A DNA stretch of 45,580 nt from NCBI GenBank assembly GCA_003599865.1, contig QZKS01000003.1:1-45580 (forward strand). The letters run 5' to 3'. Below, piece by piece: positions 1 through 45,580 of this stretch. Position 1 is the first letter of the stretch. Every line of letters begins with the position of its first letter. Position numbers and translations under genes: made by a program. The DNA is from Desulfobacteraceae bacterium. GTDB lineage: Bacteria; Desulfobacterota; Desulfobacteria; Desulfobacterales; SURF-7. The notes beneath the pieces are model-generated. The model saw nothing but the letters and a program-made list of their open reading frames with translations, was not told the origin of the DNA and made no database searches.

Positions 1-539
1 TGGGGATCGCCGGGCCCCCATATCAGGTGGGGGCGGAGGATGACGGCATTGATTTCCTTGTTTGCCGCAGCCTGGCGGACCGCCTTTTCGGCAATGGTTT
101 TGGTTCGGGTATAATGCGTATGGGTGTTTTCCGGATAGGGTACGGACTCATCCACGCCTTCCATGTCATCGCCGGTGAAAATGACACTGGGAGAACTGGT
201 ATAGATGAGGTTCCGGATATTGTTTTTTTTACAGGCCAGAATCACATTTTGCGTACCCAGCACATTGGGCCGGTAATACTCCTCATAGGTCCCCCAGACG
301 CCCGGTTTGGCAGCCACATGAAATACGAGATCCATTCCGGAAAATGCTTTTTCCACAGCCTCCGGATCCGAAAGATCCCCCTGAACCTGATGAACGCCCA
401 ACATATCCAGATCCGGATAGGAATTCCGGGAAAAATTCCAGACCTGTTCTCCCTGTTCCACCAGCTTGCGGATGATCGCATGGCCCAGAAAACCGCCTCC
501 GCCGGTTACCATTATTTTTCTGTTTTTGTTGCCGTCCAT
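1..539 (-). CDS. oleD: OleD-like NAD(P)-dependent 2-alkyl-3-oxoalkanoate reductase, partial (3' end missing)
   Basis: This is an extended short-chain dehydrogenase of the 3-beta-hydroxysteroid dehydrogenase/epimerase type. The 179 visible residues begin MDGNKNRKIMVTGGGGFLGH. They contain the Rossmann glycine motif GGGGFLG, the VFHVAAKPGVWG segment and the catalytic YxxxK as HYTRTKTIAEK; the rest of the gene lies beyond the left edge. The ATG at 539-537 follows the oleC stop with a one-base gap. OleD reduces the 2-alkyl-3-oxo acid made by OleA to the 2-alkyl-3-hydroxy acid that OleC activates. The fold alone would fit many sugar epimerases, so the specific call rests on the adjacent oleC and oleB homologues. 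Confidence 0.8.
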   Translation of the reverse strand, partial: MDGNKNRKIMVTGGGGFLGHAIIRKLVEQGEQVWNFSRNSYPDLDMLGVHQVQGDLSDPEAVEKAFSGMDLVFHVAAKPGVWGTYEEYYRPNVLGTQNVILACKKNNIRNLIYTSSPSVIFTGDDMEGVDESVPYPENTHTHYTRTKTIAEKAVRQAAANKEINAVILRPHLIWGPGDP

Positions 540-540
540 T

Positions 541-2199
541 TTATTTCCTTTGCTTCGTAGCCCAGATTGCCAGTTCTTCCCGATTGATTTTAGCCTGATG
601 ACGGGCGTCCATCGGCAGCTGTTTGTGAAACAGGATTGTCGTAATGCCCTGGGTAATGACATTCTGTTCCGCCAGCGTCAGCAGTTCGGTTTCAATCCGT
701 TTTTGATCCAGTGCATCGCTTTGTTCCAGTTCGACACACAGCACCGGTGTTTTGTTTTCCGGCGGCCCGATACCGACAAGCGCACTTCGGCAGACATCTG
801 GGTGGGCGTTGAAAATGGCTTCACAGGGAATGGGATAAAGGGTTCCCTTTTCCGTAATCACCCGATGGCTTTTTCTGCCGCAGAACCAGAAACGGTTGTT
901 TTTGTCCATCCACCCGAGATCTCCCATCCGGTGCCATGTATCATGGTTTTCCCGTATTTTTTGCAGGGTATCCAGGTCCGGGTTTTCCAGATAGCTTTCC
1001 GATACCGGGTCGCCCTTGACGATGAGCTCACCGATTTCCCCCTGGGGGAACGGAAGATCATCCGGCAATCCATCGACAGGGTCATCCGTGATGGGAATCA
1101 GACGGACATCCATATCGCCGACCGGCCGTCCGATGCATTCGCCATATCCTTTTACACTCAGTTCTTTTGTTTCCGACAGGATTTCAGCGCTGCCGATGGA
1201 CATGACCGGCATGGCTTCCAGCGCGCCGTATGATACATGCAGTTCGGCGGCCGGCGGCAGTGTTTTGGCAAATCGTTCCATGCATACCGTTGACAGGGGG
1301 GCGCCCATGGAGATCACTCTTTTCAAGGAGGGAAAAGTGATTTTGTAATTTCGTGCATGCTGTCCGACACGATCCAGCAGGGCAGGGGAGGCAAACAGGT
1401 TGGTCACCCCCTGGTCAATGATGATCTGAATGATGTTTTCCGGGCGGACAAGGGCCGGACGGGCCGGGTCCATATCCGGAATGACCGAAGTCAATCCCAG
1501 GGCCGGACCGAAAAAGGCAAAGGCCGGAACCGTTATCAGATCGATTTCATCCGGGGCAATATCAAACCGGTCTTTGATCATCCTGATCCGGGCAGCCAGA
1601 TTGCCGTGGGTATGGACAACCCCTTTCGCCGGCCCGGTATTCCCGGGAGTTAACAGGATGGCAGCCGTATCATCCGGCTGTGGATTGACAGGGGGTTGGG
1701 AAATCCATGGAATCTTCCGGATGTCATCCATGGTCAGTCCTCCCCAGAGTAGCCGCTTCCCGACGATAATAAAGGTTTTTAAACCCTTGAAAAAGCCCGG
1801 TCGCAGAAATTTCAGGAACCGGGTCCAGGGCATCCCGATAAAGGCTTCGGGCCTGGTGTCCCGGATGCACTGAAGCATCGGGTTTATTCCCATGCCCGGA
1901 TCGACAATAACGGGAATGGCGCCGATTTTCAGGAGCGCCGCGGAAAGGGAAAAAAAATCAAGGCATGGCCGTAATGCGAGAATCGTTCTGGTGCCGCGGA
2001 CAATCCCTGCTGTTGCCAGGCCGGCGGCAATACAGTCCGATTCCTGATCCAGCTGCCGAAAGGTGAGATGGGTATAGGCCAGGCGTCCGTCCCGGTTTCC
2101 GGATTCAGGACAGACAACAGCCCGCTTGTACGGGCTGTTTTTGGCTGTTTCCGTTATACCGGATAAGAGATTACCAATTGTTGTGTCGAATAGGGTCAC
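541..2199 (-). CDS. oleC: OleC-like AMP-dependent synthetase (beta-lactone synthetase of olefin biosynthesis)
   Basis: This is a 552-residue ANL-superfamily adenylating enzyme. Family members of the Ole type convert 2-alkyl-3-hydroxyalkanoates to cis-beta-lactones with ATP. Visible motifs are the phosphate loop at about residues 184-193 (TPGNTGPAKG), then HTHGNL, YGALEA, GEIGEL, the A7-like segment HRMGDLGWMDKNNRFWFCGR, and a C-terminal lysine region AKINREELA. The phosphate loop differs from the usual T-S-G-S/T-T-G-x-x-K-G by Pro and Asn substitutions. The start is GTG at 2199 and shares GTGA with the stop of the upstream gene, so translation is probably coupled. The length is normal for the family. 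Assignment as OleC rather than an acyl-CoA ligase is an inference from the flanking oleB and oleD. Confidence 0.82.
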   Translation of the reverse strand: MTLFDTTIGNLLSGITETAKNSPYKRAVVCPESGNRDGRLAYTHLTFRQLDQESDCIAAGLATAGIVRGTRTILALRPCLDFFSLSAALLKIGAIPVIVDPGMGINPMLQCIRDTRPEAFIGMPWTRFLKFLRPGFFKGLKTFIIVGKRLLWGGLTMDDIRKIPWISQPPVNPQPDDTAAILLTPGNTGPAKGVVHTHGNLAARIRMIKDRFDIAPDEIDLITVPAFAFFGPALGLTSVIPDMDPARPALVRPENIIQIIIDQGVTNLFASPALLDRVGQHARNYKITFPSLKRVISMGAPLSTVCMERFAKTLPPAAELHVSYGALEAMPVMSIGSAEILSETKELSVKGYGECIGRPVGDMDVRLIPITDDPVDGLPDDLPFPQGEIGELIVKGDPVSESYLENPDLDTLQKIRENHDTWHRMGDLGWMDKNNRFWFCGRKSHRVITEKGTLYPIPCEAIFNAHPDVCRSALVGIGPPENKTPVLCVELEQSDALDQKRIETELLTLAEQNVITQGITTILFHKQLPMDARHQAKINREELAIWATKQRK

Positions 2200-2759
2200 T
2201 TTGAGATTGTTTCTTTTATATTGTTGATCCAGCTTTTTTCTTCCGTGTTTTTCAGCCGGATGGTATGTTGTTGTGAAGTTTCCAGTGCTTTGGCAGCAAG
2301 AGCCAGCAGTGCTTCCTTTTCCGATGACAGCATTTCCGTTCCTTTTTCCGTATTGACCGTATAGGCGACAAACAGGGTTTCAATGCTTTTTTCCAGATTG
2401 TCAATCGTTGCCTGAAGGTCTTTCCGGGTTGTATCCCACATTTTCTTCTCATCCATAACGATTTTTTTCTGCTTTGGATAATCTTTTTCCAGCAGGTCGA
2501 GACGTTTGATTTCCTCTGCAATCAAAACCAGTTCATGATTGATCCGGGACAGGCTGCTGTAAATTTCCGGCATGGATTGATAAACAAAGGCAATGGTCTC
2601 TTCCTTGAGATGAATGTTGACCATCTGGAAATCCGGCCCCGGGTCTGCATAAAAATTTTGATAGATATAAAGTCCGGCGCCGCAGGCAGCGGCAATGGTA
2701 ATGAGGATGAGCAGAATCATCATCAGTTTTCCGGAGTTGTTTTTAGGGTTCTGATTCAT
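2196..2759 (-). CDS. Unknown membrane-anchored coiled-coil protein inside the ole cluster
   Basis: I do not recognise a family for this 187-residue protein. It starts MNQNPKNNSGK, has one hydrophobic segment at about residues 13-32 (MMILLILITIAAACGAGLYI), and the rest is helical and charged with heptad-like spacing (for example LVLIAEEIKRLDLLEKDYPK and LQATIDNLEKSIETLFVAY). It therefore looks like a single-pass protein with its coiled coil outside the membrane. It sits 34 bp after oleB and overlaps oleC by four bases, so it is surely co-transcribed and probably translationally coupled. The usual Ole gene set has no such member. A role in anchoring or organising the OleBCD enzymes at the membrane is only a guess from position. 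Confidence 0.85.
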   Translation of the reverse strand: MNQNPKNNSGKLMMILLILITIAAACGAGLYIYQNFYADPGPDFQMVNIHLKEETIAFVYQSMPEIYSSLSRINHELVLIAEEIKRLDLLEKDYPKQKKIVMDEKKMWDTTRKDLQATIDNLEKSIETLFVAYTVNTEKGTEMLSSEKEALLALAAKALETSQQHTIRLKNTEEKSWINNIKETISK

Positions 2760-2793
2760 TGTTAAGTTAGCGCTTATGGCGGACAGCCCCTGT

Positions 2794-3705
2794 CTATATC
2801 GGATGGCCGGTTAAAAATTTTCGAACAATGGGCAGAATTTTTTCCGGTATATCCTCCAGCAGATAGTGGCCCGCATCCGGAAAAAGATGATGTTCCGCAT
2901 CCGGGAATCTCCGCAGCCACTCTTCATAGAATGCCGGTGTGAAAACAAAATCATGCTTGCCCCAGCAGATCAGTTTGGGGATTGCGGAGAGCCTGTGGAG
3001 ATTGGTATCCACAAATTGTCCCATCTCATAGCTGGGATCACTTGGTTTTACCGGGATATCCTGAACAAATTTCAAGGTGGCGATACGGTTTCCCCATGAG
3101 TTATAGGGGGCGGTCAATCCTGCCCGGACATCTTTGGGCAGGCGTTTGTATGGGGCCATGTATACGGCAGCCCCGGCGAACAGGTTGAATCCCCGCACCG
3201 CGACAACGGCAAAAGGCGCAATATGACGGATCAGCCAGAGCCGCAAGGGAAGACCTTTGTCGCCGGGAGTAAAAAAGCCGGCAGTGTTGGTAATGACAAT
3301 CCGGCTGATTTTTTCCCTATTCCGAAGAGCAAAGGCAAGGCCGATCATGCCGCCCCAGTCGTGAAGGACAAGCGTGATGCGGGAGTCGATATGCAGATGA
3401 TCCAGCAATGCCTCCAGGTCTTCCACCCTGCTTTGATACCGGTAATCATAACGGTTTTCATCCGGTTTATCGGAAAGCCCGCAGCCGATATGATCCGGAA
3501 CAATGGTCCGATAGTCGGGGGACAGCCCGTTCACAAGGCTGCGATAATAAAATGACCAGGTTGGATTGCCATGCAGCATGACCACAGGATCGCCGGAACC
3601 TTCATCAAGGTAATGCATCCGCAGGCCGTTTCTGCTCATGAAATGGGATGGAAACGGATAGAGATGCTGAAAGGGTGCGATATCAATCGGTTTGTTGTTT
3701 TTCAT
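2794..3705 (-). CDS. oleB: OleB-like alpha/beta hydrolase (beta-lactone decarboxylase)
   Basis: A 303-residue alpha/beta hydrolase close to haloalkane dehalogenases. The oxyanion motif HGNPTW is at residues 45-50, the nucleophile elbow HDWGG places Asp at about 116, and the catalytic His is in DAGHYLLEDIPE near the C-terminus. In the olefin pathway OleB splits the beta-lactone from OleC into a cis-olefin and CO2. A haloalkane dehalogenase with the same fold and Asp nucleophile would look alike, but the adjacent oleC and oleD favour OleB. It is separated from topA by 132 bp and may carry its own promoter. No oleA (thiolase-like condensing enzyme) lies upstream. Confidence 0.82.
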   Translation of the reverse strand: MKNNKPIDIAPFQHLYPFPSHFMSRNGLRMHYLDEGSGDPVVMLHGNPTWSFYYRSLVNGLSPDYRTIVPDHIGCGLSDKPDENRYDYRYQSRVEDLEALLDHLHIDSRITLVLHDWGGMIGLAFALRNREKISRIVITNTAGFFTPGDKGLPLRLWLIRHIAPFAVVAVRGFNLFAGAAVYMAPYKRLPKDVRAGLTAPYNSWGNRIATLKFVQDIPVKPSDPSYEMGQFVDTNLHRLSAIPKLICWGKHDFVFTPAFYEEWLRRFPDAEHHLFPDAGHYLLEDIPEKILPIVRKFLTGHPI

Positions 3706-3837
3706 TCGTTTTTACTGCTTTCAGAGGGTTGCGGTAAAATAAGAACTTCTATAGCTTACCGGTCTGCATAAAGCAAGGGCAGGCGTTTCCGAATTTTGCC
3801 TTGAAATTTTGTTTTCAGCGCCGGCCCGGGGTTTTTA

Positions 3838-6114
3838 TCATTTGCTTTCTTTATAGCCACAGTCCGGATTCGGGCATTTTAAAAAGGTTCCCTGTTTTTT
3901 GGTTATTTTTTCAACCAGATATTTTGTCCCGCACTGGGGGCATTCCTGATCGATCGGCCTGTCCCATGTCGCAAAGGAGCAATCCGGATACCGGCTGCAC
4001 CCGTAAAAGACTTTTCCCCGTTTTGATTTCCGCTCCGTCAGCTCTCCATTACAATCCGGTTCCGGGCATTTTACGCCGGTTGATTTACCCGAGGTGCCGC
4101 CATTTACGGATTGGGTATTCTTGCAGTCCGGATATCCGGAACACGCCAGAAATTCTCCGTAGCGGCCCTGTTTAAGAACCATGGGCTTCTTGCATTTTTC
4201 GCAGAACTTGCCTTCCGCCAGTTCAAAAGAAGGTTCCACAGGATGGATGTTTCCTTTTTCATCCCGGGTAAAGTTTCTGGAATAGGAACAATCCGGATAT
4301 CCGCTGCACGCGAGAAAGGGGCCGTTTTTACCGACCTTGATATGCAGTTTTTTTTGTCCGCATTGAGGACAGTTGAGATCTGTGGGAAATCCGACGCCCT
4401 TGATGCTGAGCATGTTTTCTTTTGCCGATTCCAGTTTTTGGGAAAACTGGTCATAAAAGGAGTGGAGAACATCCAGGTACGAGAGCTCACCGATTTCGAC
4501 CCGGTCCAGATTGTTTTCAAATCCGGCTGTAAAATCAACGTCCAGGATGTCCGGAAAATTATCCACCAGGAGGTCATTCACGAGAAATCCGAGTTCGCTG
4601 GGACGAAAATACCGGTTGACAAGGTCGACATATCCTTTGTCCCGGATTGTGGTCAGAATGGTTGCATAGGTGCTGGGCCTTCCAATACCGCTTTCTTCCA
4701 GTTCCTTGACCAGAGACGCTTCGGAAAATCGGGGCGGAGGCTGGGTAAAATGCTGTTTGGGTTCCAGCTTGATCAGCTTCAGCGCCGTGCCTTCCTCCAG
4801 TTCGGGAAGGATTTGCTGTTTTTTCTGTTCCTTGTCAAGGTTATCGTCCGTTGATGTATAGAGGGTCATGAATCCGGGAAACCGGACGGTCGAGCCGCTT
4901 ACATTGAAGGTATAGTCGCCGGACTGTATGGAAACCGACTTCTGGTCGATCAGGGCATGGGCCATCTGAGATGCCATGAATCGTTTCCAGATCAGGGTGT
5001 ACAGTTCGAGCTGCTCTTTTGACAAGTGAGGAGCCACCTTTTCCGGTGTATTGAATACCGATGTGGGCCGTATGGCTTCATGGGCATCCTGCGCCTTGTT
5101 TTTATTTTTGAAAAAGCGGGGAGTGTCGATTCCGTATTCCGTTCCAAACCGTTCCTGAATAAAATTTTGCGCTTCCAGTGCGGCTTCGTTGGCAATCCGG
5201 ACGGAGTCCGTACGCATATAGGTGATCAGACCGGTGGGTTCGCCGGGACTGATTTCGATTCCTTCATACAGCTGCTGGGCGACAATCATGGTTTTCTTTG
5301 CGGAAAACCGAAGTCTGCCGATGGCCTCCTGCTGAAGCTTGCTGGTGATAAACGGGGGCAGGGGGTTTCTCTTGATGGTTTTTTGAATTACTTTATCAAC
5401 CATGAACGTTTCGTTTTTCAGCGCATCAAGGATTTCATCCGCATGTTCCCGGTCCGGTATGTCAATTTTTTTTCCGTTTTTTTTGACCAGTTTGGCCTCA
5501 AAGGGAGGCGGATTTTTTCCTTCCAGGTTCGCGGTTACGGACCAGTATTCAACCGGCGTAAATGCCTGAATCGCGCGTTCCCGCTCACAGATCATGCGCA
5601 CCGTGACCGATTGTACCCGTCCGGCACTTAATCCGCCCTGCACCTTTCTCCATAACAGGGGGGAAATCTGATACCCGACCAGCCTGTCCAGGATGCGGCG
5701 GGCTTGCTGGGCATCATATTTATCCTGATTCAATTCGTGTACGGCGTTAAGCCCTTCCTGGATTCCGTTTTTGGTCAGCTCATGAAACAGAACGCGAAAA
5801 AAATTCCGTCCCTTTTTCTTCAGGATATCGGCTGTATGATAGGCAATGGCTTCCCCCTCGCGATCCGGGTCAGGGGCCAGATAAATATCGGATGCATTGG
5901 CTGCCGCCGCCTTGAGGGATTTGATGATATTCTGTTTTCCTTTGATGCTGACATATTGCGGCGTAAAATTGTTTTCAATATCAATTCCCATCTCTTTGGG
6001 CGGCAGATCCTTGATATGACCGGAAGTGGCGGTTACATTATATTGATCACCAATATATTTTTTAATGGTTTTGACCTTGGTTGGTGATTCGACGATGATT
6101 AAAGGTTTTGACAC
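3838..6114 (-). CDS. topA: DNA topoisomerase I (type IA)
   Basis: This 758-residue enzyme relaxes negative supercoils through a covalent 5'-phosphotyrosine. Toprim motifs are the N-terminal IIVESPTK (metal-binding Glu9) and DPDREGE at residues 82-88. The active-site tyrosine is Tyr299 in GLITYMRTDS. Four C-terminal zinc ribbons follow, each with Cys pairs: CPQC...CSGYPDC, CEKC...CSGYPDC, CPEPDC...CSRYPDC and CPQC...CPNPDC. The start is GTG at 6114, preceded by GAGGA, and it overlaps the end of dprA by 16 bp, implying coupled expression. The dprA-topA pairing is common in bacteria. Confidence 0.98.
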   Translation of the reverse strand: MSKPLIIVESPTKVKTIKKYIGDQYNVTATSGHIKDLPPKEMGIDIENNFTPQYVSIKGKQNIIKSLKAAAANASDIYLAPDPDREGEAIAYHTADILKKKGRNFFRVLFHELTKNGIQEGLNAVHELNQDKYDAQQARRILDRLVGYQISPLLWRKVQGGLSAGRVQSVTVRMICERERAIQAFTPVEYWSVTANLEGKNPPPFEAKLVKKNGKKIDIPDREHADEILDALKNETFMVDKVIQKTIKRNPLPPFITSKLQQEAIGRLRFSAKKTMIVAQQLYEGIEISPGEPTGLITYMRTDSVRIANEAALEAQNFIQERFGTEYGIDTPRFFKNKNKAQDAHEAIRPTSVFNTPEKVAPHLSKEQLELYTLIWKRFMASQMAHALIDQKSVSIQSGDYTFNVSGSTVRFPGFMTLYTSTDDNLDKEQKKQQILPELEEGTALKLIKLEPKQHFTQPPPRFSEASLVKELEESGIGRPSTYATILTTIRDKGYVDLVNRYFRPSELGFLVNDLLVDNFPDILDVDFTAGFENNLDRVEIGELSYLDVLHSFYDQFSQKLESAKENMLSIKGVGFPTDLNCPQCGQKKLHIKVGKNGPFLACSGYPDCSYSRNFTRDEKGNIHPVEPSFELAEGKFCEKCKKPMVLKQGRYGEFLACSGYPDCKNTQSVNGGTSGKSTGVKCPEPDCNGELTERKSKRGKVFYGCSRYPDCSFATWDRPIDQECPQCGTKYLVEKITKKQGTFLKCPNPDCGYKESK

Positions 6115-7229
6115 GTTGATTCCTCACAGCATGAAAAATATTTGCCCGGCAATTGGGTTGCCAGGCCTTCCAGTTCCAGTTTTAACAGAATTCCGGCCAG
6201 TTTTCCCGGTTCAACCCCTGTTGAACGGACAATGTCATCAATGTGAACCGGATATGACTCAAGGGCTTTAAACACAATTGTTTCGTCTGAGTCAAGCATT
6301 GGTTGTTTTTTCCGGGGCCGGGATTCCGGTTTTTCCGGATGGCATTCCACATTTTGGAGAAACGGCAGTATCTCTTCTATGATGTCATCGGCATTTTCGA
6401 CCAGTTTGGCGCCTTGTTTCAGCAGGCTGTGTGCACCCGCGCTTTTGTTGGATCGAATGGAGCCGGGTACGGCAAAAACTTCACGTCCCTGGTCGGCGGC
6501 AAGCTTTGCCGTGATGAGTGATCCGCTTTTCATGGCCGCCTCCACAACGATTGTTCCTACAGACATCCCGCAGATGATCCGGTTGCGCAATGGAAAATGA
6601 TACGGTTCCGGACGGGTACCGAGCGGGAATTCCGTGATCACGGCTCCGGATTCGGTGATTCTCTGAAAAAGAGATCTGTTTTCCGGCGGATAGATCACAT
6701 CCATTCCGCTTCCCAGCACAGCGACAGTATGACCGTTGCGGACTTCAAGAGCCCCGGTGTGTGCTGCGGCATCAATCCCCCTGGCCATGCCGCTGACAAT
6801 CGACAGGCCATAATGAACCAGGTCCCGGCTCAGCTGCTTTGCAGTTGTGATTCCGTATCGGGTGGCATTTCGTGATCCGACAACCGCCATGTTGATGGAT
6901 GCCTTTTTCAGATTGCCGAGCACATACAGAACCGGCGGCGGATCCGGAATATGATGCAGCAGGGAAGGGTATGTTTCATCCGCCATGGTGATCATCCGGA
7001 TTCCTTTTTTCAGGGCGGCATCCAGTTCCTGTTTTTCCGGATCCGTGATTTTTTTTTGTTTGATCGCCAAGGCAATCGGATGAGAAATACCTTTGATCCG
7101 GGTTAATTCCTCAACAGAGGCTGAAAAAATATGTTCAGGAGAATGGAACCGGTCAATCAGTTTTTTAATGAGATGGCTGCCGATGCCGGGCGTATTTTTC
7201 AGGGAGAACCACTCTAAAACAGTTTTCAT
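6099..7229 (-). CDS. dprA: DNA-processing protein DprA/Smf
   Basis: A 376-residue DprA protein, which binds incoming single-stranded DNA and loads RecA in transformation. Near the N-terminus is a helix-hairpin-helix-like region (NTPGIGSHLIKKL). The Rossmann-like core carries VVGSRNATRYG, SGMARGIDAAAHTGAL, GSGMDVIYPPEN, PLRNRIICG and GSLITAKLAADQGREVFAVPG. A winged-helix tail (HIDDIVRSTGVEPGKLAGILLKLELEGLA) matches the C-terminal domain seen in many DprA proteins. It lies 9 bp downstream of the CpoB-like gene and overlaps topA. DprA alone does not prove competence, and no other com genes are in the window. Confidence 0.97.
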   Translation of the reverse strand: MKTVLEWFSLKNTPGIGSHLIKKLIDRFHSPEHIFSASVEELTRIKGISHPIALAIKQKKITDPEKQELDAALKKGIRMITMADETYPSLLHHIPDPPPVLYVLGNLKKASINMAVVGSRNATRYGITTAKQLSRDLVHYGLSIVSGMARGIDAAAHTGALEVRNGHTVAVLGSGMDVIYPPENRSLFQRITESGAVITEFPLGTRPEPYHFPLRNRIICGMSVGTIVVEAAMKSGSLITAKLAADQGREVFAVPGSIRSNKSAGAHSLLKQGAKLVENADDIIEEILPFLQNVECHPEKPESRPRKKQPMLDSDETIVFKALESYPVHIDDIVRSTGVEPGKLAGILLKLELEGLATQLPGKYFSCCEESTCQNL

Positions 7230-7238
7230 AGGAACGAT

Positions 7239-8045
7239 CTATTGTATCCGCTTCAGCATCTCCTCCGCTTTGGCGCCGGCCGGGCTGAAGGGGAAGTTTG
7301 TAATCACTTTTTTTAAAAACAGCCGGGCATTTTCCTTATCATCCATTGCCAGATAGGAATAACCGGTTTTTAAAAATGCATCCGGTATTTTGCTGCCCTC
7401 CGGGTAGCGGGTGACGACTTTTTTAAAAGAGATAATCGCGGCCGAGTAGTTTTTTCGGGCGTAATAACATTCACCGGCCCAGTAAAGGGCGTTATCGGCC
7501 AGATCATGATCCGGGAACTTGTCGGCAAAGGAATTAAATGCCGAAACCGCCTGGTCATAATCCGCATTATTGTAGGAAGAAAGCGCGTTGTTATATATTG
7601 TTTCCGGGGGGACAGGGGCGGTCTGAGATTCCGGTTCCGCTGACGGTCCCGGGCTTTGTTCCGGAAGCTTTTGTTCTTCTAAAATATCGGGAGGATCGAG
7701 ATTGGCAATGGGTTCCTCCATCAGCAGGGGAACTTCCGGATCGGCACTGGGGGGTGCATCTGTTTTTTCTTTAACAGCATCGGGTTTTTCAAGATCTTTT
7801 AGTTTTCGTTCATGGTTGTCGACCATGAACTGGATGATGGATACCCGGTGATAGATTTCATCCAGCTTTTTGTCCATTTCTTGGATCTGCTTTTCCAGCA
7901 GTGTGATCTGGAAGTCTTCCTTGGGAGGAGGGGATACCGCGGCACATGATGAAAACAGCAAGATACCCAAAAGCAACGGGAAAAAGAAAAGTCGTGATGG
8001 TGCCGGCTTTCCATCCAAAAAGGCTTTCCGGTAAGTTTGTATCAT
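7239..8045 (-). CDS. cpoB: CpoB/YbgF-like periplasmic lipoprotein with coiled coil and TPRs
   Basis: The product has a lipoprotein signal ending LLGILLFSSC, a coiled-coil stretch (LLEKQIQEMDKKLDEIYHRV), an acidic Pro-rich linker, and a C-terminal tetratricopeptide region (YNNALSSYNNADYDQAVSAF, ALYWAGECYYARKNYSAAII). This is the layout of CpoB/YbgF, which coordinates outer-membrane constriction and peptidoglycan synthesis with the Tol-Pal system. The ATG at 8045 is chosen because GAGGA lies just upstream; the in-frame ATG at 8057 has no such site. No tol or pal gene is nearby, so the symbol is by architecture only. Confidence 0.8.
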   Translation of the reverse strand: MIQTYRKAFLDGKPAPSRLFFFPLLLGILLFSSCAAVSPPPKEDFQITLLEKQIQEMDKKLDEIYHRVSIIQFMVDNHERKLKDLEKPDAVKEKTDAPPSADPEVPLLMEEPIANLDPPDILEEQKLPEQSPGPSAEPESQTAPVPPETIYNNALSSYNNADYDQAVSAFNSFADKFPDHDLADNALYWAGECYYARKNYSAAIISFKKVVTRYPEGSKIPDAFLKTGYSYLAMDDKENARLFLKKVITNFPFSPAGAKAEEMLKRIQ

Positions 8046-8108
8046 AGGCTTCCTCATGTAATCTGTTCGCTGGAACCCTTCTCCGCATCCTGCAAGCGGA
8101 ATCAGCCT

Positions 8109-9137
8109 TTATTTCTCCTGCCAGGCAAGCAGGATCGGGCTGGCAACGAAAATAGATGAATAGGTTCCAATGACAATACCGACAATCATGGCAAATGCAA
8201 AGTCATGAATGATTCCCCCGCCGAAAATAAACAGCGCCCCCACGGCAAACAGGGTTGTCAGGGCCGTCAGGATGGTTCGGCTCAGTGTTTCGTTAATGCT
8301 TCTGTTGATGGTGGTGTCCAGCGGATTCCTGGTTTGTTTTTTCAGGTTTTCACGAATACGGTCAAACACAATGATCGTGTCATTCAGTGAGTATCCGATA
8401 ATGGTGAGAAGCGCTGCGATAATCGGCAGCGTAAATTCCTTCCCCATAATCGAGAAGATCCCGACCGTGATGATTACGTCATGCAAAAGTGCGATCACGG
8501 CTCCCAGTGCATACTTTAATTCCAGAATCCAGAAGAGGACAATGCTTAAAATCAGAGCGACGGCAATGAGTATGGGAATGCTGACATTGAAAATGGAAAG
8601 CACGTAAACGGCACCAAAAAGCGCGGCAGCCATAACACCACTCAGTATCCATTTGAATTCAAAGCGTCCGGAAATGTAGATCGCGATAAACAGAAGCGCA
8701 AAAAACATGGCAAACAATGCTTTTTCCCGCAAATCCTTCCCCACCTGGGGGCCGACCATTTCCACACGGACGACTTGAGATCCTTTGCCGGTCGAGGTCT
8801 GCAGGGCGGATTCGATCCGCTTGGTATATTCTTCCGTAGTTTCGACCGGAGTGTTGGTCCGGATCAGATATTCATTCTCCGCTTCTTCTCCGAAGCGCTG
8901 GACAGAGCTTTTTTCCAGATCCACCGTTTTCAGACCGGCTTTGATATTATCGATCCGGACCTGATCGGCAAAAGAGACCTGAATAAGTGTTCCACCGGCA
9001 AAATCAACACCATACAGTATCCCTTTACCAAAGATCACGGACCCGATGCTGATCACGATCAGGAAAATGGACAGTGCATAGGCTATCTTTCGTTTGCCGA
9101 TGAAGTTGATGTTAATGTTGGCTTTGATGAACTGCAT
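8109..9137 (-). CDS. secF: Protein translocase subunit SecF
   Basis: A 342-residue RND-type membrane protein that works with SecD to drive late steps of Sec export using the proton gradient. It has a first membrane helix after the basic N-terminus, the SecF signature [12 protein letters not shown], a periplasmic domain, and five further hydrophobic helices carrying [14 protein letters not shown], typical of the TM4-TM5 region. It follows secD by 53 bp in the usual yajC-secD-secF order, here followed by the CpoB-like gene after 63 bp. Confidence 0.97.
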
Positions 9138-9190
9138 TGATTCTTTCCTTTACGATAATCTAGTACAAGTATGGATTTATCCGTAATGAG

Positions 9191-10786
9191 TTATATGCTT
9201 ATGGTTTTTGCCCGTCTCACGACCAGAAAGTAGTCAAAGATCAGACGCGTGAGAATGAGTGCCGTAAAAAGACTGGCCAGAATACCCAGACTCAGGGTTA
9301 CGGCAAAGCCTTTCACAGGGCCGGTTCCGAACTGAAACAGCACAAGTGCCACGATCAGGGTGGTGATGTTCGCATCCAGAATGGTCAGCGTCGCGCGGTC
9401 AAAACCGGCATTCAGAGCGGCAAGCGGTGTTTTTCCGAGCCGCAGTTCTTCCCGGATGCGTTCAAAAATCAGAACGTTTGCGTCCACTGCCATGCCGATT
9501 GTCAGGATGATGCCGGCGATACCGGGGAGCGTCAGTGTGGCGCCGAATGCCGCCAGCCCGCCCATCAGCATGATGATATTGATGATCAGGGCAATGTCGG
9601 CGATGACCCCGGAACCTTTATAATACAGGATCATGAACAGCATGACCGTGAACGTTCCCACATACAGGGAAAGCAATCCCTTGTTGATGGAATCCTGGCC
9701 AAGGGAAGGTCCGACGGTTCTTTCTTCAATGATGTTGACCGGGGCAGGAAGCGCTCCGGCCCGTAAAATGATGGCCAGATCCCGGGCCTCTTCCATGGTG
9801 AAGCTGCCTTCGATAATGGCGCTTCCGCCGCTGATTTTGGAACGGATATTGGGTGCGGAATAAACGGTATTGTCCAGAACAATGGCAAGCCGTTTGTTGA
9901 CATTTTCACCGGTGATTCTTTCAAAAACCCGGCCGCCTTTTTTGCTGAAGGTCATGGCCACATAAGGTTCATTATATTGGGAGTTGATCTGAACCCTGGC
10001 ATCGGTCAGATCAGCACCGGTCAGAGAGGTTCTTTTCTTGATCAGCATGGGCAGCTTTGAGGTATAACCGGTTTCTCTGTTTTTTTGAATCTGGTAGAGC
10101 AGCTCGCTTCCGGGCGGAATACTGCCCTTGACCGCAGCGTCCACATCGTTCTCTTCATCCACCAGCCGGAACTCCAGGAGAGCGGTACGGCCGATCAGTT
10201 TTTTTGCCCGGTTTGTATCCGTGATTCCCGGCAATTGAATCAGAATCCGGTTTTCTCCCTGCAGGCGGATATCCGGTTCGCTGACACCGAATTCGTCAAT
10301 CCGGTTCCGGATGGTCTCAATCGCCTGATCAACAGACATTTTTTTCAGATAGTCCGCTTCCTCTGACGGAAGGGAAAGAAGAAAGACCGTTTCACCGTTT
10401 TCCGATTCGGAGCTTATATCCAATTCCTTGTATTCCTTGCTTAAAAACTCATTAAACGGTTCAACCATTTCCTCTTTTACCTTGACGGCAATTCTGTTTT
10501 TTCCCACCGGCCGGATATTGCTATATTTGATATGGGCTTTTCGAAGAAGAGCTTTTATTTCCTGTGTCATTGTTTCAATCTGTCTCTCAATCGCTTTTTC
10601 CGTCATCACTTCCAGGACAAGGTGCATGCCGCCCTGTAAATCAAGACCCAGATTGATCTGTTTATTCGGCCATACCGTGGGTTGATCCGTCTTGTTGATC
10701 GCCATGTGAATGGTCGGAAACAGATAAACCATTGTGATAATAATCACCACAGGTACAATATAGAGTCTCCATGAAAGATTCTTCAA
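9191..10786 (-). CDS. secD: Protein translocase subunit SecD
   Basis: A 531-residue SecD with an N-terminal membrane helix (WRLYIVPVVIIITMVYLF), the signature LGLDLQGGMHLVLEV, the large P1 periplasmic domain (RNRIDEFGVSEPDI, IQLPGI), and a C-terminal block of membrane helices with MAVDANVLIFERIREEL and the conserved GF motif (NAGFDRA). It forms the SecDF accessory complex with the next gene. It is preceded by yajC and a strong inverted repeat that may modulate the yajC/secD ratio. Confidence 0.97.
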   Translation of the reverse strand: MKNLSWRLYIVPVVIIITMVYLFPTIHMAINKTDQPTVWPNKQINLGLDLQGGMHLVLEVMTEKAIERQIETMTQEIKALLRKAHIKYSNIRPVGKNRIAVKVKEEMVEPFNEFLSKEYKELDISSESENGETVFLLSLPSEEADYLKKMSVDQAIETIRNRIDEFGVSEPDIRLQGENRILIQLPGITDTNRAKKLIGRTALLEFRLVDEENDVDAAVKGSIPPGSELLYQIQKNRETGYTSKLPMLIKKRTSLTGADLTDARVQINSQYNEPYVAMTFSKKGGRVFERITGENVNKRLAIVLDNTVYSAPNIRSKISGGSAIIEGSFTMEEARDLAIILRAGALPAPVNIIEERTVGPSLGQDSINKGLLSLYVGTFTVMLFMILYYKGSGVIADIALIINIIMLMGGLAAFGATLTLPGIAGIILTIGMAVDANVLIFERIREELRLGKTPLAALNAGFDRATLTILDANITTLIVALVLFQFGTGPVKGFAVTLSLGILASLFTALILTRLIFDYFLVVRRAKTISI

Positions 10787-10828
10787 AGCTCATTTTCCTT
10801 TCTTCAATCAATATTCCTGTTCATGGCA

Positions 10829-10860
10829 TCAAAGCCGGTTCAAGCCGGAACCGGCTTTGA
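10829..10860 (-). terminator. Strong hairpin between yajC and secD
   Basis: A perfect 13-bp inverted repeat (10829-10841 with 10848-10860, core AAAGCCGGTTC) has a 6-nt loop. On the minus strand it follows the yajC stop and precedes secD. No T-run follows, so it is more likely an attenuating or mRNA-stabilising stem than a full rho-independent terminator. Confidence 0.6.
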
Positions 10861-10871
10861 AAACATCGTAT

Positions 10872-11213
10872 TTATTTTTTTTCGACTGGAGCGGGAGCGG
10901 TGCTTGGGATGATCGTCCCGACATTACCCCTGGAAACCTTGATTTTGACTTTTTCCGCGACTTCCAGGGTGATGGTCGTGTCATCGACCGTTGTGATCCG
11001 GCCATGAATACCGCCGCTGGTGATCACCCGGTCGCCTTTTTTCAGGGCATTGATCATGGCCTGATGTTCCTTGGCCTTTTTCTGCTGGGGCCGGATGAGC
11101 AGAAAATAAAAAATGGCGAACATTAAAATCAGCGGAACAAATGCTGTAAATCCGCCTCCGTCAGCCGCTCCGCCGGCACCTCCGGTTCCCATGGCATATG
11201 CTAAATTAAACAA
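10872..11213 (-). CDS. yajC: Preprotein translocase subunit YajC
   Basis: A 113-residue small membrane protein with a Gly/Ala-rich N-terminus, one hydrophobic helix (VPLILMFAIFYFLLI) followed by RPQQKKAKEHQ, and a beta-rich C-terminal domain (LKKGDRVITSGGIHGRITTVDD) that defines YajC. It associates with SecDF. The start is taken as TTG at 11213 because AGGAGG lies seven bases upstream; the first in-frame ATG, eight codons later, has no ribosome-binding site. Confidence 0.95.
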   Translation of the reverse strand: MFNLAYAMGTGGAGGAADGGGFTAFVPLILMFAIFYFLLIRPQQKKAKEHQAMINALKKGDRVITSGGIHGRITTVDDTTITLEVAEKVKIKVSRGNVGTIIPSTAPAPVEKK

Positions 11214-11294
11214 AATAATTCCTCCTTGCGTTTCATATCATTCATAATCGGTTTATCATTGTTGTTACTCCGGCAATTCATTACACCAAGGTTT

Positions 11295-11321
11295 GTCATG
11301 CGGGATCAAGTCCGGCATGAC
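11295..11321. repeat. Dispersed palindromic repeat, copy 1
   Basis: An imperfect inverted repeat (GTCATGCGGGA, loop TCAAG, TCCGGCATGAC) with one mismatch in an 11-bp stem. The same core (TGCCGGATCA-GTCCGGCATGACGG type) recurs at 14872-14892 in another intergenic gap, which indicates a REP-like family. Confidence 0.65.
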
Positions 11322-11352
11322 GGAATTCTTGTATGTATTTGCCGGGTTAATA

Positions 11353-12108
11353 TTATTCGTTTGTTATCCAGATGGTTTCGCCGTCAAAACGGATCCGGTT
11401 CATATTGGTGACGTCAATTGTTTCGAGCAGGGAAAACACCTCTTTCATATGGTACACGACAATTTTGCTCAACGGTTCGAGCTGGTGAATATCGGAGGCA
11501 ATCTTCCGCTCCTTGACATTATAGATATAAACCATCTTTTCCGAGAACTTGAGAATTTTTCCAACACCCGAACTGCGTCCGTTATTACCTGGTTCATCCG
11601 CAAGAGGGGATACTGAGACCTGTTTTCTGCGGAAATAGTTTTTCAACAGCTGGAAATGAATATTCCAGATATTTTCTCCCGGGAGTACGACATGGACCCC
11701 GAAATCTTCCGCATCCTCTTTTGATCGGATCGATGATTTCCCCAGATTTCTTTCCACAAGCTCACCCCGCTTGAGCCGGCCTTCATCAACAATATCCCGC
11801 ATCTTTACCGTCTCATCTCCCACCCGGAGAGATTCGTCGGATTTGACGATCATATCCAGACCATCGTCAATTCCATATTGGCCTTTCCGGTCCTCCATCA
11901 ATGCGGAGAGGTTCCGATCTTCTTCCAGGCGGCCATAATCCAGAACCATTTCCGTATGCGGTACGGTATCCGGATCGATGGTGATGGATTCCGGGGCATT
12001 TGCCGGATCCTTTTGCTGCTGCCTGTTTTGAAGAACGATCACGATGACTAGAACGACCGCTGCGGAAACAATCAAAAAACCGATTTTTTTTCGGGTCGGA
12101 AAAGACAT
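11353..12108 (-). CDS. Unknown single-pass membrane protein between rng and yajC
   Basis: A 251-residue protein of unrecognised family. After TRKK comes one hydrophobic helix (IGFLIVSAAVVLVIVIVLQN), then a polar, presumably periplasmic part. The segment HVVLPGENIWNIHFQLLKNYF resembles the start of a LysM motif but is not convincing, and the C-terminus is beta-rich (VYIYNVKERKIASDIHQLEP). The ATG at 12108 is preceded by CGGAGGTAG and is preferred over the upstream in-frame start at 12144. Its position between rng and yajC suggests cell-envelope work, by context only. Confidence 0.85.
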   Translation of the reverse strand: MSFPTRKKIGFLIVSAAVVLVIVIVLQNRQQQKDPANAPESITIDPDTVPHTEMVLDYGRLEEDRNLSALMEDRKGQYGIDDGLDMIVKSDESLRVGDETVKMRDIVDEGRLKRGELVERNLGKSSIRSKEDAEDFGVHVVLPGENIWNIHFQLLKNYFRRKQVSVSPLADEPGNNGRSSGVGKILKFSEKMVYIYNVKERKIASDIHQLEPLSKIVVYHMKEVFSLLETIDVTNMNRIRFDGETIWITNE

Positions 12109-12227
12109 GCGGCTACCTCCGTATTGAACATTGGTCGACAACACTGATACAGCAATCAGGACCCGGTGTCAATACAGGGTGGGTATATTCTTGCAAAAGA
12201 TCAATTCCATTGGCAGAGAGGTATGCG

Positions 12228-13688
12228 TTATGGATCACAGGCAATTTTGCTGTCACCCGGAGTCATTTCCGGATCCCCCTGAATGGTGATCCGAAGGTTG
12301 AGTCTGGTTTCGATATTGTTAATTTCACTTCTTTTTTTATTTAAAAGATAGGAACACACATTGACAGGAACCGTAACCGTAACACTGGTATCTGCCGCTT
12401 TCATGGTCGCCAGCCGGAGTTCCCGCAATATGGATAGGCCGATGGTCTCCACGGAAGGCGTCAGGCCTTTTCCTTTGCAGTGAGGGCACTGAATATAACT
12501 TCCGGATTCAATGGTAGGGTTGATCCGCTGCCGGGACATTTCCATGAGACCGAATTTGGAGATAATACCCACCTTTGTCCGGGCTTTATCTTCTTTTAAA
12601 AACATTTTCATGGCATTCTGAATCTTGATTTTGTGTTTCTGGTCCCGCATGTCAATAAAGTCGATGACAATCAGCCCGCCAAGGTCCCGAAGCCTGAGTT
12701 GTCTGGCAATCTCTTCGGCAGCCTCCATATTGGTCTGAAAGGCGGTTTCTTCAATGGATTCGTTTTTGGTGGCCTTTCCGGAATTTACATCAATGGAAAC
12801 AAGCGCCTCGGTGGGATTCAGGACAATGGACCCGCCGGATTTCAGTTTTACCCGGTTTTCAAAAATGGAGGTGATCTGGGATTCCAGCTGGTATTTTGAA
12901 AAAATGGGCTTGTCGCTCTGGTAATGTTTTACAATCTTGATCTGTTTCGGGGAGATAACACCCATAAAGGTCTTGATGTCCCGGTAAACCGACAGATCAT
13001 CGATCAGGATTTCATCGGTTTCCGGTGTGAAGTAGTCGCGAATGGATCGGACGGCAAGGTTTCTCTCTTTGTAGAGAAGGCTCGGTGCTTTCAGGTCCAC
13101 CCCTTTTTGCTTGATATCTTTCCACAGGCGCAGGAGGTATCGAATATCTTTGGAGAGAAGGGTTTTGGTGCAGCTTTCTCCGGCAGTCCGGACAATCAGG
13201 CCAAATTCTTCCGGAAGCATTTCCGCGATGATTTCCTTCAGCCGCTTGCGCTCGTTTTCATCTTCTATTTTTCGGGAAATGCCGATTGTCGTAGTGCCCG
13301 GCATCAGCACGGTATGTCTTCCCGGAAGCGATATGAAGGTGCTGAGCATGGCCCCTTTGCTCATGACCGGATCTTTGGTGATCTGGACGAGAAGTTCCTG
13401 ACCCTTTCTCACGATTTTCTGCAAGGTGCGGTCACCGGTGGAGTTGTCGATAAAGTAGTCGCTGTGGATTTCCGTTTTTTGCAGGAAACCGTGCCGTTCC
13501 GCCCCATAATCCACAAACACTGCCTGGAGGCTGGGTTCGATCCGGGTGATAATACCTTTATATATATTGCTTCTGGTGATGGCCCTGGATGTTGTTTCAA
13601 TATGAAATTCTTCCAGCTTGTTATTTTTGACGATCGCAATTCTACATTCTTCCATATCAACGGCATTGATCAGAATTTTATTTCCCAT
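12228..13688 (-). CDS. rng: Ribonuclease G/E family endoribonuclease
   Basis: A 486-residue RNase G-type enzyme that processes rRNA and decays mRNA. It has an N-terminal S1-like RNA-binding region (NIYKGIITRIEPSLQAVFVDYGAERHGFL), the catalytic core with SIDVNSGKA and IVIDFIDM supplying the metal-binding aspartates, and the zinc-link CPHCKGKG. It lacks the long disordered C-terminal scaffold of RNase E, and its size fits RNase G. The ATG at 13688 with AGGAAAG upstream is preferred over the in-frame start at 13748. A TATAAT hexamer at 13713-13718 (minus strand) lies close upstream but has no clear -35 partner. Confidence 0.96.
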   Translation of the reverse strand: MGNKILINAVDMEECRIAIVKNNKLEEFHIETTSRAITRSNIYKGIITRIEPSLQAVFVDYGAERHGFLQKTEIHSDYFIDNSTGDRTLQKIVRKGQELLVQITKDPVMSKGAMLSTFISLPGRHTVLMPGTTTIGISRKIEDENERKRLKEIIAEMLPEEFGLIVRTAGESCTKTLLSKDIRYLLRLWKDIKQKGVDLKAPSLLYKERNLAVRSIRDYFTPETDEILIDDLSVYRDIKTFMGVISPKQIKIVKHYQSDKPIFSKYQLESQITSIFENRVKLKSGGSIVLNPTEALVSIDVNSGKATKNESIEETAFQTNMEAAEEIARQLRLRDLGGLIVIDFIDMRDQKHKIKIQNAMKMFLKEDKARTKVGIISKFGLMEMSRQRINPTIESGSYIQCPHCKGKGLTPSVETIGLSILRELRLATMKAADTSVTVTVPVNVCSYLLNKKRSEINNIETRLNLRITIQGDPEMTPGDSKIACDP

Positions 13689-13831
13689 ATTCTTTCCTGT
13701 AACAACCTTTTTATTATAGTATCTCTCCATGAGGGGATTCCGGTGCAATCCGGATTCTCATTGGCGATGAGGATTTAGTTTAAATAAAGAATTGAAGTAG
13801 ATAAGTCAAACAGTTTTTATCCGGAATGACG

Positions 13832-13850
13832 ACTTGCCAAGCTGGGATAT
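13832..13850. repeat. Short dispersed repeat, copy 1 (ACTTGCCAAGC type)
   Basis: The 11-base ACTTGCCAAGC followed by TGGGATAT recurs almost unchanged at 14749-14767 (ACTTGCCAAGCAGGGTATT). Both copies are in non-coding DNA on either side of the toxin-antitoxin pair. The 13689-13976 gap otherwise holds only AT-rich sequence and a weak ACATTCTTG/CAAGAGTGT stem. Confidence 0.5.
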
Positions 13851-13976
13851 AAAATCAGAACACTCTTGATTAAAAAAACAAGAATGTAATTTTGTTTTTG
13901 AGTGAACCCTTGTGTATGAATGCATTGATGATGACAGGTGGAAACGGCTGCGATAGGCAAACGGCAGCTACCAAAT

Positions 13977-14246
13977 TTAATAATGGTATCGGCAAGCCAG
14001 TATTCTGATTTTGTCTTTTACAATTTGATAAACGAGTCGGTGCTCCTGGTCTATGCGTCTTGACCAGCATCCGGCGAGTTCGTGTTTTAATGGTTCCGGT
14101 TTGCCGGTTCCTTCGAACGGATTGCGCTGGACTTCTTTGATCAGCTTGATAATCCGGAGAGCTTTTTTACGGTCTTTTTCCACCCACCAGGCAAGATCTT
14201 CAAATCCGGCAGGATCAAACTCCAAGCTTTTTACAGGCTTCGTCAA
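13977..14246 (-). CDS. yoeB: YoeB-family mRNA interferase toxin
   Basis: An 89-residue RelE-superfamily toxin that cleaves mRNA at the ribosomal A site. It matches YoeB through LKHELAGCWSRRIDQEHRLVYQI and the C-terminal CRYHY, which hold the catalytic Arg, His and Tyr. The gene overlaps the antitoxin gene by 32 bp, the standard arrangement for co-expression with antitoxin made first. It looks intact. Confidence 0.95.
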   Translation of the reverse strand: MTKPVKSLEFDPAGFEDLAWWVEKDRKKALRIIKLIKEVQRNPFEGTGKPEPLKHELAGCWSRRIDQEHRLVYQIVKDKIRILACRYHY

Positions 14247-14418
14247 AGGGGATACCTTCCTTACTGTTCTTTGCTTTCAGTAACCGTTTTTTCATGGTTT
14301 CGCTTTTCAGAAGATGGGCAGTCTCTTTTTCGGATTGAATCTCTCGCCAGAGATCAATGGGAACAATGACGCCGGTTATATTATTATGTTCATCAGAAAT
14401 ATATCTTATCGGTTCCAT
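14215..14418 (-). CDS. yefM: YefM/Phd-family antitoxin
   Basis: A 67-residue antitoxin starting MEPIRYISDEHNNITGVIVP, with the Phd/YefM DNA-binding fold (VPIDLWREIQSEKET) and a short toxin-binding tail. The ATG at 14418 is chosen because AAAGGGGGG lies just upstream. A longer in-frame reading begins at 14511 but would start upstream of the promoter's transcription start. It neutralises the YoeB toxin encoded next, and such antitoxins repress their own promoter. Confidence 0.92.
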   Translation of the reverse strand: MEPIRYISDEHNNITGVIVPIDLWREIQSEKETAHLLKSETMKKRLLKAKNSKEGIPFDEACKKLGV

Positions 14419-14467
14419 GGTTATCCCCCCCTTTAATAAGGATAAGACCTTGCTTTTCTTTGGGAAG

Positions 14468-14496
14468 ACTATATGTAAAACCTTCTTTTGTGTCAA
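14468..14496 (-). promoter_or_regulatory. Sigma-70 promoter of the yefM-yoeB operon
   Basis: TTGACA (14496-14491), a 17-nt spacer, and TATAGT (14473-14468) read on the minus strand, ending about 50 bp upstream of the antitoxin ATG. This is the best sigma-70 match seen in the window. No TGTACA core, the YefM operator of E. coli, is visible here. Confidence 0.8.
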
Positions 14497-14748
14497 CAGT
14501 ATTATCTGCACAATATATGGAAGGTCGTCTGTCAGGCTGGGGACGGTTGTGTGATAACTGGTAGGTCACCCCCCTGGATATTTATGGGATGAGGAAAAAA
14601 TGATTTAAAATGCCGTTTTTTAAACGCAGGTATAAGGCATGATGCAAAGGATGAATTTTTTATTGAATCCGGTAATCATATGACTGTTTTCAGCCTGAGG
14701 CGGTGGTGGATCAAGGGTATGGGGCAGTACATGCCGTTCTGAATTACA

Positions 14749-14767
14749 ACTTGCCAAGCAGGGTATT
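14749..14767. repeat. Short dispersed repeat, copy 2 (ACTTGCCAAGC type)
   Basis: Shares ACTTGCCAAGC and a similar GGGTAT tail with 13832-13850. Confidence 0.5.
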
Positions 14768-14871
14768 AATTTGTATTGTCATCACAAAATGACGAAGTCG
14801 TAAAAAGTCAAAAATTACCTTTTTTGTCATTCTGACGAATGTCATAATCTAGTAATTTAAGATACTTCTGG

Positions 14872-14892
14872 ATGCCGGATCAGGTCCGGCAT
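14872..14892. repeat. Dispersed palindromic repeat, copy 2
   Basis: A perfect 8-bp stem ATGCCGGA/TCCGGCAT with a 5-nt loop TCAGG, followed by GACGGA. It is the same family as 11295-11321. Confidence 0.65.
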
Positions 14893-14898
14893 GACGGA

Positions 14899-14922
14899 GA
14901 TGAAACTTTTTACGGTTTCATC
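14899..14922. repeat. Hairpin GATGAAAC/GTTTCATC upstream of leuS
   Basis: An 8-bp perfect stem with loop TTTTTACG, directly after palindromic repeat copy 2 and followed by an A-rich run. It probably belongs to the same composite intergenic repeat; a leader hairpin for leuS is the alternative. Confidence 0.45.
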
Positions 14923-15001
14923 AAAAAATAATACGGTTGATAATGTTCCGATGATTAAGAGATAACCGCAATAGCGAAACATAGTCGAGGAAACTGGAAA
15001 C

Positions 15002-17593
15002 ATGCAAGAGAATTACGATCCCAGGGCAATTGAACAAAAATGGCAGACATTCTGGAAAGATACCGGATTGTTTGCGGTTACGGAAGATGACACCAAAGAA
15101 AAATATTACCTGCTGGAGATGTTTCCCTATCCATCGGGCAAGATTCATATGGGGCACGTACGGAATTATACGATCGGGGATGTGGTGGCCCGATATAAAC
15201 GAATGCAGGGCCTGAATGTACTTCACCCCATGGGTTGGGATGCATTCGGCATGCCTGCGGAAAATGCCGCCATCGCCAACAAAACCCATCCGGCTGCCTG
15301 GACCTATGACAACATTGACTATATGCGGTCCCAATTGAAAAAGATGGGATTCAGCTATGACTGGAGCCGGGAGATTGCAACCTGCAAGCCCGATTACTAC
15401 CGGTGGGAACAATGGCTGTTCATCAAGATGTTCGAAAAGGGAATGGCCTACCGCAAAGAATCCTCGGTAAACTGGTGTGATCCATGCCAGACGGTTCTGG
15501 CCAATGAGCAGGTGGAAGCCGGAATGTGCTGGCGTTGTGGAAAACAGGTACGCCAGAAAAAACTGGAACAGTGGTTTTTCCGGATCACGGACTTTGCCGA
15601 AGACCTTCTGCTGTATTGTGATAAGCTTTCGGGCTGGCCGGACAAAGTAACAACCATGCAGAAAAACTGGATCGGAAAGAGTATCGGTGCGGAGATCCGG
15701 TTTCCGCTGGAGCATTCCGATGACGTGATTCCGGTTTTTACGACACGCCAGGATACGGTGTTCGGCGCAACCTTCATGTGTCTTGCCCCGGAGCATCCGC
15801 TGGTTCCGGCATTATCCCGGAATACGCCGGAGAAAGAGAAGGTTGCGGCCTTTGTGGAAAAAATGTCCCTGCAGGACCGCTCCGGCAAGGCTGTTGAAAA
15901 GTTTGAGAAAGAGGGCGTGTTTATCGGCGTCCATTGCATCAATCCGCTGAGCGGAAGAAGAATGCCGGTTTATACAGCCAATTTTGCCCTGATGGAATAT
16001 GGTACGGGCGCCGTCATGTCCGTTCCTGCCCATGACCAGAGAGATTATGACTTTGCAGAGAAATACGGTCTGGAAAAAATCGTGGTGGTCAATCCCCGTC
16101 ATCAGGACCTGAATGCCGCAACCATGACGGAAGCGTATACCGGAGAAGGCATTCTGGTAAATTCGGGAGATTTCAACGGGCTGGACAATCACAAGGCAAA
16201 GGACGCTATTGCCGAATATCTGGAAAAACATAACCTGGGAAAGAAAACCGTCAGTTTTCGTCTCCGGGACTGGGGGATATCCCGGCAGCGCTACTGGGGT
16301 GCGCCGATTCCCATGATTCATTGTGATGCCTGCGGTATCGTGCCGGTTGCCGAGGAGGATCTTCCGGTTCTGCTGCCCGAGGATGTGGAAATGCCGGAAG
16401 GCGGCAAATCCCCTCTGACGCTGCTGCCTTATTTCCGGAAAGCGACATGCCCCAAATGCGGCAGCCCGGATGCCCGGCGGGATATGGACACCATGGATAC
16501 CTTTATGGAATCCTCCTGGTATTTTGAACGCTACTGCAGCCCGCATGAAAACAATGGAATGTTTGACCGGAAAGCCGTTCAATACTGGATGCCGGTTGAT
16601 CAGTATATCGGAGGGGTGGAACATGCCATTCTTCATCTTCTCTATTCACGATATTTTACCCGCGTATTGAAAGAATTCGGGCTTGTGGATTTCAAGGAGC
16701 CGTTTACCCGGCTGCTGACCCAGGGAATGGTATGCAAAGAAACGGTTTCCTGTCCGCAGCATGGTTTCCTGTATCCGGAACAGGTTGATGGAAAAGGGGA
16801 TCTTCCGGTCTGCCGGGAATGCGGAAGTGAAATCAAGGTCGGTCGTGTGGAGAAGATGTCCAAATCCAAGAAAAACGTGATCGACCCGAACATCCTGCTG
16901 GAAGAGTACGGCGCGGATACCACCCGGCTTTTCTGTCTGTTTGCATCTCCGCCGGAAAAGGACCTGGAATGGAGTGAGCAGGGTGTGGAAGGCAGTTTCC
17001 GTTTTCTGAACAGAATCTGGCGTCTTGCTGCAAACATCATGGAGACCATCCATGATATCGAGCCTTATCATGGAGATATGGCGGAACTGGATGACCGGCT
17101 CAAGGAGCTTTACCGCAAAGCCCATCAGACGATTAAAAAGGTTACCGGTGATATTGAGGAGAGGTTTCACTTCAATACGGCGATCAGTGCGGTCATGGAA
17201 CTGGTGAACATGATGTACGGCATGGAAACATTTTCCGAAATTCCAAAGGGCGCATCGGTTATGCGGTTTGCCATGGAAACGTCCGTACTGCTGATTTCCC
17301 CCATTGTGCCCCATTTTGCAGAGGAACTCTGGGAGAATCTGGGCAAGCAGCCAAGCGTTCTGGATGTCGCATGGCCCCGGTATCGGGAAGATGCCCTGGT
17401 GCAAGATAATATGACGATCGTGATACAGGTGAACGGAAAACTCAGGGGCTCTTTTGAGATCACGGCAGATGCGTCTGATGAAGTGATCAAGACAACCGCC
17501 CTGGGCCACCCTTCGGCCATCAAATTTGTTCAGGGAAAACCGATCAAAAAAGTCATTGTTGTGAAACAGAAGCTTGTGAATATCGTAATATGA
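15002..17593 (+). CDS. leuS: Leucyl-tRNA synthetase
   Basis: An 863-residue class I synthetase charging tRNA-Leu. The HIGH motif is HMGH at residues 49-52 in [16 protein letters not shown], and KMSKS is at about 618-622. The CP1 editing domain is present, with the threonine-rich motif as [12 protein letters not shown] and the [15 protein letters not shown] segment. Zinc-type Cys clusters ([24 protein letters not shown]-like around 440) and a C-terminal anticodon-binding region follow. The length is normal for the bacterial enzyme. Its stop overlaps the lptE start as ATGA. Confidence 0.98.
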
Positions 17594-18093
17594 ACAGATG
17601 GATCAAACCGATTTTCTATTTTTTTATGCCGGCTCTTTTTGTTTCCTGCGGTTATCAGTTCGCAGGGATGGGAAAGATGCCCGGCGGTGCAAAAACCGTT
17701 TTTGTCACCATGTTGAAAAACAATTCCAATGAAACCGGCCTGGAAAGAATCATCACCAATTCAATCATCAACGAATTCTCCCGAAGCGGCATCACGATGA
17801 TAAAAGATCAGACCAGGGCGGATGCCGTACTTTCCGGTGTGGTGTCTTCGGTCTACACGGAGACCATTGCCAGATCCAGTGCAAACACCTCTTCTGAAAG
17901 GCGCGTTTATACCAGACTGGACATGAAACTCACGGATAATAAGGGGAAAGTTTTATGGGCTCGATCCGGTCTGGAGGAAAGTGAGGCCTATCTGACAGGA
18001 ACGGACGAAGACCGCCAAAGGTCCCAAGCCATTGAAGAGCTTGTGAAACGGTTGTCCCGGACGGTTTATCAGCGTCTGACAGATGATTTTTAG
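17590..18093 (+). CDS. lptE: LPS-assembly lipoprotein LptE
   Basis: A 167-residue outer-membrane lipoprotein with a signal ending FMPALFVSC and the family-typical GYQFAG right after the lipidated Cys. The body carries [17 protein letters not shown] and [14 protein letters not shown], as in LptE/RlpB, which plugs the LptD barrel that delivers lipopolysaccharide to the surface. It overlaps leuS by four bases, and leuS-lptE linkage is typical of proteobacteria. Its last codons are duplicated about 2.95 kb downstream, past the ATPase gene. Confidence 0.92.
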
Positions 18094-18097
18094 CCGG
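18076..18097 (+). repeat. Direct repeat flanking the ATPase gene, left copy
   Basis: The 3' end of lptE, including its stop codon (core CAGATGATTTTTAGCCGG). The same 22 bp with one mismatch is at 21026-21047, so the ATPase segment lies between two direct repeats. Confidence 0.8.
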
Positions 18098-18254
18098 AAC
18101 AAATCTTCGAGGTCTCCGGGATTCGGGTTTTTTACCGTGTTCGGTGCGGATCGCTACCGTGCAGAGGCGGACCGAACATCGTGGAAAAGGTTTACCGGGT
18201 TTCTTGACGATACCCTATAGGCCGCTGCTTTTCACCAAACCAAAAGGACAATCA

Positions 18255-20933
18255 ATGCAAGAACCACATGGAATGCCGATCGAGAGTGTGTTGAAAAACC
18301 AGTCCACTTCTCCCGACCAAGGCCTGTCAGCCAACGATGCCGCGAAGCGCCTGAGCATACATGGTCCGAACGAACTCATTGAAAAGGGCAGGAAAAAGGC
18401 ATGGCGAATTCTGTTGGCCCAGGTCAAGGAAGTCATGATTCTGATTCTGCTGGCGGCGGTGGTCGTTTCAGCGGTATTGCATGAATATATGGATGCCATG
18501 GTGATTTTCGTCATTGTCGTGCTGAATACCCTTCTGGGGTTCTGGCAGGAATTTAAAGCCGAAAATGCAATGGCCGCCCTCAAAAAAATGACCGTGCCCA
18601 ATGTTCGGGTGCGTCGTGACGGCGCAGAGCAGCAAATCTCGGCCAAAGACCTGGTGCCGGGGGATGTCCTGTTAATCGAAGCCGGGAACGTTGTGCCGGC
18701 GGATGCCCGGCTGATTGAAGCCGTCAATCTTAAAGTGGCGGAAGCCGCCCTGACCGGCGAATCCGAATCAGTGGATAAACATACGCGCCAGCTGCCAGGT
18801 GGCGATATTGCACTGGCCGACCGCAAAAACATGATCTATCGGGGTACGGTGGTCACCTATGGCCGCGGACAGGCTGTTGTGACAAACACCGGCATGCACA
18901 CCGAATTAGGCAAAATCGCCTCCCTGCTTCAGGATGTTGAGGACGAGCAAACCCCGTTGCAGCGACGCCTATCGAATTTAGGCAAATCATTGGCAATGGC
19001 CGCCGTGGGGCTGATAATCGCCGTGGCCGGGTTGATGTACCTCCAGGGCGCGGGGCTGAAAGAAACGTTTATGACCGCCATCAGCATGGCGGTAGCCGCC
19101 ATTCCCGAAGGCTTGCCGGCTGTCGTCACCATCTCGCTGGCGTTGGGTGCGCAGCAGATGTTAAAGAAAAAGGCACTGATCCGGCAATTACCCGCTGTGG
19201 AAACGCTCGGCAGCGTGACCGTGATTTGTTCCGATAAAACCGGCACATTAACACAGAATAAAATGACGGTAACGGGCGTGACCTTGCCGGACCATTCCTA
19301 TACGATGGATGAGGCGGTGACCAAATCCAAAGAGGACGCTGATCTCGGCTTGTTGTTCCTGACCGGGATGCTTTGCAATGATGCCGTCATCGATGAAAAC
19401 ACACAAAACGGCATTATCGGCGATCCCACCGAAGGCGCGCTGGTCGTTGCCGCCCGGAAGACGGGACTGATTCAACAGGATCTCAAGAACCTGATGCCCC
19501 GGGTTCGTGAATTACCTTTCGATTCCGACCGCAAACGCATGTCGACAGTTCACCTTTTGCCGGCTTCTTCTCAGGGGCAGATTCCGGATTCCATTCTATT
19601 TTCCTTGAAACAGCAGGAGCATACCGGTTACCTTGTGCTGAGCAAAGGGGCAACCGATGGCCTGATCGAAGTGTGCCGACACATTCGGATAAACGGCGCT
19701 GTTGAACTTTTTACCGAACAAAAGAAAACCCAAGTTTTGGCTGAAAACACCGCGATGGCGAAAAGCGGCATCCGGGTGCTTGGATTGGCCTTTCGCCCCA
19801 TCGAAGCCGATGCGCTGGATCGACCCGAAAGCTACGAGCAAAACCTTATTTTTCTCGGCATGGCCGGCATGCTCGATCCGGCTCGCCCCGAGGCGGTCAA
19901 ATCCGTGCGGATTTGCAAGCAGGCCGGAATACGGACGGTGATGATCACCGGCGATCATCCTCTGACAGCCGTGGCCATCGCCAGGGAGCTGGGCCTGACG
20001 ACCAACGACAGCTTTCTGACCGGCCAGGACATTGAAAAAATGAGCGCCCAGGAACGTCATGCCCGGATTCCGGAAACTTCCGTTTTTGCCCGGGTCTCGC
20101 CCGAGCATAAGATGATCATCATCGACGTGTTGCAGGCGCATCATCAGGTCGTCGCGATGACGGGTGACGGGGTGAACGATGCACCGGCGCTGAAATCGGC
20201 CGACATTGGCGTGGCAATGGGTATTACGGGTACCGATGTCAGCAAAGAATCATCGGATATGGTCCTGCTGGATGATAATTTCGCTACCATCGTCGCTGCC
20301 GTCAAAGAAGGGCGTCGCATTTACGATAATATCCGGAAATTCGTCCGATACATCCTCACCGGCAATACCGGCGAAATCGTCGTCATGATTGTCGGACCGC
20401 TATTAGGCATGCCTCTGCCGCTGCTGCCGATTCAAATTTTGTGGATCAATCTGGTGACCGATGGCGTACCGGCTATTGCGCTGGGATTTGAAGAAGCCGA
20501 GCACGATGTGATGAAACGCCCGCCGCACAACCCAGGGGAAGGGATTTTCGCCCGGGGACTGGGATGGCAAATTCTCGCCATGGGCCTGATCGTCGGTTTA
20601 ATTTCCGTGGCGGCCGGATACTGGTTCTGGAATGACGGAACAGGTTCGAAGGCCTGGCAGACCATGGTGTTTACCATGCTCACTTTCTGTCAGATGGCCT
20701 ATGCGCTGTGTGTCCGAAAGCAGGAGCAATCATTGTTTACGTATTCCTGGTTCAGCAATTCCATATTGCTGCTGGCAGTGGGCGTCACACTGGCCTTGCA
20801 ATTGATTTTAATCTATGTGCCATTTTTCAACACTGTATTCCGCACAACGCCTCTGCGATGGGAGGAACTTGGCATCTGTGCCGCAGGAGCTGGGGTCATC
20901 ATACTGATAACGGAATTAAAAAAAATGTATTGA
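18255..20933 (+). CDS. P-type (P2A, SERCA-like) cation-transporting ATPase
   Basis: An 892-residue P-type ATPase that probably exports Ca2+, though related pumps move Na+ or Mn2+. It has an N-terminal cation-ATPase domain, the actuator motif LTGES, the membrane motif PEGLP, the phosphorylation site DKTGT (Asp about 327), the ATP-binding DPARPEA region, the hinge TGDGVNDAPAL, and membrane ligands in GNTGE and NLVTDGVPA. The ATG at 18255 with AAGGACA upstream is preferred to an in-frame start at 18144 that would add a non-homologous leader. It lies between two direct repeats and separates lptE from the palindrome next to rpsT, which suggests insertion or local rearrangement. Confidence 0.93.
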   Translation: MQEPHGMPIESVLKNQSTSPDQGLSANDAAKRLSIHGPNELIEKGRKKAWRILLAQVKEVMILILLAAVVVSAVLHEYMDAMVIFVIVVLNTLLGFWQEFKAENAMAALKKMTVPNVRVRRDGAEQQISAKDLVPGDVLLIEAGNVVPADARLIEAVNLKVAEAALTGESESVDKHTRQLPGGDIALADRKNMIYRGTVVTYGRGQAVVTNTGMHTELGKIASLLQDVEDEQTPLQRRLSNLGKSLAMAAVGLIIAVAGLMYLQGAGLKETFMTAISMAVAAIPEGLPAVVTISLALGAQQMLKKKALIRQLPAVETLGSVTVICSDKTGTLTQNKMTVTGVTLPDHSYTMDEAVTKSKEDADLGLLFLTGMLCNDAVIDENTQNGIIGDPTEGALVVAARKTGLIQQDLKNLMPRVRELPFDSDRKRMSTVHLLPASSQGQIPDSILFSLKQQEHTGYLVLSKGATDGLIEVCRHIRINGAVELFTEQKKTQVLAENTAMAKSGIRVLGLAFRPIEADALDRPESYEQNLIFLGMAGMLDPARPEAVKSVRICKQAGIRTVMITGDHPLTAVAIARELGLTTNDSFLTGQDIEKMSAQERHARIPETSVFARVSPEHKMIIIDVLQAHHQVVAMTGDGVNDAPALKSADIGVAMGITGTDVSKESSDMVLLDDNFATIVAAVKEGRRIYDNIRKFVRYILTGNTGEIVVMIVGPLLGMPLPLLPIQILWINLVTDGVPAIALGFEEAEHDVMKRPPHNPGEGIFARGLGWQILAMGLIVGLISVAAGYWFWNDGTGSKAWQTMVFTMLTFCQMAYALCVRKQEQSLFTYSWFSNSILLLAVGVTLALQLILIYVPFFNTVFRTTPLRWEELGICAAGAGVIILITELKKMY

Positions 20934-20948
20934 ACGTCAAAAGATCGC

Positions 20949-20972
20949 CAGTGGCCTGCCGGTGCGCCACTG
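20949..20972 (+). terminator. Hairpin downstream of the ATPase gene
   Basis: A perfect 7-bp stem CAGTGGC/GCCACTG with a 10-nt GC-rich loop, starting 15 bp after the ATPase stop. No T-run follows, so termination by it is uncertain. Confidence 0.4.
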
Positions 20973-21025
20973 TGTCTGCCGGCACCTCGGAGGTGAAACT
21001 GTTTTTTGCCTTCAGAACCCTGAAT

Positions 21026-21047
21026 CTGGCAGATGATTTTTAGCCGG
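21026..21047 (+). repeat. Direct repeat flanking the ATPase gene, right copy
   Basis: Repeats the lptE 3' end, including TTTTTAGCCGG, with one mismatch; the sequence before it is unrelated to lptE. Its last four bases form the start of the palindrome at 21044-21082. Confidence 0.8.
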
Positions 21048-21082
21048 TTTGCCTTACGGATTATTGGGATAAGGCAAACCGG
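21044..21082. terminator. Palindrome between convergent lptE/ATPase and rpsT transcripts
   Basis: A 13-bp perfect stem (CCGGTTTGCCTTA with its complement) and a 13-nt loop, placed between convergent genes and ending 8 bp before the rpsT stop. It can serve both directions. T-runs are lacking on both sides, so the terminator call is by position and stem strength. Confidence 0.6.
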
Positions 21083-21089
21083 GAATCAA

Positions 21090-21353
21090 TCAGGCTGATT
21101 TGGAATTGACCAGTTTTGACAGACGTGAAATTTTTCTGGCGGCTGTCCGCTTATGGATAGCACCCTTTTTGGCAGCTTTATCAATGATTGACTTGGCTGT
21201 GTTCAGCGTATCTGAAGTGTCTTTTCCTGCATCCGCTGAACCAAGGCGAACTTCCTTAACGATATTCTTGACTCTCGTTTTGATCGCTTTGTTCCGCATC
21301 TGCCTGTTTTCGTTTTGTTTTGCACGTTTTAATGCAGATTTGTGGTTTGCCAA
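21090..21353 (-). CDS. rpsT: 30S ribosomal protein S20
   Basis: An 87-residue basic protein beginning MANHKSALKRAKQNENRQMRNKAIKTR, a clear S20, which binds 16S rRNA. The start is TTG at 21353 with AAGGAG about ten bases upstream. E. coli rpsT also begins with UUG, where the weak start is tied to autoregulation, so this start may matter for control here too. The gene is monocistronic with its own promoter. Confidence 0.97.
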   Translation of the reverse strand: MANHKSALKRAKQNENRQMRNKAIKTRVKNIVKEVRLGSADAGKDTSDTLNTAKSIIDKAAKKGAIHKRTAARKISRLSKLVNSKSA

Positions 21354-21403
21354 CTTGATTTACTCCTTTAAGGGTTGTTATTTTTGATCAAACTGAACTG
21401 GAA

Positions 21404-21432
21404 TAAATAATGAAACTTTCCATATCTGTCAA
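21404..21432 (-). promoter_or_regulatory. Probable rpsT promoter
   Basis: On the minus strand, TTGACA (21432-21427), a 17-nt spacer and TATTTA (21409-21404). The -35 is perfect and the -10 is weak, about 50 bp ahead of the rpsT start. Confidence 0.6.
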
Positions 21433-21445
21433 GTGAATATTTGAA

Positions 21446-21877
21446 TTAAAGGGTATAAACATTATCCCCATTAATCACCACCACACCATTTTTCTGCAGC
21501 ATCTTCACTGCTTCCTCCAGTTTTTCAAATCGGAATATCATGACGGCATTGTTGGAATTCGGCTGCACAAATGCATACATGTACTCGACATTGATATTTT
21601 CTTTCTGCAGGATGTCCAGAATTTTATGCAGGCCGCCGGGTTTGTCTTCCACCTCTACTGCCACGACAAAGGTTTTTCCCACCGTGAAGTTATGCTGTTT
21701 CAGGGCTTCTTCCGCCCGTTGATTGTTGTCAACAATCAGCCGCAGAACGCCGAAGTCGGACGTGTCTGCCAGGGACAATGCCCGGATGTTTACTCCGGCT
21801 TGTGCCAGGATACCGGTAACTTCTGCGATCCGACCGGATTTGTTTTCCAAAAAAACCGAAATCTGTTCAACCTTCAT
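21446..21877 (-). CDS. Tandem ACT-domain protein
   Basis: A 143-residue protein made of two ACT domains: [20 protein letters not shown] with [16 protein letters not shown], then [20 protein letters not shown] with [14 protein letters not shown] domains bind amino acids or similar small ligands. The ATG at 21877 with AAGGAGG upstream is chosen over an in-frame start at 21901. It directly follows the phenylacetate-CoA ligase gene, a pairing common in anaerobic bacteria and archaea; it may sense the aromatic acid or amino acid handled there. Confidence 0.92.
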
Positions 21878-21916
21878 ATCTGACCTCCTTAGCGGGTTCA
21901 TATCTCAGTTGTGCTT

Positions 21917-23218
21917 TTAAAGTCTCCGGTTATCAATGACGCGAACCGCTTTTCCTTCACTTCTCGCAATGGTTTTCGGTTCGACCAGTTTGACGGCGGC
22001 AGAAACACCTAACAGTTCCTTGATGTCTTTGGAGATTTTTTTCTCCAGGTTCTGGAGATTCCGGACCTCATCCGAGAACAGTTTTTCATCGACTTCCACG
22101 AGAACGGACAATGTGTCCAGGTTGTCCTTCCGATCCACAACCAGTTGATAATGGGGGGCAACTCCGTCCACCTGCATCAGTACACTTTCAATTTGAGACG
22201 GAAAGACATTGACTCCCCGGATGATCAGCATGTCGTCTGTCCTGCCGCTGACACGCTTCATTCGTACATGGGATCGTCCGCAGATGCATGGCTCGGGATT
22301 CAGGGCGGAGATGTCTCTTGTCCGGTACCGGATGACCGGAAATGCTTCTTTTGTAATGGAGGTGAACACCAGTTCTCCGACTTCGCCGTAAGGCAGGACA
22401 TCACCGGTTTCCGGGTTAATGATTTCGGCGATAAAATGATCTTCAAACACATGAAGGCCTTTTTTTGCCTGATAACATTCAATGGCAACACCCGGTCCCA
22501 TCACCTCACTGAGACCATATATATCGACCGCCGTGATGTTCAGCTTGTTTTCAATTTCCTGCCGCATGTTTTCAGACCAGGGTTCTGCACCGAAAATGCC
22601 GAATTTAAATTTCAGATCTTTAAATGAAACGCCCATTTCTTCAGCCACTTCTGCAAGATGGAGGGTATAGGAAGGTGTGGCTGTCAGGATGGTGGGGCCG
22701 AAATCTTTCATAATAACGATTTGCCTTTTGGTGTTGCCGCCGGAAACCGGTATGATGGAAGCCCCGAGTTTTTCCGCTCCATAATGAACGCCGAGTCCGC
22801 CGGTGAAAAGTCCGTATCCATAGGCATTGTGGATAATATCACCCCGCCAGGCACCGCCTGCTGCCAGCGAACGCGCCATCAGTTCGGACCATGTTCCGAT
22901 GTCGCGGGCCGTATATCCGACAACCGTGGGCTGGCCTGTGGTCCCGGATGAGGCGTGAATACGGACAACATTATCCATGGGCACGGCAAACATGCCGAAC
23001 GGGTAATTATCACGCAAGTCCTGTTTGGTCGTAAACGGCAGCTTCTGTAAATCTTTCAGGGTTTTGATTTCAGATGGCGTGATCCCTGCCTTTTCAAATT
23101 TTTCCTGGTAAAATGGAACGGTTGCATAGACACGTTCAAGCGTTGCTTGAAGTCTTCTCAGCTGGATGGCTTCCAGTGCCTCTCTGGGCATGGTTTCGTA
23201 TTCAATATTGAAAATCAT
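21917..23218 (-). CDS. paaK: Phenylacetate-CoA ligase
   Basis: A 433-residue adenylate-forming ligase of the PaaK family, which makes phenylacetyl-CoA or a related aryl-acetyl-CoA from the acid, ATP and CoA. Motifs are the N-terminal [32 protein letters not shown], the phosphate loop [27 protein letters not shown], the hinge RYRTRDIS and [23 protein letters not shown]. In anaerobes such enzymes often serve fermentation or oxidation of aromatic amino acids. The neighbours are an ACT protein and an enoyl-CoA hydratase. GAGGAAAA precedes the start. Confidence 0.95.
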
Positions 23219-23274
23219 CGTGTTTTCCTCTGTCCGGGTTCCCGTTCTCCCCTGTCGGATATCGGGAAATCTGA

Positions 23275-24069
23275 TTATTTGTTAAGCCGCCCTTTAAATA
23301 CCGGCTGTCTTTTTTCCAGAAAAGCACTGGTGCCTTCTTTGGCATCTTCTCCGGCCATGCAGATGGAGAATGCATCGATTTCCAGTTTGCAGCCGGTGGC
23401 AAGATCAACATCCATGCCGCTGTTAACAGCCTGTTTGGCAGCCCGGAGGCTGACCCGTCCCTTTGAAGCGATAGTGTTGGCTGTTTTCATCACTTCTTCC
23501 ATGAGGGTTTCGGGAGGCAGGACCTTATTGACCATTCCGATCTCATATGCGGTGGATGCATTTATCATTTTGCCGGTAAAGATCAACTCTTTTGCCATAT
23601 TTTTTCCAATCTGGCGCGGCAGACGCTGGGTTCCGCCAAACCCGGGAATAAGGCCCAGGGTGATTTCCGGAAGGCCGAATTTTGCATTTTCAGAGGCATA
23701 GATAAAATCGCATGCCAGGGCGATTTCACTGCCGCCCCCCAGGGCAAACCCGTTGACGGCAGCGATCACCGGAATCGGCAGTTCCTGAATCCTGTTCATG
23801 ACCCGATGGCCGATTTCCGCGAAGTATTTTGCCTGAATGGAATCCAGGGTTTTTGCCAGTTCCGTAATATCCGCACCGGCGACAAATGCCTTGTCTCCGG
23901 CACCGGTCAGGATCAGTACCCGGATCTCCTGGTTTTTCTGAATCTCGTCCAGCGCTGTCGTCACCTCCAGCAAAAGTGCCTGGTTCAGTGCATTCAGTGC
24001 TTTGGGGCGATTGAATGTGATGACGGCGATGTTGTTGTTAACTTGAAAGATGATATTCGTATATTCCAT
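23275..24069 (-). CDS. Enoyl-CoA hydratase (crotonase type)
   Basis: A 264-residue crotonase-superfamily protein. The oxyanion-hole segments ([13 protein letters not shown] and [17 protein letters not shown]) and both catalytic glutamates (in GGGSEIAL and [20 protein letters not shown]) are present, so it should be an active hydratase, probably of short-chain enoyl-CoA such as crotonyl-CoA. CGGAGGAAATC precedes the ATG. No acyl-CoA dehydrogenase or thiolase is beside it, so the pathway is not defined by the window. Confidence 0.95.
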
Positions 24070-24092
24070 GATTTCCTCCGTTTTGTAGATCG

Positions 24093-25808
24093 TTATGATG
24101 GCTCATCCGGATTTTTTCGGTTAAAGGCAGTCGGATTTGTTTCTTTGATATATTTCCGGATTCCATGGACGATGGAATCACATAAGCGTTCCTGATAGGT
24201 GGAGTTGCTCAGTCTTTTGCATTCGGTCGGATTACTGATAAATGCGGTTTCAACGAGAATGGCCGGCATCTGAGCGCCCAGGAGAACGTAAAACGGCGCT
24301 TGCTTGACGCCCTTGCTTTTGATCTGGTTATATTGTCCCTTCAGGGTGTGATACATGGAATCCTGAACATGTGTCGCCAGTCTGCTGGATTCATTGATTT
24401 TTGCATTCTGCATTAAATCAATGAGAATGGACTGAAGATCACTGATGTTCTTGGTGGATGTTGCATTTTCCTTGGCGGCAACCCGAATCGATTCATCATC
24501 GGTCGCCAGGTTCAGGAAGTAGGTTTCAATACCATAGGCCCTGTGATCCCTGGATGCATTTGTATGAATCGAAATAAACAGGTCCGCATTTTTTGTGTTC
24601 GCAATCGCCGTCCGTTCCTCAAGAGTCAGGAATATATCGGTCTCCCGGGTCAGGATCACATTGCAATCAACGGTATCCTTGATTTTCCTGGCCAGTTTTT
24701 TGGCCAGGTTCAACACGATATCTTTTTCATGGGTTCCCTTGATGTATCCCGGCGCACCATAATCATGCCCCCCATGCCCGGGATCGATAACGATGGTTCG
24801 GACACCCAATGCCAGCTGTTTGGCAATGGCACTGGGGGATATTTTGGAACCGGATGGAGAATGGTATCCATTGTCAGGGATTGACTTTTTGGCATACTGA
24901 ACCGGCTGTCCGTCTTTACCCCATACGTCTATAACGATTCGAAACGGATTTTTTAAGGAAAAGATTTTATAATTCTTAAAGGATTTGATATCGATGACGA
25001 CCCTGACCGTATCGGTTGTATATTGTCCGGCACGGGCATCCTTCAGCAGATCGTCATTGATCTGTTTCGTTTTTTCAAATGTCTTGCCGAGCCTGCTTTG
25101 ATTCAGATCCACATAAAGCCGCTGCGGTTTGCTGATGGAAGGATCTTTTTTCAGAAGGTGATGGGTAAATGTGGTGTCCTTGTCTGCATCAATAACGATC
25201 CTGGTGTAATTCGGATTCGACCAGAACCGGAGATCCTTTATCGTTGAAAAATTTTTCGGAAAGGTAATGGGCGTGATTTCTTTTGCGGCCAGCTGTATTT
25301 CCGGTTGTATCAACGGTTTCGGGGGTGTATCGTTTTTTTTGGGGAGCAGGGCGGTGTTTTTTTCCTTGTGATATGTTTTGTCGGCTTTCGTTGCAGGACT
25401 ATTGCCGGCGATCCGGCTGATTTCATCCGCTGCCTTTGCTTTATACCGGCTGCCCGGGTATTGATTGATAATTTTTTTAAAAATATCAATCGCTTCCTTT
25501 CTGTCTTCCTCTTTGTTGGACCATTTGGACAGTTTGGCATAGAGCACACCGGTTTTATACATCCCGGCGGCAGCCCACGGACCGGATGGATCCAGGATGT
25601 AGACCTCCTGGTATTGTTGAATACACTGCAGCCAGTTGCGCCGGTATTGCTGTTTTTTTTGATCGCCAAGAAGTTGTTTAAAGGTGGATTCTGCCTGATA
25701 ATACCGGGTTTTCGGAGATTTTTCCGCAACAGCAGTGGTGCAGAAAAGCAATACGCTGCAGAAAAACGATATGACAAGGGCTGTTTTTTTGGTTTCAATC
25801 ATCATCAT
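24093..25808 (-). CDS. amiC: N-acetylmuramoyl-L-alanine amidase (AMIN + Amidase_3)
   Basis: A 571-residue exported peptidoglycan amidase. It has an N-terminal signal (VISFFCSVLLFCTTAVA), a helical TPR-like region (LQCIQQYQEVYILDPSGPWAAAGMY), a linker, an AMIN targeting domain (NPNYTRIVIDADKDTTFTHH to FRIVIDVWG), and a C-terminal zinc amidase domain with VIDPGHGGHDYGA, SIHTNASRD and ILVETAFISNP supplying metal ligands and the catalytic Glu. It cuts septal peptidoglycan in daughter-cell separation. Its start overlaps the mutS stop, so translation is coupled. The extra N-terminal TPR-like region is a variation on E. coli AmiC. Confidence 0.93.
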   Translation of the reverse strand: MMMIETKKTALVISFFCSVLLFCTTAVAEKSPKTRYYQAESTFKQLLGDQKKQQYRRNWLQCIQQYQEVYILDPSGPWAAAGMYKTGVLYAKLSKWSNKEEDRKEAIDIFKKIINQYPGSRYKAKAADEISRIAGNSPATKADKTYHKEKNTALLPKKNDTPPKPLIQPEIQLAAKEITPITFPKNFSTIKDLRFWSNPNYTRIVIDADKDTTFTHHLLKKDPSISKPQRLYVDLNQSRLGKTFEKTKQINDDLLKDARAGQYTTDTVRVVIDIKSFKNYKIFSLKNPFRIVIDVWGKDGQPVQYAKKSIPDNGYHSPSGSKISPSAIAKQLALGVRTIVIDPGHGGHDYGAPGYIKGTHEKDIVLNLAKKLARKIKDTVDCNVILTRETDIFLTLEERTAIANTKNADLFISIHTNASRDHRAYGIETYFLNLATDDESIRVAAKENATSTKNISDLQSILIDLMQNAKINESSRLATHVQDSMYHTLKGQYNQIKSKGVKQAPFYVLLGAQMPAILVETAFISNPTECKRLSNSTYQERLCDSIVHGIRKYIKETNPTAFNRKNPDEPS

Positions 25809-28444
25809 GTAACAATACTGTCTGCTTTTTCCTTTAACTTACATAAATAGTTGATGGCATCAATAGGGGTCATTGTCAAAATATTCAGCTTCTGTAAATT
25901 CCGGATAATGATTTCATCCGGTTTTTGAAACAGGCTGAGCTGAACCTGTCCTTTTGATTCTTCACCGGTGCTGATTTGTTTTTTCAGTCCCGATCCGTTG
26001 CGGTTGTCACGCTCCACCCTGGAAAGGACCTTTTTGGCGCGCCGGACAATCGATTCCGGTATCCCTGCGAGTCGGGCCACCTGGATACCATAGCTTCTGT
26101 TTGTGCTGCCTTCAACAAGTTTTCGAAGAAAAATGATTTCATCATTCCATTCTTTTACCGCAATGTTGAAATTCCGGACCCGGGGCTTCTGGTCTGCCAG
26201 ATCGGTCAACTCGTGATAGTGGGTCGCAAACAGGGTTTTTACTCCTTTTCCTTCCAGGTCGTGCAGGTACTCGGCCACGGCCCATGCGATGCTCAGCCCA
26301 TCGTAGGTGCTTGTTCCTCTTCCGATCTCATCCATGATGACCAGACTGCGGGGGGTGGCATTGTTCATGATGTTGGCGGTTTCTTCCATCTCGACCATAA
26401 ACGTGCTTCGGCCGGAAGAGAGATTGTCCAATGCGCCGACACGTGTGAAAATTCTGTCGGTAACGCAGAGGGATGCATTCCGGGCAGGAACAAAGGACCC
26501 CATTTGCGCCAGAATGGAGAGAATGGCAACCTGGCGGAGAACCGTTGATTTTCCGGCCATATTCGGCCCGGTGATCATCAGGATCTGATTTTCTGCATTA
26601 TCCAGCCGGATGTCATTGGGTATATATCTTTCCCCGGTGATCAACTTTTCAACTACAGGATGCCGTCCTTCCCGGATATCGATCACTCCATCGGTGTTGA
26701 TTTCCGGCTGCGTGTAATTATTCTGTTCCGCGACTTCCGACAGGTTGAACAGGCAGTCAACGGATGCCAGGAAATCCGCGGTCTTAAGGATTTCCGTATT
26801 GGTCATGATAATTTTTTCCCGGAGTTCGGTAAATAGCCTGTATTCAAGATCTGCCATGAGTTCATGTGCATTCAGCACTTTGGTTTCAAATGTTTTCAGC
26901 TCCTCCGTGATATACCGTTCCGCATTGACAAGGGTCTGCTTCCGGATATAATGCTCAGGCACCGATTCGGCGTGGGTTCTCGGCACTTCAATATAATAAC
27001 CGAATATTTTGTTGTATTTTACCTTTAAGGAATTGATTTTTGTTTTTTCTTTTTCTGCCGCTTCCAGCCTCACCAGCCAGCCCTTGCCGTCCTGGCTGAT
27101 CCGGATCAATTCATCCAGTTTTTCATGATATCCGGATTTGATCATTCCCCCTTCATGGATGACGGGGGGAGCATCCTCCCGTATGGCTTTTTCAATCAGG
27201 TCCGCAAGATCCTTCAGTTTTTCAAGGGTCTGGTCCTTGTATTCCGGATGAAGCTGAAATTCTTCCGATGTCAGTCCGCTGAGGATGGACACGATCTCCG
27301 GTATTTTCTTCAGGGAATTTTTCAATGCCGTAAGATCCCGGGCATTGGCTCTTCCCATAGTGATTTTACCGGTCAGTCTTTCCATGTCGTATATGGATTT
27401 CAGGCTTTCCCGGACCCGGAACCGGCATTCCATTTCGGATTTTCCTTCCGCCACTGCGTTCAGTCTTTTCCGGATCCGATCCATGTCGATCAGGGGATAT
27501 CGAAGCCATTGTTTCAATCGACGGCTTCCCATGGCGGTTATGCACTGATCCATAATACCCAGCAGGGTGCCCGTCCGCTTGCCGGAACGGATGTTTTCCA
27601 TGAGTTCCAGATTCCTGCAGCTCATCTCGTCCACCATCAGAAAACCATCCAGAGAATAGGGTTCGATATGGTTGAGGTGCTCCGTTTTCTGTTTCTGGGT
27701 TTCACGAACATAGGCCAGCAAGGCTCCGGCAGCTCCGATTCCCATGGTGGCGTCTTCACAGCCGAACCCCTCAAGGCTTCTCGTCCGAAACTGTTCAATC
27801 AGGATTTCCCTTCCGGTTTTGGGATTGAATTCCTTGTCCGGCAGAAAGGATATTAGTTTTTCCGAAAAGGCCTGGAGCAGCTTTTCGTGATTTTTGCCGG
27901 CCCTCATGGATTCCGGCAGCAGGATTTCACTGGGGGCGATGCGAAGGGATTCATCCATGACGGCATCGATTCTGTCGGACTCCGTCATCCGGAAGGTTCC
28001 GGTGGAAATATCCAGAAAGGAGATCCCCATGATGGAATGGTTGGCTGAAATGGCCAGGATGTAATTGTTGGATTTTTCATCCAGGAGGTTGTTGTCGACG
28101 ATCATGCCCGGGGTGATGATCCGGATGACATCTCTTTGGACCAGACCTTTTGCAAGAGCCGGATCTTCGGTCTGTTCGCATATGGCAACCTTGTATCCTT
28201 TGTCAATGAGGCGGCCGATGTAACTGTCCGCGGCCCGCGCCGGTATCCCGCACATGGGAATGGCATCTTCATTTTTTTTGTTACGGGAGGTCAGGGTGAT
28301 TTCAAGGATTTTGGAGGCGGTTACGGCATCCTCAAAAAACATTTCATAAAAGTCTCCCATCCGATAGAACAGGATGGCGTCGTTATATTTCTCCTTGATG
28401 GAGAGGTATTGCCTAACCATCGGTGTTTCTTTGGGGTCGTTCAT
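25805..28444 (-). CDS. mutS: DNA mismatch repair protein MutS
   Basis: An 879-residue MutS1-type mismatch-recognition ATPase. The N-terminal domain has the Phe-x-Glu wedge (RMGDFYEMFFEDA). The connector, lever and clamp domains are followed by the ATPase with Walker A GPNMAGKSTVLRQ, LSSGRSTFMVEM, Walker B LVIMDEIGRGTSTYDGLS and FATHYHEL. A C-terminal tail follows, and the length fits MutS1. No mutL is in the window. Confidence 0.98.
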   Translation of the reverse strand: MNDPKETPMVRQYLSIKEKYNDAILFYRMGDFYEMFFEDAVTASKILEITLTSRNKKNEDAIPMCGIPARAADSYIGRLIDKGYKVAICEQTEDPALAKGLVQRDVIRIITPGMIVDNNLLDEKSNNYILAISANHSIMGISFLDISTGTFRMTESDRIDAVMDESLRIAPSEILLPESMRAGKNHEKLLQAFSEKLISFLPDKEFNPKTGREILIEQFRTRSLEGFGCEDATMGIGAAGALLAYVRETQKQKTEHLNHIEPYSLDGFLMVDEMSCRNLELMENIRSGKRTGTLLGIMDQCITAMGSRRLKQWLRYPLIDMDRIRKRLNAVAEGKSEMECRFRVRESLKSIYDMERLTGKITMGRANARDLTALKNSLKKIPEIVSILSGLTSEEFQLHPEYKDQTLEKLKDLADLIEKAIREDAPPVIHEGGMIKSGYHEKLDELIRISQDGKGWLVRLEAAEKEKTKINSLKVKYNKIFGYYIEVPRTHAESVPEHYIRKQTLVNAERYITEELKTFETKVLNAHELMADLEYRLFTELREKIIMTNTEILKTADFLASVDCLFNLSEVAEQNNYTQPEINTDGVIDIREGRHPVVEKLITGERYIPNDIRLDNAENQILMITGPNMAGKSTVLRQVAILSILAQMGSFVPARNASLCVTDRIFTRVGALDNLSSGRSTFMVEMEETANIMNNATPRSLVIMDEIGRGTSTYDGLSIAWAVAEYLHDLEGKGVKTLFATHYHELTDLADQKPRVRNFNIAVKEWNDEIIFLRKLVEGSTNRSYGIQVARLAGIPESIVRRAKKVLSRVERDNRNGSGLKKQISTGEESKGQVQLSLFQKPDEIIIRNLQKLNILTMTPIDAINYLCKLKEKADSIVT

Positions 28445-28508
28445 AAATTCCGACAGATTTTTTTCCTACCGTATTGTTTTTCCGTATGGCTGCCCGTGCA
28501 TCTTTGAT

Positions 28509-29261
28509 TCAACCCTTTTTCCCACGTGAATTTTTTTCTGTCAATGGGATAATATCAAGATCCCCCCAAAGCCCGATGATATCATCAATGATGGCTACGG
28601 CACCGAGAATGCCATCCATATTTTTTGCCGCCTGTACGGCATGTTTAATATCGGAGCCGGACTGGATGAGGTTCCCGATGGCGGTTGCCGCAGCATCGGC
28701 AAGAGCGCATGAATGAGAGACAATGCATACGGCATCCGCTTTCCCGTAACTGAGGGAATGACCGATTGTACCGGAGGATGTACAGACGGAAAGAGGGCGG
28801 TCGTCCGGGATCAGACGAATGCCGAGTTTCATGCTCAGGGGAGATTTCCCGGCATAGATGCCGACGGTTGCCGGGCTGTCCAGTTTCATGAAAATATCAC
28901 CGCCGTTTTCCACAACCACTTCTCTCGAGTATGCAAGCAGGTCTTTTCCCACAAATTCCGCAACAGCGCCGGCAACCGCAGCCATGGGGCCGACCCCGGC
29001 CATGTTGCCGGACCGGATCATTTCATGGATGATGAGCGGTGCAGGCGTGTCCGGATTCCATGGAACCAGGGATGTTGCAAAATCAGGATGATGTATGATG
29101 AACGTTTCGATATGACCGCGAAACGTTAATATACTTTCCCGTGCGACATCGGACAGATTCCGGTCTGCCTGCACGGCGATATCGGTTTCTTTTACCCGGA
29201 CGGTAAACGATTGCAGATTTTTCCGGTTTACAAACTTTCGGTATTCCTGTTCTCGGTTCAT
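28509..29261 (-). CDS. UPF0280 family protein (ApbE-like fold)
   Basis: A 250-residue protein recognised by EYRKFVNRKNLQSFTVRVKETDIAVQA, NMAGVGPMAAVAGAVAEFVG, VENGGDIFMKL and CTSSGTIGHSLSYGKADAVCIVS. These match the conserved UPF0280/COG2122 family, whose fold resembles the FMN transferase ApbE. The biochemical function is not established. It sits between the dGTPase-like gene and mutS in a tightly spaced run. Confidence 0.9.
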   Translation of the reverse strand: MNREQEYRKFVNRKNLQSFTVRVKETDIAVQADRNLSDVARESILTFRGHIETFIIHHPDFATSLVPWNPDTPAPLIIHEMIRSGNMAGVGPMAAVAGAVAEFVGKDLLAYSREVVVENGGDIFMKLDSPATVGIYAGKSPLSMKLGIRLIPDDRPLSVCTSSGTIGHSLSYGKADAVCIVSHSCALADAAATAIGNLIQSGSDIKHAVQAAKNMDGILGAVAIIDDIIGLWGDLDIIPLTEKNSRGKKG

Positions 29262-29286
29262 GGCCTGCTGAAAACCAAAATAGGGT

Positions 29287-30447
29287 TTACACGGAGTAGA
29301 TCAATTTGGATCCCATTGTTTCCGGACAGACTTCAATAAAATACCGATCCGTCATTCCTGCAATAAAATCCCTTACGATTTCAGCATGGGCAGCCTTTTC
29401 AATATAGGCATCGGACATGTCTTTCAGAAAACGGGTATAAATGAGTGAGGACCGGTTCCTGCTTTCCAGATCGTTGAGCAGGGTTTCAAATAAGTATCGG
29501 AACATCTCCTTGATGACCTTTGAATTTTTCTTGATCCGCTGGTTCAGGTAAATATGTTCGTAATTGAATGCTTTCAGCAGCTTCAAGGCATTGGATATTT
29601 CGGGGCTGAACGCAATAAAGGGTTTTCCATAACTGGTTTCGATCAGGTCGGTCACCAGCCGGTATACAATGGTTCCGTTGGTGTCTCCCAGAAGAGCGAC
29701 GGAATCTTTCGGCAGGTCCTTCCGTGAAATCAAGCCCAGTCTTATGCCGTCCTCAATATCCCGTCCGATATAACTGATCGTGTCCGCCATTCTGACAACA
29801 CACCCTTCCAGGGTCATGGGCGTGACCTGTTGCCGTAAGCCGGTTGTCAGCCCGGTCATGTTTTGATCCAGGCTTTCAAAGTCGGCATTTCTTTCAGGCT
29901 CCAGCATCCGGGAGTGGGTTTCGCCGTCATGGCAGAGAATGCCGTCCAGTGTCTGCAGGCATAAATTCCATCCGGTTCCTTTTTTTTCAAGCTGGTCCAG
30001 GAATCGGATGCTTTGAACGTTATGACGAAAATTACCGATTCCGGATGCTTTGCAAAGTCCGGACAGATAGGTCTCACCCTCGTGACCAAAAGGCACATGC
30101 CCGATATCATGACCCAGCGCGATCGCTTCAATCAGATCCTCATTCAGGCCCAGAAATCTTCCAATGGTTCTGGCGACCTTGGAAACAATCTGAACGTGGA
30201 GAACCCGATGGGTGATGTGATCATTTTTAACCAGATAAAAAACCTGGGTTTTATCAATATAGCGGGTATAGGCAAGGGAATGAAGGATCCGGTCGACATC
30301 CACGGAAAAGGCCTGACGGTATCCATGGTCCAGCTGATTTTCCCGGATGCGCCGGATACCGCTTCTGCTTGGGGTTGCATAAGCGGACAGATGGTCCTGT
30401 TCACGTTCATCCAATGCCTGTCTTAGCGACGCAAGGTTAAAATTCAT
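29287..30447 (-). CDS. dgt: dGTPase-like HD-domain triphosphohydrolase
   Basis: A 386-residue HD-superfamily protein of the dGTPase type, which releases tripolyphosphate from dNTPs. Key parts are YRQAFSVDVDRILHSLAYTRYIDKTQVF, HRVLHVQIVSKVARTIG, the HD motif ALGHDIGHVPFGHEGE, and MADTISYIGRDIEDGI. It is closest to the shorter deoxyguanosinetriphosphate triphosphohydrolase-like group, so substrate preference is unsure. It lies 25 bp upstream of the UPF0280 gene and 30 bp downstream of the ATP-grasp gene. Confidence 0.92.
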   Translation of the reverse strand: MNFNLASLRQALDEREQDHLSAYATPSRSGIRRIRENQLDHGYRQAFSVDVDRILHSLAYTRYIDKTQVFYLVKNDHITHRVLHVQIVSKVARTIGRFLGLNEDLIEAIALGHDIGHVPFGHEGETYLSGLCKASGIGNFRHNVQSIRFLDQLEKKGTGWNLCLQTLDGILCHDGETHSRMLEPERNADFESLDQNMTGLTTGLRQQVTPMTLEGCVVRMADTISYIGRDIEDGIRLGLISRKDLPKDSVALLGDTNGTIVYRLVTDLIETSYGKPFIAFSPEISNALKLLKAFNYEHIYLNQRIKKNSKVIKEMFRYLFETLLNDLESRNRSSLIYTRFLKDMSDAYIEKAAHAEIVRDFIAGMTDRYFIEVCPETMGSKLIYSV

Positions 30448-30477
30448 AACGGTTTTCCAATGCCTGTTTCAATGGTT

Positions 30478-31263
30478 TCAGATTTCGCCGGCCGCAATCT
30501 TTTGTTCCATCAGCCGGACATAGTCAATCCCGGCTTTCTGAAATCCTGCTTTGCCGTATTTCATATTCGCTTCCAGTACGTAATAATTTCCCTTGTGAAT
30601 CAGGATATCCATTCCGACATCATCCCATCCGCAGTATCTTGCGGTATGTTCCGCCAGTCTGAGTGCATCATCCGGGACCTGATCCAGTTTGATTTCAGCC
30701 CCTCTGGCAACGTTGCTTCGAAATTCACCCGGCGCTGCAATCCTCCAGTAGGCATGGGCTACACGGTTGCCGATCATCACCACACGGATATCCCGGTCGG
30801 TCGGAAGAAATTCCTGAACATAGGCGACTTTTGTCATATCACAGTATTGGGAGAAATCATCCTGATTCCGGATGAGAAAAACACCTTTTCCCATGGCCGA
30901 TCCTCTGGGGATCTTGGCGACAAAAGGATATTGGAAATAATCAAGGATATTTTTTTTTTGTCTGGGGCCGTAAAAAAATCTGGTTTTCGGGTGAGGGATA
31001 TTCAGCAGCTGAAAAAGGGCGGTCTGCTTGATCTTGTCCTGTACAAACTTGTAGGTATGATAACTGGGAAAGGTTGGTTTTCCCATGGTATTGAAAAGAT
31101 CGGCATAAAAAGTTCCCGGATAGTATATCTTGGGGGCGTTCCGGATTGCTTCCTTTTCCCGGTCGCTGTATTTCGAAAAATTGGACTGGATACCCAATGT
31201 AACGACATTGAGACATTTTCGAAGCCGGGAACCAAGCGCGACAACTGTATGATTGCTGACCAT
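30478..31263 (-). CDS. RimK-like ATP-grasp ligase of unknown substrate
   Basis: A 261-residue ATP-grasp protein. The nucleotide-binding and metal-binding parts are visible: YPFVAKIPRGSAMGKGVFLI (lysine and Gly-rich loop), VQEFLPTDRDIRVVMIGN, and the C-terminal DDVGMDILIHKGNYYVLEANMKYGK with Asp, Glu and Asn metal ligands. RimK relatives join an amino acid to a carboxylate on a peptide, protein or cofactor. The acceptor cannot be deduced. The ATG at 31263 is used; a GTG one codon earlier is also in frame. It lies among envelope and nucleotide-metabolism genes. Confidence 0.85.
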   Translation of the reverse strand: MVSNHTVVALGSRLRKCLNVVTLGIQSNFSKYSDREKEAIRNAPKIYYPGTFYADLFNTMGKPTFPSYHTYKFVQDKIKQTALFQLLNIPHPKTRFFYGPRQKKNILDYFQYPFVAKIPRGSAMGKGVFLIRNQDDFSQYCDMTKVAYVQEFLPTDRDIRVVMIGNRVAHAYWRIAAPGEFRSNVARGAEIKLDQVPDDALRLAEHTARYCGWDDVGMDILIHKGNYYVLEANMKYGKAGFQKAGIDYVRLMEQKIAAGEI

Positions 31264-31309
31264 CACCGGATAAACCGTTCTTTCAAGTCACCTGCAATTT
31301 TCAGATATG

Positions 31310-32119
31310 TTATTCCTTCTCTTCCGGCGGAGGTATCAGGAACATGGAGTGTTCGACCGGAACATTCGCAAAATACCGGTCGATCCTCCATTGAACGGAA
31401 TCTCCGCTTTCATTGGAAAGAACCACACGGGAGGGGAGGCTGAAACCATCGATCATGATTTCACCCGTTAATTCCGCTCGATAACTCAGCGCCCCCGTGA
31501 TTCCAAATATTTCAACCTTATAGATTTTTGTTTTTTTTTCATCAAGATAAATTTTTTCCGTGATACCGGTCCAGTTTTCTTTCAGAATGACAATATAGCC
31601 GCCATCCGAATCCGATCGTTCGATAGTTGAGGTTGCATGTTCACGGATGGGCACCCGGCCGATCAGAAATTCCATGACATCCTCTATTTTTACAGGGATG
31701 GAGGATAATTCCTCCAGTGTTGCACCCGGAGCATTTTTTTCAAAATAGGTGGAATCGGTATGGGAAAGATAATAAAAATGATCCTGAACAGCCGATATAC
31801 TGATCAGCGGCTGACCGGACATGGCGAGTATTTCCATTCGGAACCGGTCAGGGTAGAGGCCCATCCAGGCAGTTCTGGCGATAAATGCCCCTTCACCCCT
31901 GACGAGCTCGATTTTGCCGATGCCTTTGAATGAAAAAAGGGAATTGTTTTTTTCCTGTATGGAAGTGATGACCGACAGGGATTCCCGGTCGGGCAGGGGA
32001 GAAAAAAGACCGGTGTGGATACTGCCGCACGATTGAATGATCAAACAGGCGATACAAAGCAACACCCCCCCCCGAGCCCCCCGGGGAATGGAGAGGGAAT
32101 CATTGACGGACTTATTCAT
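31310..32119 (-). CDS. LolA/LolB-like outer-membrane lipoprotein
   Basis: A 269-residue lipoprotein with a signal ending CIACLIIQSC (Cys31). The body looks like the half-barrel of LolA/LolB or DUF4292 proteins: FSFKGIGKIELVRGEGAFIARTAWMGLYPDRFRMEI, SAVQDHFYYL, and RAELTGEIMIDGFSLPSRVVL. Such proteins carry or receive lipoproteins at the outer membrane; that role is inferred. It overlaps the TPR lipoprotein gene by 8 bp. A run of nine G lies in codons 16-19, upstream of the hydrophobic signal segment, and any slippage there would shift the frame. Confidence 0.8.
   Translation of the reverse strand: MNKSVNDSLSIPRGARGGVLLCIACLIIQSCGSIHTGLFSPLPDRESLSVITSIQEKNNSLFSFKGIGKIELVRGEGAFIARTAWMGLYPDRFRMEILAMSGQPLISISAVQDHFYYLSHTDSTYFEKNAPGATLEELSSIPVKIEDVMEFLIGRVPIREHATSTIERSDSDGGYIVILKENWTGITEKIYLDEKKTKIYKVEIFGITGALSYRAELTGEIMIDGFSLPSRVVLSNESGDSVQWRIDRYFANVPVEHSMFLIPPPEEKE
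32065..32073. repeat. C9/G9 homopolymer within a lipoprotein gene
   Basis: Nine C on the plus strand (nine G in the sense strand of the LolB-like gene), with a second run of six C four bases on. The flanking AGCAACA is shared with another C9 run at 36913-36921. Confidence 0.85.
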
Positions 32120-33890
32120 TGCCCTGGGAGAGCTTGTTGATTTTTTCCAGAAGGGATTCCTTGTCTTTTTCTTTTTTTAAAAGGGCTCTTTGATAGAATT
32201 CAAGGGCTTTTTCCCGGTTGTTGATTTTCATGTGAACATCACCGATATGCTCCAGGATAATCGGATCATCCGGCACCAGGGAGATTGCTTTTTCAAGCAT
32301 GGCCAGTGCTTCCTTAAACTCTCCTTTCTTGTAATACAGCCATCCCAGACTGTCCGTAATATAGCCGTCTGCGGGTTCAATCTCCATGGCTCTTTGAATC
32401 AGCTGCTCCGCTTCGCTGAGATTCATATTCATATCAAGGTAGGTATACCCCAGATAGTTGAGTGCATGAGCATCCTGAGGGTCGATTCCGATTACTTTTT
32501 TCATCTCTTCAATGGAGAGATCCTTTTTTCCCCATTTGTCATACACAACGCCCAGCCGGAAATGGAGCCGTGGGTTATCCGGCGTGATTTCAAGTCCCTT
32601 TTTCAGAACCGATTCAGCCTGTTGATACATCCTGGAATCCTCATGAAAATATCCCAGGTAGAAATAAAATTCAGGATTGTCCGGCATTTTCCGGATCGCT
32701 TTTTCCAGAATCTCAGTCGCCCTGTCCGGCTGATCCTGATTTTTATAGATGTAGGCCAGATAGATGGTGGCGTTTTCAAAAAATTTGGAATCATCCTTGA
32801 CCTTTTTAAAATGAAAAAGAGCCTTGTCCGTATCCTTTATTCCATCATAAGCAGCCCCGGCAAGGTGATTGATGTCCGAATCATCCGGAATTTTTTTCAG
32901 CATTCCGTTCAGGATAATCAGGGCATCATCATATTTTTTATGATCGATAAACAGGAAAATAATTTTTCCCGCAATATCGGGCTCTGTCTTGGAATTATCG
33001 GCAAGCCGGTCAAAAATTTTTTGTGCCTTCTTCCGATCACCGGTCGTGTGGTAAAAAAGGGCCAGTTCCATATTTGCCCGGATGTCGTTCGGGTACAACT
33101 CCAGAATTTCATGATACAGTTTTGTTATTTTTTCTTTATTCGGATATTTGTGGGGTTTTCCCTTTCGGATCGTGGTTGCAGCAGGTTCATCTTCCCGGAG
33201 TTGTTCGTTTTTGTAGATGCTCAGGAGTTCATATCGCGGCTCGACGAGCATCGGTTCGATATCCAGGGCTTTTTTGAATTCCCTTTCCGCATCGCGATAT
33301 TGTTTCAGTCTTTCGTGGGCCTTTCCCAAAAAAAAGTATCCTGTATATGAATCCGGAAAATGGGATATCAGTTTCCGGTACACCTCCAAAGCCTTCTGGT
33401 TTTCTTCCTCATCCAGATATATGGACCCGAGAAACAGGTAGACATTTTTTCGTTTGGGATCCAGTTCAAGAATTTTTTCATAAACCGTTTTGGCCTCATC
33501 TTTCTGATTCAGATACATCCGGATGTTGCCCTTTAAAATAAGAGCCTCTATATCGTCCGGATTTTTGGCCAGCAGTTTATCGATAAAAACAAGTGCTTCT
33601 TCGTAATTATTTTGCTGCAGATAGATAAAAACAAGCTCTTTTTTCAGGAAGGTTGATTCCGGATCATTCTGAATGGCCATTTTCAAGTAGAAAATCGCGT
33701 TGTCAATATTGTCATTCTGCTTCTGAAATTGTGCGGCCGTATAATAATAATATTTATTTTCCGAACGGGACGGATCAGACCATCCGGTTCCGGCAGACTG
33801 CGGAGTGCTTTTTGGGCCCGCACATCCGCTGCTGATAATGATGGCAACAAGTATGGCAAATACCTGTGAATATTTTTGTTTCATCCTCAT
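32112..33890 (-). CDS. Tetratricopeptide-repeat lipoprotein
   Basis: A 592-residue protein with a lipoprotein signal (ILVAIIISSGC, Cys23) followed by about 13 consecutive TPR motifs, for example NAIFYLKMAIQNDPESTFLK, EALVFIDKLLAKNPDDIEAL, KAQKIFDRLA and EALAMLEKAISLVPDDPIIL. It is probably an outer-membrane scaffold facing the periplasm. It lies 18 bp after the sigma-factor gene and overlaps the next lipoprotein gene. TPR lipoprotein plus LolB-like lipoprotein suggests a joint envelope assembly role, by inference only. Confidence 0.9.
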   Translation of the reverse strand: MRMKQKYSQVFAILVAIIISSGCAGPKSTPQSAGTGWSDPSRSENKYYYYTAAQFQKQNDNIDNAIFYLKMAIQNDPESTFLKKELVFIYLQQNNYEEALVFIDKLLAKNPDDIEALILKGNIRMYLNQKDEAKTVYEKILELDPKRKNVYLFLGSIYLDEEENQKALEVYRKLISHFPDSYTGYFFLGKAHERLKQYRDAEREFKKALDIEPMLVEPRYELLSIYKNEQLREDEPAATTIRKGKPHKYPNKEKITKLYHEILELYPNDIRANMELALFYHTTGDRKKAQKIFDRLADNSKTEPDIAGKIIFLFIDHKKYDDALIILNGMLKKIPDDSDINHLAGAAYDGIKDTDKALFHFKKVKDDSKFFENATIYLAYIYKNQDQPDRATEILEKAIRKMPDNPEFYFYLGYFHEDSRMYQQAESVLKKGLEITPDNPRLHFRLGVVYDKWGKKDLSIEEMKKVIGIDPQDAHALNYLGYTYLDMNMNLSEAEQLIQRAMEIEPADGYITDSLGWLYYKKGEFKEALAMLEKAISLVPDDPIILEHIGDVHMKINNREKALEFYQRALLKKEKDKESLLEKINKLSQGNE

Positions 33891-33908
33891 TTTTCCTTGC
33901 CTGCCTAT

Positions 33909-34889
33909 TTAATCAAAACTATTCGTATATGAACTAAAATCAGGCAGTTCCCGCTTAAAATACGCTTTCATTTTTTTGATGATGTTTTTTTCCACCTGTC
34001 TCACACGTTCTCTTGAAATGTCATATTTATCGCCTATTTCTTGCAGGGTTAACGGGTTATCCGAGAAAATCCGGATATTAAAAATCTCCAGCTCCCTTCC
34101 TGTCAGGCTTTTCTTAAATTCCTTAATTTTTTCATGCAGGATGGTCTCAATCTCCTTCTTGGCAACCTGATCTTCAATAGACTCCGTTGCCGTCTTGAGA
34201 AAATCGATTCTCTCCGTATCGGAATCATTTTTTACAGGAGCATCAAGGGAGACATCCCAGCCGTCCAGGCGTTGATCCATGTCCACAATTTCCCGCTCAG
34301 AGACGCCCAGTCGCTCTGAAAGAAGTTTCGGCTTGGGGTCAAATCCCTGCTCGATCAGCCGTTGCTTCTCTTTTTTCAGCTTGAAAAACAGCTTCCGCTG
34401 GCCCTGCGTGGTTCCGATTTTTACAAGGCGCCAGTTATCCATGATAAACTTTAGAATATATGCCTTGATCCAGAATGAGGCATAATATGAAAACTTGACA
34501 TTTTTGTAGGGGTCGAATTTTTTGACCGCCTGCATGAGTCCGATATTTCCTTCCTGGATCAGGTCCAGCAGGTTCTGCATCCAGACCCGTTGGAATTCAA
34601 GCGCTATTTTCACAACCAGCCTGAGATTGGCGGTAACCAGGATATAAGCGGCTTCCGGGTCATCTTCTTCCTGGACCCGTTTTCCCAATGAGACTTCCTG
34701 CTCTCTGGTTAACAGATCATACCTGCTGATTTCAGACAGGTACCGCTGGAGGGGGTCATATTTTACTAAACTCTTTTCACTGGCCTTTACCAAGGGCTTT
34801 GTGCTGTGTTTTGCTGCCGGCGGTTTGTCGTCTGCCTGTGTGCTGGTTTCCAGAGGTTTTTCGGGTTTCTGTATTCTCATATTGTCCAA
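33909..34889 (-). CDS. rpoH: RpoH-like sigma-70 family factor (sigma-32 type)
   Basis: A 326-residue alternative sigma factor. After a variable lysine-rich N-terminus come region 1.2 (DPLQRYLSEISRYDLLTREQE), region 2 with the core-binding and -10 segment (DLIQEGNIGLMQAVKKFDPYKNVKFSYYASFWIKAYILKFI), the RpoH box QRKLFFKLKKEKQRL, and region 4 with helix-turn-helix TLQEIGDKYDISRERVRQVEKNI. The RpoH box points to the heat-shock sigma group. It heads the long minus-strand gene run. The long N-terminal extension (about 45 residues) is unlike E. coli RpoH. Confidence 0.85.
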   Translation of the reverse strand: MDNMRIQKPEKPLETSTQADDKPPAAKHSTKPLVKASEKSLVKYDPLQRYLSEISRYDLLTREQEVSLGKRVQEEDDPEAAYILVTANLRLVVKIALEFQRVWMQNLLDLIQEGNIGLMQAVKKFDPYKNVKFSYYASFWIKAYILKFIMDNWRLVKIGTTQGQRKLFFKLKKEKQRLIEQGFDPKPKLLSERLGVSEREIVDMDQRLDGWDVSLDAPVKNDSDTERIDFLKTATESIEDQVAKKEIETILHEKIKEFKKSLTGRELEIFNIRIFSDNPLTLQEIGDKYDISRERVRQVEKNIIKKMKAYFKRELPDFSSYTNSFD

Positions 34890-35029
34890 TCAATTTGTAT
34901 CATGCAAGACCTTATGCCGGTCCGATATCTGTCTGATATGAATTCGTAGCAATTATTGAACCAAACGTCACGGTGCTTATAGTATCATGATCTCAAAAAA
35001 AATATCCAGTGTTTTATCAAAAAAATTCG

Positions 35030-35058
35030 TGGACAACTGAAGTCCTCTATGTTAACTA
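35030..35058 (+). promoter_or_regulatory. Possible promoter of tRNA-Arg
   Basis: TGGACA at 35030-35035 with TTAACT/TAACTA 16-17 nt downstream, about 25 bp before the tRNA. The -35 is good and the -10 weak. Confidence 0.3.
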
Positions 35059-35083
35059 TTTTAGCTTTCCAAATCCCGCATCC

Positions 35084-35160
<77 letters not shown>

Positions 35161-35165
35161 TGAAA

Positions 35166-36320
35166 TCAAGGGTTTACATTCACACAAGTTAACCTTTTTT
35201 TGCTTCTGGTCTCCATTTGGTCTCCACTTTCACCCAAAACCATTTTTTCAAGCCTTGAAGCCGCTTTTTGATTGACCGGCTTTAATAAGTGAGCATAGGT
35301 ATTAAGCGTTACACTTGGTGTTGAATGCCCCAACTGTGTTTGAATATATTTGATGTTTTCCCCCTGGTCAATCAAAAGACTTGCAAAGGTATGGCGCAAA
35401 TCATGAAATCGGATTCTTGGGATTCCGGCTTTCTTTAATGCCGGAAAAAAGAAACGGTTCAACATATGGGATTGATCCATCGGCCCCCCATCACGATTTG
35501 GAAAAATCAGATCCAGTTCGGTCTTTGGGCACTCCCTTTGCCATTGTTTCAAATCAGCAAGAACAGACGGCCCCATGTCTATTTTTCGGATAGATGTTTT
35601 TGTTTTTGGATTGTACCATGCCTTTTTATTGAAAGTCCGTTTGATATAGATCTGGCTTGTTGTCCACAAAACATCTGTCCACTTTAACCCCAAAAGTTCA
35701 CCTTGTCGGCAGCCGGTGAAAATGGCGAGTTTAAAAAGCATGTAATACTTCTTTTTATCCGATATGCTTTCCAGCAAGGCGGGTTATCTGTCCAGGCGTC
35801 AAAACCTTTGTTTTCTCCGACTCCGGAAGCTCTACGCTGCTTTTTTTGGGCTTCTCTGCATCCCGTACTGGATTGAAATCTGTCAACCTTTGCCTTACGG
35901 CATATTTCATCACCTGGTTGAATGTAATCAAAACCTTTTTGAGTGTTGCCCTGGTCATTCCCAGGGAAAGCTTATCGGAAATGAACGCTTCAACCGTTTG
36001 CGGATTGATCCTGTTTATTTTGATAGGATCAATATCAAAGAAATAATGTTTCAAATGCCCCTGATATCCGGCCAGCGTAGAAGCCCGGACATTGTTCTTT
36101 TTCTGGTCAATCCAGTTCTCAGCAACTTCTTTGAATGCCAGTGCCTCCTTTGTGGGAATGAAAATACCCTTGGCAACCGTATCTTCAATCTCAGCACATA
36201 GTTTGTTTGCCTGTGCCTTTGTTGCTCCTTTGGGTAAAACCTTCAACCGCCGTTTTCCGTGTTGATCCCGAAAGTCGATACAATATCGGCCCTTTTTTTC
36301 ATTCTGGTCACAACAGCCAT
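35166..36320 (-). pseudogene. Tyrosine recombinase/phage-type integrase, broken by two frameshifts
   Basis: Read as one gene it gives about 384 residues. An N-terminal arm-binding part starts at ATG 36320 (MAVVTRMKKR then GRYCIDFRDQHGKRRLKVLP), followed by a SAM-like core-binding domain (VAENWIDQKKNNVRASTLAGY) and a catalytic domain with Arg in FTGCRQGELLGLKW, HDLRHTFASLL, and LGHSTPSVTLNTYAH holding the final Tyr. One shift is at an A7-G3 run (36290-36299); the other is at about 35771-35779, where one extra base turns RLLESISDKK into RLAGKHIG-stop. The catalytic residues remain, so decay is recent or the shifts are sequencing errors in the assembly. The 3' end lies 5 bp from tRNA-Arg. Confidence 0.85.
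35171..35201 (+). terminator. Rho-independent terminator of tRNA-Arg
   Basis: Stem GGTTTAC/GTTAACC (six of seven pairs) followed by seven T, starting 11 bp after the tRNA CCA. It overlaps the antisense end of the integrase gene. Confidence 0.5.
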
Positions 36321-36617
36321 AGTTAAACCTCTTTTTTTAATTTATGTTTGCTTCTTTGAATATTACACACAAATTCCTGTTCATTCCTTCCATTCGTATA
36401 AAAACAAATATCCTGTTCTTGGATCAAGGTGCTATAAACGGCTGACCTTTCTATAATCAATTTCGCAGCCAGTTTGCTGACCATAGTCAGGACCAAACTG
36501 GCGACTTGATAACCAACGATCTGTCGGACTGCTTTTGCATTTTTACAGGACGAGTGCGCCTGCATGCTGCTGATATATTAAAATCGTAGCAGTTTGTTTG
36601 ATAAAAAGGCGTAAATG

Positions 36618-36752
36618 TCACTGCTGTGATAGACCCAGGTGAAACCAGATTTCAGGATCGTCATTGACACTTTCAGCAATGCAGCACCCATCATAAACCA
36701 GTCCAACGTGATCACCCACAGCTGGCAATTCTTTTCGAGATGATAAGATGAA
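36618..36752 (-). pseudogene. Possible coding remnant
   Basis: A minus-strand frame between two stops, without an ATG, reads FILSSRKELPAVGDHVGLVY then DGCCIAESVNDDPEIWFHLG and ends QQ. The residue composition looks protein-like, but I do not recognise the family. It could be a fragment of a lost mobile-element gene. Confidence 0.2.
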
Positions 36753-36912
36753 TTAAAGATTTTTCTTCACCTTTTTATTTATATTTGACAAGCGAAAAAG
36801 AGAATGATAGAGGCAGAAAGGAAAAATCGCATGAAAATCGCAAGATTCTTTATGCGGCCGTTATAATTTTCTATGGCAGATTCGAAAACAGACGCGATGT
36901 GACGGAGCAACA

Positions 36913-36921
36913 CCCCCCCCC
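36913..36921. repeat. C9 homopolymer upstream of the transglutaminase gene
   Basis: Nine C preceded by GAGCAACA, resembling the AGCAACA-C9 context at 32058-32073. Confidence 0.8.
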
Positions 36922-36988
36922 TTCCTTGTGTTTGAATTTCACTATGTCATAAAACCCTATACGATAATGCAATACTTTACTGAACTCT

Positions 36989-37885
36989 ATGAAGAGATCT
37001 ATTTACGCTGGAACTGTGCTCGTTTTCTGTATTGCCACGATATTGTTGATAAAATATTTTTTTTTCAAGGCAGATGACGACAAGGTAAATCTATCAAAAA
37101 ATACTATCCCCCGATCAGTTCGATATGGTTTTACAATTCAAAACAATGGAAATCGACTGGTAAAAACCGGTCTTTTCCGCACCTGGGCACCGGTTGAAAA
37201 TACAGCCACACAGCATTGCGAAAACATCAATGCTTCCATACCATTTCAAATCGTCCCCGATATGCTGGGAAACCAGATGCTTGAGTTTGTCCTTACAAAC
37301 ATTCCCCCCCATGGCATAAAAATCATTTCGATAACAGCTGACCTGACGCTATCGGAAGCAAATAATCTCCTGGAAAAAGATAATCCGCAAATATTTCTCA
37401 AACCGGAAACCTATATTGAATCAGATCAGCCGAATTTGATTCAACAAGCAAATTCGTTGAAGAAGGATGGTATCTTTGAGACTGCTTTGAATATTCATGA
37501 TTGGGTAGCAGGGCATATTGAATATACCGGTTACATCAAAAAAGATCGAGGCGCTCTTTATGCCTTTCATAATAAAAAAGGTGATTGTACCGAGTACATG
37601 TATCTTTTTGTCGCATTCTGCCGCGCATTGGAGATACCGGCCCGTGGGGTTTGCGGATATGTTTGCAAGGAAAATTCCATCTTGAGGCCTGCCGAATTTC
37701 ACAACTGGGCGGAGTTCAATCATAAAGGCCGGTGGATTCTATCCGACCCTCAGAATCGGTTGTTTCAGAAAGGTGCGGAAAACTATATTGCCATGCGAAT
37801 ACTGGGTCCTTCCGGCAATAATCCTCAGATGAATTTTAATCGTTTTCATCTGGAGGGAGAAGGCCTGTCCGCAAGAATGAATTAA
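36989..37885 (+). CDS. Membrane-anchored transglutaminase-like cysteine protein
   Basis: A 298-residue protein. An N-terminal hydrophobic anchor (AGTVLVFCIATILLIKYFFF, residues 7-26) is followed by a beta-rich region. The transglutaminase-core domain has its triad visible as Cys200 (KKGDCTEYM), His238 (EFHNWAEF) and Asp253 (WILSDPQNR). Such domains can cross-link, deamidate or cut proteins; which of these applies cannot be told from sequence. The stop is 32 bp before the start of the giant repeat protein, and both face the same way, so co-transcription is likely and the giant protein is a natural candidate substrate. Confidence 0.88.
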   Translation: MKRSIYAGTVLVFCIATILLIKYFFFKADDDKVNLSKNTIPRSVRYGFTIQNNGNRLVKTGLFRTWAPVENTATQHCENINASIPFQIVPDMLGNQMLEFVLTNIPPHGIKIISITADLTLSEANNLLEKDNPQIFLKPETYIESDQPNLIQQANSLKKDGIFETALNIHDWVAGHIEYTGYIKKDRGALYAFHNKKGDCTEYMYLFVAFCRALEIPARGVCGYVCKENSILRPAEFHNWAEFNHKGRWILSDPQNRLFQKGAENYIAMRILGPSGNNPQMNFNRFHLEGEGLSARMN

Positions 37886-37917
37886 TAAAAGTGCCGTCAA
37901 AAAACAGGGAACAAAAT

Positions 37918-40900
37918 ATGAGCAAAATATTCATCACAAGACACATCACTGCAATTATCTCATTTGTTGCACTCACTCTTTCATGCCTTTTTCCCGGAAG
38001 TTCGAAAGCGGCAGACTCCCTATGTGCTGAAGTCAAGCTTGAGATAAAGCAGGAAGTCTCCCTGGAAAGACAGGCCTTTCTTGCTCATATGAAAATCAAT
38101 AACGGGTTGACCAATATATCCCTTGAGGATGTGGATATTGAAGTTAACTTTACCGATCAAGACGGTAATCCAATTGTTGCCGCCTTTGATCCCAATGCCG
38201 ACCCGGAAACCACAGGAGCACGCTTCTGGATCAGTGTGGATTCCATGGAGAACATCAATAACATCAACGGCAGCGGCCAGGTCTCTCCATCAACATCCGC
38301 TGATATCTACTGGCTGATCATACCGGTTCCCGGAGCGGCGGACAGTCAGCCCCAGGGCAAGCTTTACTATGTTGGTGCAACCTTGACATACACCATCGGC
38401 GGGGAAGAAAACGTAACCAAGGTAACACCTGACTACATCTACGTAAAACCAATGCCGGCGCTGATGCTGGATTATTTTATCACAAAGAATGTTTACGGGG
38501 ATGATGCGTTTACCACAGAGATTGAACCATCAGAGCCATTTTCATTAGGATTGAGAGTAAAGAACATCGGTTCGGGAATTGCGAAAAGCCTGAAGGTCGA
38601 TTCGGCCCAACCCAAGATTGTAGAGAATACACAGGGGCTTTTGATTGGCTTTACCATAGAAAAAAGTGTTGTCAATGACCGGCCGGCATCCAACACGTTG
38701 CTTGCCGACTTCGGTGATATCCAACCCTCGACATCCGGTTTGGCAAGATGGATCATGAGCTGTTCTTTATCCGGACAATTTGTTTCCTTCAGCGCAACCG
38801 TTTCCCATTCGGATGAACTGGGGGGAGAGCTGACTTCCATTATTAAGCAGGAGAATATCCATACCCATTTTCTTGTCCGTGATGTTCTTGCAGACCTTGC
38901 CGGAAGGGATAACATCCGGGATTTTCTTTCCATCAATGGTTCCGGCTATAAGCTGTTTGAGTCGGACAGTGATGATTCCGATGTTACGGATCTTTCCTCA
39001 TCCTCTTCGATTCAGTTTCAGGAAACGAGCGGCAGTGAAATCATTTATACACTTTCCACAAATTCTCAGGCAGGATTTGTTTTCATCAAACTCCCGGACC
39101 CGCAAAACGGGCAGATGATATTGAAAGGCATGACCAGTGCCGGGGGAAAACAGATCAAGGACGCAAACTTTTGGCTCTCCAGGGAACGGAAAGCAAACCC
39201 GGCCGATGGCTGGAATCATTTCATCAATCTGTTTGATGTAAACCCGGCATCGACCTATACGGTTGTGTTTGATGATCCCGGTACAATGCCGCAAGCCCCT
39301 GTTTTGGCATTCATTCCGGATCGATCCGGCAGCGAAGGGCAGGAGATTTCATTTATAGTGGAAGCATCCGATCCCAATGGAACGATCCCGGCTCTGTCTG
39401 CTGCATCCCTGCCTGTAGGCGCAACTTTTACAGATCAGGAAAACGGTACCGGTATATTCAGCTGGACAGCCTCCGTTGGCCAGGCAGGCGACTATAATAT
39501 TTCTTTTACGGCATCCGACGGTATTCTTGCAGATACCAAAAGAGCCAACATTAACATCCACACCCAGGATGATACGGATGGCGACGGCCTGAACGATGAA
39601 TGGGAAATGATCCATTTCGGAACCCTTGAGCGAGACGGCACCGGGGATTATGACAATGACGGCATTTCCGATTACATGGAATATCTTTTGGGAACCGATC
39701 CCACCCGGGATGATCATCCGCCTACGATACCTGTCATTCTTTCTCCAACAGAGGACGGCACGGTAACATCCCTTACGCCGGTTCTGGTCATTGAAAACAG
39801 CACCGATCCGGATGGTGACAGCCTTACCTATGAATTTGAAATTTTTACCGATGAGACGCTAACGCAAAATATTGCCACATATTCTGATGTGCCGGAAGGG
39901 TCAGGAACTACCACCATTACCGTAACACCCGCGCTCATTGAAAACACTTCCTATGTATTTCGTGTGAGGGCTTCAGACGGCGCTGCCCGAAGTCTGTGGG
40001 CATATGGATCATTTTTTGTGAATACCGCCAATGAGGCACCTTCCGATTTTGATACCAGTTATCCTAAGGACGGATCGAGTGTGGATTCTCTCACACCCCT
40101 GATTCAGATTTCTGCTGCACACGATCCTGACCGGGATCTGCTTTCCTATAATCTTGAGATTTATAATGACAGTCAGTTAACCAGCCTGGTTACGTCAGCC
40201 GCATTTGCGCCGGAACCTTCCGACAGTTTTATTTCCTGGACGGTTAACCAGCCCCTGACAGACGGATCGGATTACTATTTCCGGGCAACCGCATCCGATG
40301 GCAACGGTGCTGAGACCAGTACTTCGGTCAGCATGTTCCATGTCAATACGGGAAACCAGGCACCTGCCATACCGGTAATCATATCCCCGGCACTGCAAAG
40401 CCAGCAGAATTCTCAGTCCGTTGAACTTGTTGTCCAGAATTCAACCGATGGTGAAGGAGATACACTGACCTATCTGTTTGAAATCGATACGGCCGCCACT
40501 TTTAACAGTCCGGACAAAATTATCTCCAGCCCAATTTTAGGGGGTAATACGCAAACATCATTTCTCGCATCAAGCCTTGCCGACAATACCATGGTTTATT
40601 TCCGTGTAAAGGCATCTGATGCTGTCTCAGCGAGTCCCTGGGCTTTTGGAACTTTTTTTGTAAACACACAAAATGACACACCGGAAAAGGCTGTTCCGGA
40701 AAATCCGGGAGATCTTGCCTGGGTAACGACTCTTTTTCCAGTGCTTTCGGCAGCTCCGGCAATTGATCCGGATGGGGACATACTCTCTTACCGGTTTGAA
40801 GTATACGCGGATTCGGAACTTACCGATCTTGCCGCAGAAGGGGTATCAGACCAGCGGACGTGGACCATTACAGAAGGTCTTGCCGATAATACTCTGTATT

Positions 40901-43900
40901 TTTACAGAACCCAGGCCCAGGATCCGGACGGTCTTACAGGCGAATGGTCGGAAACCGCTTCCTTTTTTACCCAAATGGCGGATACATCGCAAACCATCAG
41001 TGTGACCCTGCAGACGCAAGAGGGGACACTGCTTCCGGATATCAGAATATATGCGTTCAATGAGGCCGGGTCCTATCTTGGATTGAGTGCGGATACGGAT
41101 CAAAATGGAGTTGCGGTTTTTCAGCCAATTGATTTTCCCCAGGGCAATGTCAAGTTCCGTGCCGAATATCTGGGAACCCAATTCTGGTCGGATCTTATCG
41201 CTCTTCCCGGGAGTTTTACCGCGACCATTTCGATACCGGTAGAGACCGTAACCATCTCGGTTGCAACCGCGGCCGGACCGGCAGAAAATGTAAAAGTGTA
41301 TGTTTTCACCGGGACCGGCTCATACCTGGGCCTGAACGGCACAACCCTTTCGGACGGAACCGTAGTGTTTACCCTTCCGGCAGGCGCAGTCTATGATTTC
41401 AGGGCCGACATCATGGGAGGACAATATTTCAGCCAGGACAATGTCGTGACCGGCGGAGGCGGCAATCAGTTCACGGTTTCTGCCGGTGGCGGGTTATTCT
41501 CCATTACCGTTCAGGAGAACCCGACCGCTCCGATGGAAGACATCCGGGTTTACCTGTTCCGGGAAAACGGCAGCTATCTTGGTGCAAACAATGTCACCGA
41601 CAGCATGGGCAATATTTCTTTTGCCGTCCCTCAAGGCAACTTTAAGGTACGTGCCGATTACCTTGGTTATCAATTCTGGAGTTCAAGCACCCTGATTGAA
41701 TCCGACACAGGGATCGATCTGACCATTCCCCATCAGGATGTCACCATAACGGTAACCAGTCTTTATGATCAGGCTGCAACTCCCATCGAAAATATCCCGG
41801 TTTATCTGTTTACGGAAGCCGGATCATATATGAATCGGACAAATCAGACCGATAACGCCGGACAAGTGGCATTTCACCTGCCGGAAGTCTCCTACAAAGT
41901 GCGTGCCGATTATCGGAATCTTCAATTCTGGTCCGAACCTTTTGTATTCGCAGATGAAACCATACCGATTCCCATGGCCGATGCCGAAGTTCAGGTTGGA
42001 TGGGGCGACTTTTATCTTGAAGGGGTTCCGGTATATGCCTATACATCATCGGGCTCCTATCTGAATCTGAACCAGACGACAGATGAAAATGGAATGGCTG
42101 TTTTCCGCCTCCCGGCAGCCGGCAATTACAAATTCAGGGCAGATTACCAGGCCGGCCAATACTGGAGTGAAGATACAACCCTTGTTGCCGATGAGGTCAA
42201 CCCGGCACCCATCACTACCGGGGGCGGCACCTTCTCCCTTTCCGTTTTAAAAGGGGCGGATGATCCCCTAGTCGGAGTCATGTGCTATGTGTTCAGTGAA
42301 TCCGGGTCCTATTTTGGAGCTTACGGCCCCACCAGCAGTGAGGGTGAGGTTTCTTTTGATCTTGCCGACGGGAATTACAATATCCGTGTGGATTATCTCG
42401 GGTACCAGTTCTGGAGTCCGGTTCTGTACGAGGTTCCGGAAACCCTGGCCGGTACGATTACCATTCCGCATCAGGATGTATCCATAACCGTCAACGGAAC
42501 CTATCAGGGAGTTTTACAACCGATTCCTTCCATACCGGTCTACCTGTTTACACCGACCGGAAGTTACATGAATTTGAACCTCCCGACCGACACCAACGGC
42601 CAAGTGGTTTTCAACCTGCCGGATAAATCTTACAAAGTCCGTGCGGATTATCGCAGCCGGCAGTTCTGGTCCGGGGAATTCCTCCATACAGACACTGTCG
42701 TGGATATCCCCATGGCCGATGCGGAGATAACGGTCACCGGCGGCGGACAGCCCATTGCCGACATTCCGGTATATGTATTTACCGGTTCGGATTCCTACCT
42801 GAATATGAATCAGCATACAGATGCTGCCGGCAAAGTTGTTTTCCGGCTTCCGGCTTCCGGCACCTATAAGTTCCGGGCAGATTATCAGGGGAGCAATTAC
42901 TGGTCCGACGAAGCCTCTCTGGTTCCGGATCAGATTAACCCCATAGCTGTTTCAACCGGTGGAGGACCTTTTACCTTCACGGTTCTGAAGAGTGCGGATG
43001 TTCCTCTGGTCGGAGCAAGCTGCTATGTATTCAGCGAAAGCGGGACCTATCTCGGAATGAACGCGATTACCAGCAGTGAAGGTCAGGTTTCATTTGAACT
43101 CGCTAACGGAAACTATAAATTTCAGGTGGATTATCTGGGATACCAGTTCTGGAGCAATGTCTACAATGTGCCGACTACCCTTAACGATACAATGACCATC
43201 CCTCATCAGGATGTTGTCATTTCCGTCAACAGTTTGTTTCAGGGTGTTGCAACACCGCTTTCAGGAGTACCGGTATATCTGTATACCCAGTCGGGATCTT
43301 ACATGAATCGGAATCTGACCACTGATTCCAATGGACAGGTGATCTTTAACCTGCCGGACAAGGCCTATAAAATCCGGGCGGATTACCTGAACGGACAGTT
43401 CTGGTCCGGAGAATTTATCCAGACCGATACCACTGTCGATATCGCCATGGCCGATGCGGAAATTACGGTCACAGGCGCCGGACAGCCGCTCTTCTCGGTA
43501 CCGGTATATGCGTTTACCGTATCAGGGGCTTATCTGAACATGAATCAGTCAACCAATACCAACGGCAAAGTATTATTCCGTCTGCCTGCAGGTGCTTATA
43601 AGTTCCGGGCTGATTATCAGAACAACCAGTACTGGTCGGGCGATAAAACGCTTGTTTCAGACCAGATCAATTCCATCCCAATCACCACAGGCGGTGGTGC
43701 GTTTACGCTTACTGTTCTCCGCACCAGCACTGACCCGCTCGCTGGAGCACGCTGCTATGTTTTCAGCGCTCAGGGATCATATCTGGGGATGTCCGGAACA
43801 ACTGATGCAAATGGTCAAATTACCTTCAATTTAGCAGACGGGAATTATAAATTCAGGGTCGATTATCTGGGTTCACAATTCTGGACCGGAACCTATACGG

Positions 43901-44427
43901 TGCCGGACACCCTGTCCGACAATTATCTGATCGCGCATCAGGATGTCATAATAACCGTCGCGGGAATGTACCAGACAACAGCAGCGCCAATATCCGACGT
44001 AAAAGTCTATCTGTATACATCTTCAGGCGCATACATGAACCAGAACAAGACAACGGATGCCAATGGCCGGGTGATCTTTAATCTGCCTGCTGTTCAATAC
44101 AAGGTGCGGGCTGACTATCTGGGTTATCAGTTCTGGTCAGCACCGTTTGTATCCGAGAATTCCACGGTAACCATCAATCAGGGACTTGCTAATGTGCATG
44201 TGAGCCGTTCAGGAGCGGGCGTCGAAAATGCACGGGTCTATCTTTTTACCGGTGCGGGTTCCTATATGAACTGGAATCAATACACCGATACCCTCGGTGT
44301 TGCTGAATTTCTTATACCGGACAGGGCATATAAGTTCCGTGCAGATAAAGATGGTGATCAGGTTTATAGTGCAGTTACTACCATTGCACCTGGCATAGAA
44401 AATGTGGTGGAGATTGGGTTGGAATAG
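37918..44427 (+). CDS. Giant secreted multidomain repeat protein
   Basis: 2169 residues from the ATG at 37918 (AGGGAAC upstream; a GTG nine codons earlier is in frame but has no site). It has a Sec signal peptide (ISFVALTLSCLFPGSSKA). An N-terminal part of about 430 residues carries HTHFLVRDVLADLAGRDNIRDFL. A putative Ig domain follows at about 458-548 (SEGQEISFIVEASDPNG). A calcium-binding DTDGDGLNDEWE / DYDNDGISDYMEY segment lies at 552-580. Four fibronectin/cadherin-like domains span about 602-1023 (DPDGDSLTYEFEI and similar), then 14 repeats of about 80 residues run to the end. No sorting motif, membrane anchor or type I secretion signal is visible at the C-terminus (ENVVEIGLE). Probably a surface or matrix protein; function unknown. 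Confidence 0.9.
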   Translation: MSKIFITRHITAIISFVALTLSCLFPGSSKAADSLCAEVKLEIKQEVSLERQAFLAHMKINNGLTNISLEDVDIEVNFTDQDGNPIVAAFDPNADPETTGARFWISVDSMENINNINGSGQVSPSTSADIYWLIIPVPGAADSQPQGKLYYVGATLTYTIGGEENVTKVTPDYIYVKPMPALMLDYFITKNVYGDDAFTTEIEPSEPFSLGLRVKNIGSGIAKSLKVDSAQPKIVENTQGLLIGFTIEKSVVNDRPASNTLLADFGDIQPSTSGLARWIMSCSLSGQFVSFSATVSHSDELGGELTSIIKQENIHTHFLVRDVLADLAGRDNIRDFLSINGSGYKLFESDSDDSDVTDLSSSSSIQFQETSGSEIIYTLSTNSQAGFVFIKLPDPQNGQMILKGMTSAGGKQIKDANFWLSRERKANPADGWNHFINLFDVNPASTYTVVFDDPGTMPQAPVLAFIPDRSGSEGQEISFIVEASDPNGTIPALSAASLPVGATFTDQENGTGIFSWTASVGQAGDYNISFTASDGILADTKRANINIHTQDDTDGDGLNDEWEMIHFGTLERDGTGDYDNDGISDYMEYLLGTDPTRDDHPPTIPVILSPTEDGTVTSLTPVLVIENSTDPDGDSLTYEFEIFTDETLTQNIATYSDVPEGSGTTTITVTPALIENTSYVFRVRASDGAARSLWAYGSFFVNTANEAPSDFDTSYPKDGSSVDSLTPLIQISAAHDPDRDLLSYNLEIYNDSQLTSLVTSAAFAPEPSDSFISWTVNQPLTDGSDYYFRATASDGNGAETSTSVSMFHVNTGNQAPAIPVIISPALQSQQNSQSVELVVQNSTDGEGDTLTYLFEIDTAATFNSPDKIISSPILGGNTQTSFLASSLADNTMVYFRVKASDAVSASPWAFGTFFVNTQNDTPEKAVPENPGDLAWVTTLFPVLSAAPAIDPDGDILSYRFEVYADSELTDLAAEGVSDQRTWTITEGLADNTLYFYRTQAQDPDGLTGEWSETASFFTQMADTSQTISVTLQTQEGTLLPDIRIYAFNEAGSYLGLSADTDQNGVAVFQPIDFPQGNVKFRAEYLGTQFWSDLIALPGSFTATISIPVETVTISVATAAGPAENVKVYVFTGTGSYLGLNGTTLSDGTVVFTLPAGAVYDFRADIMGGQYFSQDNVVTGGGGNQFTVSAGGGLFSITVQENPTAPMEDIRVYLFRENGSYLGANNVTDSMGNISFAVPQGNFKVRADYLGYQFWSSSTLIESDTGIDLTIPHQDVTITVTSLYDQAATPIENIPVYLFTEAGSYMNRTNQTDNAGQVAFHLPEVSYKVRADYRNLQFWSEPFVFADETIPIPMADAEVQVGWGDFYLEGVPVYAYTSSGSYLNLNQTTDENGMAVFRLPAAGNYKFRADYQAGQYWSEDTTLVADEVNPAPITTGGGTFSLSVLKGADDPLVGVMCYVFSESGSYFGAYGPTSSEGEVSFDLADGNYNIRVDYLGYQFWSPVLYEVPETLAGTITIPHQDVSITVNGTYQGVLQPIPSIPVYLFTPTGSYMNLNLPTDTNGQVVFNLPDKSYKVRADYRSRQFWSGEFLHTDTVVDIPMADAEITVTGGGQPIADIPVYVFTGSDSYLNMNQHTDAAGKVVFRLPASGTYKFRADYQGSNYWSDEASLVPDQINPIAVSTGGGPFTFTVLKSADVPLVGASCYVFSESGTYLGMNAITSSEGQVSFELANGNYKFQVDYLGYQFWSNVYNVPTTLNDTMTIPHQDVVISVNSLFQGVATPLSGVPVYLYTQSGSYMNRNLTTDSNGQVIFNLPDKAYKIRADYLNGQFWSGEFIQTDTTVDIAMADAEITVTGAGQPLFSVPVYAFTVSGAYLNMNQSTNTNGKVLFRLPAGAYKFRADYQNNQYWSGDKTLVSDQINSIPITTGGGAFTLTVLRTSTDPLAGARCYVFSAQGSYLGMSGTTDANGQITFNLADGNYKFRVDYLGSQFWTGTYTVPDTLSDNYLIAHQDVIITVAGMYQTTAAPISDVKVYLYTSSGAYMNQNKTTDANGRVIFNLPAVQYKVRADYLGYQFWSAPFVSENSTVTINQGLANVHVSRSGAGVENARVYLFTGAGSYMNWNQYTDTLGVAEFLIPDRAYKFRADKDGDQVYSAVTTIAPGIENVVEIGLE
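40998..44427 (+). repeat. Fourteen ~80-residue protein repeats in A-B-C higher-order triplets
   Basis: Each repeat follows the pattern VPVYLFTxSGSYxNxNxxTD, then NGxVxFxLPxxxYKxRADY and QFWS, as in carboxypeptidase-regulatory-like beta sandwiches. Three subtypes alternate: A ends HQDV, B ends MADAE, C ends TTGGG. The order is B-C, then A-B-C four times. A subtypes begin at about 41493, 42229, 42967 and 43699, a period of 732-738 bp. Three of the four A copies (the second to fourth) have one Cys at the same place (MCYVF, SCYVF, RCYVF). Confidence 0.9.
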
Positions 44428-44461
44428 TTTGGTTTGATTGGTTTGATTGGTTTGGTTGGTT
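44428..44461 (+). repeat. Left satellite arm, 9-nt period (GGTTTGATT)
   Basis: About 3.5 copies of a 9-base unit starting at the stop codon of the giant protein gene. 44429-44453 is a perfect 25-nt reverse complement of 44970-44994 in the right arm. Confidence 0.9.
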
Positions 44462-44507
44462 AGCAGCGACAGCACTTGTAAAACCAGTAAGTCCGAAATG
44501 TTTGGTT

Positions 44508-44894
44508 ATGACTACGATTAAAAGATTTGAAGATTTAGAATGCTGGAAAGAAGCCAGAGATCTGGTTCGACTGGTTTATACGTTTACACATAAAAGCAAT
44601 TTTAAATCTGACTTTGAACTCAAGAATCAAATCAAAAGAAGTGTCGTATCAATTATGGCAAATATTGCTGAAGGATTTCATAGAAATAGTAACAAAGATT
44701 TTATGAGATTTTTGGATTATTCACGATCCTCGATAGCAGAAACCATGAGTCATTGTTACGTTGCTTTGGATCAAAATTATATTGATAACAATGATATGCA
44801 AAAAGTTAAATTTCAATCAGATCTTGTTTGGAAGAAACTAAATAATTTTATCAACTATCTGAATAATAACGTTAAAAACAAACAAAACCTATAA
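44508..44894 (+). CDS. Four-helix-bundle protein of the S23/IVS family
   Basis: A 128-residue protein beginning MTTIKRFEDLECWKEARDLV, with RSVVSIMANIAEGFHRNSNKDFMRFLDYSRSSIAETMSHCYVALD. This is the signature of the 23S rRNA intervening-sequence protein family, also related to the Avd accessory protein of diversity-generating retroelements. No function is firmly established for the free-standing members. The ATG at 44508 is used; a TTG two codons earlier is in frame. The gene is far richer in A and T (AAT, AAA, TTT codons) than its neighbours, which suggests transfer, and it is enclosed by complementary satellite arrays. Confidence 0.92.
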   Translation: MTTIKRFEDLECWKEARDLVRLVYTFTHKSNFKSDFELKNQIKRSVVSIMANIAEGFHRNSNKDFMRFLDYSRSSIAETMSHCYVALDQNYIDNNDMQKVKFQSDLVWKKLNNFINYLNNNVKNKQNL

Positions 44895-44951
44895 AACCGG
44901 AATGATATATTTGATTCAATGGATGGCAAAACGGCAACCGATCAAATACAA

Positions 44952-45041
44952 AAACCAATAAAACCAATAAAACCAATCAAACCAATCAAACCAATGAAAC
45001 CAATGAAACCAATCAAACTAATGAAACCATTCAAACCAATC
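44952..45041 (+). repeat. Right satellite arm, ten copies of AAACCAATN
   Basis: Ten uninterrupted 9-base units. The variable ninth base is A, C or G, and copies 8 and 9 carry single changes (AAACTAATG, AAACCATTC). It is the reverse complement of the left arm. It is in frame with the rhodanese gene and would read Lys-Pro-Ile/Met. Confidence 0.92.
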
Positions 45042-45580
45042 ACCATTTTAACAACATTGCTATTCCTATCTTCAGCATTATATGCTCATGAAACGTTCCA
45101 GACCCAGGTATCATCAATTTTACAAAGATTCAAACAAGACAAAATATTCATAATTGATACCCGTCCAAAAGAAGCATACGACAAAATCAGAATCCCGGGC
45201 TCCCTGAATTTTCCTCTTCACGTGATCAAAACCAAGCCTTTCCTGAAAACCAAACCGGTTGTCCTCATCAACAACGGATTTTCAACCTCTCTCCTGAAAC
45301 AGGAATGCAGCAATCTGAATCAAAAAGGTTTCAAGGCATCAGTCCTGACCGGAGGCCTCAACGCCTGGAGACATCAAAAGGGACCTCTTGAAGGTGATCT
45401 CATTGAGTCAAAAACATTCAACATGGTTTCACCCCAGGATCTTTTCACCGAAAAGGAATCAGGAAACACCATTGTTATAGATGCGTCCAAAAAATCAGGT
45501 CATGGAATCAAGGAATTATTTCCGCAAGCACGAATTCTATCATCCTTATGTGATAACTATCCCTCCAATCTCTGTGCCTC
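45021..45580 (+). CDS. Secreted rhodanese-like protein, partial (runs off the right edge)
   Basis: At least 186 residues. From the ATG at 45021 it reads MKPFKPITILTTLLFLSSAL then YAHE, a good Sec signal peptide. Further in-frame starts lie within the satellite (44994, 45003) and before it (44919, MDGKTATDQIQ), and none has a ribosome-binding site, so the start is uncertain. A rhodanese fold follows (IFIIDTRPKEAYDKIRIPGS and VLTGGLNAWR). The usual active-site Cys loop is replaced by INNGFST, so sulfurtransferase activity is unlikely. A second rhodanese-like domain begins at FNMVSPQDLF and continues beyond the window. Confidence 0.8.
   Translation, partial: MKPFKPITILTTLLFLSSALYAHETFQTQVSSILQRFKQDKIFIIDTRPKEAYDKIRIPGSLNFPLHVIKTKPFLKTKPVVLINNGFSTSLLKQECSNLNQKGFKASVLTGGLNAWRHQKGPLEGDLIESKTFNMVSPQDLFTEKESGNTIVIDASKKSGHGIKELFPQARILSSLCDNYPSNLCA

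Follow-up and report, generated by a model that had tools for sequence, protein, structure and literature searches.

Intervening sequences (IVSs) of 23S rRNA that encode S23-family proteins are present in Leptospira as well as in Coxiella. The Coxiella IVS holds an S23-family ORF between complementary ends, is cut in the stem that such ends form, and has been called a selfish element (PMC4990558, in excerpt). A resident gene also lies near its repeats in the RAYT/REPIN system, where the type of repeat is tied to the gene and the repeats are dispersed as inverted pairs, which are non-autonomous copies (PMC3116915, in excerpt).

Tandem heptamers form a further group for comparison. A 2015 paper on Xanthomonas described arrays of GGGNATC, with the heterogeneous form GGGANTN, and counted convergent plus/minus pairs, 70 in one genome and 75 in another (PMC4692102, in excerpt). 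According to the same excerpt, two Xanthomonas species have the same genes on either side of 90% of the repeats, few inverted pairs are present in Nostoc 7120, and the repeats have no general link to mobile elements. G-quadruplexes are discussed there, and neither "S23" nor "four helix" occurs anywhere in the text as available. A published link between S23 and tandem arrays was absent among the matches listed, with subscription papers and preprints outside the scope. Here, we describe an S23 gene enclosed by complementary tandem arrays outside rRNA, together with its relatives in other genomes. At the level of sequence, the data strongly support a mobile element that consists of a single gene and has tandem arrays as its ends.

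An S23 gene between complementary arrays

The stretch analysed, called the window below, comprises 45,580 nt of contig QZKS01000003.1 (assembly GCA_003599865.1) from a Desulfobacteraceae bacterium. Near its end, an S23 gene separates a GGTTTGATT array from a AAACCAATN array that is complementary to it. The whole element, consisting of array, S23 gene, and complementary array, spans 44429-45042 with no strand assigned (sequence, TRF, and arm scoring). Its left arm, at 44429-44461 on the plus strand, holds 3.7 copies of the 9-nt unit TTGGTTTGA (TRF and arm scoring). The right arm, at 44952-45042 on the plus strand, holds 10.1 copies of the 9-nt unit AAACCAATN, given by TRF as AAACCAATC, and is complementary to the left arm. 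A perfect 25-nt complement between 44429-44453 and 44970-44994, already noted in a preliminary description of this DNA, can be read directly in the sequence and lies within 33-nt arms that are 94% complementary. The same description had placed the arrays around an S23 gene outside any rRNA. This is borne out by TRF, by matches to PF05635 and TIGR02436, and by a scan of the window with Rfam (gathering threshold), which found no rRNA and had one tRNA as its sole match.

The S23 gene (44508-44894, plus strand; about 128 aa) begins with an ATG at 44508 and ends with a stop codon at 44892-44894, and an in-frame TTG at 44502 is a possible alternative start. Its product scored 110.8 bits against PF05635 (cut-off 33.8) and 106 against TIGR02436 (cut-off 24). 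AlphaFold2 predicted a four-helix bundle with a pLDDT of 95.4 from an alignment of 61 proteins. The nearest solved structures were 2gsc and 2rld, followed by Avd (4dwl; TM 0.72, E 0.074) and the DGR RT complexes 8ub7 and 8ube, with 7-10% identity between S23 and the Avd-type structures. Avd is essential for DGR retrohoming, and PF05635 is said to resemble it (PMC10053308, in excerpt). In Pfam, S23 matched PF05635 alone, and in NCBIfam it matched four-helix-bundle or hypothetical models; neither collection gave a match to a transposase family or to a recombinase, nuclease, RT, or other catalytic domain.

Upstream, a gene for a 2178-aa repeat protein with CarboxypepD_reg and other Pfam domains (37891-44427, plus strand) stops 1 nt short of the element. 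Downstream, the right array overlaps the start of an ORF for a rhodanese-domain protein (Pfam; 44919-45578, plus strand, open at the window end) and is read in frame. By eye, this gene starts either at ATG 44919 or at an in-frame ATG within the array, such as 45021; its ortholog in a genome of the same genus (G001) starts without such an array. The right array (window 44919-45080) encodes KPI/KPM repeats ahead of a signal-peptide-like stretch of this gene, and array-coded N-termini of a similar kind are present at other loci, such as L072 and L116. Elsewhere in the window, within 35084-36246, a tRNA-Arg adjoins an ORF that by eye resembles a tyrosine recombinase N-terminus, and the two are possibly the remnant of an integrated element.

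When the whole 5.0-Mb genome of this bacterium was searched with the repeat pattern (up to 3 mismatches), 12 places matched, 10 of them at the window locus. The other two form a single, overlapping short run (contig C45), leaving almost no dispersed copies. The arm score of the window element, as defined in the next section, is 30-32, and a score of 25 was reached by 4 of 609 control ORFs. Together, the concentration of matches at this locus and the arm score relative to controls indicate that the window arrays are not a product of chance. By eye, the short array on C45 seems to lie within an RHS-like coding region. The genome contains one S23 gene above the PF05635 cut-off and one fragment below it.

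Complementary arms at S23 and PF13366 loci

Arms were scored as the best local complementarity between the 200 nt upstream and the 200 nt downstream of a gene and were called at a score of at least 18. Scanning public genomes for the window S23 protein yielded 403 relatives; we retained the best 80, of which 76 had enough flank. The threshold was reached at 53 of the 76 S23 loci versus 21 of 609 other ORFs of the same loci (median 22 versus 11). With upstream and downstream flanks drawn from different S23 loci, 8.1% of pairings scored at least 18. Rfam, run on 17 of the 80 named S23 loci, found no rRNA. Chance microsatellites are ruled out by these controls and by the inserts at occupied versus empty sites described below.

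A larger set, with order-level relatives added and the window included, comprised 133 distinct S23 loci that cover at least 85% of the model and have flanks. The preliminary description had proposed testing the S23 genes of related genomes for complementary arrays of fixed period, and such arms were found at 96 of these 133 loci. According to it, homologous S23 genes without arrays in close relatives, or arrays occurring widely without an S23 gene, would speak against the proposed element. Both exist to a degree. Arms were not detectable at 37 of the 133 loci, and arrays apart from an S23 gene are common in some genomes; in a second order, discussed below, arrays track the resident S23 and largely its type of arm. 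The period was equal on both sides in 89 of the 96 arm-bearing loci, at 7 nt in 48, 8 nt in 20, 9 nt in 19, and another value in 2. The GTY-rich arm lay upstream of the S23 gene in 82 of the 96 and downstream in 12, with 2 tied. As this configuration does not depend on gene strand, it is a property of the element. PF05635 was present in 30 of 40 relatives of the window genome.

Genes of a second family, PF13366 (PDDEXK_3), which we take to be of the GxxExxY type, had complementary repeats of short period on both sides in 27 of 38 loci (e.g. L125 on G001:C36 and L129-L158). Their repeat types include CACAGAG, CACGAAG, and CAGGATT, and the period is less regular, being equal in both arms in 15 of the 27. 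These genes look, from their sequence, like a second class of similar design. PF13366 as an obligatory partner of S23 was rejected, with no association over 40 genomes (both families in 18, S23 only in 12, PF13366 only in 5, neither in 5; p 0.72). Across 907 kb centred on S23 and PF13366 genes, we counted 170 complementary array pairs, of which 90 were labelled S23, 16 PF13366, and 64 neither, the labels being approximate.

Occupied and empty sites

S23 relatives on plasmids came from 16 records, 12 cyanobacterial and 4 from Riemerella. Arms were present at all 11 plasmid loci fetched from these records, with scores of 19-37 (control, the 609 ORFs of the main locus set). Similar plasmids lacking the S23 gene were used as empty sites, with flanks 85-94% identical in a subset of the comparisons. 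A comparison of occupied and empty sites had been suggested at the outset, and in alignments of named cyanobacterial plasmids it yielded inserts of 403-599 nt consisting of array, S23 gene, and array. For example, Picosynechococcus PCC 7003 carries 416 nt between cmr2 and cmr3 at a site that is empty in PCC 7002. Nostoc C052 pC052_D carries 417 nt where pC052_A, pC052_B, and Nostoc C057 are empty, and Nostoc N6 carries 599 nt at the same site, with an S23 gene annotated as only 240 nt. Further inserts were 481 nt (Nostoc edaphicum), 403 nt (Aulosira), and, at a different site within the same gene set, 506 nt (Nostoc ATCC 53789). Plasmid S23 elements lie within cyanobacterial CRISPR loci (cmr2|cmr3 and cas6|cas4) at L258, L262, and L263.

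Both insert edges fall within the arrays in PCC 7003, C052, N6, and N. edaphicum. The ATCC 53789 insert extends about 40 nt past the right array, and about 20 nt of the left flank are unaligned in Aulosira. The comparison of Anabaena 90 with Dolichospermum was not clean, as the other plasmid has different DNA at that place. No clear target duplication was seen by eye in the occupied/empty pairs.

Moved copies were also apparent. Within single genomes, flank homology was undetectable around S23 copies that are 97% (L160/L019) and 92% (L172/L174) identical; between genomes, the same held for two pairs with 91% identical S23 (L187/L190 and L071/L098). Homology ends at the outer array edges or within about 20 nt of them in three of these pairs (L172/L174, L187/L190, and L071/L098), and in L160/L019 it continues about 40 nt further and stops in a small palindrome. 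A subgroup comprising L019 and L160, with similar ends in L161, L211, L212, and L039, has an extra palindrome of the TTCTCCAACTAAATTGGAGAA type just beyond the right array. Many other S23 pairs share their flanks (e.g. L071/L099, L117/L114, and window/L044), as is expected of plain descent among close pairs.

In these alignments, the block of array, S23 gene, and array is shown to be present or absent as a unit, its arms sharing one period. The arrangement recurs as an insertion at numerous sites in widely different bacteria and so appears to be an unrecognised kind of mobile element. The original proposal of a free-standing element of IVS-like design outside rRNA is thus supported, with evidence of mobility. 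We infer this mobility from comparison rather than from observed transposition.

Remains of elements and gene-free arrays in relatives of the window

A family relative (G006) has the same neighbours as the window and an S23 element with the window's repeat unit between them. Between the same two genes, G001 carries a PF13366 gene with CACAGAG/CTCTGTG repeats and no S23. A second site, between pheA and aroE (both named by Pfam), holds an intact S23 element in G002, an element with an internal deletion and a broken gene in the window's own genome (G000), and the two arms only in G001. A short spacer is present there in 5 of 8 family relatives (G004, G005, G006, G007, and G010); G008 and G009 have another gene upstream, and G011 has other short DNA. 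This series indicates that array-only pairs can arise by gene loss. At the same site, G003 (L221) has a different inverted repeat, CCCCCCTCAAGGGGGG, where sister species keep the remains of S23 elements.

Arrays cognate to the window's 9-mer are dispersed in some relatives, with 163 matches in G005, 73 in G010, and 46 in G006, versus 2 in G001. Genome-wide searches found none in G002, G003, G004, G007, or G008, and in G009 and G011 a reversed-pattern control was also high. The 73 matches in G010 form 38 arrays. All 10 neighbouring pairs among them are in the configuration of S23 arms, 9 being 1-61 nt apart, and in 5 of the 10 gene-free pairs the matches are at most 11 nt apart. These searches show, by sequence match, that gene-free inverted pairs of the same unit are dispersed in some host genomes. 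An S23 of the window clade was absent from G010 (a 91%-complete assembly) despite its many cognate arrays, which counts against a strict rule of gene and array together.

Such observations bear on whether the arrays themselves are the mobile or self-amplifying part, spread by some other enzyme, with S23 and PF13366 genes as passengers between them. Some genomes have far more gene-free arrays than S23 genes, two unrelated families share the design (96 of 133 and 27 of 38 loci), one site is occupied by S23 or PF13366 in sister species, and G010 has cognate arrays without the cognate S23. We nevertheless regard passengers as quite unlikely, given that S23 proteins of one clade have similar units even in different phyla, that arrays go with the presence of a resident S23 gene and largely with its type of arm, and that purifying selection acts on S23, as the comparisons below detail.

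Coupling of the repeat unit to the S23 protein

A tree of the 133 S23 proteins, built on few columns and with many weak forks, requires 21 changes of period versus 34.4 with labels shuffled (minimum 28 in 200 shuffles). Unit similarity (k-mer cosine) in cross-phylum pairs with 60-80% S23 identity was 0.38 (n=27, from few clades), with Pseudomonadota, Thermodesulfobacteriota, and Myxococcota pooled and doubtful "Clostridia" titles dropped. Before pooling, with the NCBI phylum taken from record titles, the value was 0.42 (n=33). Similarity fell to 0.08 at 50-60% identity (n=321) and was at most 0.08 below 60%. For example, an AACTC 8-mer is common to S23 genes of Nitrospinota and Planctomycetota, and an ACTTCGC 7-mer to those of Chloroflexota and Hydrogenedentota. 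Such comparisons show the repeat unit following the S23 protein clade across phyla. The dN/dS ratio was 0-0.21 in all 10 S23 pairs with pS <0.5, saturated pairs above 0.5 being left out; by this measure, selection on S23 is purifying.

One of the solved S23 structures, 2GSC, is that of the X. campestris protein XCC0516. We predicted, before searching, that S23 genes of the XCC0516 type carry GGGNATC-type arms, and the prediction held. The order searched was that of G040 in GTDB, G040 being the genome that carries the Wenzhouxiangella locus L104. This order is presumably Xanthomonadales; NCBI taxonomy places Wenzhouxiangella in Chromatiales. S23 was present in 115 of its 299 genomes. We took 49 loci (29 best-scoring and 20 chosen from 3.5-5.2-Mb genomes), 48 of them with flanks, and found arms at 44 of the 48. 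By a strict periodicity test, both arms were periodic in 32 of these 44, one arm in 6, and neither in 6. In the best 30 loci, S23 was 54-71% identical to 2GSC. Arm units included GGGATTC, GGGAATC, GGGACTC, and GGGACCG.

The GGGATTC pattern (up to 3 mismatches) gave 101-635 matches in 18 of 20 S23-positive genomes, the others being G246 with 9 and G279 with 2. Among 20 S23-negative genomes, it gave 2 matches in G047, 1 in G079, and none in the other 18. The positive genomes were chosen by us, are clustered, and share mostly one orthologous site, so the cases are not independent. The set also leans towards arm-bearing genomes, as G179, G233, and G238 (with the armless S23 loci L318, L330, and L317) were left out; G228, in which the arm score of L327 does not come from an array, was kept. 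The GGGACTC pattern (up to 1 mismatch) gave 40-464 matches in all 4 genomes with GGGACTC arms and none in 8 genomes with GGGATTC/GGGAATC-type arms or in 4 without S23. It also gave 230, 40, and 5 matches in 3 of 4 genomes with GGGACCG or GGGACCC arms, which shows that similar units are not fully told apart.

Many of the loci in this order recur at the same place in many species, with 21 of 49 upstream of accC and 11 of 49 upstream of carB. We confirmed accB/accC on either side of L313 and carA/carB on either side of L296; in L296, the carA frame continues into the array. Could S23 instead be a host regulator or chromosome-structuring protein with the arrays as its binding sites, the element being old and immobile? 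Such retention, the purifying selection on S23, and the stable repeat positions in Xanthomonas (PMC4692102, in excerpt) are what this account would expect. It is made very improbable by the insertion polymorphism, by copies in unrelated places, and by internal stops in the S23 gene at 15 of the 133 loci.

DNA repeat or RNA stem

The predicted RNA of the window element folds with its arms paired (z -4.26, 20 shuffles). This is consistent with an RNA-level element whose arms are selected as an RNase III-cut stem like that of 23S rRNA IVSs; insertion into an operon would then be harmless and mobility secondary. Several inserts do lie between co-oriented neighbouring genes, as do L313 and L296, and the Coxiella precedent is the cleaved stem cited above. 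A selected RNA stem is expected to have more G.U than A.C mismatches. No such excess was present in the arms of the 133-locus set (189 G.U versus 238 A.C) or in G040's order (90 versus 113), and this test does not support the RNA stem as a selected feature. The close spacing within half of the gene-free pairs in G010 likewise argues against an RNA-level element.

We also compared complementarity within loci with that across loci. In the window clade, the medians were 25 for both (means 30.6 versus 26.6), so a shared unit explains most of the complementarity there. In three other clades, own and cross medians were 23 versus 13.5, 26 versus 22, and 30 versus 28.5. At fixed sites, arms agreed better within than across species (25 versus 23 at the accC site, 33 versus 20 at the carB site), which indicates that the arms change together and suits selection on RNA. 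We conclude that complementarity is maintained mainly at the DNA level by the shared unit, and we consider an RNA-level element unlikely. The preliminary description had offered a mobile or RNA-processed unit as alternatives. The inserts and moved copies favour the former; the latter is not supported, since the arm mismatches carry no RNA-stem signature, and the close-set gene-free pairs also speak against it. RNA cleavage in the predicted stem is possible.

A probable minimal mobile element

Our preferred reading, which we consider probable, is that an S23 gene and the inverted tandem array on either side of it make up a single minimal mobile element, about 400-600 bp long, with S23 acting alongside a host enzyme in the manner of RAYT. 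S23, with its Avd fold, would bind the DNA of its cognate array, perhaps in a single-stranded, folded-back form. Together with a host enzyme, it would promote the copying of both the full element and gene-free pairs, analogous to the role proposed for RAYT in the copying of REPINs. The action of S23 itself on the arrays is something we infer. The window copy would be one such element, situated between the large repeat-protein gene and the rhodanese gene.

Several points count against mobility of this kind. S23 matches no catalytic domain, 37 of 133 loci lack arms, and target duplication is not clear. G010 has arrays without a clade S23, the window's own genome has few dispersed copies, and many flanks are shared. 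Published Xanthomonas data report repeats that are positionally stable and have no general mobile-element link (PMC4692102, in excerpt).

A broader generalization, to which we give even chances, would have S23 proteins mobilise a new class of elements with 7-9-nt tandem-array ends. Their gene-free copies would have generated a large share of scattered heptamer-type repeats (Xanthomonas-type GGGNATC, those of Desulfobacterota, and perhaps those of cyanobacteria), with PF13366 as a parallel second class and rRNA IVSs as S23 elements that landed in rRNA. If true, bacterial tandem-repeat families reported without an agent would gain a cause, the much-annotated four helix bundle/S23 protein would become a mobility protein, and rRNA intervening sequences would be a special case of S23 elements. 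The chemistry would be new, as the element has no recognised recombinase. With Picosynechococcus PCC 7002 (empty) and PCC 7003 (occupied), a named pair of cultivable cyanobacteria, the proposal is directly testable.

Comparison with known systems

Unlike classical IS and MITE elements, the S23 element has no recognised transposase. A target-site duplication was not clear by eye in the occupied/empty pairs. With Avd of DGRs it shares a fold (4dwl, TM 0.72 but E 0.074). Identity is only 7-10%, and in this comparison, which is one of fold only, the element has no known DGR part.

Among repeat families, the GGGNATC repeats of Xanthomonas and Nostoc are comparable, GGGATTC/GGGAATC heptamers being S23 arms in the second order. 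The STRR repeats of cyanobacteria resemble the arms in being able to form a hairpin (PMC2670836, in excerpt). The heptanucleotide elements of Geobacter metallireducens are likewise dispersed tandem heptamers, some paired on opposite strands. They differ, in a comparison by description, in having been read as regulatory, and S23 has 0 occurrences in the text as available (PMC2700814, in excerpt).

The rRNA IVS shares with the S23 element an S23-family ORF between complementary ends. In contrast to it, the window element lies outside any rRNA gene (Rfam), the ends of S23 elements are 7-9-nt tandem arrays (those of the IVS being taken from its description), their arms lack the mismatch signature of an RNA stem, and gene-free derivatives exist. 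RAYT/REPIN offers a parallel in behaviour. Dispersed arrays comparable to REPINs are present in relatives (G005, G006, and G010, with the inverted pairs described above in G010) and in the second order, though not in the window's own genome. S23 differs from RAYT in not being an HUH tyrosine transposase (Pfam, NCBIfam, and its four-helix bundle fold), and its repeat is a tandem array where that of REPIN is a single short palindrome. While failing a defining feature of each, the S23 element appears to work like RAYT/REPIN and looks like a freed rRNA IVS.
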